Shown here piece by piece: positions 1 through 64,000 of a stretch of DNA of 64,000 bases. The DNA comes from Amphirosellinia nigrospora. Taxonomy: Eukaryota > Ascomycota > Sordariomycetes > Xylariales > Xylariaceae. Numbering within the stretch: position 1 is the stretch's first letter; the number at the start of each line of letters is the position of its first letter. Both the position numbers and the translations under genes were made by a program. The DNA is taken from positions 3,194,316-3,258,315 of the forward strand of contig SCHM01000004.1 of NCBI GenBank assembly GCA_004123355.1. Direction: 5' to 3'. The notes beneath the pieces are model-generated. The model saw nothing but the letters and a program-made list of their open reading frames with translations. It was not told the DNA's origin and searched no databases.

Positions 1-882
1 TGTATTAAAGCAAGAGACATTATAAGTCATCAAGTCGTGGCGACCTTTCATCATTCTAACGGAGCATCGAATACTCCCCACCATTGAATGCCCGAGTAGA
101 CTGAGATTAGGGGAAATGGTACCAAATGTGCTGACCTGTTGACTACTCAGGTGCCGAGATGAGGCTCACGGAAGGTAGGCTCAGCCATTCCGCTATTAGA
201 TGCCCTTAGTACTACTGGTTTAACCGTAGTGTTCGAATGCCGAGGGAATTTTTATCATGCCATATGTGTATCTCTGATGACATTACCAAGAGCATGGGAA
301 ACGCCGTCGACGGTAGTTGATATATCTGTGAACCGGTTAGCATTGAGATTTCGACACCGAGTCAATTGCTTTCAAGTGATCGGTTCAGTACGTCATGATG
401 AAAAAGCTGGGCTGACAAGAGGCTGAGAGAATAGGATACTACGGGCACGAGATAGACTGTGAGGGCAAGAAACAACTCAAGTGTGTGTGATCACATCATC
501 TAAGAAAAATTAAAGCGCTATGATAGCGCCCTCATAGTATCAACCTATCTTCCTACCAATAGCTGGCAACTTCTCCTGTCCCAACCGACCGGAACCTTTT
601 TAATAAATGACCTTGTGAACATAGAAACAATGACCAAACCTTGACGCCACCAACCAACCATACCTCCTTCCAAGACGATACGCCGAAGAGCTATGGATCA
701 CCGGTCGTGATCAAGACGAATGTGGGGCGCCGTGGGAATATGTCCTGCGAATCGGGTAGGGAACGAATATTGTACCGGAAAATTGGAAGGCAATCAAGGG
801 GTTGGAGTAACCTAAATACGGTGTTTTTCGCTTTCTGGATTTAGTGGCGGAAATTAGCGCTGACCTGATGATGGAAACGGCT
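1..882. other. intergenic, left edge
   Basis: No reading frame here has family resemblance, spliceable partners or coding-like composition. It lies downstream of the KH-protein gene on the minus strand and probably holds its 3' UTR. I see no repeat or RNA gene. Confidence 0.5.
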
Positions 883-2404
883 TTAGCTGGCCGCTTTTTG
901 GTTTCTAAGCTCACCGAGTCGAGAGTACAACATGTAAAGTGCCATCCTGTTACACTCTTCGGTTCCAGTGATAGTGACAAGTCGCTCATTGCTGTTATCT
1001 TGGGGTTCGTTGATTTTAATGACACTACCACTGATTTGCCGGATTTCGTTGATCTTCTGGCCGCCCTTGCCGATGATGGCGCCAACCATATCATTAGGAA
1101 TGAAAATCTGTTGAGTTAGCGGAGCACCTGCTATCGCCCCATGCATAGGCTGAGCCGGAGGGCCACCGTGATGTTGGGGACCGGCAACGTGACCAGCTTG
1201 GTGGGGAGGCATGTGCGGAGCAGCACCATATCCTCCAGCCTGAGGTTGGTAGTGCATGGCCACGTTAGGGTTGGGGTGGGGAGCGGGCGCATGCGGATTA
1301 TACGGCTGAGCATACGGCGCGGGAGGGTAGTGTTGGGATCGAGGGTCTGGGCGTCTTCCGTAGTTTTCGCGATGGCCGTAGTTACCACCTGCTGGCTGTG
1401 GACTGTATGGAATCACTTGCATACCACCGGGAATCGCACCAGCCGGCCCACCGCTTCGAGTGGCATAGGCGGAGGCCGCGGGACCTCCGAATCGCTCGTT
1501 GAGTTGCTCGAGGAGCGTGCTACCTACGTAGTAAGTAGCGATATGCACAGCGTCTGCCACACCCATAACTACGAGGGAGCGTTCACTAGACAATGGAAGA
1601 CAAGAATCCGACGCGTTAAGGCGAGCACCTGACGCATCCTGGATCTCACGAATACGTATTCCGCCTTTGCCGATGATTGATCCTATTAGTACATGAGGAA
1701 TCAAGAGACGTAGTGGATAGGTTTTTGACTGGGCACTCGAAGGCTCATCCAAAGGCTCGTTGTTCAACGTGCGGATGATCAAGCCGAACGCCTAGACAGT
1801 GCTTGTTAGCTTGATGAGAATGGAGTACCAGAACGTGCAGACCTACCTTGGCAACCGCATCAACAACGCCGCTAACAGTCAGAATTCGCTCTACAGCACC
1901 CTTCTGGTAGTCACTGACCGTGCACTTGGCACCTGATAATCTTCGGATATTGGAAACATTCTCACCACCCTTGCCAATAATAGTGGCAGCCTCTGGGCTC
2001 GAGATCACTGCTCTAACATGAATCCATGCTGTCTCGTCCGCAGCGTTTGCCGGGGTCGTCGTAGGTACTGCTGCTGTACCAGTTACGATAGGGGGAATAA
2101 CAGCAACAGCAGCCTTCTGATCATTGACATCGCCGACAATAGTATCGCCCTGCTCGTCTTTGGCGCTGGACTTGTCATCGTCGGTGCTAGTTTTGGGCGC
2201 GCCGTTAGCTTCTTCTGACGGAGCTGGCACACTATCGCCGTTACTCTCGGCGAGTTTGGGTTGCTCCTCGTCATTGGCGGCATTAATAACCTTGTCGAGA
2301 GCGGGTCGTTTGGCGTCGGGTTGGTCGTTGGATCGTGAAGGCGACGACGCATCCTCAAGCGGACGCTTGGCTGGGTTGGTGGGCTGAGTCGGAGAAGCAG
2401 ACAT
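883..2404 (-). CDS. triple KH-domain RNA-binding protein (PCBP/Pbp2/Rnc1 type)
   Basis: Two exons, 2404-1847 and 1791-883, joined across a 55-nt GTAGGT...TAG intron give 488 residues with no frame break. Three KH domains are visible, each with the binding loop IIGKGG: about residues 128-186, 212-285 and 415-480. The N-terminal 120 residues are acidic and disordered with KRP-type basic patches. A Pro/Gly/His/Gln-rich linker separates KH2 and KH3, as is usual in poly(C)-binding and fungal Pbp2/Hek2-like proteins, which bind mRNA to control stability or translation. The intron falls just after KH1. The ATG at 2404 is the first in the frame. The family is clear, but which KH paralogue is not. Confidence 0.9.
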
Positions 2405-4102
2405 TTTGTCCTAAAAATCCTGGAGAGATTGTCACACGAATATTGAACGCGAGATACGCCTTTAGATTTGCCGAAATCTTGAGATTGATTTTCTTTTGAT
2501 TATCGAGTCTTGCCTATCTACACCTTGGAGTTTTGCGTAGGAAAACGTGCAGGTGCAAGGGCTCAGGGCGGGATGCAAGCGACGAGGCACAGTAGGCAAG
2601 TGAAGGCTTTTGTACGTGATCTGAGGATCGGGTCGAAATGGATGCGGCAAGGTCGATGTGATAACAGGAGTGTCGATGCCGTCAGCTTAGGTCGGGTGAT
2701 GACAACGGAGAGGAAGACGTGCAAACCTCGCTGGATTCAGCCGTTCGCAGAGGCCAGCAGTGAGGGTTGAGGAGCAGTGTTGAATGCCTGGCAGGCGGGA
2801 AGACTTGAAGGCGTGGCGGTGGTTTGAGTGAGGGTGAAGCAGAACAGAGTAGGTAGATGGGCGAGGCGGAGTAGACGAGTGAAGTTGGTGGAGGGAGGCT
2901 ACCAGGCAGGCAGGCAGATCAATAGACGGATATATCTACCCGTTGTTGTGATGGTGGGTGTGGCTGGAGAATGTGTGGTAGGAGTGAATGATAGAACTGA
3001 GATGCGCAGAATATAGCGAGCACCAAGTAGAACTCGACTTGAGAGGTGAAGTAGTCCTCAAACCTTTGCTCCGTCAGGCAGACTAGAACAGCCCGCAAGC
3101 AACTGCAAGCTGCCGATTGCCCCTTCTTCTTCTTCTGCTTCTTCTTCTTCTACGCGTATTCCTTCCTAGCACTAGTTGGGAAGCAATAATCCCAGATTCC
3201 CTAGATGGCAGTGGTGATGGCAATCGCGATACGGTAAATCGCAGTGTTGGGTGCCGCGATGATGACTGTTGTGAGCTGGAGTTGTCACTCTCTAGTTTTG
3301 TTGAATGAGGTTGGAAAGTTGGGTGGACGAAGTCGGTCAAAGAGAGCTAGGGACGGTTGGCAGCTACCACTATGTTAGACCTGCCTGCACTGTACTGTGC
3401 ATGCCAAGGTATGTACGCAGTCTAATACTGTATGTACCTAGTGTACTTAGAGCACTCCTGGCCGGGTGCGATCAGCCACAACCTCAGAAAAAGAAATATG
3501 AACCAGAAACTAGAAATTAGCCACTATGTCAAAGTCAAACAACTGAATAAAGAGACTTATTCGGAAGGAGATAGTCCTTTCCTGCTATATATTATCATCA
3601 TTAACCGAAAGATCGACAGTACAGACAGCTACGCACGGTCAAACAAGAGAAGCCCCATAAAAGCAATCCAATGGTACCCAATGCCCTGCTTCGACGGTGG
3701 GGTTCAATAGTCCGAGCGCTGTTTGGGACGAAGGACCTAGTTCGGATAGTCTACATACTTCCTTAGTGTAGAGTGTAGAGGCAGTTGTTAGTAACCATAT
3801 ATATGAACAATCTGATGCGTACATACGCACCACGGGTACCCAAGTTCATGCGCATCATCAAGTGTTTAGAAAAGTGTTGCTGCAATCGAAGCTATTACTT
3901 ATTAAATTCGATAAGAGTCAAACCACGCATTGCGCCTTGTATATGAAAACGCGACCAACTGCCAAGATTGATTTCGCCGGGACCCTACGATACTAACACG
4001 CTAACATTTACCTGTCGTCTTTTTCGTCCTTGTTTGCGTTGGGTGGTATACTCTCGGGAAGCTTAGACTCTCGAATCCCTGTTAGGACGTGGGAAGACAA
4101 CC
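2405..4102. other. intergenic, divergent promoter region
   Basis: About 1.7 kb between two divergently transcribed genes. It holds a CTT-rich tract at about 3121-3153 and no convincing coding frame. The reading frames present are short and compositionally random. An AACGCGAC box lies near its right end (see 3947-3955). Confidence 0.5.
3947..3955 (+). promoter_or_regulatory. MCB-like CGCG box upstream of CENP-K
   Basis: AAACGCGAC stands about 150 bp before the start codon of the probable CENP-K gene. The same 8-mer AACGCGAC lies about 190 bp before the dUTPase start (5342-5349). CGCG-core boxes bind MBF/SBF-type cell-cycle factors in yeasts. The role here is inferred. Confidence 0.35.
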
Positions 4103-5172
4103 ATGGCTGGCTCGACACATGAAGCGCGTCAGATCAATAGCGACGACGTGTTTCATGCGAGGAACCTTGAGCAGACCCTGCAAGAGCTGCAAAGCATAGT
4201 TAAAGAGCACGAGAATGCATTGAACAAAGTGAGCGCCATTTCCCCTCCGGGTCTATGTTACCCTGTGAACTAATTGGAACATAGTTGCGCGCTACTCCTA
4301 TGGGCCACAGGGGACGAAGTCTCCCTCCCACGGCACCATTTGATATCATGAAGGCAGCTTATGATGAGCTGGCCTCTACAACGCCGTACTTGCCGTTCCC
4401 CGATTCTGTTCTGCCTGCTCTAGTCGCTCTTCGCAGAACCCATCAAACTGTAGAGGAAACAAAGGCGTATTTATTAACTCATAGCGAGTCTGTTGAAGAT
4501 ACGAAAAGGAAGTTAGAAATCGCAAAATCAGATTTTAGTAATCAGCAGCTTCTTGCTCACAGCCTCCGAGGCCGTATCCAGTCGTTAGAGGATGGCTTGG
4601 AGACTCGTATGGAAATGGGACCTGACGACATTGCACGCGAAAGGATTGACGAACTGAGACGAAAGAAGGGAAGATATGACAAGGAGGCGTCCAAGCTACT
4701 CAAATCGCTCAGGAAGTTTATCGACAACCACCTCGCCGGGATGCTTGCCGCCGAAGAACTTGGTGGTCCGGTGGTTGGTGATATGATGGACATCGATGAG
4801 CAGGATTTAGTGGCAGGTTTCAACTCTCAGGGACGCGTAAAGGCTACCAAGGCAAAGCCGGAGGACGACAAGCGGCAAAGACGCATAGACGAGATATGGG
4901 GTCCTCGTGATGGCGAGGAAGGACACGGCCGCAACGGTGGGGGCCATGATAGGGACGAGATCACCGCGGCAGGCCAGGAAATGCGGGATCTAACAGAAGA
5001 ACTGCTTAACAGCCTCTCGCAGTCCGAGGGTGACAACTCGGCAGCGTATGTCCGGCTCCCCAAAGAGTCGGCTGCAGCGAGATTTCTCGTGCGAGCGAAA
5101 GTGGCACAGTTCCACCCAAAAGACTCTACTAGACTACGGCTCATTGATTTTGGAAGAGAATTGGACGACTGA
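4103..5172 (+). CDS. coiled-coil kinetochore protein, probable CENP-K (Sim4-type)
   Basis: Exons 4103-4228 and 4285-5172, with a 56-nt GTGAGC...ATAG intron, give 337 residues and no frame break. The protein is mostly helical, with predicted coiled coil through about residues 95-190 (heptad-like runs around TVEETKAYLLTH and RIDELRRKKGRYDKEASKLL). An acidic linker follows, then a conserved-looking C-terminus with RLPKESAAARFLVRAKVAQF and RLRLIDFGRELDD. I recall this C-terminal pattern from fungal proteins annotated as the CCAN inner-kinetochore subunit CENP-K (fission yeast Sim4). Another Sim4-complex subunit such as Fta4 is possible. The family call rests on memory of motifs, not on an alignment. 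Confidence 0.5.
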
Positions 5173-5341
5173 ATGGATTTCCATAAGCACCTGTCAATGA
5201 GAAATGAATTCTTTATTACTTGACATATTCCTCCTGAACACCATGTTGCGAGGAATAGGTACACCGCGGATCGTCTTGGCATGAAGCTCATTCGCCAATC
5301 TCTGTTCCCCAGCTCCACCTGCATCTGTCCCTATTCTTATT

Positions 5342-5359
5342 AACGCGACTCAAACGCGC
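5342..5359 (+). promoter_or_regulatory. paired CGCG boxes upstream of dUTPase
   Basis: AACGCGAC (5342-5349) and AAACGCGC (5352-5359) stand 11 bp apart, about 180-195 bp before the dUTPase ATG. They resemble MCB elements of S-phase genes. No experiment supports the role here. Confidence 0.35.
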
Positions 5360-5535
5360 ATTCTTTTTACAAGAAAGAGTTTCCCGCCTGTTCCCACCGC
5401 CAATCCCCCCACCTATGTATTCAACCCCCAACGATTCCGACACCGCAATTACCTTACTAGCACCAACACAGAACTTGCCCTTCATTCTAAAGAACAACGC
5501 ACCAGAAGCATACCGCCGAAGCTAGCATTCATACC

Positions 5536-6222
5536 ATGACCACAGACGCCGTTACCTCTCCCCCAAACTCGCCCCCTCCGAAAAGAGTCAAGACCGACAC
5601 CAACAACACCTCCATCACAGGCACCATGGCCGAGAGCAGCACCAGCGTCGCCGTTCCCCAGCTTGAGCAGGCCCCGCCATTATTGATCAAGAAGCTGTCC
5701 GACAAGGCCCGTCTCCCCACTCGCGGCAGTGCCTTTGCCGCAGGCTACGACATGTACTCCTCACAGGCCACGACGGTGCCAGCCCGAGGCAAGGTGCTCG
5801 TCGACACCGACATCGCCATCGCCGTGCCAGCGGGTACTTGTACGTCTTCCCATTCCTCACCGGCGTGCCACGCAGCACAGTAGAGAACCAAGGCCTTTCC
5901 GCCAATCCAGACAGACTCAATGGAGGGAGCCCCAGACTAACGCAGTTGACAATCAAAAACAGACGGCCGCGTAGCGCCCCGCTCCGGCCTCGCATCCAAG
6001 CACTCGATCCAGACGGGCGCGGGCGTCATCGACGCCGACTACCGGGGCCAGGTGCGGATCCTGCTCTTCAACCACGGCGACGCCGACTACAGCATCGCCG
6101 AGGGCGACCGCATCGCGCAGCTCGTCATCGAGCGCATCTACACGCCCGAGGTGGTCGAGGTGGCCGAGCTGGAGGAGAGCGTGCGTGGCGCCGGCGGCTT
6201 CGGCAGCACAGGGACAAACTAG
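5536..6222 (+). CDS. DUT1: dUTP diphosphatase (dUTPase)
   Basis: Exons 5536-5839 and 5963-6222 around a 123-nt GTACGT...CAG intron give 187 residues. The enzyme hydrolyses dUTP to dUMP, keeping uracil out of DNA and supplying dTMP synthesis; the family is a homotrimer. All five trimeric-dUTPase motifs are readable in order: [36 protein letters not shown] and the C-terminal [10 protein letters not shown] lid. The intron splits the tyrosine just before motif 2. The first ATG adds a 30-residue Ser/Pro-rich leader containing a PPPKRVK nuclear-signal-like stretch. A second ATG in good context (5626) would give the core enzyme alone. No frame break. Confidence 0.97.
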
Positions 6223-7169
6223 AAGAAGGAGAAGAAGAAGAAAAAAAAGCAGCGCCGACCGATGTGCGCCCGAGCTTCTATCACTCAATGAAGTACGACG
6301 TTATGAATGGAGACTCCTCCACGCCTGCTTCCGCCTCACCGGTTCGTAGGGCAGCGAAGACACCCTCCAACACCGCTTGATAGAGGTTGAGGCGCTTGGA
6401 TGAAGATAATTCAGGGGTCAACATAGATATCCTAGACTCGGAGAATAAGTGGGAAAAGGGAGAGTTGTTCTGGTATAAGTCTCTAGTTGATCGTCTTGAT
6501 CACCCACATTCACCACCGGATAAATCCTCTTACAGACACGTCGTGGGCGATACATGAGATATCCTGTTTAGAGGAATCGGGGGGCAAAAAAAAAAAAAAA
6601 GAGCATAATGTATGAGAATTACCCAGACGGCTGCGTCGATATCAGCGTACCTGAGCCCACCCTTGGAGGTAAAACTACGAGAGTAATCCTTTTAGGTGAA
6701 TGATGCGCTTACTAACAATAAGACAACAAAGTGAAACTCCCGCTGAAATAAATTAAAAACAATATACATTGAAGCATCTAGCTCTACCTATCTCACGCGC
6801 CTCCATATGCAGACTTATGTTTCACCACGTTTCTGTCACCCTCTGCATTCCATTTAATCTACCGGTCGCTATGGGTAATGCAGTTTGGGTCGAGGAATTT
6901 CTCCTTTTCTATATTAGATGGAGAACCTATATCTATCGCTCAAAGTGTTGCAATACTTCTATGAATTGGGCGCTAAATATAAAATGAAATGAAGAAAAAT
7001 ATATGCCTATGATCTCGCCCATGCGATGCAATGCAGAATGCCGAAAACATGGTGTTCTTGCTACTCCTCCCCCTGTTCTATATAGATAGATATCCAGGCT
7101 TATACGCTATAAATGGGAAATGCTTTCAAGGCGCAAGTGGGAGTGAAAATTAGCCGCACGGCCAGGTCG
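6223..7169. other. intergenic between convergent genes
   Basis: 3' flanks of dUTPase (+) and pyridoxal kinase (-). A run of 15 A lies at 6586-6600. No coding frame is supported. Confidence 0.5.
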
Positions 7170-8561
7170 TCACATCCTCTCGGCGCGGTATTCTATAGTC
7201 GGCTCCCTCAGACATCCTAGGTTCCTGGCGAGCTTCAGCTCGGCCGCATGTGACTTGAGGAGATGCATCGTCTCAGCCTCGGCACGTATGGCGTCCTCGC
7301 CCACACCCCTGCGGACCGCGAGCCGGGCCACGGCGGCGTCGAGGTCGGTGGGCATTTGTTCGCACGTGCGCGCGAGCACCTCGTGCATGCTGGCTAGGAC
7401 CTTCTCAGCTGCGCGGGCAAGCGGCCTCGTGCACATCGACATCGTCGGGACTTACCCACGACGCCGCGTGCTGTGTGGAGGTGTGCGCGACAGCCTCTCG
7501 CATACGTACGACCATCAGCGCCGCGAACATGTCGCCCGTGCCGCTAAAGTAGGCGTTGAAAACTGGGAACTGGATCGTGAAGAGCCGGGGCTTGCGATCC
7601 GATGTCCGTGTTGAGCCCACGACGGACATGGTCGGCGTAGAAGGGATCTGTGATTGTGTGGGTGATGCAGGCCGCGTCGAGGATGGTGTCTGTGAGGCGC
7701 TGCGTATGGGGAGGGAGACTGATGTTATCACGATGTGCGGTAGATTGTATTTGTCGTGTAGGACTTCGATGGCGCGCTCGAGAGACGCCGAGTCCGTGAT
7801 CGCCACACCCGAGAGAAGCCTGTATCGTGTACGTACGCCGAGTCAGTGTACAACATTTAAAATAGCTGACAAGCAAAGGTGCGACAAGAGACAGACGGGG
7901 AAATACGCACTCGGCCTCAAATTGATTAGGAAGGATTAGATCCGCGTGGTGGATGAGTTTCCTATACGCGGGTACCACGTCCTCCGCGACATATATCTTC
8001 CCATTATCGCCCATGACAGGGTCGAGCACCCAAAAGAAATTACCAGATTCCAAAGCAGCATTCGCCTTAAGCTCCATGGCGATTCGACCCACTGCCTCGA
8101 CGCCGGCGGCGCCGGGCACATACCCCGACAGCATCATGTCGAAGCTGTCTAGGTGAGATTCCTTGAGACCATCCCAGAGATCCGTGATCTCTTGCGCCGC
8201 AAGTTTCGTTCCCTTTACTCGGCGATACCCTGTATGGTTGCCTGTGCGCCATGTCAGCTGTGCGCCGCCGAATGTTGGCAATGAAGAGAAATAGACGTAC
8301 TGAACTGGACTGTATTTAGAGCAGCAGCATCGCAGCCAAGCGACTGCAGGACGAAGACTGCGATTTTGTTTCCTACGTGCCTGTCCAGAGAACCTGGTCA
8401 GCGTGGGATGGCGATAGCGGGTGGTATGAGACTCACCCTGAGACGACCTTCACCGGGGTGTTAGTCAAGGGTCGAAGCAGGCGCTAGAGTATAGGAAGTT
8501 TTCCTACATGGCTGGCGACAGCCAGGACGCTCGTCTCTGGCACTGGTGGTTCCGGATTCAT
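7170..8561 (-). CDS. pyridoxal kinase
   Basis: Phosphorylates pyridoxal, pyridoxine and pyridoxamine with ATP in the vitamin B6 salvage pathway. Five exons: 8561-8508, 8447-8437 (only 11 nt), 8380-8301, 8241-7911 and 7819-7170. Spliced, they read VLAVASHVVSGHVGNK then TVQFSNHTGYRRVKGT, the family's substrate-binding N-terminus. The body holds WVLDPVMGDNGKIY, ILPNQFEAE and the anion-hole/catalytic motif FSGTGDMFAALM. Length is about 374 residues, normal for filamentous fungi. The frame shifts once near 7420-7445, between WVSPDDVD and PLARAAEKVLASM (one extra or two missing bases), probably a sequencing fault. The tiny second exon is needed to restore the SHVVSG motif. Confidence 0.9.
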
Positions 8562-9263
8562 CGGGAAAGGGGAATCTTTATATTTCGGTTCAGAAAAGGA
8601 ATGTCCTAAATATGAAGGCTCGCATTGAAGGCGAAAGGCAAATCCAGATCGAAGGAATGTAAGTACACAACAGCTTTAGATTAGGGGACAAGGCTGCCTT
8701 GGGTATGCTGGCGCCATCTAGGTATGGAATGGGAGTCTGTTGGAACCATAAACGGCAAGCTACCTACTTCACAAATTACCGGAGGTGACTCGTGTGATCC
8801 GAGAGTAGCCTGTATCGGTGCTGACTGACGAGGTTGCAGGTGAGAATGAGAACTGCCCCACGTTCTATTTCGCCTGCCCCGCACTAAACCCCTTTCGATA
8901 GGTACTTCCCGAAATTAACAGCTGTGATGTCCAAGAAAGTATCCCAACGTTCACATCATTTCAGGCCTACATATAGGAAGCGAAGGCGTAACTCAAGTGC
9001 TGTTGCTCTTCAATAGCGCGGTCGTGATTTTTATATTAATTTAGGTACACCAATAGGCCCGAACTGCAAAGATTGATCTCTGTAGTATCATCTGCTTTTA
9101 GACTGAAAGCTTCTGCCAACGGGCACTAGAGAGTTTCCTACGCAAGGGCTTAGGTTGCATGTAGTATCCTACCCTCACCTAGCTCTCCCTTTTTTCGTCA
9201 CCTGTCTCCGAAAAACGTGGTATCTTCGTCAAGGACATCATAATTTATTACCATTAAGCATTT
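8562..9263. other. intergenic
   Basis: Upstream region of pyridoxal kinase and 3' flank of PCNA. I see no gene, repeat or RNA in it. Confidence 0.5.
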
Positions 9264-10211
9264 CTACTCCTCGTCTCCGATCTATAGTCCTTAATTAGTA
9301 TATTAATCAAACGCACGAGCTGTAATACGTGACGAACCTTGGGGGCCAGATAGAACCGCAGGTAACTAGTGCCTGTTACCAGATACTCCACCAAGAGGGG
9401 CACTTCATTAGAGAGGCAGATCTTGACCCTATCTGAAAGGGGTTGGGCTTTGCAGAAGTTGACAAGGTATTTTAGGGAGAAGGTCAGGGCCACGGGCTCA
9501 GTGAGCTCAATGTCTACATTCAAGTGCTCCTTGTCAACGTTTTGGTAGTTTCGCAGGGTGACGGCACCGTTGCCGATATCACCGTTGCAGGAGAACTTGA
9601 TGCCATCCTTGGTAGCCTCAATCGCGACTGTCTACTGTTAGAACTATGTGTGACGTGTATGGTGAAGCTTTAGCCTACCAGATTCCGACATGGCCTGCAA
9701 ATCCGTGCAAATGCGTTTGAACTCAGCCGAGGGCATCGTCACCGTGGCGGCGTATTCAGTATCAGGAATACCAAGGTGCTCCTGGTCGATGTCCATAAGC
9801 TTCAGGTCATACTCGCTAATGCGATCAGCTGTGCTGCTCTCGAAGGTGATGTTTAATGAGTCGGGCGCATCCTCGGCTTTGAGGGTCACGAGATCATCGT
9901 TTTGGAGGGCACGTAGGACCTTGGTGAGCGAGACGAGGTTGACACCTAAGGCAATGTTGCGATCGCACCGATAGGGTTCGAATGATTCGGCCTTTAGCAT
10001 CATAGACACGAGGGCGACGTGGGAGTTGTCCATGGCTTGTAGGGCGATGCCCGAGTCATTGCAGTCGAAATTGCAGTCCTGGACCAGATCCTTGATGGCA
10101 TCCACCACCTGCAATAGTTAGCCTGGTCGGAGCCCATAGCGATGGATCATGTCGGAAGGGTGAGGTTACCTTCTTCAGGACCATAGACTGGCTGAGTCTG
10201 GCTTCTAACAT
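9264..10211 (-). CDS. POL30: proliferating cell nuclear antigen (PCNA sliding clamp)
   Basis: Four exons: 10211-10170, 10108-9679, 9627-9338 and 9281-9264, joined by GT-AG introns of 61, 51 and 56 nt, give 259 residues with no frame break. The protein starts [19 protein letters not shown] and ends YLAPKIGDEE. It carries the family signatures [14 protein letters not shown], the [10 protein letters not shown] centre-loop region and [12 protein letters not shown]. It forms the trimeric ring that tethers DNA polymerases and repair enzymes. The last exon is only 18 nt and encodes IGDEE and the stop, so it is easily missed. Upstream lies a tight cluster of MCB/SCB-like boxes (10436-10481), fitting S-phase expression. 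Confidence 0.97.
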
Positions 10212-10868
10212 CTTGACTATGGGACGAGGCTAATCTGGCAGTGGAGATGAAAAAGGGTTGACAAGGTTCTGTGTGATCAATTATGACGATGTTAGTTTGT
10301 TGTGCTTTTGCTCGGGTTCAGATGGACTGTTTGTAATAGTATAGTTGTGTATTCGTATGAGTGACGGCTATATGTAGGCTGCAGGAGAATTATGAGGCTA
10401 GGGTAGCTACGAGTCTAAGTGCTGCGCGTGGGGCGACGCGTTTATGCCAGGGTTTTAATGGAATTCGCGAAAGTCACGCGTCTTTTGACTGCAACTGCGC
10501 ACAGCTGTAGGCTAGGTGCCAGCAAGTCCTAGCCCCTGACAGAAGAGTCCACTTAAGGGGTGATAACTTGAAATAGAGAGCGACTAGGTACCTGACACGC
10601 TGTGATTTTATGTACAGAGTTATATAGAGCATACCTATGTAATACACAAGAAACATTATACTTCTAACGATTGTGTGGTCCAGCCAATTTCTATGCGGTT
10701 TCCGTGGCTGGTTCCCAAAATCCCAGATGACCCTTGCGCCAAAGTGACGAGGGATGTTACCCTCACACGAATGAGCCATTCTATACCCAAGTGCGCCTAA
10801 CGTGGTCAAGTCGTTACGTATTCGTCACATATTTTATGGCCATTGGCCGGGCAATTAGTCTGCAGATG
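10212..10868. other. PCNA promoter region and 3' flank of Vezatin gene
   Basis: No coding frame is supported. It contains the CGCG-box cluster listed separately at 10436-10481. Confidence 0.5.
10436..10481 (-). promoter_or_regulatory. MCB/SCB cluster upstream of PCNA
   Basis: Two perfect ACGCGT boxes (10436-10441 and 10476-10481) flank TTCGCGAA (10464-10471), which overlaps an SCB-like CGCGAAA (10466-10472), all within 46 bp and about 225-270 bp before the PCNA ATG. In yeasts ACGCGT is the MBF site and CNCGAAA the SBF site of G1/S genes. The arrangement is seen directly; binding is inferred. Confidence 0.6.
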
Positions 10869-12966
10869 TTATAAAGATGCCCGACCTCTGGATCCTTTTT
10901 TACCGAGAACACCTTCTAGTTCTCGCACCATGCCCCTATATGTATCGGCCTTGGCCTTGGCAACCTCCTTGGTTTTGCGATCTTCTCTCATACGAACAAT
11001 TCTTTCTTCTCTCGTCAGCATGCTCCTTGGTCTTGGTACGGAGACCGCTTCGAAGACTTCAGGCTCAATCGGTATATCCCCATTCATTATTGTTGGTGGC
11101 GCATCTCCGGTAAGCTTCCTTAAGGCATCTTCTACACCAGGCTCGTGCTCGTCTGTGCTGCTTTCGTCTCCAGCAATCGTCCGACCACTCATAGTACTTG
11201 TTGGGGACGCCATAACAGATCCGATCGATGAGATTCGCTTCGAGTTCCTGTTAATACCAGACTGCAATGCCTTTTTGCCGGACTGCCAGCCCTCCATGAG
11301 ATCGCGTAAATCTTGTCCTATCGAGTCATACTGAGCCATAAACAAGGGACCCATCTCAGTAATGTCATTGGCTTCGTTTAGTGCCTTGCTAGACTCCTCC
11401 TGTAGGAGATGCAGCTTGGCCTGCACACTGCGGATATTCATTGTCATGGAACCGAGTCGTCGGACTTGATGCTGCCATCGATCGTGATTAGGTGATAATG
11501 GTGATTTTGGAGCCTTAGGGAGTTGAGTGATTTGATCTAAGAAATTAGTTAAAGACGGAGCGACCAGCATATCAGCGCATCACTTACAATCATTTTCAGC
11601 CAATACGTCTTTCACTCTAGTGTAGGCTTGCTTCGTTACTCTATTTAGCTCCTTGAAAGCCTCTACCACGGTTGTAAAACGCAGGCGATCAGCATCCTTC
11701 CCAGAACTATGCAGCGCCAGTAAGCCACTGAGGAAAACCTTGCGTATATCATGAAAAAGATATGCAGCATCTTTTAGCGATTGCAGTTTCTCGCCATCCT
11801 GGGCGCCACCATTTGAGAACAGGCGAAATCGCTCCACCACATCAGCAACCGTAAACTGATACTGTGACTGTAATTGAAGCAGCTCGGTTTGCTCTGCAAA
11901 GCCCCATATTGTGAAGGCAGTCTGGTAGTATGTTGATATCAGCTCTGCGAGACTAACTCGAACGGCATGTCTAATCTGAAGACATTTGACGTTCTGACCG
12001 TTTTTCTCCAGACGACTAATTGGTGGAATGGGTGTACTCCTGTTTATAGTTTAGCTAGTCGCTCCCAATACACTTTGGTATACCCTTACAGTCGATATCC
12101 GCGTGCGACGAGCTCCACTTCCATAATGAAGTTCAGCGCAGCACTGTTCGCACAATCGTAATCACGGGAGAGACTGAAGAAAGACGCAGACTCCACAAGA
12201 CCCTGTCGCTGAATGTTTCTCAGAATCTCTCGGCGAACATAAGCCCTGACAATATAAAGTAGGACAACTGTCAACACAACTGAGGCCAAGAGTCGCTTCC
12301 ATGTTGGTGGAAACCCGGCTAACGAGTACCAGCGAGCGAGCGAGGCAAGACAAAAGCCGAAGATTGCCGCAGCCACAGCACCTGAGGTGGTAAGTCCGTG
12401 GAAATTTAATTCGGCTGATGGCTGTGAAACGGTAGGCTCGGTCACTGAGTGATAACCTAACGCAAGAGGGTTATCCAACAGCTGCGACTGCACAATGGCA
12501 AGCCGGAGGCGCTCGAGAAATCCGATAGAACGGGCATGGTCGATCGAGGACGTTACCGTCTCTAATAGGAGCCGAATTACTTCTAAAACAGGGGACGTAT
12601 GGTTCTGGATGTCGTCGAAATCGATATGAGAGGGCAGGCTAGGAAGATCGAGTTGCATTGGCTTAGCGAGCCTCTCTCTAAACTTCCGTCGAACTTTAGC
12701 AAGGCCTCGAGGCGCAAAGTCTCGTGGAGGTGTCAACGGCGGCGAGATGTCGTGTGCCCTATTTTCTGGTTCCTGCCAATCCCACTCGTCCTCCGCTCTC
12801 CGCAGCTATTTTAGTAGTGGTCAGCGCTTTATGAAACAATCTTGCCTCCATCTTTAAGACACGACTAGCGGCTAAGCGGTCGGCTAGGTGCAGAACCACG
12901 GGACGGCGAGAGCATACCCTCAAGATAGTTGCACAAAGGCGAACCCTCATCAACGTGAGTCTCCAT
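10869..12966 (-). CDS. Vezatin/Inp2-family membrane protein (peroxisome inheritance, myosin-binding)
   Basis: Four exons: 12966-12918, 12795-12090, 12039-11588 and 11536-10869, with introns of 122, 50 and 51 nt, give 624 residues and no frame break. The start METHVDEGSPLCNYLE matches the short acidic leader I recall for fungal members. Two membrane segments follow at about residues 154-175 and 185-203. After them comes the conserved stretch FFSLSRDYDCANSAALNFI ... RGYRLSTPIPPISRLE typical of the 'myosin-binding motif of peroxisomes' family. The C-terminal 230 residues are charged, with coiled-coil tendency around REERIVRMREDRKTKEVAKA. In budding yeast Inp2 links peroxisomes to myosin V. The acceptor of intron 1 (before CGGAGGACGAG) was chosen because it keeps the frame; a cryptic alternative cannot be excluded. 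Confidence 0.8.
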
Positions 12967-14400
12967 ATAATCACGGTGTTGCACGACGGATCGCATCCAT
13001 CTGCGCGAGGTTGCAGCGCTTCGCCTCGCTTTGCTTCGCTTGACGTGGCGTTCAGGGAGAGCGTCGCGAAGGCGGCGAGGACCGGACGACTGGGAAACCG
13101 AGGGATGGCCAAGATTTAGCACACCACAATATAACGGCGACGTGGCGTGGGAGGAAGGGCGATCTGGGTTAAGGAGTAAGGTATGAATACAGTAGTTAGG
13201 TAGACGGTAATGGTAGTGTACAAGTTAGGTAGTGTAGATGATAAACCACAATGGGAGAGATGAGTGGATTCGGACCAAATAGCCGGGTCGGGTTGAAAGA
13301 AGGCCGTTACGGGTTATGGCGTTAACGTGCAAGCGCTTTTGTTCATTTGTTCTTCGAGATTGGCAACAAGGGTACCACGGGGCAGTACCGGGGAGCGCAT
13401 TGATGTAATGACCGGCGCCATGAGGTCGATCCCTAGCTGTCTGCAAGTAGTAGGTAGCTTGCCATACGGAGATTGCCAGATTACCCCGTACAGGAGGATA
13501 CTTAACTGCCTTAGCGTACCTCATCACGTCGCATTGACGTTATAGGTACCTACTAGTGTAAGTAGAGACGCGGGCCGAGTGCGAATCGTGATTGCCATAT
13601 AGGAAAAGTAAGCCGTGTTAGCAGACCAACAACCAATGATTGATACCAAGGACATCCAGCACTATAATTGTTGTTTCGGGCATCGTTCGCGCTTCGAAGA
13701 AGAGTTGCCCAAGATGTAACCTTGGAAATGTACCTATTATTACCATGAGCGCATCCGAGGCGCAATACATACTATAAGGCGGTCTACTCCACTACAGGCG
13801 AGGCTTGCTCTTCTAAGCGTTCCGAGCACAGGTTTTGTTTGGTATGTTGAATCTAGACGCCCTTAGTTGCGCTACAGTTATGCAGTCACAATATGTGCCT
13901 AAGTACCTCCTAGAGGTAGTATAGTTATTTACTAAAAATAAACTGCTAAATAGATTGCCACTTGATGTATACTATTTGACAAAAACATGACCTAGAACGG
14001 CGATTTTTCATATTATATTGATCTTCAAAAAGCTTATGGTCTTTACCACAATCTTGAAGGAAAGAAGATATAGTACCCGTAGGGACCTAAAGATACTAGG
14101 TACCCCTATAAACTATAGGTACTTATAGGTAACCCGTCTGGTCGGAATGCGGTTGCCATGCTCCACTAAACAATTGGCTAAGCGCCCCTATATACACTAA
14201 CCACCTACCTGCCTAATTAGCCCACGGACAACACAAGGCTGGTGTGATGTCTCTACAGTATTGCGGGAGCCCCACGACGTAATTGGTGAAATCAAACTTC
14301 ATCGAACATCTTCAACCTGACCGTACGCTGACCCACAAACGGGACAATCCCGCCGAAATACATCCCACTCCGTAAACAAGACCGTCCGGGCGCAGCAGCC
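12967..14400. other. intergenic, 1.4 kb
   Basis: No gene supported. Around 14093-14134 there is a cluster of TAGGTA/TACC motifs of the kind scattered through the window's intergenic DNA. Confidence 0.5.
14093..14134. repeat. TAGGTA/TACCTA motif cluster
   Basis: Several copies of TAGGTA and GGTAC within 42 bp, partly in inverted order. Similar clusters lie at 44151-44170, 52337-52379 and 63686-63724. Confidence 0.4.
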
Positions 14401-15040
14401 ATGCCGACCGAAAAGAGTTCCAGATCGCGCCGATTGTGCCGGAGTCGGTCATGCACAACACCAAGGTAAATCAATCCATCGATTCGTATATTCCCGTCAT
14501 AGCCTAGCGGGCGAGAAAGAGTGCGGGGTTGGAATGATGTAACAGGACCGAAGAAAAAAGAATAGAGACGGAACAAATAACCGGCTATGTTGGGAACTGG
14601 GCGGGAGGTTGTGAGTCAAGTCGAGGAGAACATGGAGAAGAGAACCGGGGCTATGTGCTTGGTTGTGGTGGTTCATATCCCATACGGGTAGCCTTTGACC
14701 ATGGACACGGACTACAATGCTAACCTCATGTCGTCGTTCTCCTTCCGCAGGCTCTGTCGAATCTCCAAAACCTCACGGCCTCCATATTCGGTGCTGCTGC
14801 CGGCATCCTAGGCCTCGAGTCCTACAGCGGCTTCCTCTTCTACTTCGTCTTCACGATTCTCACCTCTGCCGTCTTCTATGCTATCCGGGTTGCGCCCACG
14901 TCGCTGAAGGCTGGTCATGCCATGTTCGACACGAGCCGATACTTCAGGTCATCCTACGAATTTTGGAGTGGGGGTTATTGGGGGGGCTAGCAGGGTATAT
15001 ATTGACTTGGACATTATTTTATGGGTTGGTTCGAGCATGA
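14401..15040 (+). CDS. EMC6: ER membrane protein complex subunit 6
   Basis: Exons 14401-14465 and 14751-15040 around a 285-nt intron. The product, about 118 residues, reads EFQIAPIVPESVMHNTK, then ALSNLQNLTASIFGAAAGIL, a membrane segment GFLFYFVFTILTSAVFYAI, and the hallmark C-terminus GGLLGGLAGYILTWTLFYG. EMC6 is a core membrane subunit of the complex that inserts tail-anchored and multipass proteins into the ER. Two frame breaks, at the AAAA run near 14411-14414 and the GGGGG run near 14973, each vanish if the run is one base longer, so base-calling error is likely. The long first intron is real: both ends are canonical and the phase fits. Confidence 0.85.
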
Positions 15041-15472
15041 CAATACACGACTAAGGCGGTTACATCTCACGACCGATATGCGGCGTTTAGGGCATGGCAA
15101 AATAAACATGAATTCGATTTTCTCTGTTACTGTATAAACATGCGTTGCAGTCAGAACCACCAACTTCGCTGAATATGATACCCAAAAACGAAACAACCCC
15201 TTTGCCAAAACTGAGACGCTCCTTACATCTATTGGAATATTTATTCAACAACCTCGATGACCTTACCTACCAGCCCATCTAATCCCCCGGATTTATCTTT
15301 CATGCCCCTTCAAGCAACATGACGCGAGAGCCAAGCTCAATCCATTCTCTGTTCGATAATAGCTCCAACGAGACGTGGTATTCGGCATTACTTGTATTCA
15401 AGTCCGCTTCAGATTTTGTGCGCTCAAGCTCAAGGTGATCGCTCATACTGAAAATCTCATCATTGTCCTCGC
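15041..15472. other. intergenic between convergent genes
   Basis: Shared 3' flank of EMC6 (+) and the GTPase gene (-). Nothing else recognised. Confidence 0.5.
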
Positions 15473-17823
15473 TTAATATTTTTCGCGGTCAGATTGTGGT
15501 CTCTGCCGTGCAACCCGTAAGACTCGGACTGCTGCTCGCACCATGCCGACATATGCATTGACTAGGCTGCCGACAGTGAGCGACTGTATATCCGGTGTCA
15601 TGAAGGACGCTTTGAACCCGGTCGAAGCTTGAAGGGTCAGCCCTGTTTCAATCATGTGCCGACTCGGCATGGCTAGGACTTGGCCTTTGCGAATCCGAGG
15701 GGCTGAGTTGCTTTGCTTCTCCAATACCTCTTCGTTGTCGGACGGTACCTCATCAACGTCATCGAATACCACTTGGATAGAGCCCGCCTGGCCAGCCTCG
15801 ATAGATTGTACCGGCAGTCGAAGCTCACGGATGTTGACTATTGTAGCATTTCGCCATTCGCCCTCGATCCTGGAAGCAGATAAAGCATTGCGTGCGCTTA
15901 GACGTGCATACTCCGCAGATAAGGGATGGGGTATAGACAAGCCATACCCTGGAGAAGGATGGTCGTTCGGTATAAGTGCTCCTGCATCGTCATCTTCTGC
16001 AGGGAAAGGGCCCAGAACTATTTTGTCCCCAATCGATAACCTCCCGAAGCGCAAATACCCAGTGACAACAGGGGCGCTCTCGTTAGATATCTGGTCTATT
16101 GTGCTCTGTGTGCGGCTGCGAGCTAGTTCGAATACCTCGTCAATATGAAATAGAGCCGCAGGCTGTTCGGGGTTGAGTGCCAGGGGAACGAAGTCCTGGG
16201 CAGTTGGCAGAGGTGGCACTGGTAAACTTCCTAACAGCGCATGTAATAATCCTATACCCATCCCGGTAATGGCGCTCGTCAGGACTATTGGGACCACGGC
16301 GAGCGGATCACCGGCTTGGGAAATGGCATCAACGACTTCGGCTTGCACTTTCGCTTGATCTTGGTCCGGCACCTCAGAGAAGTCTGCTGTTAGAGGCCCA
16401 ATGCCCGTAAGTAGTTTTGGTGTCCGGCCTGAAGCTTTTACCTTGGTGAGAATACTGTTAAGCTTCTCCCTCAATACATTACGTTGCGCTTTCTCGATTT
16501 TAGTTATTAAAATCGCGAGAGGGATTTGAAGCTTCAAGCACAAATCAAGATGTGCCATAGCAAGGTCCATTTCTGCGATACCGATACCCAGAGCCCCATC
16601 CGCGCCGGTCAATGAGTGCGTGCCTGTTGAGATGGCATTCTCTTCGCTTGCCGCAATACACAGTAGAGTCCAATGTGGAGCCCAGCCAACAAGTGCTCGA
16701 AAGGTCGTTCGCTGATACCGAGGGTGTCCGGCAGAATCTAATAGAAAGACGAGTCGGCCATCCTGGGCGCGGTCGTGAATGTCAGGCCAAGCTTTGATGT
16801 CCATGCAAGTGTAGTTGAAAATACTCTGGCCTTCGTAGCCAATGAGTTCCTGAGCAACCGAACTAGTTCGTCCAGAAGCGACTTCGTGACGATGCTTTAG
16901 GAGGTAACTCCTACTTCGGCCCCGGCCATCATCCAAGGTGCCATTTGCAAGTGTTCCGAGAAGAGTTGTCTTCCCTGAAGTAGTCGGCCCTGTTAACGAG
17001 ACACGAAGTTGCTCCGTTGTCGATGCCCTCTACGAGGAGCACCGTTGTCGTCATCCGCTATGGTCCTACTCTGCCCGTCCAATATTGGAATGACCAAGGC
17101 TTCTGCAACCCAGAGATCTTCGTGGTGAAGTTGAGACTGTGGATCTTCAGAGTCCTCAAGCCAGTCGCATGTACCAACAGCTTTCATTCGCTGTACTTCT
17201 ACCCTGCAGCCCAAACTAGCCGCCATCACTTTCAAACTCATCATGCTTTCATCCATCTCTTCCTTGGTCAAACCCACAAATGTTCCATCATCAGCAACTC
17301 CTATTTCATACAAAGCTCCATTTGACTCCTCCAAGCCTGGGAGTAGCTTCCCAGGCTCTTGCAAAATGGTAAGCTCGGCGTTGTCTTCGGGCAATTTGGG
17401 AACGACGAGGTCGCCCCTTGCAGTCGCATGGTCCGGCGAAGACTGTTTCAGTCGCCAAAGCAACTGCGTAGTCAAATGGTGTAGCCGATTCTGTCTAGTG
17501 TGGTTGAACGATGCAAGAAGAGCAGATTGTTTCGCTGCCTGAGTCTCTTTCAGCTTCCTATTTGCGCGAGGTCCCGTGAGACTGGTAGTAGTGCTCATTG
17601 TCTCGTAAGTTCTCCGAGGGCGTAACAAAAGATGGAGTTTATACTCAATCGGCCCGTCCTGCGGCTCGGCCTCGAGTCTTTCAACCTCGGAGTCAGATGC
17701 CGGATCCGAGTCAGCGATTGCACTGGTCGACACATTGTTGGGCCGCTTTGTTGCATCCTGGCCCGTTCTCCACGGAGAACTGACCCGCGGGGGCTCGTGA
17801 GCGAAGGTGAAGACTGAAGCCAT
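15473..17823 (-). CDS. GTPBP1/2-like translational GTPase
   Basis: Single-exon gene of about 783 residues. The N-terminal 260 residues include the family's pre-domain (SNGALYEIGVADDGTFVGLT). The GTPase domain then carries P-loop GPTTSGKT, the family's DDGRGRSRSYLLKHRHEV, switch II DSAGH, and G5-like SAITGMG. Beta-barrel domains typical of EF-Tu-like proteins follow (VTGYLRFGRLSIGDKIVLGP, then RIRKGQVL). GTPBP1 relatives bind GTP and aminoacyl-tRNA and act in mRNA surveillance and stalled-ribosome rescue. The G4 motif reads TKIE rather than the usual TKxD/NKxD. The frame shifts once just before the P-loop, near 17027, where a GGG run needs one more G. It is divergent from the Sec9-type gene. 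Confidence 0.85.
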
Positions 17824-18808
17824 CTGCCTCGGGTTGTATGAATAACCGACTAAAAGGACGCTTCACTTGTCGGCTTTGTTATTATACAAATCGGATGCCT
17901 TGGTTATACTCTTAATTTTATACGTATTGCTACCGTTCTTATTGCTATTATATGATCGAAAGCCATTTTCAACACTCAAGTCTGTCGAGGGGTTTGAGGC
18001 GTGGATAGATCAGAAGTACGATTAAAACTTGACGGAAGCCATTGTGTGAAAGACAACGCTACTAAAGAATCAATTATATATGCGATAGGGTGGTGAGAAG
18101 AACGAGCACATCATATACTTAGGCAGATGGTCCGAGACTGTGGAAGAGTCATACGGGAACACACCGTTTGTTAAGGCGGTGTTGCAAATCTAGCCAATCA
18201 CGATTTCGTTTAAGAATGTCATGGGCTGATAATTGGTCATCCTTTCATAGCTGGGATGAAGGTGCCAGGTGTACGTTAGGTCACTTACCACCGATCACAC
18301 ATGTATTTTAGTTCGCTTGATAGCGCTCCTGAATATTTTTGTTATCCATATACAAATCGTTTCTGCGGATTTAGAGATGCTGTAACCCAGCTAGACAAGT
18401 AAGTATCTTGGTGCCTCTTCCCCGCTCAGCATGGATGCCATGTCTAGACCAGCAATTCAAGGTTTAATTTAGCTCCTGTCACGAAGACTGGCAGCGCAAT
18501 CGATAAGCGGACACAGCGCTGAGCCTGCACTGCCAACTGGCCGCCCCGCTATCAGATGCTGCGGCTGGAGAACTGACGAGGCATCTCCACTTAATCCGAC
18601 CCTTAAATCGCCTCTGACCCAGCAGCCGCCCTCGAAACGTACCTTAAGCGCTAGATCGCCCCACCAACCTAAGACGCCTAAACTACCTCCTTGAACCGCT
18701 CCCTCCCAGCAACTAAATCATCAATTATCATCAACGACACTACAATCCTCCGTAACGAATCCTCCGTTTGACGAGTTGGCCTAATCTATTCGACATTAAT
18801 TAGCGACA
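17824..18808. other. intergenic, shared divergent promoter
   Basis: About 985 bp between the GTPase (-) and Sec9-type (+) genes. No coding frame or repeat recognised. Confidence 0.5.
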
Positions 18809-21232
18809 ATGAAGAGATTTCTAGGAAAGAAGTCGAGCGAGAAGGATGATGATCCCAATCGCAATGCACTCTTCGGCTCCAGGGGTTCTAAGGGGCAACA
18901 ATCTGAGAACCCCTATGCTAAGGCTGCCCCGGACCAATACACAGAAGACAACACGAAATACGCCGGTTAGTCCATAATTCCTGGCTGGCTCACCATAGTC
19001 GGCAATGGCGGCTGCTGACTTCAGACTCCCTAGGTGGTATGACAAGATACCAGCAAGCCCGGCAAGGTCTAGAGGGCGGGCCTGGACCACAGGGCCTAAG
19101 TCGTAATGATAGCGCCGGCTCTTCAGCTACGGCTCCTCCGCCATACTCGGATCAACCAGCGCCTGGTGGCTACGGCAATAACCGGTACGGTGCATCCGGG
19201 GGGTATGCCAGTAACAGCAAGTACGCGGGGTCTAGCTCTTCGAGCGCTCCCCGACAAGGCGGATATGGTGGCCTGGGTCGAGCCGACAGTGCCAGTACTG
19301 TAAGGAAACCAGCATCCCCTTCACGGATGAAAAGTTTTACACGTTCTAAGATGTACTAGGACGCCAACCGAGATGCTCTTTTCTCCGGCGCTCGAGACCG
19401 GCATCAACAACAGGCGACCGGACCCGACAATAGCGGCAGCGGCGGCGGCGGCGGCAGCTATGACACAGGTTCTGCTTCAAGCGGCAACAAATATGATGGA
19501 TATGGCTCGCGGCGGGAATTGACTGAGGTAACCCTATCTCTTTTGGATGGTAGTATTCTAAATACCTTAGGTCTAATCCAGAACACAGGAAGAACGCGAA
19601 GCACAAGAATACCGTAGTCTGAAGGATGAGATTCACAGTACCACCCAGGCCAGCCTAACAACTAATCAGAATTCCCTTCGTTATATGAACCAGGCCCTCG
19701 ACACAGGACTGGCAACTTATGCAAGGCTTGGCGGTTAGTCAAGTTACAATGCCCGGTTGAATGTTTGGAATGCTAATTATTTCAGCACAAAATGAGCGCT
19801 TACATCACAGTGAGTAATTAGATCCGTTCCAAGACCACGTTTTGGAAAAATTAGCATTGAAAAGAGATCGTTCGCTGACTCTCCATAGCCGATCAACTTC
19901 TTGATACTGCGACGGAAAGCCATCGTCACGCAGAGGCCCAAGTGAGTAATCTCGGTGCTATTTTCTTCCTATTACGACAACCCCCAGGGCCAGGTTTCCC
20001 TTTAAGGGATAAGGGAGTGTCTGGAAGCTTCCAAAACTCCCAAAATTAGCTTTAAATAGCAATAACTGACTCCAAGTGTTGTAGACCAAGAAACTCAAGA
20101 GTCTCAAGTAAGTTCATGTCAGCTTTTTAGAAGCTAGCTAAATTTAAAAAAAAAAAAAAATAATGCCGCAAGAGCGACAATGCGTACTTGCTAACTTAAC
20201 TACCAAAAGTCGAAGCATGTTCGCGGTCCACGTTTCGAACCCATTCACGGAGGTGAGTAACTCTCGGTGCCATTTTCTTCCTATTTCGACAACCTTTAGA
20301 GCACCAGGTTTCCCTTTAAGGGATAAGGGAGTGTCTGGATGTTTCTAAAGCTCCCAAAATCAGCTCTAAATAGCAATAACTGACTCCGAGTGTTGTAGAA
20401 ACGACGTACAGCAGAAGGTATAGTGGAACACCATTTACGTGGTTAGAGATTGGAATCATCAGCTAACTTAAAGGCAGAGGAGGCTAGAATTGTGCGACAA
20501 AACCAAGACGACCGCGAAATACGCGAGTCAAGCCGAAGGGACAAATGTAAGCATCAATCTTGGATATTCTAAACTTACAATTTCGAGGTCATGACGAAAC
20601 GCGAAATACTGACATGAATGGATATAGTTGCTCAGCACTCTCGAATGGAGCGAAACTTTGCTGGCTTTGATAATCCTGAGATGCCCAGCTCGTCTACGTC
20701 AAAAAACCGTGGGGACAGAAATAAGTACAGTACGTATTCCAGTGTCGTTTTCCCGGCACAAAAAGTCTTTCATCTCTCCACAAAGCTTGGAAGATGTATT
20801 TATACTTAGAATGAGCGATAACATCTAACTCTAAATAGTGCTAGAAGATGACTCTGATGAGGAGAGTAAAGCGCAACTGGATGCCGCGAATGAGCAAATT
20901 GAGAAAGGTAAGTGGATGTGCATAGAAGGTTGCCTCTATGGCATTACATGTCACCGACGGTTCTGAATTCCTTCGACTGTACGTCACATACTGACTTCGT
21001 GATTTTCAAAGACTTGGAGCAAATGAGCATAGGCGTAGCTAGGCTCAAGGCTGTCGGAAAAGCTATGGGCGATGAGCTGGATCACGGTAACAAATTGATT
21101 GATAGGATTGGCGCGAAGGTATACAGAACGAACCCCGTAATTGCAGAGATACGGACTAACTTTCGATATAGACGGACCCTCTTGACGATCAGTATAGATG
21201 TGACGAACGCCAGAATGAACCGCATTCGTTAG
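18809..21232 (+). CDS. SEC9: Sec9/SNAP-25-type Qbc-SNARE, 13 exons, two twin introns
   Basis: Sec9 proteins give two SNARE helices to the plasma-membrane exocytic complex. Exons: 18809-18965, 19034-19527, 19589-19733, 19786-19809, 19889-19941, 20085-20107, 20210-20252, 20399-20417, 20478-20546, 20628-20729, 20839-20907, 21012-21118, 21172-21232. Phases agree throughout and give about 454 residues, the family length. The N-terminus (MKRFLGKKSSEKDDD) and Gly/Tyr/Ser-rich middle precede helix 1 (LATYARLGAQNERLHH ... LKSLNRSMFAVHVSNPF) and helix 2 (LKAVGKAMGDELDHGNKLID ... DVTNARMNRIR). Oddities: an in-frame TAG at codon 161 (19357-19359), one extra base near 21193, and Gly where the helix-2 zero-layer Gln of SNAP-25 falls. 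It could be a decaying paralogue or a functional gene with consensus errors. Confidence 0.75.
19942..20084 (+). mobile_element. introner-like element, copy A (intron 5 of the Sec9-type gene)
   Basis: This 143-nt intron begins GTGAGTAATCTCGG and ends CTGACTCCAAGTGTTGTAG. By eye it matches intron 7 over its whole length at close to 90% identity, with a central 25-bp block identical between them that contains CCCTTTAAGGG. Similarity starts and stops at the splice sites. It lies in phase 0 between codons CAA and ACC. Introns shared as sequence families are known as introner-like elements in Dothideomycetes and some other fungi. Only this pair is visible here. Confidence 0.7.
20146..20160. repeat. 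A15 homopolymer inside intron 6 of the Sec9-type gene
   Basis: Fifteen consecutive A residues in the 102-nt intron 20108-20209, lying between the two twin introns. Another A15 run lies at 6586-6600. Confidence 0.8.
20253..20398 (+). mobile_element. introner-like element, copy B (intron 7 of the Sec9-type gene)
   Basis: This 146-nt intron begins GTGAGTAACTCTCGG and ends CTGACTCCGAGTGTTGTAG. It aligns end to end with intron 5 (19942-20084), with roughly 14 substitutions and three gapped bases by my count. It is in phase 0 between GAG and AAA. The 43-nt exon before it and the exons around copy A share no similarity, so the pair arose by intron copying rather than by segmental gene duplication. 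A CCCTT/AAGGG mini-hairpin and a CTGAC branch-site-like motif are kept in both. Confidence 0.7.
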
Positions 21233-21861
21233 AGCGACGTAGAGTTGTCGCAAAGCCATTAATGAAATGCCAGGAAAGGCCTACTACCCCTTTGGTTGAT
21301 CAGAGGGCGATCTTGTCTGCGGGATGGACAGGTGTCTCAAATGGATAGATTAGTACAATACCATTATGCTCAATCACATCCCTCAATCATTTGCATTGTT
21401 GTAAGATCTACACCAAAATATGATCACCAAAATATGATGATCAAGACTTACCTAGGTAGTATGATACTCAATCTTGTGTTACATATATACCTGAACGAAA
21501 GTGATGTAATAGAGAGGCCATTACGTTTTATAGATAAGATATCGTATTGAGTTGTATTGTAAGGTATATATGACACAAACTCAACTTTCGCAGACTTCAT
21601 TCATACTCTTACAGTAGGTAGGTATCAAGGCTAAGTTCCCAGCGATTTCGAGCAATTGTTTTAGCTCCCGTAGCGGGGCTTTTTGTACTGTAAATCCAGT
21701 AAAGTAGCCTGCCTTAATGCTATAAATACAGTGTTTATACGGCTTGGGATGTAATGGGTACTGTGCTTGAACCAGCTCCAAGCGCCAATGTGATTTTAGG
21801 CCTGACGAATCTGCCATGGCATTATCACGGTATTTTCCATGATATTCATGCGCCACCCACG
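21233..21861. other. intergenic
   Basis: 3' flank of the Sec9-type gene and promoter of SDHAF3. AT-rich with ATATGATCA-type short repeats near 21415-21440. No gene seen. Confidence 0.45.
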
Positions 21862-22405
21862 ATGAAAGCAACGTCGAGATTGTTGGCCACGGCGGCATCT
21901 ACAGGCAACGGCCTCAAACCTGCGCCTTTAGCCATCCTCCCGCCTATACCACTCTATCGACGTCTGCTGAGGGCGCATCGGAAACATTTGCCAAAGGAGA
22001 TGCGCCTCCTGGGCGACGAATATATCAAATCCGAGTTCCGCGCACACAAGAATGTCGACAACCCTGCACACCTCGTAAGACTTAATCTTATTCGCATTTA
22101 CAACTCTCACGGTCAACTATTACTAATGACGACTAACCTAGATCGGATTTCTCACAGAGTGGCAACTATATGCTCAGAAGATCGAGGGCGACGCCTGGAA
22201 AGGCGAGAAACTCGACCCTGCGAAGGTTGAGAAGATGAGCGGTATGTCCTTGAACTCGTTTCTACCTCCTTCGCCATGGGTCGATCTAAGACGCTTCTGA
22301 AACCGGGTATTAACATATTGCCGGATAGATCAGCAAATAGGACAGATGTACGAACTCATGCAGGCCATCAAGAAGAGCCGTGAGGAGGGAGATGGCCAAG
22401 CATAA
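21862..22405 (+). CDS. SDH7: succinate dehydrogenase assembly factor 3 (Acn9 family)
   Basis: Exons 21862-22074, 22142-22241 and 22329-22405 give 129 residues with no frame break. The mitochondrial-type N-terminus (MKATSRLLATAAS) leads into the LYR signature LYRRLLRAHRKHLP, then GDEYIKSEFRAHKNVDNP, GFLTEWQLYAQKIEG and QIGQMYELMQAIKKSREE, all typical of Acn9/SDHAF3. The factor shields or helps mature the iron-sulphur subunit of complex II in the mitochondrial matrix. Its client, SDH2, is encoded 14 kb away at 35383-36345. The symbol follows budding yeast usage (SDH7/ACN9). Confidence 0.88.
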
Positions 22406-23128
22406 ACGAAATGTGGTTAGATTTTCGATGTATGGTATTACCAGCGGGCAATCTATGACCTCTACATGTAGAACTGTACGTTTATTAGCGACTTGCCACG
22501 AAGCTTACTGTGTACAGTACAATTTGTACCTGCCATTTCCCGGATAGAGAGGCATGTAAGACGGTCTTCAAATCTATTCAAAACTGAGTTGCATATTACA
22601 TCTGAGAGGACATGAACAATAGAAACGTCCGGCCGATTTCTTAACCCCTATGCTGTGGTAGATTTGATGCTCATAAAAAATGCATCTGTGAATTGACTAG
22701 ATCCTTGTAGAACAGCGATAAACTCATATTCAAATTCCGGAAATGAGTACTTTTCGTATACTGAACTCTACGTTATTGTCGTACGGACAAGCCACAGGAC
22801 CACTAGCCGCCAAGAGAGTCTCCGAGAGAAGAAGTATTGGTCAATACAGCCTCGCGTAGTACGGACCCCTCTCAAGGAGCTCTGTCTATCAATAAGGGGC
22901 TTGAGCACAAGCCCTCGTCTCAGTTATGAGCTTGATTTTTGCGGTTCTTCATTTTTAGCAGTGGAACTCTCACACTTGGCATCAAAGTGTCTGGCACTGT
23001 ACTGGCACGTGATTGTCACCAACACTGCCTACTAATCAGCAATAGGCGGCACAGTGTGGATTCCCAATTTTTTTCTTCATCCAACCCAAACTCACATTTA
23101 GCTATTGCTCACCCTTCATCAACACAAC
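22406..23128. other. intergenic
   Basis: Promoter region of the DEAH helicase gene. No coding frame, repeat or RNA gene recognised. Confidence 0.5.
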
Positions 23129-25492
23129 ATGGATCAAAACACGGATCAGCACAGGTCTAAACGGCGCAAGACAAAGGGAAATGACCCCACAGTTGTCAAA
23201 ATTGGGGACAAGACGATATCATTGAGTGCGTTTCTTGCGCCACCACCAGACAAAGCTGAAGAGAAATCGTCATCTGTGCCTGCGAACAATGATCCTACCT
23301 CAAATGAAGAGAAGGAGGACCAGCAGAACCCACGGATGAGATAGATGAGCAAGGTTTAAGGGAAAAGTCTCAAGATGTCAGTGGTGGGCCGCCAAAGAAG
23401 GCGAAAGGCGAGCGGGACACGCCTATGCTGAAGGCCAGAAAAGCGTTGCCGATATGGCTTACCGCGACCAGATCAAGGCGAGCTTGCGCGGTGATAACGA
23501 CATCCTGCTTATTGTTGGCGAGACTGGCTCTGGAAAGAGTACACAGACACCCCAATTTCTCTGTGAAGAGTCATGGTGTTGTAAGAAGAAGGTGCGCGTA
23601 AAGTCGGACATTGTGGGTGTTGGTGGGATGATCGCCATTACGCAGCCACGTCGAGTTGCCGCCACAACGCTGGCCAGCAGAGTAGCGCGGGAGATGGGCA
23701 CACCACTGGGTGCTGCTGGTGAAGGCTCAGTTGGTTACTCGGTGCGATTCGATCACAAGGTTCCCAAGGGCGCCAAGATCAAGTTCCTCACCGAAGGTAT
23801 GCTCTTACAAGAGCTCTTACGAGATCCGGATCTACGACAATACAGCGCTATTATCGTTGATGAGATCCACGAGAGAAGCGTTGACGTCGACTTAATTACT
23901 GGCTTTCTGAAGCAAATTCTCGCGAGTGACAAAGCTGGACGAGGTGGGATACCACTCAAAGTTGTTATCATGAGTGCAACTGCAGACATTGAGAAAATCG
24001 AATACTTTTTCAACCCAGAAGATTCGCCCTCTACCTTGAAGTTACTCCAGATCAAAGGCAGACAGTATCCAGTAGAAATTAAGTATATGGACAAGCCTGT
24101 GCCGGACATACAAGAGGCACTGGTGAAGAAAATCTTCGACATTCACCTACATGAATCATTACCCGGTGATATTCTAGCATTTCTTACAGGCCAGGAGGAG
24201 ATTGAGGCGGCTCAGCGCCTCATCGAAGATCACAGTGCCACATTAGCTTCAAACGTACCAAAGCTTCTTGTGTGCCCCTTTACGGGCAGCTCTCAATCCA
24301 GGCACAACAGGAGGCCTTTCAACCGGCAAAGACCAAGTACACTCGAAAAGTGGTCTTAGCGACCAATATCGCAGAGACATCAGTCACCGTTCCCGGTGTA
24401 CGCTACGTCGTCGACTGCGGCAAAGCAAAGGTGAAACAGTTTCGCGCACGGCTGGGAATGGAGTCTCTCCTAGCCAAGGCGATATCCAAATCCTCAGCAA
24501 TTCAACGAGCAGGTCGAGCAGGTCGTGAAGGGCCAGGAAAGTGCTTTAGGCTATACACGTTCGAAACATACAAGGGACTGGAGGAAGCGGATCTGCCCGA
24601 GATTCTTCGCAACGATGTGTTAGGTGCGGTCTTGACGATGAAGGCACGCGGCATCAACGACATTCTCTCATTCCCGCTGATGGACTTTCCGGACATCGAG
24701 GCCGTCGGCAAGGCGCTGATACACCTATCACCCTGGGCGCTCTCGGGAACGACGGCAGCATAACGGAGATCGGACGCAAACTGGCCTTGTTCCCTGTATC
24801 CGCCCATACGGCCGTGTTATCCTCACCGCAGCCTCCCTGAATTCGACTGTCTACTCGAAGTCATCGACGTGATCGCCGTCATCACGTCGGCGAGACCATC
24901 TTCCACCAGATCCAGACGGAAGACGACAACGAGCGGGACGCGATCGAGGAGGCGCGCAGGGAACTGGAGCGGCGCGAGGGCGACATCTTGACCTTCCTCA
25001 CGACGATGCAGCGGTACGCGGGCGAGAACGCAGACCGCATCGCATGGTGTCGGACGCGGCGCGTGAGCGTGCGCAACATGCGACAGGCCCTCAACATTCG
25101 GCGACAGCTACGCGGCATCTGCGTGAGAGAGAAGCTGCTGTCCGAGGCGCCGGCGCCGGATCCGCAACCCTTCGTGCCGCTGTCGCCCGAGCGCGCCGAC
25201 GTGCTGCTGCGCTGCTTCATGCGCGCTTCGCGAGCAAGGCGGCCCTCCTCGCGCCCGACTCCAGCTACGTCACCGTCCACGGCAAGCACGTCGTCTCCGT
25301 ACACCGTCCAGCGTCCTCCACGGACAGAAGAAGGAGGCCATCATGTTCCTCGAGCACGTCTTCACGCAGAAGAACTACGCCAAGAAGGTCAGCGCCATAC
25401 AAGCCGACTGGATCATCGAGGGCATGGGGGCGAGGTCGTTCCTTGATCGGCTGGTGATGAAAGCTTCGGCTAGGGATAGTGTGTCGTGTTGA
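23129..25492 (+). CDS. DHR2: DEAH-box RNA helicase, Dhr2 type
   Basis: An intronless gene of about 790 residues. After a basic leader (SKRRKTKGNDPTVVKIGDK), helicase motifs appear in order: I GETGSGKST, Ia ITQPRRVAA, II DEIH, III SAT, IV AFLTGQEEIE, V TNIAETSVT and VI QRAGRAGR. The ratchet/HA2 region (LLRCFMRA, then HGKHVVSVH) and an OB-like end follow. The closest match I recall is Dhr2, a nucleolar helicase of small-subunit rRNA processing. The frame is broken about nine times (near 23328, 23457, 24278, 24735, 24811, 24838, 24889, 25229 and 25305). In most cases one more G or C in a short run restores the family sequence, so the gene is probably whole in the organism. Confidence 0.78.
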
Positions 25493-26368
25493 TATCGATA
25501 AAGATCATGGTACAGAGTGATGCTTGGCTACTTGGAGGTCTCATGGACAGGCAGACGAAAGAATGAAATTTCTATAGTGAATTAATCACGACCCCACGGA
25601 ATGATTTTGCCCTTGTGATATGCTAGGTTTTATTATTGACAACAAGGGTCTCTTCATTTCCATATTCTTAGAGTTCTCTACGTTGATTGCGTTTGGTGAC
25701 ATACTCGGTAGTTGTCTCCAGCTGTTAAAGCAAATTCTCAATAAGAGCCATCACTACAGCTAAGTAAACTTACAAGCAGAATCTCAAGCTCTTAGGTAAA
25801 TATTAGCTAGTAGCCACCCTTTGAACGGGGAAAACGTAGTCTCATAGATCACAGATTCTTCAAGCTTAGTGTCGCCTGATCTCCGTATTATTCTTCCTCT
25901 GCTGTCTACACCAATTACTAGAAAAGTAGTTCGGGGGCTACTGCCGAAGGCCCAAACTGCAGGTGAACTTCCTTCTTGGAACTTCTGACTCTAGCTAAAC
26001 GTACACGTAAGATCTCGAATTGGGGGAAGTTACAGTAGGCTGATCAACTACCGTCTTCAACTTCCGTCCCCGGAACGGGTCTTGGATTGATCCCGGATGT
26101 GATTTTAATCGCAGAATAGAAGGGGAAATGTGTACAAAAGGTTGGCAGTAGTATCGATCTACCACAACTCTTCGTCCAAAACACAGGGCCAAATCCGAAT
26201 TGGAGCTTTTCAACTCGGGATCTGCTACAAGCATGCCGAGTTCCGAGACAACACGTAGACTAGTCGAGATTGTTGTCACGTCCAATGTACACATCTCGTC
26301 CGACCACGCTCGGTATCTAACAAACGAGGTTACCCCAATGTCAGAAAGCCGGCATTTCATGCAAGCTG
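25493..26368. other. intergenic between convergent genes
   Basis: 3' flank of the helicase (+) and the lysine-rich protein gene (-). Nothing recognised. Confidence 0.5.
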
Positions 26369-28206
26369 CTATGCCACTTGAAGCTTCTTCTTCTTATTCT
26401 TCTTTCTGTCCTGATGTTTTCTCTTCTGCTTCTTTTGTTCCTTTTGCTCCTTGTCTTTTCGCTCCTGTTCCTTGTCCTCTTTATGCTTTCGCTTATGCTT
26501 TTGATTCCCATGGGTCTTCGAGCGGGGAAACTCTTGGAGAGGCGATGAATTAGGCTCCGATACACCAAGCGCCACTTCTTCCGTCCGAGTTGTGCTACCG
26601 GTCTCTAGGCGACACGGTTGGTCTTGGATAGTTGAGGTGTGTGGCAAGTGGTCACTAAAAGGACTCGGGATGCCCAGTCCCGTCCACGGCTGTGGGGCGG
26701 GAACCGGTGTCTCCGCTGGCTAGTGCTTGGCGGAATTTGGCGTGGAGATGTTTGAGCATTGATCCGGACAGGCTCGCCTCCTCTACTGGTAATTTCTTCT
26801 GGTTCACTTGACAGAGAAAAACTGGATGTAGTTGATATATCTCGTAGGCCAGACCAGGAAGCGAAGATGTAGATTGGTTTTGGTTTTGATCTGCTCGAAC
26901 CTCTTCGCTGCCTGACGTTGATTGCCTACAGATGAGCTTCCTTCGACTTGGCTTGGGTTTGGGTTGGCCAAAGGGCTCCGGACATAAAATATAGATTTTT
27001 GCTACGACGTGTTTCTCCCCTGCGGCGGCCGGAGGGAGGGTTCGGTTTGTCGTATACAAGCGCATCTATATTTTTGAAGCCTTCTTCAACTATTCCGTCC
27101 AAACGACGCCGAGCCTCAGTCTGCCGACCAAAGCTACATTCCGTTGTTTGAGCTTTACCATAATCGATATCACCTCGACTCGGCAGGGTTTCGCTACTGC
27201 TAGAGATAAGGATGTCTTCCGAGTTCGAGCCTTCGTAATTCGTATCACGATTCAATACCACATTGCCAATGGTCCGAACTTCTTGGGCCGATGCTTGCTT
27301 GTTCTTTCCGACTTTCTTTCCTTTTCCTTTCTTGTGCCTTCCTCTGCCTTCTTGGCGCGGTGCCCGTCCGTCTGAGTCTTCATCAGGGGCAAATTTTACT
27401 TTCTTCAACGGCGTGCTCTCGGCAGGTTCTTCTTGGTGCTTCCTCTTTCCCCAATTCACCTTAGTGCTAGGTGATGTCCCTTTGGTTGTATCCTCTATAG
27501 TGTTTCTAATTTGCGAGTAAACATCCTGTCCATTTGGGGATTTCGGTTCGCAGAATGAAGCTGACTTTTCAGCCACAACCCCCGGGCGTCGTCCTTCATC
27601 TTCGTTCTCAGAGACGGCGCTCTACTCCGATTCTGAGCTCGAACTTGAAGAATTCATTTCATCGCCGTCATTATCCCCTTCGCTTCCGTGGTTGGCATAC
27701 TCGTCAAGGAGAGGACCAAGATTTCTTTGAAAGCTCCAGAGTAGCGTGCGAATTAAGTTATAGTCTTTCTGTATTCCGGGGAAGCCGTCCTGTTGCATGA
27801 GTGCTTCAAGCTTGGCTAGTGTCTTCGCACGCTTCCTGAGATGCTTTCGCTCTCGTTGTCTTAGGAGCTCGCGGTTGCGGAGTAGCTCGTTTCGTGAAAG
27901 CCACTGTGATAGCCAGCGGCGGATGCTGGGGTGTTTTTCGAGTTCGCATAGGACTTCACGGTCAAGACGGTTACGTTTCTCGATTAGTAGTGTGGTCTTC
28001 GTCCAGATCTTGCGCCGCTTCTTCTTGGTAAAAGCTCTTGCGAGCCAGACGTTGGAGCTCTTTTGGGCTCGGTGCGATCCTGAACCTGGTTGAGGATTCT
28101 TCTCTGTAAAGATGCTATGCGAATCACTTTTCGTTTCTGAAGAGTCTGTTCTGGCAGAATGACGGCGACCCGTGCCGGGGTGAGTGGACAGCACGGCACC
28201 ATGCAT
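26369..28206 (-). CDS. uncharacterised charged, lysine-rich protein
   Basis: I do not recognise a family. From the ATG at 28206 the frame gives a basic, probably helical segment (KKKRRKIWTKTTLLIEKR, LEKHPSIRRWLSQW, RERKHLRKRAKTLAKLEALM) and an acidic Ser-rich patch. It then meets an in-frame TAG (27622-27624), after which the same frame continues as plausible protein (SAVSENEDEGRRPGVVAEKS) with nuclear-type basic clusters (KKVKFAPDEDSDGR, GRHKKGKGKKVGKNK). Two further frame changes, near 26940-27020 and near 26690 (one extra G), join it to GLGIPSPFSDHLP and a Lys/Gln/Glu-rich tail. A nuclear or nucleolar location is a guess from composition. It could instead be two adjacent genes. Confidence 0.5.
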
Positions 28207-28920
28207 CTTTAGCTACCAAGTGGACTTCAGGTTTTGAAGCTTGTCTGAACCGTAACAGGCAGTGAAGTGACGATGGCGCAAAGCAAATGCGAAAGAAGCG
28301 GCTCTTACCACATGTATGAACAGGGTTTCTCCCAGAGAGACGACGCTGAAGCGCCAAGCCCGAGAAACTAGCTCCTATTCAAACTGGAGATATCTAGGCG
28401 ATTGGCAATGGTGATGCGCTTTCCTACATCCAATCTTCACTGCTGTAGCTGTCCTACCTAAGTACCTAGGGCATCGGCAGAAACGGAGCTATGGTGGGGT
28501 GTCGGCATACGACAGGAAGTGGGATGACGGTAAACTGCAAGTGAGGACCGAAAGCATGGCAAGTGGGTTTACTTAGGTAGTGCATAGGTACCTTTGGTGC
28601 TGTAGGTACGGAACTTGTACGGAGCACAGCTAACGGTCTCCACGGTGAGCTCCCCCTGCCGAATATGCGTACTGTACTTACCCCAACCAGCCCCAACTCC
28701 ACATTTAGACACGATGGACCTCGGTACAGTATGATTACTTAACGGAGGGCCTCTGGGCCTCTGGTTCCGAGGAGCTGTAGCAGTAGATTTGTTTAGAGTG
28801 GAATTGTATTTATGAATAAAGGAAAATAAAAAAACACGACATCACAACTAAAATACTCGCCTCTTTCATCTTCTTTTTACTGTTAAACATCTTGTATCAA
28901 AACAATCAAATCATCTCACC
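28207..28920. other. intergenic, divergent promoter region
   Basis: Between the lysine-rich protein (-) and MaoC (+) genes. Short TACCTA/TAGGTA motifs near 28450-28600. No gene supported. Confidence 0.45.
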
Positions 28921-29962
28921 ATGAGCAGTCCAGGAGTTGGCTTCGAATACCCGCCCGTTGAGGTGTCGTGGTTGAAGCGCGATGCCTTGCTTTTCGCCAA
29001 CTCGATAGGTTGCACTTCTGACGAGCTTCACTTCCTCTACGTGGGTGCCTCATGTAATGTTATCCATTGGGCTGTATCTGTACTCACAACATGGATAGGA
29101 GCTCGATCCCAACTTTTCTGTCTTCCCTACCTATCCCATTATACTGCGTAAGCCAGCCTCCGATCAGTATCGCTTCCTTACACGATTGCTGATACATAGT
29201 AGCTTTCAAGCAGAACCGACCGGATGTCTTCAGTTTCTACGCCTCGCAGAAGGCCGTTAAGATCCCCGGCGTGCCGGAATTCGACGCGCGACGAGTCGTC
29301 GACGGCCAACGACTGATCCAGTTCCTCAAGCCCCTCCCCGTCACCTCCGAAGGCAGGAAATTCGAGGTCCGGAGCAAGGTGCTCGGTGTCTACGACAAGG
29401 GCAGGCCTGGCACTGTTGTCGAGACTCAGAACGACCTGGTCGACGTTGCTACCGGCGAGGTCTACAGCCGCGCCATCGGCAGCGGTTTCTACGTCGGCCA
29501 GGGCAACTGGGGAGGCCCCAAGGGCCCTGCGACCGAGAACTACCCTCCTCCCAAGGGCAAGACGCCCGACGTCGAGTTCGAGAACCAGACTACGGAGCTG
29601 ACGCCTATCCTCTACCGCCTCAATGGCGATTACAACCCCCTCCACATCCACCCCGAGCCCGGTAAGAAGATGGGCTTCGGCGGTGTCATCATCCACGGCC
29701 TCTACTCGTGGAACTGGGCTGCCCACGGCCTACTGCAGAAGCTGGAGGCAGCGACCCTGCCAACATGAAGGAGTTCCAGGCTCGGTTCGCCAGCCCGGTC
29801 AGGCCCGGTGACAAGCTCGTGGCCTCGGTATGGAGAACCGGCGAGAAGAAGGACGAATGGGAAGAGGTTCGCTTCATTGTCAAGATCGCCGGCGGCAAGG
29901 TTGTCCTTAGCAATGGCCGCGCCCTGATGAAGGTCGTCGGAGAAGCCAAGAGCAAGTTGTAA
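28921..29962 (+). CDS. peroxisomal MaoC-type (hotdog) enoyl-CoA hydratase 2
   Basis: Exons 28921-29040, 29099-29147 and 29203-29962 give about 309 residues. The C-terminal hotdog domain has the hydratase-2 signature YRLNGDYNPLHIHPE (catalytic Asp and His), then GFGGVIIHGLYSWNWAAHGL. The N-terminal half (IPGVPEFDARRVVDGQRLIQ) is the paired non-catalytic hotdog found in Fox2/HSD17B4-like hydratases. The protein ends KSKL, a PTS1 peroxisomal signal, which fits hydration of trans-2-enoyl-CoA in beta-oxidation. It stands alone, without the dehydrogenase modules of Fox2. One frame break near 29743 disappears with one more G (LQKLGGSDPANMKEFQARF). Confidence 0.87.
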
Positions 29963-30313
29963 ACATCATACGAACACGATGTATATATGTATAAGTGAGC
30001 CGGGACAGTTTCTAGTTGCAAATTTCCCGACGTATAGTATGTAAATTCAAACAACAATTATTTTGGCATGTTAGCCTAAGAAGAGGTACTTTGCAACAGT
30101 GTAGCGTTTGGAGCAATTGTGTTTTGCGAAGAGATGACATATTATAATGTGTCGGTCGCCAATTTGGCTGCCTAGTTGGTGTTTAACCAGTAAACTTCGC
30201 ACAGTTAAAATCCAAATTTCAAACAAAAACAAACTTGGGCTTACTCCAGTTCGGACCTACCTACCAGAGGATATATCCAGGTTCAATTGGCGATTTTTAA
30301 CAACATCATAGTC
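29963..30313. other. intergenic
   Basis: Short AT-rich spacer between two genes in the same direction. Nothing recognised. Confidence 0.5.
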
Positions 30314-32210
30314 ATGTCTCGAAGTCCTCAGGTTGGTGACCGGCTGTCGTATGATGGGGCAACATGTACGGTAAGATATGTGGGTGAGGTCGCTGGCACT
30401 TCGGGCGCCTGGCTTGGCGTCGAATGGGACGACGCCGCCAGAGGTAAACACAACGGTTCGCACAAAGGAGCGAGGTATTTCACTTGTGAGTATTGATTCA
30501 TGATGTGGTGATATTTTGTTTTTCTTTTTTTTATCACTGCAATATACTAAGTGCTCTCGCTAGGTCGGTCACGCTCAGCGACCCCCGCCTCTTTTGTGCG
30601 GCCTACGAGACCCGCTGAGGCACCCGTCAGCTTCATCGGTGCTCTGCAGGACAAATACACTGCGGAATTGTCGAACACTGTTGCCATTCAATTCTCGGGG
30701 AAAGTAGCAGAAGAGGTTGGCTTTGAGAAGACCCGAAGCAAGCAGGCCCAGCTCTCGGAGCTCCGATATGCCGTCCTCGATGGCACACGCATTGCTACTG
30801 TCTACGAGGAAGGGGACCCGACTATTACCGACACATGTTCAAAGGTCGTTGAGCTGGATCTCAGTCGAAACCTCTTCAAGAGCGTGGGGACCGTTGCGGC
30901 TATTTGCTCCGAATTACCACGACTACGAGAGCTGCGGCTGAAGTGAGTTAGGCCCTTCTTGCTCTCGTCTTTTTTCTTGTTTCTTGTTTTTGGGGGGGTT
31001 TTAAGCACTTAACTAAACTCATTACGCTAGTGGTAACCGCTTCCAAGGTGTACTTGAAGACGAAGGCCTTGACGGGGCAAATAAGAGCCTTGAGAGTGTG
31101 AAGGAGCTGGCACTTGAAGAGACGCTTATGAGTTGGGAAGAAATTGGCCATATCGCAACAAAATTCGATACTCTGTCTGCACTTTCTGCGAGCACAAATC
31201 AGTTGTCTAGCTTGCCACCTATAGCACTCTCTTCCCTCTCATCACCCTTTCCTCTCTCAATCTCGAGTTTAACGACTTCGCTGCCATTACCCAGTTGGGT
31301 AGCCTCACAGCCTTAACGGCTCTCCGCCAACTGCATCTCAAGGGAAACAACATCTCAGCGATCCAATTAGCTGACTCGGATGTCTCATTGCCAGTATTCT
31401 CCACCAACCTGCAGTATCTCGACGTGTCGTATAACCGGGTCTCCTCATGGACATTTGTGGATGAATTGCCAGCCTGCTTTCCAGGACTAACATCATTGCG
31501 CTTTGCTCACAATCCTATTTACGAGAGCCCCGATCCCGAGCTCTCTACGAACTCTAAGAACCACACAGAAGAGGCCTATATGTTCACCATCGGGCGGCTT
31601 GCGAATCTCAAGACTCTGAATTTCGGTACTATCTCTGCAGCGGATCGGCAAGATGCCGAGATGTTCTACCTGGCCCACATTGGGAAACACCTCGCCACCG
31701 TGCCCGAGACGCAAGAAGCCGAGATCCTCCAATATCACAAGCGATATGCGGAGCTATGCGAGGCGTACGGCGCACCAGCCGTAAACCGGAGGAAGCAGGT
31801 CAACCCAGCTTTCTGGAGGCCAGACTCGTCACCATCCAATTCGTATTTCACCCCGACGGACAAGATGCTATGCAAAGAGTCACGAAGGTCCCAAGAGCTT
31901 TGATATCTACGCCGTCAAGGGCATAGCGGGCAAGCTTTTCGGCGCGAAGCCACTGTCTCTACGACTGATATGGGAAACAGGTGAGTGGGATCCCGTGGCG
32001 GGGTTCGATGACGAGGTGGAAGATAGTAGCGGGATGAAGAGGAGCTGTCAGCTGCAGAGGGGAGAGAAGCGGTCAAATCAGGAGACGACTCACAACAGGG
32101 GGAAGGCTGGTAAATGGGTCAAACGCGAGGCCGAGCTGCCAGACGGGCCCCGGCAGCTAGGCTTCTGCGTCGATGGATCGGAGGCTAGAATCAGGATCGA
32201 ATTGCGATGA
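30314..32210 (+). CDS. tubulin-folding cofactor E (Pac2/TBCE)
   Basis: Exons 30314-30485, 30564-30942 and 31031-32210. An N-terminal CAP-Gly domain (VGDRLSYDGATCTVRYVGEV, GTSGAWLGVEWDD, GSHKGARYFTC) binds the alpha-tubulin tail. Leucine-rich repeats follow (VVELDLSRNLFKSVGT, LRELRLNGNRFQG, LRQLHLKGNNISA, LQYLDVSYNRVSSW). A ubiquitin-like C-terminal domain ends in ELPDGPRQLGFCVDG and ARIRIELR. Cofactor E works with cofactors B, C and D in alpha-tubulin folding and heterodimer assembly. The frame breaks several times in exon 3 (near 31240, 31812, 31895, 32030 and 32110). At two of these, GCTTT needs to be GCCTTT to restore the family sequence, so base-calling faults are likely. Confidence 0.87.
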
Positions 32211-33095
32211 GGGAATATTGAGTTGATTCCAGCTTTGTTGTAATTAGTAGATTATGGTTCCGATCTATTATCAGCAGCCCTTGGCCTTCTTCAACTTGCA
32301 AGATATTCCATAACCCAAAGATGACATTTCAGTGGCAGGGAAATCGTTTCGTTCGTCAGCGTTGCAAGATTGGCTCATAGACCCTCTTTTTTATTCGGTA
32401 ACTCACATTTCTCCTCACGGCCAGATACATCTAGGCACCCAGGCGGGTGTCGGCAAGCATATACAAACGCGACACATGCGGGATACTGTGAACCTGGACA
32501 TAGCTCACTCATACGGTCTGCTGGAGACCGTTCCTCCTCAAGAACACGAACAGCAGGACTCATATATTGGGGACATGATCACCCTCCCTAGAGTCCTCTT
32601 TTCCTCCTGTTCTGGCAATCACGGTCTCCTGAATGTGGAAAAGTGTTGTCCAGATATATTTGCTCTTGATATCTGCCCTACAGGCTGTATCTCGGCAAGT
32701 ATCAGTTAAGTGGCAGAACGGCGCAAACGAAGTAACGAAGTAGCTAGGTCTTCGGGTCCTGCTTGCGCTCATTCGCAACCACGCTGCTTCTTCTGTGCCA
32801 AGTTGAGTAACTGGGTGTCCTTCGTAGCATAACATCAGCACCATAACAACATCAGAGCACAACGTCCTCCTGGCCAGCTCCGGACTCGAATCAGCGTTCT
32901 CGAAATTCTTCGAAGCTGAAACACGACGCAGGTCACGAACCTGCGTGGCCCGGACGTTTTTCCAGGGGAAAACCATACATGGTACATATTCTCCGTCCAC
33001 CCGTGGCGTGTTGAAGTTCACAAGCTCACACAAATAGATCCGACGGCCAACCACTCACCAGCCCAAAGGGTGATTCCGTCAGTGAAAACAACACG
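32211..33095. other. intergenic, possibly with unrecognised 5' coding sequence
   Basis: No family match. Near 32850-33090 the plus strand has coherent but interrupted reading (LLASSGLESAFSKFFEAETR, VHKLTQIDPTANHSPAQRV) that could be an upstream part of the next gene. I cannot fix splice sites for it. Confidence 0.3.
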
Positions 33096-34756
33096 ATGGG
33101 CGGCCATAGAGATGGATGGAAGAAAGGTAACACCGGCAGAGTAACAGATTCCGCCGATGACCGTGCACCCGTGAGCTTTCACCAACGACCCGTATCGCAG
33201 GAGAATGCGTACGCGTACTTGGCGTTGCCACTGTCTCGCCCAGCGAGAGGCACTACGCAGAGACACGAGTCGTCATTATCTTCGACATCGGTGGCGATAA
33301 GTGGTAGTGGCCAGCACGGCCGTGACCCAAACAGGGAGACTCCGTCATCCGGTCAGGTATGGGGAGCTAGCGGCATGGAGGGAGTGCCGGTGATCATGGT
33401 GCCTGCGTTCCTCCCGCAAGAGTGCTTGGGAACTCAGGTCCAAGGCCTAAGGATTCAGGGGGCTACTTCGTTCATGGGCGCGAATCACCTCGTCCAGGCT
33501 CGAGACCAATCTCGACAAGTCCACGATCCAGATGCGTCTATGGATATGAATAAATTTCCTCGCGCTTCTCTCCCTCCCAATCAGCAACGGTATCAGCAGC
33601 AGAAGCTACAGCGCGGAACAAACCCCAAACACGGGGCAGAGAAACATACTAGTCGACATGGCGATGACAGTAACGAGAATGAGCAGCAGCATTACCAGCG
33701 GCACCGCGCCGCCTACACCACGGCGGAGAAATCGGAGTCGAAAGCAAAAGCGACCTCGGACCTCGAGCGTGGCCGCAGCAGCTGGGACGAGGCGCTGGAT
33801 TTCGGACACGACACGTCTCATACGCCCAGGACGAGCTGCAGCCCGAGCAGTGAGGACTGCGACACCAGCGGCGTGTGCGATCCCCATGAGGAGAAGTGGG
33901 CGCGGGAAGCGATACAAGGCTGGCACGTCTCGCATTCTCCCGAGGCATATGAGGACAAGAAGGCGAAGAAAGCTGCTGCTAAGGAGCAGAAATGGCAGCG
34001 GGGTCAGTGGGAGCAGCGGGAGCGAGCTGACAAGTTTCAAGGCAAGGCAAGGGGAGGCGAAGGAGCAAATCTTTCCGCCTCCTCACCGGGCACGAACAAG
34101 AACTACAAAAAGGGGTATCGTCCGAACCAACCTTTCCACAATGACACCAACGACCCTGGTGCCCAGAACAAGAATCCATGCAACATAGGAGCAGGTAAGA
34201 AAAACCAAGCTGGCATGCCGAAGGCAAGCCCAGCTCGTCAGAACCAGCAGCATCACGAGAAGCAATTCGCCCGACGTGTGGTATCTTCGCCGGGCGCGTT
34301 CTCGGGCGAAGCGACCACGGCGGCCGCCGTCGCCAAGAACATGGGCAACAAAGGAGGATGGGGAGGAGGAGAGGCATAAGCCAAGCGCAAGCTCACACCC
34401 CCAAAGCAAAAGCAGCTTATCAATTCCAACAGCGCCAGAACTGGCAGCGCAACCCCCAAGCCTCCTCGGGTCAGCACCCCCGAGACTGGAGAACCCGCAC
34501 CGCCCCGGTCCAAAGACGAGCCTCGTATTCGCCCGACGTGCGAGATCGCGAGGTCGTCGTAGTAGGCGGTACGGAGGAAGCGGAATGGGAGGAGGAGCAG
34601 CAGCAGCCACAGACCGTGAATGTCCAGGCTAAGGAGATAATCACGGCTAACTGGGCTAAGAACAAAAATGGCTCTCCCAAGGGAAACCAGTTTACCAAGG
34701 GGTCGGGATGGGGTAAGACTGGAGGAGACAATGTTCAAAATTTGATCGATATCTAG
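33096..34756 (+). CDS. disordered Gln/Lys/Gly-rich protein, unknown function
   Basis: A long plus-strand frame of low-complexity sequence, about 554 residues if one frame change near 34345-34378 is bridged. There is no globular domain I recognise. Composition is rich in Gln, Asn, Lys, Gly and His (NQQRYQQQKLQRG, NENEQQHYQRHR, KKAAAKEQKWQRGQWEQRER). Repeated Trp/Gln/Gly patches follow (NKGGWGGG, QFQQRQNWQRNPQ), and the end is GNQFTKGSGWGKTGG. Long antisense frames here are explained by the biased composition. Such proteins are often RNA-associated or granule-forming, but that is only a guess. The start at 33096 is uncertain because coding-like sequence continues upstream. Confidence 0.5.
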
Positions 34757-35382
34757 GAAACGTGAAATAATCGACCTCACGAGAATTGGTGATGTAGTTC
34801 AGTTGCCACGTGGGTACCGCCGGGGGGAAAGCAGGAACCGGGTTTGGTCCTGGATATCCAGGCGTTAGGGGAGCATTGAACATAATCTCATCCTCGCATC
34901 GCCGCGCTCATTTTATGGTCTAAGCCAGTTGACCAACACCAGCATATCTAGTTAGGTAGGACAGATTATGACAAGTGTGTAAACAAGCAAAAGGAGAAAA
35001 AAACAGGTAAAAATAGAAAAACCCTAAAAACACAATAGGCTTTACTTGGTTGTGAACAAATGTATTTCGATTCACAGTTGTGCGTCTGATTTTTACTTTG
35101 ATAACTGAACAAATATAAAAACTCCAACCATGCTCAAAAAACATAGGAACACGGCCTATGACTACACAGGAATCCATCCCTACCCAAAATAGACAGGCCT
35201 CCTTCCGGCGGCGGGCGTAACTTCGTTTGTTTGGGGTAGCTTTGTACAAGGGTCGTCGGTGTTCGCCTCCTCCGGCCAACCATCCCACTCCTTCGATCGA
35301 GGCGTCCACTTTAGTCGATATGCTTTCGTCGTAGCGACCTAAAACGCTAGACTACTATGAGATTATGGCGCAATCAGATCTC
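34757..35382. other. intergenic between convergent genes
   Basis: 3' flanks of the disordered-protein gene and of SDH2. A-rich stretch near 34980-35040. Nothing else seen. Confidence 0.5.
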
Positions 35383-36345
35383 TTATTTAAAATGCCATCT
35401 CTTCTTGATCTCAGCAATGGCTAGACCGGGGTTTAAGCCCTTGGGGCAGGTTCGGGTGCAGTTCAGGATGGTGTGGCATCGGTATAAGCTCATCGAATTG
35501 TCAAGGGCAGCCTTTCGGGCCTCGGTCTTCTCATCGCGAGAGTCGATAATCCAACGGTAGGACTGCAGCAGGATGGCGGGTCCCAGATACTCCTCGGCGT
35601 TCCACCAGTATGGGCACGAGGTTGAGCAGCAGGCGCACAGAATGCACTCATACAGGCCGTCCAGCTTTCTCCGGTCAGCCTTGCTCTGTCGGAACTCTCT
35701 GCCCTGTAAGTAAGACGTCAGCATTCGCTTAAATTCGAGGCGATCTCAGGCGATTATCCATACATCTGGAGCGGGCGTATCCTTTGTAGGTAGGGCTTGA
35801 TAGATTTGTATTGCTTGTAGAAGTGCGTCAAATCCGGCACCAAATCTTTAACGACGTAGGTGTGAGGCAACGGGTAGATCTTCGTCTCGCACTAGTATCG
35901 GTGGGAATACGACCTATCAAGACAGTGCCATTAGACGCATGATACATGAGCAGCTACGGCGCATCGGGCGACATACATAGCACGCGAGGGTGTTTTGCCC
36001 ATTGATGTTCATGGCACAGCTACCGCAGATGCCTTCTCTGCAACTCCTGCGGAAGGTCAAGTCGGGTCAACCTCGTTCTTAATCCTGACTAGGGCGTCGA
36101 GCACCATGGGACCGGTCTTGTTGAGGTCGAGAGTGTAGGATTGCATTTTGGGCTTCTCGGTCGGGTTCTCTGGGTTCCATCGTAGATCTGGAAGGTCTTG
36201 TTGCGTGGGGCAGAGGTACTCTTGGGATTGGCATTGACGGTCGCATCGCCAACAGAAGCCATGGATCGCACGAACAAGAGGGTCCGGCCGACGATCGCGA
36301 GGCGGCGGCAAGGAGCCGGGACGAAGTAGAGCGGAGAGCTGCCAT
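35383..36345 (-). CDS. SDH2: succinate dehydrogenase iron-sulphur subunit
   Basis: Exons 36345-35977, 35913-35764 and 35703-35383. It carries electrons from the flavoprotein to ubiquinone in mitochondrial complex II. An Ala/Arg/Ser-rich presequence ([20 protein letters not shown]) precedes the 2Fe-2S ferredoxin domain ([20 protein letters not shown]) and the 4Fe-4S/3Fe-4S domain ([37 protein letters not shown]). Six single-base gaps break the frame: near 36286, 36175, 36067, 35980, 35859 and 35773. Each is cured by one base, mostly lengthening a short run, and together they give 281 residues and the expected CRIP motif at the exon 1/2 junction. As an essential respiratory gene it is almost certainly intact in the organism. 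Confidence 0.95.
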
Positions 36346-37087
36346 TGTTGGCGACGGCGGGCTGTTTGAGAGGATAGAGATTAATTAGGAAAGAGTTCGA
36401 CGCCTAACACTTGGAAAGACAAAATCGAAGGAAGGCGGACACCCAATCAAGGTTCGCGGTAATAGTGCGCAGAGGATTAGGTGTGGCGACAGGTTGAGAA
36501 TGTGTTCATCATCGAGGCTCAAAGACAAGTTCACAAGTTCCGGACCCGATTTGCTCCCTCGGCTATAGTGACGAGCTGTGTGACCAATGACGGCCATCCA
36601 ATTATTCACTCAGTAGCGGACCAACACCCGCGCTCAGAGCTGCCACAAAAGAGTTGGGGTATTTGTGGCTGGACGATGTGGGTGGACCCAGCCACCGCCC
36701 GCCCCACATGCCTACAACAGCCGACACACCATCGTCACAACATGCCCGAGAGGATCCCCAACATTTTATTTCTGGGGCCCCCAGTCCAGTTGCTCCAGTG
36801 GCATCAGCGGCACCAAACACAGAGCTACCCAAGCAAGCTGTATGTCGGGTGTAACATAAAGAGGACATTTATTTATCTATCGTTAGAACTCAAGTCAGTA
36901 CTTGTACAAGCGGCTGGATTCAGCCCTCGACATTGCCCCATGTGAATCCGACATCTTGCGTGGGGCATAGATGTCGAATTGTGCTGTTGAGAACCTCGTC
37001 TTGCCCAGCACTGTACCGACGATCGCGCAGTCTCGGCACGCCAGCTCGAGCCCTGCCTGCCGTTCTTCCCGATATTACCCGTGAGCC
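36346..37087. other. intergenic, divergent promoter region
   Basis: Between SDH2 (-) and the PP2C gene (+). One plus-strand frame (36481-36945) is long, but its composition is not protein-like and no family fits. Confidence 0.5.
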
Positions 37088-38374
37088 ATGGCAGCATCAC
37101 CGCTACGACTTGTGGCACACTTTAGAAGCCTGGCCTTTCCAGTGAGACACATGGCTTCGGTCACGCGGCATGGGTTTTTGGCATCGTCTAACTCACCCTT
37201 CATAATAGCCAGAACCTGGAGTCAACTAAACCCAAACCCATCACGACTGCGAGCGCCGTTACCGCTATTGCGAATCACCCAGAGCCAGTACCGGTCCTTC
37301 TCGACCCAAGCACCTCTCTTCCAACAGGAGCGCAACCCATGCGCAACTTTACCTACCATGTCGCCTCTTCGTTCTCTGCCAAGAACAAGAAGTTTGACCC
37401 TCTTACGAACTTCTTCCACTTCAATCCGTACAACCGCATACAGACCGAGAAGAAGCGACCCAAGTCCAAACGACCAGCGAGTGGCCAGGACGCCTTCTTC
37501 GTCAGCCGAGTCGGCGATACTAATGCTGTCGCTTTCGGTGTGGCGGACGGTGTAGGGGGTTGGGAGGAGAGTGGTGTGACCCTGCAGACTTCGCCCATAG
37601 CCTTTGCGACTACATGGCTTCCGCCGCGTATGGTATAAGCCAGACCCAACGAGGCCCAATTGGCGCCCAGGGCGCTCATGCAGCGCGCTCTACGACGATG
37701 TATGTCAAGACAGGAGTATACATGCCGGCGGCAGTACGGCGTCTGTGGCCATTGCAGGCGAGGATGGCAAACTCGAAGTGGCTAATCTCGGCGACTCTGG
37801 CTTCGTCCACCTACGGCTAAACGCCGTTCATACGTACTCGGAGCCGCAGACGCACGCTTTTAACACCCCATACCAACTCTCGGTCGTGCCGGCGAGTATG
37901 CTGGCCCGCGCCGCCGCGTTCGGCGGGGCGCAACTCTGCGACTATCCGAGGGACGCCGACGTAACGCAACATACCCTCAAGCACGGTGACATATTAGTAC
38001 TCGCAAGCGATGGAGTGGGGACAATTTATTCAATCAAGACATACTGCGAATCGCAAGCCGCCTGATGACATCTATAGGGGCGTGGGAGATGAGCGATGGT
38101 GGTATCCGAGTCGTGGATGATCTACGTCGATTCACCCAGCCCGAAGACTCTGCTACCCAGCGGCCCGTCACATTACAAAGCGCGCTCGCGATTGAGATTG
38201 CGGCGGCAGCCAAAGCGGCTAGCACGAACCGACGCCTCGACGGCCCTTTCGCCAAGGAAGTTCAAAAGTACTATCCTCAAGAGAACTGGCACGGGGGCAA
38301 GGTACGACATCTGCGTCGTAGTGCTCGTGGCGTCCGACAACAGCAAGTCACCCGAAGCGAATAGCAAGCTATAG
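37088..38374 (+). CDS. Ptc7-like PP2C protein phosphatase, mitochondrial leader and SKL end
   Basis: A Mg/Mn-dependent Ser/Thr phosphatase. Starting at 37088 (or the in-frame ATG at 37151), it has an Arg/Ser-rich mitochondrial-type leader (ITQSQYRSFSTQAPLFQQ). PP2C motifs follow: GQDAFFVSR, FGVADGVGGW (metal-binding Asp), GGSTASVA, NLGDSG, HGDILVLASDGV, and the C-terminal DICVVVLVASDN. In yeast Ptc7 dephosphorylates Coq7 and controls ubiquinone synthesis. The frame breaks several times (near 37335, 37575, 37632, 37670, 38018, 38062 and 38303), again mostly single bases. The last residues are NSKL, a PTS1-like tripeptide, unusual beside a mitochondrial leader; yeast Ptc5 has that combination and is dually targeted. 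Confidence 0.78.
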
Positions 38375-39666
38375 GACGCTACAAACCGCTGCTTTTACTG
38401 GAGAGCCACTCACTGGGGAAGAAACACTTTGGCGGGTTCAACCTATAACATACCTACCTACCTATTCCACGTGCATTGTGAGGCGTTATTTGGAGGGGCA
38501 AGGATAAGGATGACTTTTTGTTAGCATTATATGGTGGAGGGGCAAAGACAAAGGCCACAAAAAAAAAGACATGAGAGACATCATGTAGGGCACAGCGCCA
38601 AAATACGAGACAAGACAGATGGACTACCAAGCATCTATCTATATATCTATTCGGTGCAGCAATGGCCCAGTAACATGAAAGAAGGCGGCTATGTCTATGT
38701 ATGTACATATGGAGTACGTGGGTGCTGAGAGGCCACTCATCATCATTAGATATAGGTAGATAAAATATACCACAACCAATTAGCATATAGACGTGATCGA
38801 AATCTGACTGCACGAGGAAACGTCCGAGTTATTAGGAGAACCTAGGCACTCGTAAGCGAGTCGTCGAAAATATTGCGATACATTCCCAAGAGGCGGCGCG
38901 TAGCAGCAAACAATTGAGCAGAAGGCCCGACAAACAATTTGTAACCCCCGATTTGTCCTGACGTCGTTCACAAGTAAATATTCCCGAAACATCCTATATG
39001 ACCCTGTGAGACAGATGCACAAAAATGACGGCATGAAAGCTCAACCTCCTGATATCGCAAAAGCTACTTAGATTCTTTTCGTCCCTTTTAAGGCGCGCTG
39101 CAGTGTTAAACCTAAGTACCTATTGATGTGCTCCCCACACACAACCGAGTCAATTGGTTGTTTACCAACGGGTTCTGGGGCGCATCAAGTCTTAACCCGC
39201 GTTGAATGATGTGCATGTGCATGTTGCCGAGGTTTGACAACCTGTGGGGATCCGTGTGTACAACAGTGAACCGTGACACGGCTTGTTCCAATCTACGGGG
39301 TAATGACTACATGCGTCTTCGTAGCTTGCGTTACATATTGAGCGTCTTATTGAAACACGTCGGACACGACAAGATACACATACACAAACCAAGATTGCCG
39401 GAAAAACACACACACAAATATTTCCGCAAGACATTATATTCTTTTCAAAGTCCTATAACCACAGCCACGGCACGAAGGCCAAACACATCGCACATTACTT
39501 TGACCAAATCATCCACACAATGGAGCTCTTCTATTGGGGGTATTTGTCCTTGCATATGCACGTTGCCCATTAGGAAGTAGAAATTATTTAAGTCTTATCA
39601 TGGTACATAAGGTAAAAGGGTGGAATCTGTGCAACGAAAATCATGAAGCGCAATCTCTTCTAATGC
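38375..39666. other. intergenic between convergent genes, 1.3 kb
   Basis: 3' flanks of the PP2C (+) and the GPI-protein gene (-). No gene, repeat array or tRNA recognised. Confidence 0.5.
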
Positions 39667-40458
39667 CTAAATCAGGGCAATGCCAAGCATGGCAAGAAGG
39701 CCGAGAGGCGCCATGGTGCGGGCATCGTTGGTGTTGGGGACGGTAGTCTGGGCCGGCTGGGTTGAAGAAGTAGCTGAGGCTATATTCGGTCAGTTTCAAG
39801 TCTCCCGAACAATCTGGACACCAAGAATTTAGGGGACATCATACAAGTCGTGCGAGTCACACTGCTGCTCGCGGTCGTGCTGGTAGACGCTCCGGTGCTG
39901 CTAGAAGCCTGAGAGCTGGTGGTCTTTGTAGAGGTAGACTCTGACGATGATGTCGACTCCGAGGAGGACGAAGAGGACGTGGAGGAGGTAGAGTCGCTGG
40001 ACGTGGCGGAGGAAGAAGCGGACGAGCTGGTGACAGTCACGCTGGAGCTAGAGCTGGCGCTGGAAGAAGTGGGCGCGTTCGTTCCTGAGATGGCGAACAT
40101 CTGCGAGTAGTTGACACTGGTTCCATCGTCGATCTCAAGGCATAGTTGCCAGAGGGTAGAGCAGCGTTAATAGGCCACTCGAATTTACCACCAGAGGCGT
40201 TGGCTGCACATTTTAAATTAGCATCCCACAGTCGGTTATGATTTATTAGTGTACGTACTGGTGATGGTCTGAATGGTGTCGAGGTCCTTCTCGTTACCGT
40301 TCTTTAGTTTGAGGGTGACAGGTCCCTCAGCGCCAGACCAGGTGACCTCGAAGGTCGACCCGCCACAATACCACTGAAGTTGCTGTTGGTAAGCTGAACT
40401 TGGCATTGACAAAGCCAATGATGGCAGCGAGAACCACGGAAGAAATGGTGACCTTCAT
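39667..40458 (-). CDS. Kre9/Knh1-like, Ser-rich GPI-anchored cell-surface protein
   Basis: Exons 40458-40259, 40203-39845 and 39779-39667 give 224 residues. A signal peptide (MKVTISSVVLAAIIGFVNA) leads to the Kre9/Knh1-like N-terminal domain (FEVTWSGAEGPVTLKLKNG, DTIQTIT, GGKFEWPINAALPSGNYALE, NYSQMFAISG). A Ser/Thr-rich stalk of about 70 residues follows, then a GPI site near TNDARTM and the hydrophobic tail APLGLLAMLGIALI. Members sit in the plasma membrane or wall and are linked to beta-glucan assembly. Three missing bases are implied (near 40395, 40356 and 40126), each in a short run. With them, phases close exactly. The intron before the last exon was found from the GPI tail. Confidence 0.78.
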
Positions 40459-42907
40459 CTTGAATCGTGTAGAAAAGAGAGTCGAGAAATACTACGGCGC
40501 AATTCAGTTAGCAGCTGAAAGTTAATAGTTAAGCGCTTCCCACGAGGTGAAGGAAGATATTTTATCATATAGACATGAATCATGCTATTACAAGTGACCC
40601 GATCCAATTTCCAACGCCCTCTTGAGAACAGGGGCGTTGGCAATCTGAGACTGGGCGCGCCACCACTAGATAGTGTGTCGCATAGATACAAGTCGATTAT
40701 ACAGAGTTGAAATAGACTTACTTATAAGCAGAAGCTGATTAGAAGGGTATATAGTTCGCGAATAACGAGAGATGGAAACGATCGTGACCGGTGGTGATGT
40801 GGTGGGAAACAACCAAGAGAACCAGAGGATAAAGAGACGGAAATGAAGGCGGTTGCAGGAAATTGCACTGTTATTTACAACTCGCGATCCCCCCAAAACT
40901 AACTAGACCCCATTTCGATACCTCAGATAGTCCGTCAAGACGCCAGCGCCAATATCTGATGAATTATTGCAACTACCTAGTCTAGTCGCCTAGTCTACCG
41001 GGCAGGTAAGCAGGATCCAAGGGCGCCTTCCTATAAGTGGACTAGCAGTCTGTTGCGGACCGCTGCACTGACATCAGCAGCGCAGACGTATACTACATAG
41101 TGTATATGCTGTACTCCTTACACTGTCGCTTGTCCTGTAAATTCCTGCAGGAGCGGCGTTGAGGGTTGGACTAGGCCCTGCCAGACTAGGCAACCGTCCC
41201 AAAGAAGGCTAGTAATCTAGTTCACCCCTTTCTCTTTCGGGGTTTGCGGATCTTGGGCTCATCTCACGATCTCAGCTCGGTCCCCACCATGCTCATCTAT
41301 TCCGTGCTCGCAGTGCTTGAGTATGTGTATCCTATCTGGTAGGTGTTTAAACCAACTATAGGTGTAGGTGCACTACATCATACTGCTACTGTACCTAGTA
41401 GGTGGCATTCTATTGACGCGTATCATCGCCGAGGCAGGAGATGTCGAACAGGGGTACGACAGATCGTAGCATTATTATGCAACTCTTCATCTGACTCCTG
41501 TGCCACACGTGTGTCTCGGCAAGATCGCCCACCCACTCTCTCTAAACAACTGTGAGCAGATATTTATGCTCAGCCTTCACCACAGTGGGGATTTAGTTGT
41601 TCTGTCGCATGCGATGTATCGACTAGAGGACAGCCGACAAGTACGGCTTCGCGATTTTCATGGCGAGACTTGTATGTATGCACTCAAAAGCCGTGCTGCA
41701 GTCAGCTCTCGAACGGCACATCCGTTCTGGGGAAGAAACTTATGTTCATGATGAAAATACATGAATATAGCCTATAAGTACGGTGTTCCTGATTCATGAT
41801 CGGTGCCTGCCGCAGCCCCTTACCTCCTGGCCCGTCACCCTGCCCATGAAGCCGTTCTCGAGCCATTTTCAGGAAGATAGACATATATAATGACGCAATG
41901 ATGTTACTCGAGATACTGAGGGCCAAGCTGATGGGCGACGTTTTCATGTCAGCTGGATAATGGTGGGTTCTGCGAAGATCTTGCTTGTCATTTCAAGAAG
42001 GTTTGCTCCGTATTGCCGCGCACAAAGATTCGCAAGCGCCGAGGAGGTGGTTATGGCTGCCTCCTTTCCCCCTGTAGGTACCTTATATTCATGGCCTTTG
42101 AACATAGCAGGATGGTCAGGTGGCACTGCAATACAGCAGAACAACCAAAGAAAGGTTGGCAAACGAGGCGGTGTATCCATAGCTGACGATTTTCATAACA
42201 GGGCTTTCCACTGATTGATGAAAATGCAACCCTCTCGGCGGCGAACTTGACACGTCCCTTCATGCGAAGCACGTAACTCGCCGCCGCAATCCTGCTTGAG
42301 CGACGCGGCTCACCATTGGAGGTTGAGGTTGCGCGTTTGATTGGCCTCCCCACAAAGCATTTTATCGACATCACAGATTCGCCTGACTAGTCTTCCAGCT
42401 GCTCCACTCGACTACCATTCTAGACCGGGGCATGTATGTATTACCATACCTAATAACGTGCATACCTATTCATCTCCATATCCATTTTAGAGGCAAATAT
42501 TGTCTTCAAAGTCTAGTAGACAGATGTAGGAGCGCTCGGAAACTTGGATGAATTGTTTTACCAGCTTACTTCAAATTCTAAGAATACACTCTTCTTAGGT
42601 AGTGAGACAAATCCAACGCTAAAGGTGTTTTAAGTTTGTTAGCATTCCGGCAGACCTATACTGATGCTTCGAGAGTGAGGAACCAGTGATGCATTTCCCC
42701 TATGAATTCATTTGCTCATTGCTGCAAAAAAATCGACGACTCCATGTACACGTTAGCTGAAACTGAAAGTCACACATCATGACTATGGACCACGATAATT
42801 GATAGGCTGCTGGGACTATGTGAGTCATAATTCCAACTAACTGTTGTGGAGATTTTGTCGTCCTCAGCTCAGCCTCCAGCCCCGATTAAACCACGAAGAA
42901 AGCTGTC
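40459..42907. other. intergenic, 2.4 kb
   Basis: The longest gene-free stretch in the window. On the minus strand, 41944-42374 has two overlapping frames with partly protein-like composition (RRSSRIAAASYVLRMKGRV, HEYKVPTGGKEAAITT), but I find no family, clear start or splice pattern. Confidence 0.4.
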
Positions 42908-44064
42908 TTATGGGAGAGTGCAGCGCACAACTCCCCTTCGAACTCCTTCTGTTTCTTCTCGCAGTTGTTCAACGATCGCCCCTCGCTCTCGGGCTTGAAC
43001 GACAAAGTCATCTAAGGAACCGCCTACGCCAAAATACAGCCTTTTTGCACCTACCAGGACTTCAGCTGCTTGGCTGTGAGCTTTCTCATGTTGCAAGACA
43101 GCGAGAATGGTCTGGAGAAAAGAACTCAGTGCGAAGGGCGAGTAGATTGTTTCCGCGCCTAGAATTATTGTGGCTGGTTCTGTGCCCGATCCCTCCACAA
43201 GGCTTTGGGTGTTGGTAAGCATGCTGACGAACTCAGATGACCATGCTCCAGAGAAGAAAGAAGAGTTATGCCGCGGGTCAAGAGAAATTTTTGGAAAGCC
43301 TCCAAGATTTCTGGTGTCAATTCTAATTCGTCTTCCGGAGTGAATGCTTCACCTAATAATGGTAGTTCTTCGCGATGGTGAATAGCCCAAGCTAGTATGA
43401 AGTTGGGCAGAGTGACAAGCTGTAGAACACTCGGGTTATAGTCGGCAAGAATGAAAGATACGGAAGAGGCCGTCGAATTCATGGCCCATTGAAACAGAGC
43501 CAATGAAGGCAATCCAGTACCACATCCCAGCTGTGAAGTTGCAGTCAGGATCAAATCTACTGGGTATCACGCCGGACCAAGCAATCATGAAACACACAAC
43601 TCCGCCTTACCTCTATGATTCTTGAAAATTTCTTTGCTTCGGATGTGAAGGGATGTGATGATGCGTACTCTAACGAGATCCACACTGCTCTCCCATGACT
43701 TAAATCCTCCTTCATAGACGCCAGTCTTCACATCATGGTTACCCAAGCCCGGTTCTGTCTCGCCGTCATCTTCTTCTGCCATAATCTGCACACGGACGTC
43801 CCACAACTCGCGACGAGGGAGCCGAATGTTTCCTTGGCCATCAAGATCAACGTCTAGAAGGCTAAAGGCAATTTTGGACGGCAGCTTGGAGAGCATTTCT
43901 TTTATATCATGGCTTGTTGCTGGGAGTAGAGGCTTGCCAGGCACGGGGAATGCGCTCGAGGAAGCTGATGGCTGCGAATCTGAACAGCTCTCAGGTTTCG
44001 TGTCAACCTGATCATCAGCTTCTATATCTTCGCCGGAAAAGGAGAAGGAGAATTGACCAGACAT
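42908..44064 (-). CDS. Hpm1/METTL18-like protein-histidine methyltransferase
   Basis: Exons 44064-43611 and 43559-42908 give about 368 residues. The signature YEGGFKSWESSVDLV and the SAM-binding motif LGCGTGLPSLALF are those of the METTL18/Hpm1 branch of seven-beta-strand methyltransferases. Next comes VSFILADYNPSVLQL (acidic loop) and TIILGAETIYSP. Yeast Hpm1 methylates a histidine of ribosomal protein uL3. The N-terminal 80 residues are acidic and disordered with LLPATSHDIKEMLSKLPSKI, also as in the family. One frame break near 43255 vanishes with an extra T (LLFFSGAWSSEFV). The 51-nt intron fits the phase; an alternative acceptor 30 nt downstream would also keep the LGCGTG frame. Confidence 0.75.
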
Positions 44065-45416
44065 CGTGGCGATGTTAGGAAATTTTTAAGCACGAAGAAT
44101 ATTAATTACTTGGGCTAAAATTGAGGTTGTTCGTCAAATGTCCTTGCGACCTTACCTAGGTAGGTACCTTTTTCTCCAATTTTAAGTGTGGAGTTCTAAT
44201 GTAAATGGCAATGGCAATGCTTAACGGCATACCTTATCCTCTTATCGAAATTCTAGAGTAGATTGCAGGCACCTGCAATGGATGCGGGGACCTGAAAACG
44301 AATGTGGACGGGTGGCAGATCTTCGGCTGCATTGCATTGCTGCGCAAGTGCCGAGCCCACCCTTGAAACCAGCATGATCCTGAGCATGATCCCTTTGGCT
44401 TTCGTCATGAAGCATGCAACACTCAAGGTATAACATTGAAGCTGCGAGCTCGGCCTCCCCAGTAGATAACTGGCGTCGAAGGCAAATGCATCGTGCTACA
44501 GGCATTACCGCCATCGGCTGCAGGCTATAATGGCAAACGTCTAATCTAGTATACATGCGAGGATTATGTAGAAATTCCAGCTCAAGATTAGTCAAGTCGC
44601 TGAGAATACCGCAATCCTCCGCACCGCACCGCACACGACACAACACAACACAATACAAACGGCATGTGTTTATCTACAGTAGATGCACGAGGGATTCAAT
44701 CCCGCATTCCAGTCTCTCGGCGCATGCCAATCCACCAGTCTGAGTGTGTACTGTAGCGGGAGGGACCTAACTTCCGCAGTAGTATCCTTCGTCAACTCGC
44801 ATTCGCCATACGGGGGCGTTGAGGCTTGTGGTTGGACCGTTTACGACTCGGACAGTCGACCCCATCCCCGTCTCCATCAGACGTACAAGCTAAACCACCG
44901 GCAATGCAAAGCAACCATTGGCCCCCAATGCGAGAACAATAATTCCTACAATGTGTGTTCAGCTTTCCAGCCCTGAATCTATCTGCTGCTGGCCTGGCCA
45001 GGGGGGCCGTTGTGGCCGGTGCAAGGATTCGGTATCGACGAGATGACCCGCAATACCACGTTCGCCTCGTGACAAACAACGTGGTGTTGACAACGTGGAT
45101 ACGATAAAGAAAACTATCCCGGGGTGGTGATCCTCATAACTATGCTTTATCTCCGCCGTGGTAGGTTGATATACGTAGTCGCCTCCCTTCTTTTGATGTT
45201 GAGCATCTACATCTCAGCTTTGGTTGGTTCTCACGTCTTGTTGCTTTCAGCTGGGCTTCGAATCCGCCCCCAACCGTGCTCACCGTATATTGCTCCCTGC
45301 ATTCTTTGAACTACCCATCTACTTATAAAAACCCAAGAGTACGGACACGAGCTCATAATGACCCAAATAACAAGCACAGAAGGTTGAGTCTCTCAGTTCC
45401 CCAGAACATCACAAGC
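44065..45416. other. intergenic, divergent promoter region
   Basis: Between the methyltransferase (-) and BVMO (+) genes. It holds a TACCTAGGTAGGTACC palindromic cluster (44151-44170) and a CACAACACAACAC-type low-complexity patch near 44625-44655. No gene supported. Confidence 0.5.
44151..44170. repeat. palindromic TACCTAGGTAGGTACC cluster
   Basis: Overlapping inverted copies of TACCTA and TAGGTA upstream of the methyltransferase gene. The same words cluster at 52337-52379 and 63686-63724. Confidence 0.5.
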
Positions 45417-47465
45417 ATGACCCGCCGCAAGGTCACGCCAATCGCGTCGAGCCACTTCCTCACAGGGTCCAAGGTTGCTAATACGAGCACAAATCACACA
45501 GAAAGGGAGCCATACTCCGTATCAGAGCAGCCTCTAGGTACCGCTAAACATGTTCGAATTGTGGGGATTGGGGCCGGTGCCAGCGGCCTCAATATGATAA
45601 GGACTCTTCGGAGAAACTTGAAAAACTATGAGCACGTCATCTACGAGAAGAATAGCAAGGTTGGAGGAACTTGGTTCGAAAATCGGTACCCCGGCTGTAA
45701 ATGCGATGTACCAAGTCATAACTATCAGTTCTCCTGGCGGCCGAATCCTAACTGGTCAAACTTTTTCTCACCAGCCGAAGAGATAGAGAAGTACCTAGAC
45801 TGTATATGCGAGGAAGAGCACATGATGGATGTAATCAAGACCCGACATAGAGTAGTTGGGGCGTGGTGGAACGAAATTAAAGGCCTCTGGGATTTAAGTG
45901 TTCAAAATCTTGAAACCGGCGAGGGATTCCGAGATCATGCCAACTTCATCATCGACGCCTCTGGTATTCTGAAGTGAGTACAAAGAAACAGTCCGGCCGA
46001 CAGCAAGAGAATGATTCCCATCGGAATGCTAATATGATCTCCTAGTAACTGGAAGTGGCCAGAAATTCCGAGCCTAAACACTTTCCAAGGTGAACTTATT
46101 CATACCGCGAACTGGCCGAAAGACTTCGACTACGCAAATAAGACGGTGGCCGTCATAGGCAATGGTTCATCTGGTATCCAGGTCGTGCCCGCAATACACC
46201 CAGGTTCGTTTTAATTAACGTTCCTATTTTTAAGGGCGATATATTGACTGGCATTTTATCGCAGCCGTCAAGAAGCTTTATCATTTTGTCCGTACCCCGA
46301 CATGGATTCTACCTCCACGGATTATGGCTATGATGATGATGGAAAGCCCCGCGAAATCCATACTGACCCAGCTGGAGCTTGATGGAAAGGAGAACTTTAG
46401 TGCCGCACAAATCGAAAAGTTCAAAAATGACTCGGAATTTTATAAGAAATTTGTTAAGACTATTGAATTAGACCTCAATGGCGCGTTTGCACTCGTACGC
46501 TTCATATGCTTCCCTCAATCTCAAATCATACGTAACTGACATTCATTTTAGCTTCTAAATGGTGGCCCAGTTCAACAATTCGCCACAAGTAAGGTCAGGG
46601 AATGGATGACGGCATGTCTAGGTGGCGATGAGAAGCTTTGCAAGGCTCTAATTCCTACATATCCCCTGGGGTGTCGGCGGATGACACCAGCTCCAGGATA
46701 TCTTGAGGCCCTGCGATCGCCTAATGTTGATGTGATTACCGAAGGTATTGCTGGTATCGTGAAGGAAGGGATCCAGCTTGAGTCCGGAGAGATCATCAAA
46801 CTTGATGCTATCATCTGCGCGACCGGGTTTGACACTTCGTTTACCCCGCGATTTCCAATCGTGGGTAGAGATGACAACGTTCAGGACAGATTTCGAAAGG
46901 AGGTACCGATGAGCTACATGTCGTGTGCCCTATCTGGCGTGCCGAACTACTTTAGTAAGGAAACTATACTCAAACTTTTTGTTATCATATCCCATCAGCC
47001 CATTAACTAACTTCTTGCTCGATAGCTATCATGGGCCCAAATGCGCCTATTGGACACGGTAGCGTATTCACGCTTACCGAACATATTGCGCGATATATAA
47101 CACGGGCCATCCATAAATGCCAAGTAGAAGGCATCAAAGCGATCTGTCCCTCGGAAGCAGCGGTGGCAGACTTCCACGAGCATATTACCAAATTTATGCC
47201 TCGTACATCCTGGGCAGCCTCATGTTCGTCGTGGTTCAAGGGTGGCAAGGTTGATGGGCCTGTTACTGCTCTCCATCCCGGAAGTCGCATACACTTTTTC
47301 CATATGCTCGAACACTTTCGAGGTGAAGACTGGGAGTACGTATACGACCATCCTTCCGCCAATCGCTTCAACTACCTCGGCAATGGCTTCTCGACAAAGG
47401 AGCTCGATCCGACATTTGACTCAACGTGGTACTTGGAAGCAAGTGCTGACGCACCTGTGGTATAA
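45417..47465 (+). CDS. Baeyer-Villiger-type flavin monooxygenase
   Basis: Five exons (45417-45973, 46046-46203, 46265-46494, 46552-46954, 47026-47465) give 595 residues without any frame break. Two Rossmann folds are seen: GIGAGASGL for FAD at residues 50-58 and GNGSSGIQV for NADPH. Between them lies the type I BVMO fingerprint FxGxxxHxxxWP at residues 199-210 (FQGELIHTANWP). YEKNSKVGGTWFENRYPGCK and the substrate-side ATGFDTSF also match. These enzymes insert oxygen next to a ketone carbonyl. In fungi they serve secondary metabolism, steroid and ketone breakdown. No biosynthetic neighbours are visible, so a cluster role is unlikely. The substrate is unknown. Confidence 0.87.
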
Positions 47466-47967
47466 ACGACTCTACGTTACGTAGTGCTGTCTAGGTACAC
47501 TCAAAATCAAATATTGAATTAATGCTATAATATATATGGCCATTCTAAATTACGGCAAATACCACACCTAATATCACAATGGTCATGATCCTATGTGGTC
47601 ACGAAAAATTAGGTTATATGGGGCATTTAAGAGAGCCCTCGTGGCAAGTGGCTTGGACATCCGAATCTAAAACCCGGAGGAAGGGCCTAGGAGGTTCAAA
47701 AACTGGTACACCAGTTTACGGATACTACAAACATGAATTCATGTAATCTATGACACTTGCAATAGTATAGAATAGCAGTCACACCTGGCTGCCATTGATC
47801 CCCCCCCTTCCCTCTACTCTTTTTGTAACACTGCCTATTATCCGATATCTCTTGCTCCCCCGATCCATTTTATTTTTTGCCTTGTCATAACGTATGAACA
47901 TCGGAGAACATACCGTCAGTTATCACGAAGATCATATTCCTATTGTTCCTCCAGTTTACACGATATA
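47466..47967. other. intergenic
   Basis: AT-rich 3' flank of the BVMO gene. Nothing recognised. Confidence 0.5.
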
Positions 47968-49082
47968 ATGGCGCGTCTTAACAAACCACCACCCTACATA
48001 TCAAAGGGGAAGGGCATGCAAGGACCATCCCCACGATCAGTCCAACGACCAGTAGAAGAAGATATTTTGGCCTGGGAGAGGGAACAAGATGACCTCTGTG
48101 CAAGAGTAGCAGCTCTAGTAAGTCTTACGAGAGTGCTCGACCTTGGCCGAGATGGGTCGCCAAGTGCACCCACTATTTGAACAAGGCTACGTGATCTTCT
48201 TGACCTACCTCAACTGGGCTAACGATCGCGATCTGTACAATTTGGCCTATGCTCCTGTCCCGTCGTACTATGTCGCCGCCATTCTTGCTAATTATTGATA
48301 TCGTATCTGCAGATATGGGAACATATTTAACCTTTTAATATCTAACAACCTGTTTGGGACTGCTAGCTAATAGGTCTGCCCATCATGAACAGAATCAATC
48401 GACTGTGGACCTTGCTACGAAATTGCAACAAGGTTCAACCTCAATTAGTCAAACGGCCGAAACATCCCAACCCCAAATATTCGCAGAATCCTCCAGGCCT
48501 AGACCAAAAGTGCACTCATCTAGCCTCCGACCTCTACTCAAGGGGTATCGCGAAACACTTGAGCTATTGGAAACTATCATCGAAGTAAACGATGAGTCCC
48601 CAGAACGTGCCCCGGCTTCCCCAGGGTACAATCCGGCCTTCTAGGACGAGACCACCTCGGAAGCTGAGGCGAGTACATCCACTGGGAGCCGAGGATATGC
48701 TCAGGTTGCAGAGGGATCTAGCAGTCAGAGCGGCAAACAGAGAGCTGGGAAGGCGATTAACGTGACCGAAAGCATGCCGACCTCTTACCGTGGAATTATG
48801 CCCGTACCTCGCAGTCCTACTGAACCGTTGCTTAGGCCAATGTAGGATTTGCCATCCCCGAATTCAAGAGCCAAAGTTTCGCTTTTGATGTCAACTGACA
48901 TCCAAACCAGTACCAGGGGACGTACTCTCACCCGGAAAGGCAGCCCTAGGCCACCTAAACCTCGCAACGTACCTACTCCTCCCCAGGAGGGGCCTAGCCA
49001 CAGGCCACCTAAACCTCGCAACGTACCTACTCCCCCCCAGGAGGGGCCTAGCCACAGGCCACCAAGTCGGAGGGGACAGTAA
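47968..49082 (+). pseudogene. doubtful coding region, repeat-bearing, unknown
   Basis: I recognise no family. An ATG at 47968 opens a 70-codon frame (MARLNKPPPYISKGKG). From about 48366 another frame gives Ser/Gln/Pro-rich sequence (STVDLATKLQQGSTSISQTA, KGYRETLELLETIIEVNDES) running to 49082. It is interrupted by TAG at 48642-48644 and 48843-48845, after each of which the same frame stays protein-like (DETTSEAEASTSTGSRGYAQ; DLPSPNSRAKVSLLMSTD). It ends in the Pro-rich tandem repeat RPPKPRNVPTPPQEGPSH. An intron near 48120-48365 could link the two parts. Either a decaying gene or non-coding DNA with chance openness. Confidence 0.3.
48948..49063 (+). repeat. 54-bp tandem repeat, two copies plus a stub
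   Basis: Units 48948-49001 and 49002-49055 differ at one base, and the first 8 bases of a third follow. Being a multiple of three, the repeat keeps a frame that reads RPPKPRNVPTPPQEGPSH twice. Confidence 0.85.
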
Positions 49083-50535
49083 GCCGTCACTTTTTAACAC
49101 CAGTTGTGCCCGCCACTTTTAAGACCTGAGATTTCATCCGCAACTCAGGCCGACTAACGTGACTTTACTTTCAGCCGTCCGCCACCTTTGGTCCAAACTC
49201 AACCATTACTCGTGCCGAGGTAAGATTGGCCCATCCTTGAAGTCGGGAGCCGCAGCTTCGCTTCCAGCACCAACTAACATCCAAATTCACAGGGATCGTG
49301 CTATCACGTCATCATCCAGCGAGAGGAATCCAGACGCTAATGAACAGTAGGTCGTTACTCTCCAACCCCAATTGTGCCCAGTTATTTCATGATATGGGAT
49401 TGTATTTACCCATGACAATGACGAGAGCTAACCACTCGCTAAAGCAAATGGTATCATCGCGAAGCCCAGAGATTGAAGAGGAAGTTTCGAGCCAAACGTC
49501 AGGGGCTCGGGATGAAAGTCCGGGCCAATGGTCGAGGGCTCGCAATGAAGGTCCGGGCCAATAGTCAGGCGCTCGCCATGAAAGCCCGGGAAGTTTTCAG
49601 GATATTCCACATTTCCTCGGTTCAAAATTGATCTTGATACCTGTCCAGTCACCTAGCCGGCAGCCTTGTGGACTCTGCATCGTTGAGCGGTCATGGTCGT
49701 CTATGAACGATTATAGTAAGTGTGTTGGTTACGTTGCTGCCGTTGAATATTGGTGGGTTTGTTTTCATTTGTTTCAATCTCGATTTGGGCCGTTGAATTG
49801 GATAGACCCTAGCGTTGGCGTTATTTGATTATTGAGTACGGTTAGGAGTGTTTACTTTAGAGCGTTATATTTCATGATAGCAGGTCTATCTACTGTACAC
49901 TGCCTACTCAGATAACTTAGGAGTAATAATCCAATTATAGCGTTTCTCGACACCGCCCTGATCGTGGGGGTCAGGCAAGCCATCGTGGGGATAAGTAGTC
50001 GTGGGGGCGTAGGTAAATAATCTTTTACAGCACGGACTCATCCAATCACACCGCCTCCGATTCCAGACAAATATAAAAAGCGATGGGGGTCATTGGACGC
50101 TGCGAATATCCAGACCTGGAGCAAAGGTCGAGCGACGACGGCGAGAATTGCCTGTTTTCGATGAAACAGGGGTCCGCAACGGTTCGATACAGAGAACCGC
50201 GCTTCCGTATAGCCAATGTGAAGCTATAGAAGTAAAGAGGTGGATTCGCTAACATCCACTAAAGCTCGCCTCTCCACTACCCCAAATTGACCCCATACCA
50301 ACGCGCATGACAGGAACGGGACAAGTACGACCGAATTCGCAGGAGCTTCGACCTCACTCACTTGTTCTTTTGCGGTGTTGATTATTTTTCTTGGTTTCCA
50401 TGTTTGTAGAAACGTATTCTACCCCAAATTATATTCCGTTATACTCTTTAAATTGAAAGATAGGAGTGAATTGAACCATTGCAACTGGCCAGTCTTCACC
50501 AACACGGTAGTCAAAGCAGACGAGTTTATAGCAAA
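49083..50535. other. intergenic with diverged duplicated segments
   Basis: About 49215-49385 repeats, in diverged form, words from 48845-49110 (CTTCGCTT...CATCCAAA and TTGTGCCC). From 49450 a frame with ARDESPGQWS / ARNEGPGQ / ARHESPGS repeats is seen, interrupted by TAG at 49562-49564. No gene can be called. The right part is the promoter of the lactate dehydrogenase gene. Confidence 0.4.
49964..50006 (+). promoter_or_regulatory. three GTGGGG (CreA-type) boxes upstream of CYB2
   Basis: GTGGGG occurs at 49964-49969, 49985-49990 and 50001-50006, twice as ATCGTGGGG, within 43 bp and about 530-570 bp before the start codon. It fits the CreA/Mig1 carbon-repressor consensus SYGGRG, and lactate dehydrogenases are often glucose-repressed. 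Function is inferred. Confidence 0.4.
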
Positions 50536-52297
50536 ATGGCGGAGAAACTTATTAGTGCAGAGGAAGGTGAGGAAACAACAAAACGCCCGAGACTACGAAG
50601 GCTTCGGCCTAGCTCACCTTGTTGAGATCATCCTTTCTCATTGGAGGTCGTGATAAATACATAGCTAATGAATCGAGTTAGTTACAAAACACACAACACC
50701 CGAAAGCTGTTGGGTGGTGTTGTATGGCAATGTTTACGACGTAACAGAGTTCCTGCCTTCACATCCCGGAGGCTCGAAGATCATTCTTCAGCTCGCTGGT
50801 CGCGATGCTACTGACGAGTACGACCCCATTCATCCACCGGGAACATTGGAGGATAACTTGAAACCCGAAGCCAAGCTTGGGCGGATCGACCCGGCGACGT
50901 TGATCAAGGCCACCAAACCGGCGGCCAAGGAGGAGAAGAAGGCCGAGAAGGAAGACTATAGCCCGCCACCTATGGAGACGTTGCTAAATCTCGACGAGAT
51001 TCAGGAGGTAGCTCACAAGCAAATCTCGACCAAGGCATGGGCATATTATTGGTCCGCGAGCGACGACCTATGGAGCAAGACGAATAACAACGCCGTGTAT
51101 CGAGACATCCTACTACGGCCGCGTGTCTTCCTCGACTGTACAGGTTGCGATCTCACGACGACGGTGCTGGGCGAGCACAAGCTGGGCCTACCTATATTCG
51201 TGGCGCCAGCCGCCATGGCGCGCCTCGCACACCCGGACGGCGAGCAGGGGATCGCGCGGGCGTGCGCGCGGTTCGGGGCGATGCAGCTCATCTCCAACAA
51301 CGCGTCGATGACGCCCGAGCAGATCGTGTCGGACGCGAACCGGGCAGACGTTCGGGTGGCAGCTGTACGTGCAGCGGACCGGGCCAAGAGCGAGGCCATG
51401 CTCGCGCGCATCAACGCGATGCCCGACCACTTCAAGTTCGTCTGCCTGACGCTCGACGCCCCCGTGCCGGGCAAGCGCGAGCTCGACGAGAAGCAGAGCT
51501 TCGCCGGCGCCCTCAAGGTCGCCTCGGGCGTCAAGACGGCGGGCGAGCCCGAGCGGCCCGGCGGCGGCGGCGTCGGGCAGCAGCTCTTCTGGGGCACGGC
51601 GGCCGACCTCACGTGGAAGGTCACGCTCCCTGGCTCGCGAAGCACACGAACCTGCCGATCGTGCTCAAGGGCGTGCAGACTCACGAGGATGCTTACCTAG
51701 CGGCCAAGTACGCCCCCAGGTCAAGGCCGTGATCCTGTCTAACCACGGAGGACGGGCTTTGGACACGGCGCCCCCGGCTGTACATACGCTGCTCGAGATT
51801 CGAAAGTACTGCCCCGAGGTCTTCGACCGGATTGATGTGTGGGTTGATGGTGGCATCAAGCGTGGCACAGATGTCGTGAAAGCACTTGCGCTCGGAGCTA
51901 AGGCTGTCGGTGTCGGACGAGCCGCGTTGTTTGGCTTGGGTGCCGGTGGTCAGGCGGGTGTTGAGCGTACCCTGGAGAGTATGTCTTGATTCTTATTCCA
52001 TTGACTTCTCTTTTTTCATCCCACCTTTATCAGAGAGACTATGCTAATTCTTATTTCAACTTGGATAGTCCTCCAAGCCGAGACCGTCACCTGTATGAAG
52101 CTACTAGGCGTGGAGAAAGTCTCGGAGCTTGGCCCAAGACATGTGAGTCTGACACCACCAAGTTCATTGTTTGATATCAGCTAGACTAATACATATAAAT
52201 GCAGATCAACACGAGAAAAGTCGAACGAGACATATTCGACGGTGATGCGAACTTGGAGACGTTTGGGCTGTGGGAGAAGGTCAAGTCCAAGCTGTGA
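50536..52297 (+). CDS. CYB2: flavocytochrome b2-type L-lactate dehydrogenase with PTS1 end
   Basis: Exons 50536-50566, 50682-51978, 52069-52142 and 52205-52297 give about 498 residues. A cytochrome b5 domain ([20 protein letters not shown], heme ligand in HPGG) is followed by the FMN-dependent alpha-hydroxyacid dehydrogenase barrel: [43 protein letters not shown] (catalytic His), [20 protein letters not shown]. It oxidises L-lactate or a related 2-hydroxy acid. The start [11 protein letters not shown] goes straight into the b5 fold with no mitochondrial presequence, and the end KSKL is a PTS1 signal, so a peroxisomal form is likely, unlike yeast Cyb2. Two frame breaks, near 51628 and 51715, each need one more C in a C run. 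Confidence 0.9.
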
Positions 52298-54104
52298 TGT
52301 GTATCATATTAGAATAGCCATATTGATTGCAGCGTAGAGGTAGGTAACTACCTATGTAGGTACCTAACCTACCTACTGGAATCTGCCTTGACGTGGTTCG
52401 AAAATTATGTATTTGAACGATATCGTTAGTATTGTGTACCTAATACTTAATTTCTCCCCTCTTGTCGCTGCTTTTGAGAGGTTCCAGCAGTTTGATGAAT
52501 AGCCCGCATCTTCCGCTAGATAGGTAGGACATGTTTGCGCCAACGAGTAGCTCTCCAATTTGGGCAGTACTAACACTCTAGTGTCCAGGTCGGGTCGGGT
52601 TGTCAACTAGAGACGGCTAGTACTGGTGTTCATTACACTGAAGGACTACCGGTAATTCAAGTTGACTCCGTACCTATTTACCTAGCTTAGGTAAGTATAT
52701 AAAACTTACTGTAGCGACCGATGCTATCCAATGCTTGTAAAGACAGGACTAGACCGTGTCATGAAAGTTACCGCCTACTATGTAAGTGGTGAAACCTTGA
52801 ACAGGTAGTCAAAATCCCCTGGTCACGTCAACTTGAATTGCGTACTTAGATAAGTACGTGGTCTGTGTCTCCGAGCGACTACAATGGTTGCGGGTCGCCC
52901 CGGATTTCCCCAGGCATATGTGGCTGTAGATACGAGGTTAATTGGATAGGTCAAGGATTTCTCGGAGACGGGAGGGAACCAAGTACCGAATCTAGTTAAG
53001 AATCTTGTTCATCATACCGACCTGGTGAAAATCTCCTTTTCACATGTCCTCGTTTTTTTCCCTGTGCACCTCAGCCGAGGGAACAAAAGCTACTTGGCTT
53101 CAGATCCGATGCGCAGAACCATCGACTTAACCTGTTTCGGAAAGGACTTGCAACTTATCCTGCATGCGATCCTGTATATCTGCGGGGCAATTATAGCAAG
53201 AATAAGTAAGTATCCATATGGTAAAAGCAAAACGTGAAGCTACTGTACACGGATAGGACACGGAAATCACGGGCTTTAATTCTCAACGAGGGAGTAGAGC
53301 CGTAATGCGCCGAAGCTGGCCAACCATACATCTTGCTTCGATGCCTAGTGTAAATCTGCTGGTGGTAAGAGCAACATCGGATACTTGTGGTAGGACTGAG
53401 CAGTGAGGGACATTGATTTGTCTGCATAAAATCACTTCACACCCTCGTGAGCCATGTTCAACCCAATCCGAGCCTACCATTGGTCATGTTCATTTGTTGC
53501 ACTGACACACAAATATCCCGAACCGTCATTCGCATATTTTCCTGCGCCCAATTCTCCCACTTCTCGTAGCCTGATCTTGCTTAGCGTTTCTACTAACGGG
53601 ACAACTTGCAGTATAGTTGCGTCTTACAGGCATATTTGACAGGGAAGGAAGCTTGTCACTAGGCCTCGGCCCAGACGGGTCCAGGGGCAAAAATGCTACA
53701 TACCAGTCTAGTATATAGTGGAATTACCTATGCTATACTACTTATGGTAACTTAGAGGCCATACGTGGGCTGCTAAGGACAAACACTATCGTGATAACCC
53801 TCACCCATTGCCTGTTCCTCTCAAATCTACCCTACGCCCAGGTGGTATCGCTCCATTATTGTGCATATGCAATAACAACAGGGACGGGGACGTGCATCGA
53901 ATCAAGTCTCATGATACCCTATCATAGTATGAGCTCTGTCTCCGTCCATTCAACCTGAGCTTAATTTTTACCTCGAGGTAGCAGATATTTCCATGCTTGC
54001 TCGCTCACCTTCGCCTGGGTGATCAGGAATCTACATTCTTCGCTTCTTTCGCTCGTTACCATATTGCACTTTGTTCGTCCGGGGCGACGAGAAATCTAAT
54101 CAAG
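52298..54104. other. intergenic, 1.8 kb
   Basis: Starts with a TACCTA/TAGGTA cluster (52337-52379). No coding frame, RNA gene or transposon remnant recognised. Confidence 0.5.
52337..52379. repeat. inverted TAGGTA/TACCTA cluster
   Basis: Seven or so overlapping copies of TAGGTA or its complement in 43 bp just downstream of CYB2, able to pair with one another. Confidence 0.55.
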
Positions 54105-55274
54105 ATGTCGGACCCGAAGCTGGATGCGACTGAGACTGGCAGAGCGCCGAGGGCAAAGAAGAGCCACTTCAAGCGGTTCTGGTGGGCTTACTTACTCGTC
54201 TTCCTTATCGTTGCTACCGTCGTGGTGGTGCCTGTGGTGTAAGTTCGCCGCCTCAAATGGCCCGTCTGCGGGTAGTTTTTGAATAGGTTTATACTGATTG
54301 GATGCTCAGATTACTCGTGGCGGTACCGAAGCTGGCGCAACAGAAGTTAAACTCGGCCAAGTTAACGATAGACGGAATTACCGTCACAAATACACAGGCG
54401 GGCTCTTTCGTGATGGGCATCAACTCTACGATCAAAGCAGACGACTCGGTTCATGCGACTATCGATGCGTTTGAAGGGACTATGTACTTGGCGGACGTCG
54501 ATCCTCCGTTGGCAATTGCGCAGATCAACTTCCCTCAAACGACTTCATCCTCGGAGCAGGCCGTCAACGTAACTCAGAATATCCAGATCTCTGATCTCGG
54601 CTCTTTCACGACATTCAACAAGGCTCTTCTAGCCAAAGAGTCCGTCAACATACAAGTAAAGGGAGACACCCACATCCATGTCAGTGGCATCTCTCGTGCC
54701 TACCCTGTCACATTCGACAAGACGGTGACCCTGAAGGGTCTTAACAACTTCAACGGACTTTCGATCTCGGACCACCATCAACGCTCTGGCCACCAAGAAC
54801 AATTTCAACGCAACGGTCCACATTCCCAACCCCTCAGTATTGACCTTGGATATCGTAAGTTGTTGCTTGATTACACCCTTCAAAAAGCCTAGGCTTGTAG
54901 GTGTTCTTGGTTCATTTGATCCGCGAGACTGACAAGACGGGAAACAGGGAAACACAACCTTCACAAACTACTTCAACGGCTCGGATATCGGCCAGACTTA
55001 CATCAACAACCTCGTGCTCTACCCCGGCGATAACACGTTCGCCTCGACCTCGGACATCAAGCAGCTACCAATCGTCAACGCCCTGACGCAGGAGCCCTTC
55101 TGCGAACTCAAGGGAAAGCTACCCTTTCAGCTCCAGGGAAAGAACGTCGTGAACAACGGCCAAGTCCTCCCGTACTTCCGAGACGCGCTTGCGGCGAGCA
55201 ACCAGAGCGTTACTATCGATATAGGCGATGCGGCGAACAAAGCAGGTCTCCCTGCCATGTGCCTTAGTGTCTAA
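54105..55274 (+). CDS. DUF3712 single-pass membrane protein
   Basis: Exons 54105-54238, 54310-54854 and 54948-55274 give about 335 residues. A basic cytosolic leader (RAPRAKKSHFKRFWW) precedes one membrane helix (AYLLVFLIVATVVVVPVVLL), so topology is N-in. The rest is an extracytosolic, beta-rich LEA2-like domain: LNSAKLTIDGITVTNTQ, SFVMGINSTIKADDSVHATI, TVTLKGLNNFNGLSI, and LVLYPGDNTFASTSDIKQLP. This is the pattern of fungal DUF3712 proteins, whose function is unknown. Several N-glycosylation sequons are present. Near 54768 the frame needs two bases (one AC step of an ACACCACC-like run) to read SDTTINALATKNNFNAT. Its location, vacuolar or plasma membrane, is not decidable. Confidence 0.68.
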
Positions 55275-55870
55275 GCAGTCTGACGTGTTTAACTACATGA
55301 ACTCATAAAAACTGCGGAGAAGATTGTCTGTCCCACACGTTGAGATGCGATACGCCGTGAAATTTGATTACGTTTATTTTCAGGATGCCTTTGTTTAGCT
55401 CTTGCAACAATACTGTACGACTAGAGATGAGAGATCATGTGGCACAAATTATTCGGCACGATCAACGATGTATTCCTCTTCAAATGAATTTGGTAGGCGA
55501 AGTGGCCGTCATCAACACACGCCGACGGCTGATGGAACTTGTTCTGTGTATATGACGTTTCGTTACGTGGTTAAGGGGGTTCGGCTTGTATGCAATGAAA
55601 CTCAAGACAAAAAAAGAAAAAAAAAACCAGAAAGATGAAATTTGCCTCCAGTTCTTAATATACCGTTGGGATAGGTTCGTGTGAATGTACTAAGTTGCGC
55701 GATAAACTGCCTAATAACCCAAATGTTCGTGATATAAATGCATTAACCCCCAGCACCCTTAAGACCCTAAGCTGTGTATTCTTGTCTTCCATGCCTGTAT
55801 ATCTATTTGTACATTAACAAACCAACAAGCCAACTTCCACGCATTACGCTCGCATTAGTACCCCCCTCAA
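55275..55870. other. intergenic between convergent genes
   Basis: 3' flanks of the DUF3712 (+) and aldolase-domain (-) genes. A-rich patch near 55608-55625. Nothing else. Confidence 0.5.
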
Positions 55871-57063
55871 CTATGAACCCACCCGGACTTCTACAGATGG
55901 GCAATCCGCAAACGGCACTGCAATAGGTTTCTCAAGACAGACTTTGACCTGCCACCCTCTCTCCTTCATGGGTTGCGGGCTGTCGCCGATCCGGAAGTCG
56001 TCGAGGATCTTCCTAGCGATGTGTGTACCAAGCGCCTCGAGTGTCTCGAATGAGGATGATTCCAAGGTCTATTTCGCGCCCAGTAGTTAGGAATGGTTGT
56101 GTAATATTCGGGTTGGGCACTCGTCCCCTGTATAGCCAAGCACACAAGATAATAGGATTGAAAAGATGACTCGTAATGGGAAAGAAAGGGGAGATGTAAA
56201 CACAAGCTGCGTAAGCTCAATCATAGAGGGGGGCATGTCACATACCTCAACAACAACCCTCTCCAATTCAGTATGAATATCGTCCTGCGCATCAAAGCGA
56301 TCGATCTCCACATCAACCACAACCATCTGCTTCGCAGTCCTCTCGTTGGGATTCACCCCGACGAGCGTGGGGACGCGCAGCCCGTGGAGGCGGAGGCTCC
56401 GCGCGTACGAGCGCAGGGGGTTCTTCTTCTCCCCTCCCGAGATCGTCGGCGTCCCTGAAACACGCCGTGGTCGCCAGGCTGACGCCGGCGCCGAGCAGCG
56501 ACGCCTTGGGGAGGTGCAGCGTGAGCGCCAGCGAGCGCAGCCGCGCCGCGTCGAGGAAGGGGACCTGGTCCGGCGGCAGCGCCACGCGGCTCCCGTCCAC
56601 GACGCGCCCCGTCATCTTGACCCACAGGATCTCGAAGACGTCCGCCGTGCGGGGGCGCCCGTGGGGGCTACTCTCTTGGCCTCGGCCCTGCTGGCGGTGG
56701 CGCCCGAAGAAGAAGCGGTAGTGGTAGCAGACGGGGAGAAGAGCCCCACGCCCTCTAGGAGCGTCTTGCTCAGGTTGCCGTAGTGCACCGTCTCGGCGTT
56801 GACGGCGTCGTGGGCGGACGACGTCTCGAAGGGCGCGCGAACGATACCTCCGAGGAGAGGAGGACGGGCTGCGGCTTCCCGCCGCGCCCCCAGGCGTCCC
56901 GGCCCGCGGTCATCACGCTCTGCAGGTTGCGCACGCGCACGACGGCCGGCGGCTCACCCGCCTCGGCGCGGACTTGCCATGTGCTCACCAGTGGTGCCGC
57001 GGGGTCTGGGTCTGGATCGGCGCCTTTCGCACCAGGCGGGGATTTCCACAAGGAAGAGAGCAT
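55871..57063 (-). CDS. stand-alone dihydroneopterin aldolase (FolB)-domain protein
   Basis: Exons 57063-56246 and 56068-55871, with a 177-nt intron, give about 339 residues. Two FolB-type tunnelling-fold repeats are readable. The first is VRVRNLQSVMTAGRDAWGR, KPQPVLLSSEVSFARPFE then ETVHYGNLSKTLLEGV. The second is SLRLHGLRVPTLVGVNPNER, MVVVDVEIDRFDAQDDIH then FETLEALGTHIARKIL and QVKVCLEKPIAVPFADCPSV. FolB converts dihydroneopterin to hydroxymethyl-dihydropterin in folate synthesis. In most fungi it is fused to HPPK and DHPS as Fol1, but here neither partner domain follows. The catalytic state is not certain. About four single-base gaps in C runs (near 56826, 56658, 56405 and one more) break the frame. 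Confidence 0.75.
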
Positions 57064-57715
57064 GTCTAATCTAAATTCCGCTGGATAAAGTAATTTTTGT
57101 TTCTTCGTGGATTACTCTCGTGCTCTCGTTTTTGTTCGTTGTTGGGTGTTTGATGATGAGGTAGATCAAATGTCAAGGTGAAATCTGAATGAAGGCGGGG
57201 TTGATGGTTGGCAGTATTTAGTATTTCGACTATCTTATCCAAGTCAACCGTTCACTATGAGCCCGTCATGTACGCCGTAGGGAATATAAAATCTTATATT
57301 TAATGTATATCAAAGCCCATAGAACTATTGTTTAATAGATGAAGAATGAGAGTGTAGGCAGAGATGGATGAGGTATGAAGTCATTACAGGTCCGCAAGAA
57401 CTGCCCCACCTCTCGCCCTATTCCGGTAACTAACAAGTTGATACAACGAAGTGCTTTATACACATTGAGTTGATCTTGTTGGTATCTTATATACTATAAG
57501 GAGCGTGATTTAAAGAACTCGTCTTTAAAATTAGAATATTGGGAAAGGAAATTTAGTGGCCGTGTGTCATATGCCATAATCTAATTCGCAAACCGTACCT
57601 TAAAATAATCTTCCCCTTGACGCCAACTTCAACAACAAGAAACAGAAATCGGTCTGCTGGGATGGGATCTCTCTCTACCCATTAGGACATCATGCCTATA
57701 CTAGATATTTCAAGC
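57064..57715. other. intergenic
   Basis: Promoter of the aldolase-domain gene and 3' flank of the GNAT gene. AT-rich. Nothing recognised. Confidence 0.5.
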
Positions 57716-58635
57716 CTATGGCAGCTCTGTAACCATTAAACGAACAATGAGTTCCGCCGGCTTACCCCATTTCGTGCAATCAACTAGAGCATTCAGGGTC
57801 AGCATTCGCCATTTCAACCACGATGTCCAGATGAGTCGCTCAGGAGGTCGAAAGCTCCTGCCTGGCCTCTATATCGGACAGAAAATCGCTATATTCTTGG
57901 AAGCGGCCAGAGCGGGAAGGAAATAACGCATAGAATATCACTTACCGACAAGTTTATCGATTTCGTGGAATCCGCAGCTCGCGTAGAGCGCATAACCTTC
58001 CGGTGAAGATTCCAGGTATGCAGGATAACCAAGTCGCTTCGCCTCCTCTATACCCCACATAACCATCATTCTGCCGGCACCCCCCTATGTTGGTGCTCTG
58101 GGACGACCTGGAGCCCTCTCAGGTCTATTGTTTTCTTTAGTTCTTGCGCCTTGCAGAACAGCAGGGCGAGAGTGAGAGCTCATGTGCCTTAAGTGGGTGA
58201 AGATAGGGGACCGAGACCAAGAAAAAACAACAACTTACGAGCATTCTTCTTGCCCGTAGTGTATTTGACACGCAACTTATACAGACCACCAAACAACGCC
58301 TCGCAGGCCTCCACGTTACACCCGGGGCCGAAGTTCCGGGGCCCCGTGGGAGGCTGCGAGCCGTCCTTGATGATCCACTGGGCGAAGCCGATCATCTGCT
58401 GGTTGTCCTCGGTGGGCTCGATGTCCGTGTCGACCACCTTGAGCCAGCGCACCGAGGAGTCCTCGCGGAGTTCCTTGGACATCTCCTCGGCGCGGGTGCT
58501 GCGCCCGGGCTCCGGCTCGGGGAACGGGCCTGGGAAGAGGACTTTGTCGAAAGGGTTCGCGTGGTATGCTGCCTTCTCGATGACGGCGGCGCGCTGGGCG
58601 TCGGCCTCGCTGGCGACCTGGAGTATCAGAGGCAT
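57716..58635 (-). CDS. GNAT-family N-acetyltransferase
   Basis: Exons 58635-58239, 58178-57946 and 57783-57716 give about 232 residues. The N-terminus (LQVASEADAQRAAVIEKAAY) and KVVDTDIEPTEDNQQMIGFA are typical of fungal GNATs. The acetyl-CoA motif A reads LQVVPEHQHRGAGRMMVMWG, followed by EAKRLGYPAYLESSPEGYAL and YASCGFHEI. The last small exon (DCTKWGKPAELIVRLM) was found from its family-like end and an ideal CTGAC...CTAG acceptor. Transcript reading that stops after KLVGK would miss it. One frame break, in the GGGGGG run near 58083, disappears with a seventh G. The substrate is unknown. Confidence 0.82.
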
Positions 58636-59511
58636 GCTTGGAGATACTATGTAAGAGAGACTAAGATTGGAGTGTGGAGGAAGCAGAATACTGGTGATTC
58701 GTGGATTGCAATTTCAAGTCAGATTTTATTTTTTTCGACAAATGTGACTACTATATAGTCTAGATAGAATATATTCTTGGCGCTGTGGTTTCTGAAGGCG
58801 CGCCTTTCTTCCTTATGTCGTATATGTCTGTCTATATATGCCCTCCGGGCTACATTTTTATGTCGCCGACTTTCCGTACCTACTCAGGAGCTGACCTCTT
58901 TTGGGGTATATTCTCACTTCGTGGTCGTGACCTAGACGAAGGACGCATGAAACGTGAGTCATAGCCGTGCTATCTACTCATTGGTGAGTTTGGCCTCGTA
59001 GGATGGATACTAGACAGGGAACGAGGGTTGCGTGACGGGAAGACCGTCGAAAGCCGGTGGCCTAGAACATTGTGATTTGCCCTCACCGAGCGCTGCCCAA
59101 CGTGATAAGCAGAACGATATGTATGTATTCATGGTTGGGCATCTGCTAAACTTAGCATTGATGAAGTATGAAACGAAGGAGTTGAGGGAAACGGCGTTCA
59201 TGTTCCGGATGGCTTTGATATCTAAGGAGAGCTTGCTCGGTTAGGGGGTTAGTCACTGTACCTGGCACTCAGTGACCTAAATCTAGTGGATAGAGACCGC
59301 TAAGACGCGGGTTCCTCACCAGAACACGAACCCCCCACATTATTCAGGAGTTGCATGAGATTGCAGATTTCGAGAGCTTCATTTCGATGTGATGTGCCTC
59401 GACAGTGAGATCAATGAGTGAATGAATGAAAGCCATTCCACTCAGAAAGCCCGGCTTATCAAGGCCACCTAGAGAACCGGTTTCAGACGACCTTGCTTCA
59501 GAGCTGCGAAG
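58636..59511. other. intergenic, divergent promoter region
   Basis: Between the GNAT (-) and SET/MYND (+) genes. A weakly tRNA-like stretch near 59285-59340 does not fold as a tRNA. No gene called. Confidence 0.45.
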
Positions 59512-61305
59512 ATGCCCACGCTTCCATCTGGGCTGGTTCTCAAAGGTGCACTTACCGATCCACGCGGTCGAAGTATCGCGGCCGGGCGTATCTTCGAGCC
59601 AGGCGAGCTAATCGCAACGTTTGGCATACCGAGTATCTCGATACCGGATAGCTTGCACCTATCAACGACATGCAGCGGCTGTCTACTGCCCGCAACCGAC
59701 GAGTCAGACCCGCCTCCCCAAAGGGTGGTGCGGGCGTGCACAGGCTGTCAGACAGTAGCGTACTGCTCTCCAGCATGCCAAAAGGTAGATTGGACGACGG
59801 GGGGCCATAAGGCCGAGTGCAAAGTCTTCAAGCGTGTGCAGGCTGCGAGCCGCGGCTCCTTGCCTACCACCGTGCGCGCGCTCATACAGGTGTTCTTGCG
59901 GCCCGAGATGAGCACCGCTAGGGGAGTTGGAAGGGCATATCGACGATTTTCGTCAGAGGTCGCCAAAGCTGTGGGGTGATATGGAGTTACAGGCGAGGGC
60001 TGCTCTACATTACCTCCGCCGCGAGGCGAGTGCTGAGAATCTGGCCGGGGCGATCGACATCTTGTGTAAGGTATGTGTGTCAAGCAGCGCCGGAAAGGGG
60101 GCCCTCCATAGAGAAATGTACGCGGGCGGCTTCATGGAATTGCTTCTAAGTTGGGGACACAGATAACAGTGAACTCGTTCAACCGGCGAGATGAGGACAC
60201 TGAAGACAGCGGACTGTTCATCAACCCGGCCCTGGCCATGATCAACCACTCATGTATACCAAACGCTTTCGTCCAGGCCATTGGCCGGAAAGCCGTGCTT
60301 CACGCCTATCGACGGATTGGGAAAGATGAAGAGATCGAGATATCGTATATTGGCAAGTGATGAACGTCACCTCCCTGCCAAAGAGTAGCTCTAATCGATT
60401 ACCTTCAAGACTGCCACCTCCCTCGTTCCGCGCGTCAAGACACGCTCAAGACACAGTTCGACTTTACGTGCAATTGCCCACGCTGCAAGGACGACATGGA
60501 TGTATATCAAGTTCATCGAATGTATCCGCATCTGAATCTGAACAGCCTCAGTCTCGCGCCAGGCATCCAAAAACAGGACCTGCACAACCCTAGTTCTCTT
60601 ATTAGGAGTGAATCGTTTAACACCACACTGGAGGAGATCTACCGCTCGTGTTCAACTCCCATGCACAACCTCGGCGTAGTCGATAGGCGGAAAGAGCTAC
60701 GCCGGCGTTGGGCAGCCTGCAAACCCCTCCGCGACCTCCCCACCCCGGCCTACGCCGTCGAGCCACTGTCGCGCGTTTTCCAAGAGGCGAGCATATATTT
60801 CACAGAGCAGGGGAATCACGCGTACTGCCTATGCATAAGCATTTTCCTGGCGTTACGCGTGCACCCGTACCAATGGGCCGCGCCCTTCGCGCCGAACCGG
60901 GTAAAAGGGGTCCATGTGCTCGCGAAGCTGCTCGGGGGCTACGAGCCTGCCGATCTAAGCGGGCCGGGCACCCTCGCGCCGGCCATCTCAAAGGTGATAG
61001 AAGAGTTGGACCAGACGACCGTATGCCAAGCCCTCCTTGAGCTCGTCATACATCACGCCCCCGCGGCGCACTCGAAGGAGTGGTTTGTTTTCCGCGGAGC
61101 GAAGATGATGCTGGACCAGGTGGAGGCCATACAGGCTTTACAGGCACGGCAGGGCCTGAAGACGGGACACGAGCTGGTAAAGGCGTACATGCGGAATCCG
61201 AACGGGCCTGGGGAGAAATCGTTTTTCGAACAAGTTATACTCAGCCCGCTAAGAGAGCTATCTACTCTTTGTGTGAAAATCATGGATAACGAGTTTAGCT
61301 CATGA
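59512..61305 (+). CDS. SET and MYND domain protein (SMYD-like methyltransferase)
   Basis: The SET domain is split by a MYND zinc finger, as in SMYD proteins. The N-terminal SET part (GRSIAAGRIFEPGELIATF) precedes the zinc ligands CSGC ... CTGCQTVAYCSPACQKVDW ... HKAEC. The SET core FINPALAMINHSCIPNAFVQ (NHSCxPN) and EIEISYI follow, then post-SET CNCPRCKDD and a helical C-terminal lobe. An intron at about 60072-60163 (GTATGT...CACAG) joins ILCK to ITVNSFNRRDEDTE. The frame changes near 59925, at the GGGG run. After EIEISYI two TGA codons lie in frame. A 36-nt GCAAGT...GTAG segment (60354-60389) would remove them and give ALIDYLQDCHLPRS, but it is shorter than normal introns. The substrate, histone or other, is unknown. 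Confidence 0.83.
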
Positions 61306-61725
61306 TTATACAGGAACTTGGGGCCTTTAGTATTAACAGTGTAACCTATCAAATAAAAAGGAACTGTCGGGATTCCGTTTAAAATGGAAAGCTTTGATTT
61401 GTATGAATTGACCTCTTACACAGCTACTACGGCAACAATGTTATACGTAAGGGGGTGTGGAGAGCCTAATCTGTTACATAAACCTAAGAGCGCAGAGAAA
61501 GCAATACGCCATACATGAGTATATGGAAATGAGGTAAAACTACAAGCTATCCGACGAAGTACTTTGTGCAGTGTTGTCGATTGCTGGTTTGCTCGGAGTG
61601 TATATCTCTGGAGAGCTCATCAAATATGCGGACGGGTATCGAATATGATGGGGAACCTTGAAACGTTATCAATTGACCCTACCTCTTATGATAATCAACA
61701 CAACATATGTCAAGCTGAACAACTC
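61306..61725. other. intergenic between convergent genes
   Basis: 3' flanks of the SET/MYND (+) and Mis18-like (-) genes. Nothing recognised. Confidence 0.5.
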
Positions 61726-63381
61726 TCAAGGTAGGTTTTTAGTCCGATTAGCCCTAATTTGATGAACAGTTGTTGGCAACTTTGAACTACCTTTCTTTAG
61801 AGACCGTTTATCTATAGCCCCGGACTTTGTAAGTTTAGGGAGGGTGGCCTGTGATGAATCCGTGCGCGCTTTCGTAGGCAGTGGCGTTTGTGAGGTGGCC
61901 ACATGAATGGTTGGCGACTTGCTGACGTGGTTATCCCCCGTGCTCGGAACATCACTTGAGGGAGAGCCGGGGTTGGTACCGTTTTCTACGTACGTGGAAG
62001 AAGCCTTACGCTTCGAACCCACGAACTGAGAATGGTGGGTTCTCGTCGTTGTAGGTTGACAGTGGGATCTCTCTGCATAGTAGGCGTTTGTGCTTCTATT
62101 CGTTGTACACGGCCCTTCAGTAGCTCAAATTCCATTTGAAGTGTCTCAACTTGGCTTGCTCTGTGGTTAATCTTTGTAATATTGCTGGCGAGGATATCCA
62201 TTTCGCGCGCGGCAAAGACGGTATTGGTATTGGAGGAATTATAAGATCGCTCGAGCGCCAACTCCTGTCTTAAATGTTCTAGCTCAGCCTTCAAGGTAAC
62301 TAATTCCTCCGTGTTTGCCTGTGATGTTAATAAGGCAGTATCTGCTGTAGTTCGGTCATTTTTAAATGATGCCTGGGAATCTTTCAAATCCTGTCGTGTG
62401 CTCTCAAGTTTCGACTCAAGTAAGTTGAGCTGTTGCTGGTGCTTTCCCCACTTGTCACAAAACTCAACCCGCCAACATGCGTTAGCTTCAGCAATGGCGT
62501 TTTTAATGGAGGACGGCTCCTGCCCAAAGCGACTATGGGCCGTCAATGGTTGTAATGCTTTCTGAACTTCTTTAATCTCTCTCTGAGCAGACAGGATATC
62601 TTCTCCCAGTCCTTTGGTTTTGGTGTTATAATGTGATAAATCGCTCGTCATTTGCACCATTTTGTTTTTCAAATTTCTGGCTCCTCATCGATACGCTGCA
62701 CAACCTGGTTGAAAGAAGTGACAATCTGGTAGCCAGCTGTATCAAGCAGCTTTAGTTCTTCCCTTTGCATGGTAAGTTCATTTAGTATGAAATCTATCCT
62801 AGGGATTTCATTCGTCGCTTGTCTGTGGCTGTAGTTCTCGGAGGATCCGGAGCTATTATCATCATCTTCAGAATTGTCCTCAGGTCGCGCTTCGTCAGGG
62901 GGCGGGTTCTTTAGATTTAACAGCCGTTGGATAGTAGGCTGTTTGATAACACGGCCGCTGAGGTCCTTGAGAAGAATAGATGAAGTTTGCAGTAACGGCT
63001 GGTTCCTGGGGCTGTTAGATAATGTAGAATACTGTGGCCGCCAAAAGAGACTCACTCATGAAGAACATGATTAACGGTGGAGCTTAGGCATTCGGAACCT
63101 AGAATTGAACGACATTGATTGCACGCTACATTTTGAACACGACTTCATCAGGCTTCTATCAGTACGTTATTCTCACAACCATAAGGGAGATTGAGACCAT
63201 ACCAGCCATCTATTATAGATCCAATAACTCCCTGTCGTATGACACCGTCTGGGGTTATATCTAGGGCATTCGCAATTTGAACAACAGGGCTGATATGTCT
63301 CTCGCCTATCTGGACCCATATATTCGGAAGGGAGCCCAAGCGGTGTTCGCATTGGCTGCAATAGATGGTTACAGTCTCCAT
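61726..63381 (-). CDS. Mis18-like protein (Yippee/Mis18 zinc domain plus coiled coil)
   Basis: Exons 63381-63203, 63142-63056 and 63005-61726 give about 515 residues. The N-terminal zinc domain has paired CxxC motifs, YCSQCEHRLG and ACNQCRSILG. It continues NHVLHENQPLLQTSSILLKD and QPTIQRLLNLKNP, the layout I recall for fungal Mis18, which primes centromeres for CENP-A loading. The 87-nt exon holding the second CxxC is needed to complete the domain. The remainder is acidic then strongly coiled-coil (about residues 185-370: LSAQREIKEVQKAL, LNLLESKLESTRQDLKD, LKAELEHLRQELALE), with a basic disordered tail. Two single-base gaps, AAA near 62677 and TT near 62033, break the frame. The long coiled coil is more than in S. 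pombe Mis18, so another Mis18-domain protein is possible. Confidence 0.62.
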
Positions 63382-64000
63382 AGTTGCTCATAGATGAACA
63401 GGTGGTGTTGATTATGGTGCCAGCCAAAGTCAATTGTTGCTTGTTGCTAGATTCTCATTGGGCATTAGGATTTCATGGTATATCAGCCGCCCTTCAAAAC
63501 TTGAGTGACCCCAGTAAGATTGTCGATAGGATGGGAGAAACAACGATCAATTTGCAGTTTACTGGAGTGGATTGGCGGGTTCCTGCGTTACGTCGTGAGT
63601 TGTTGATGGAACAGGCAAGATGAGGTTGGGGTTGCAGCAGTAAATGCACTGCAGCTCCTAAGTAAGTGCTCAAGTGGGTATATGCACCTACCTGAGGTAC
63701 CTTAGGTATATGTACCTAGGTATCGATACATTTATAGGCCCTACGGCCGATACAGTAGATACCTCGACGTAAAGCACCTACATACTACAATGCTACAACA
63801 ACGAGGGAACCTCCATGAGCGCATGGCGAAAGAAAGCGCAGATAATTAAGAATCGTTCAGATCTGTTAACAAGGGGTTATTATGAGAAGCGTCTACATAT
63901 ACAAGTATGATTGTGATATACTTTGGGTACTTAGTAGGTATGGGGGATAGTCACTAGCGCTCCCCACACCGAGCACCTCTCTTAATCCACATTGAGGGTG
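63382..64000. other. intergenic, right edge
   Basis: Promoter of the Mis18-like gene. It contains a TACCTA/TAGGTA cluster at 63686-63724. No gene recognised. Confidence 0.5.
63686..63724. repeat. inverted TACCTA/TAGGTA cluster
   Basis: ACCTACCTGAGGTACC, TTAGGTAT and TACCTAGGTA lie in direct succession and can pair. Same word family as at 44151 and 52337. Confidence 0.5.

Follow-up and report, generated by a model that had tools for sequence, protein, structure and literature searches.

The window, that is, the whole stretch of 64 kb of DNA that was analysed, contains a gene encoding a Sec9/SNAP-25-type SNARE on the forward strand (18809..21230); the parts of this gene described below are all located on this strand. 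According to a gene model built by hand on canonical splice sites, the gene comprises 14 exons and 13 introns. It starts with an ATG at position 18809, all 13 introns begin with GT and end with AG, and a single frame is maintained up to the last exon. The 3' end of the model is approximate due to an apparent frameshift in the last exon (21172-21230), which occurs soon after a TDPLDDQ motif. The expected short Sec9 C-terminus apparently lies in another frame, and the frame as read continues for about 50 more residues; the frameshift may stem from an indel in the assembly or be genuine. Intron density is high in this gene, with 13 introns and tiny exons of 24, 23, and 19 nt; elsewhere in the window long unbroken ORFs occur, e.g., one of 518 aa at 15473-17029. 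Other genes in the window encode a KH-domain protein (883-1791), a DEAD/DEAH helicase (23349-24359), a tubulin chaperone E-like LRR protein (31211-31903), a protein of the flavocytochrome b2 type (Cyt-b5 plus FMN_dh; 50672-51700), and a DUF3712 protein (54287-54892). Neither tRNAs (ARAGORN) nor members of an Rfam family were detected in the window.

When the predicted Sec9-type protein was compared to the PDB set by phmmer, yeast Sec9 (9cru_L) was matched with an E value of 9.5e-18 over residues 212-420, whereas chains of SNAP-29 and SNAP-25 reached only about 1e-3. No SNARE family from Pfam was recovered at E <= 0.1, the sole Pfam match being KxDL (E 0.045). A scan of viral contigs for orthologues using a stretch of Sec9 yielded none. 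The protein alignment to yeast Sec9 proceeds without gaps across the junctions of two introns, here referred to as A and B.

Introns A and B of the Sec9-type gene

Intron A (19942..20084) and intron B (20253..20398), the second and more symmetrical copy, are 143 and 146 nt long, respectively, and are the longest introns of the gene, in which the other 11 range from 52 to 109 nt. Both are in sense orientation and, by the gene model, in phase 0. These lengths, the start at 19942, the end at 20398, and the phase are exactly those given in the first-pass annotation; its numbering of the two as introns 5 and 7 has to be changed, since counting every intron they are 6 and 8 of 13. The two are 168 nt apart, one on each side of intron 7 (20108..20209; 102 nt, phase 2). 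Between A and intron 7 lies exon 7 (20085..20107; 23 nt), and exon 8 (20210..20252; 43 nt), which aligns ungapped to yeast Sec9, extends from intron 7 to B. Intron 7 did not match A or B in a self-comparison of the window; it contains an A-run of about 15 nt.

Aligned from the first GT to the last AG, A and B are identical in 130 of 146 columns, with 11 transitions, two transversions, and three gap columns separating them. This corresponds to 89.0% identity over all columns and 90.9% ungapped (K2P 0.099), in agreement with the roughly 90% previously estimated by eye. BLAST E values of the match were about 1e-49 and 2e-47, and at about 1e-47 to 1e-49 a chance similarity is ruled out. An identical core, reported earlier as 25 bp, is indeed present, but the longest identical run actually measures 36 nt (alignment columns 52-87; 19992..20027 in A and 20304..20339 in B) and includes a central palindrome around CCCTTTAAGGG. 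Also identical are the last 10 nt and, as already noted, the CTGAC branch site, the branch-site A of which is located 15 nt from the end; both introns terminate in TGTAG at the acceptor. The donor reads GTGAGT in A as well as in B, and the acceptor of A is TAG. The similarity is bounded by the splice sites, except for one common exon base on the 3' side. Compared without gaps, the 60-nt flanks of A and B agree at 20 of 60 positions upstream and at 9 of 60 downstream, bearing out the earlier statement that the neighboring exons are unrelated. As the flanks are unrelated and the protein is ungapped relative to yeast Sec9, a segmental duplication is ruled out. Inspection by eye of the printed sequence flanking the two copies revealed no target-site duplication. 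There is good support for the copying of a single intron as one piece, bounded by its splice sites and without its exons.

Both introns contain in-frame stops and neither length is divisible by three, so both must be removed to obtain a Sec9 product. Since the fit to yeast Sec9 is ungapped at both junctions, excising exactly A and B gives a normal Sec9 protein. Gene model and protein fit together suggest that A and B are removed by the spliceosome.

Symmetry, folding and divergence of the two copies

Compared to its own reverse complement, B outscored every one of 300 dinucleotide shuffles (z 3.59). Control windows of the same length were taken at every 7th start in the 64 kb with the exclusion of those near A and B; of these 9027 windows, 24 equalled or exceeded the score of B, which was 20. 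At 61 mirrored positions of B, 49 Watson-Crick and two G-U pairs occur. A 9-nt arm near the 5' terminus (20259..20267; intron positions 7-15) pairs at 8 of 9 positions with a 9-nt arm near the 3' terminus (20386..20394; intron positions 134-142), which is located between branch site and acceptor; a pairing of this quality was attained by 69 of 20,000 interior shuffles and by 38 of 9027 windows. The corresponding arms of A pair at 5 of 9 positions and those of the other 11 introns at 4 to 6. Global symmetry is absent from A (z 0.07; 3839 of 9028 windows as high), and an unrelated 53-nt intron at 21119-21171 displays a low p value for global symmetry as well (0.007). We count both results against the reading of A and B as copies of an introner-like element (ILE), which is discussed below. 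At the local scale, an inverted repeat in A does reach significance (p 0.013 from shuffles; 78 of 9028 windows). The top self-reverse-complement scores of the window, 37 and 35, occur at 24991-25136 and 51437-51582, in or near ORFs.

RNA folding of the two introns was not clearly more stable than that of shuffled sequences (z -0.98 and -1.29), which we also count against an ILE. The antisense strand of B was the only one of four DNA folds to stand out (z -3.37, as opposed to -0.97 for A). A consensus RNA fold comprised 33 pairs, 30 of them unchanged and three retained despite a one-sided change; between the two copies no pair had changed on both sides, and no covariation was found in this fold. 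Because B is symmetrical, A is not, and RNA folding is unremarkable, the symmetry is regarded as a signal of moderate strength in the B copy alone.

The polarity of the two copies was addressed by means of pairing schemes. The scheme derived from B alone and a joint scheme both pointed to an ancestral symmetry kept in B and decayed in A. In the joint scheme, 36 of 61 positions are paired in both copies, 13 in B only, one in A only, and 11 in neither. In simulations assuming equal age (4000 runs each), which used 14 changes per run compared to the 16 differing columns observed, a score gap as large as the real one arose in 0.6% and 2.7% of the runs. However, the scheme derived from A alone reversed the direction (7 positions paired in A only and one in B only, of 57), as some of the same columns serve the local hairpin in A. 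Because the schemes disagree, we drew no conclusion as to which copy is older. At a K2P of 0.099, the case for a recent gain is weak. An ongoing multiplication of ILEs has been considered likely where copies are 98-99% identical (excerpts of PMC4457414); A and B differ by about 10%, which speaks against the first-pass description of the gain as possibly active.

Copy number and origin of the intron pair

In a self-comparison of the 64 kb by blastn (word size 9, low-complexity filter on), no repeat pair other than A and B was listed at E <= 1e-3. A search by nhmmer using both copies yielded no third copy in the window, the next match having an E value of 1.9. The known copies thus number two, both in one gene, which we count against an ILE. 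Exact patterns gave 0 and 0 matches in prokaryotic genome contigs and 0, 1, 0, and 0 matches in viral contigs, both of which are unlikely to contain a fungal intron. The single viral match was an 18-mer without wider similarity (best nhmmer E 0.0053 over 23 nt). A plasmid collection, likewise a poor place for a fungal intron, returned just two partial matches (E 1 and 5), and six fragments looked for in the full text of papers did not occur there.

We consider it probable, at roughly three in four, that A and B both represent copies of the same ILE in an ascomycete-type fungus. The assignment to the fungi is based on the Sec9 match and on the gene structure. Of the introner-like family proposed in the first-pass annotation, the copying of a unit from GT to AG stands and an ILE is the best explanation, while a third copy is missing from the 64 kb. 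This reading is preferred on account of the length of the introns, their exact ends, the lack of a visible target-site duplication, the palindromic symmetry of B, and a published parallel of two ILEs in one gene. An ILE would be a complete spliceosomal intron that inserts exactly into coding sequence, in sense orientation and without duplicating its target site; being equipped with a donor, a branch site, and an acceptor, it would be spliced out at once. A and B would accordingly have been gained rather than inherited, and further copies would be expected elsewhere in the genome. Most likely, A and B were inserted independently of each other from a source elsewhere, and subsequent decay led to the difference of about 10% between them. 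Movement would proceed via RNA, the folded, excised intron RNA being either reverse-spliced or inserted during break repair. Similar proposals, namely reverse splicing into DNA or RNA, or folded intron RNA acting at break repair, are found in excerpts of PMC8469720, PMC12403724, and PMC3443670. That no duplications are visible and both copies are in sense orientation favors, within the limits of so few copies, an RNA route over a DNA transposon.

Alternatively, copying may have been confined to this gene. An excised intron would then have entered its own (pre-)mRNA or gene by reverse splicing, or have been copied in during repair, leaving two copies and no genome-wide family. Such an event would account for the location of both copies 168 nt apart in one gene and for the lack of others in the 64 kb, and reverse splicing into the own mRNA is a textbook route of intron transposition (PMC3443670). 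However, with intron 7 situated between the two copies and 11 other introns still in place, recombination of a spliced cDNA would probably have had to be limited to a very short tract, and the route has no need of the symmetry of B. In addition, up to 90% of the recent intron gains in Z. tritici are ILEs, and other intron duplications, including tandem ones in the same gene, make up less than 1% (excerpts of PMC4457414). We regard it as unlikely, yet as a serious competitor of the ILE reading. A further possibility is that A and B are the whole family, palindromic intron RNA having been the mover in a cis copying event over 168 nt and across an older intron; this appears rather doubtful. The near full-length inverted repeat of B, with its 49 Watson-Crick and two G-U pairs at 61 positions, would also suit a MITE-like, non-autonomous DNA transposon that has inverted repeats and fortuitous splice sites, as in algal introners. 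Against this, the similarity stops precisely at the splice sites, A and B are both in sense orientation, and no target-site duplication is visible, although two copies are too few to argue against a short or absent one; a transposon of this type is very unlikely.

Two unrelated older introns might instead have been homogenized by gene conversion or concerted evolution, which could conceivably act on introns sharing one gene, or an old duplication of exon and intron might have been followed by divergence of the exons. Conversion, however, depends on sequences that are already homologous and would not end precisely at both GT and AG, and the exons lack any duplication, the protein being ungapped there relative to yeast Sec9. 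Either history is highly improbable. Small errors are possible in this assembly, given the apparent frameshift in the last Sec9 exon, but 16 differing columns and different flanks are unlike an assembly duplication, and an ungapped Sec9 protein is restored at both junctions; an artefact of assembly or gene model has a negligible chance of being the cause.

The origin of new introns has long been under discussion, and fungal ILEs belong to a small number of systems in which their gain can be followed. Should the family prove real, it would represent one more fungal ILE family, located in a conserved secretory gene. B would then retain the palindromic anatomy with near-terminal stems that Fekete et al. 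linked to multiplication in Xylariales, in this case with single canonical introns of unrelated sequence, which would hint that copying needs a folded RNA and not any particular sequence. If there are no other copies, the pair would bear on intron copying inside one gene, and if A and B are the whole family, they would provide a clean natural case of cis intron transposition, apart from a genome-wide introner burst. By itself, the pair decides neither for an ILE family nor for copying within the gene.

Relation to known multiplying introns

With introners as defined by Gozashti et al. in 2022, A and B share a whole-intron similarity that extends to both boundaries and lies far below the cut-off of 1e-5; they differ in number, with two introns in 64 kb compared to families of at least four. 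Excerpts of PMC9860276 describe ascomycete introner families, of which only those with at least four introns were kept, as devoid of TIRs or TSDs. We count the TIR-free state of these families against the ILE reading of A and B, though TIRs have been seen by others (excerpts of PMC8469720).

ILEs are introns that have multiplied into hundreds of near-identical copies and are longer than regular introns; four Passalora genes harbor two ILEs each, 145-626 bp apart, and one of these pairs sits on either side of a conserved intron (excerpts of PMC4457414). A and B resemble the ILEs of Capnodiales (Fulvia fulva, Dothistroma septosporum, Zymoseptoria tritici, Passalora) in being canonical introns copied end to end and inserted exactly, in exceeding ordinary introns in length, and in being paired in one gene around another intron, a likeness drawn from published descriptions. 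In contrast to those ILEs, which are defined by hundreds of copies in unrelated genes and are 98-99% alike in likely active families, A and B are the two known copies, both in one gene, and 89% alike.

For multiplying introns and stwintrons of Xylariales, excerpts of PMC8469720 and PMC12403724 describe internal symmetry, a palindrome, near-terminal arms of 9-10 nt, and no target-site duplication. A and B differ from these in reading as single canonical introns and in lacking the 10-nt palindrome WTTCTAGAAA and the printed letters of NTIRE-10. A [D1,2] stwintron, in which two introns are nested and the first letters are GGT, was rejected for A, which follows CAA and thus lacks the required GGT; B follows GAG. 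As in sister stwintrons and type-2 cropped sister introns of Hypoxylaceae and Xylariaceae, B is symmetrical against its own reverse complement; a palindrome is present in the middle, the 3' arm of B lies between branch site and acceptor, and no target-site duplication is visible. A and B are likely to represent another instance of a kind of intron copying that has already been described.
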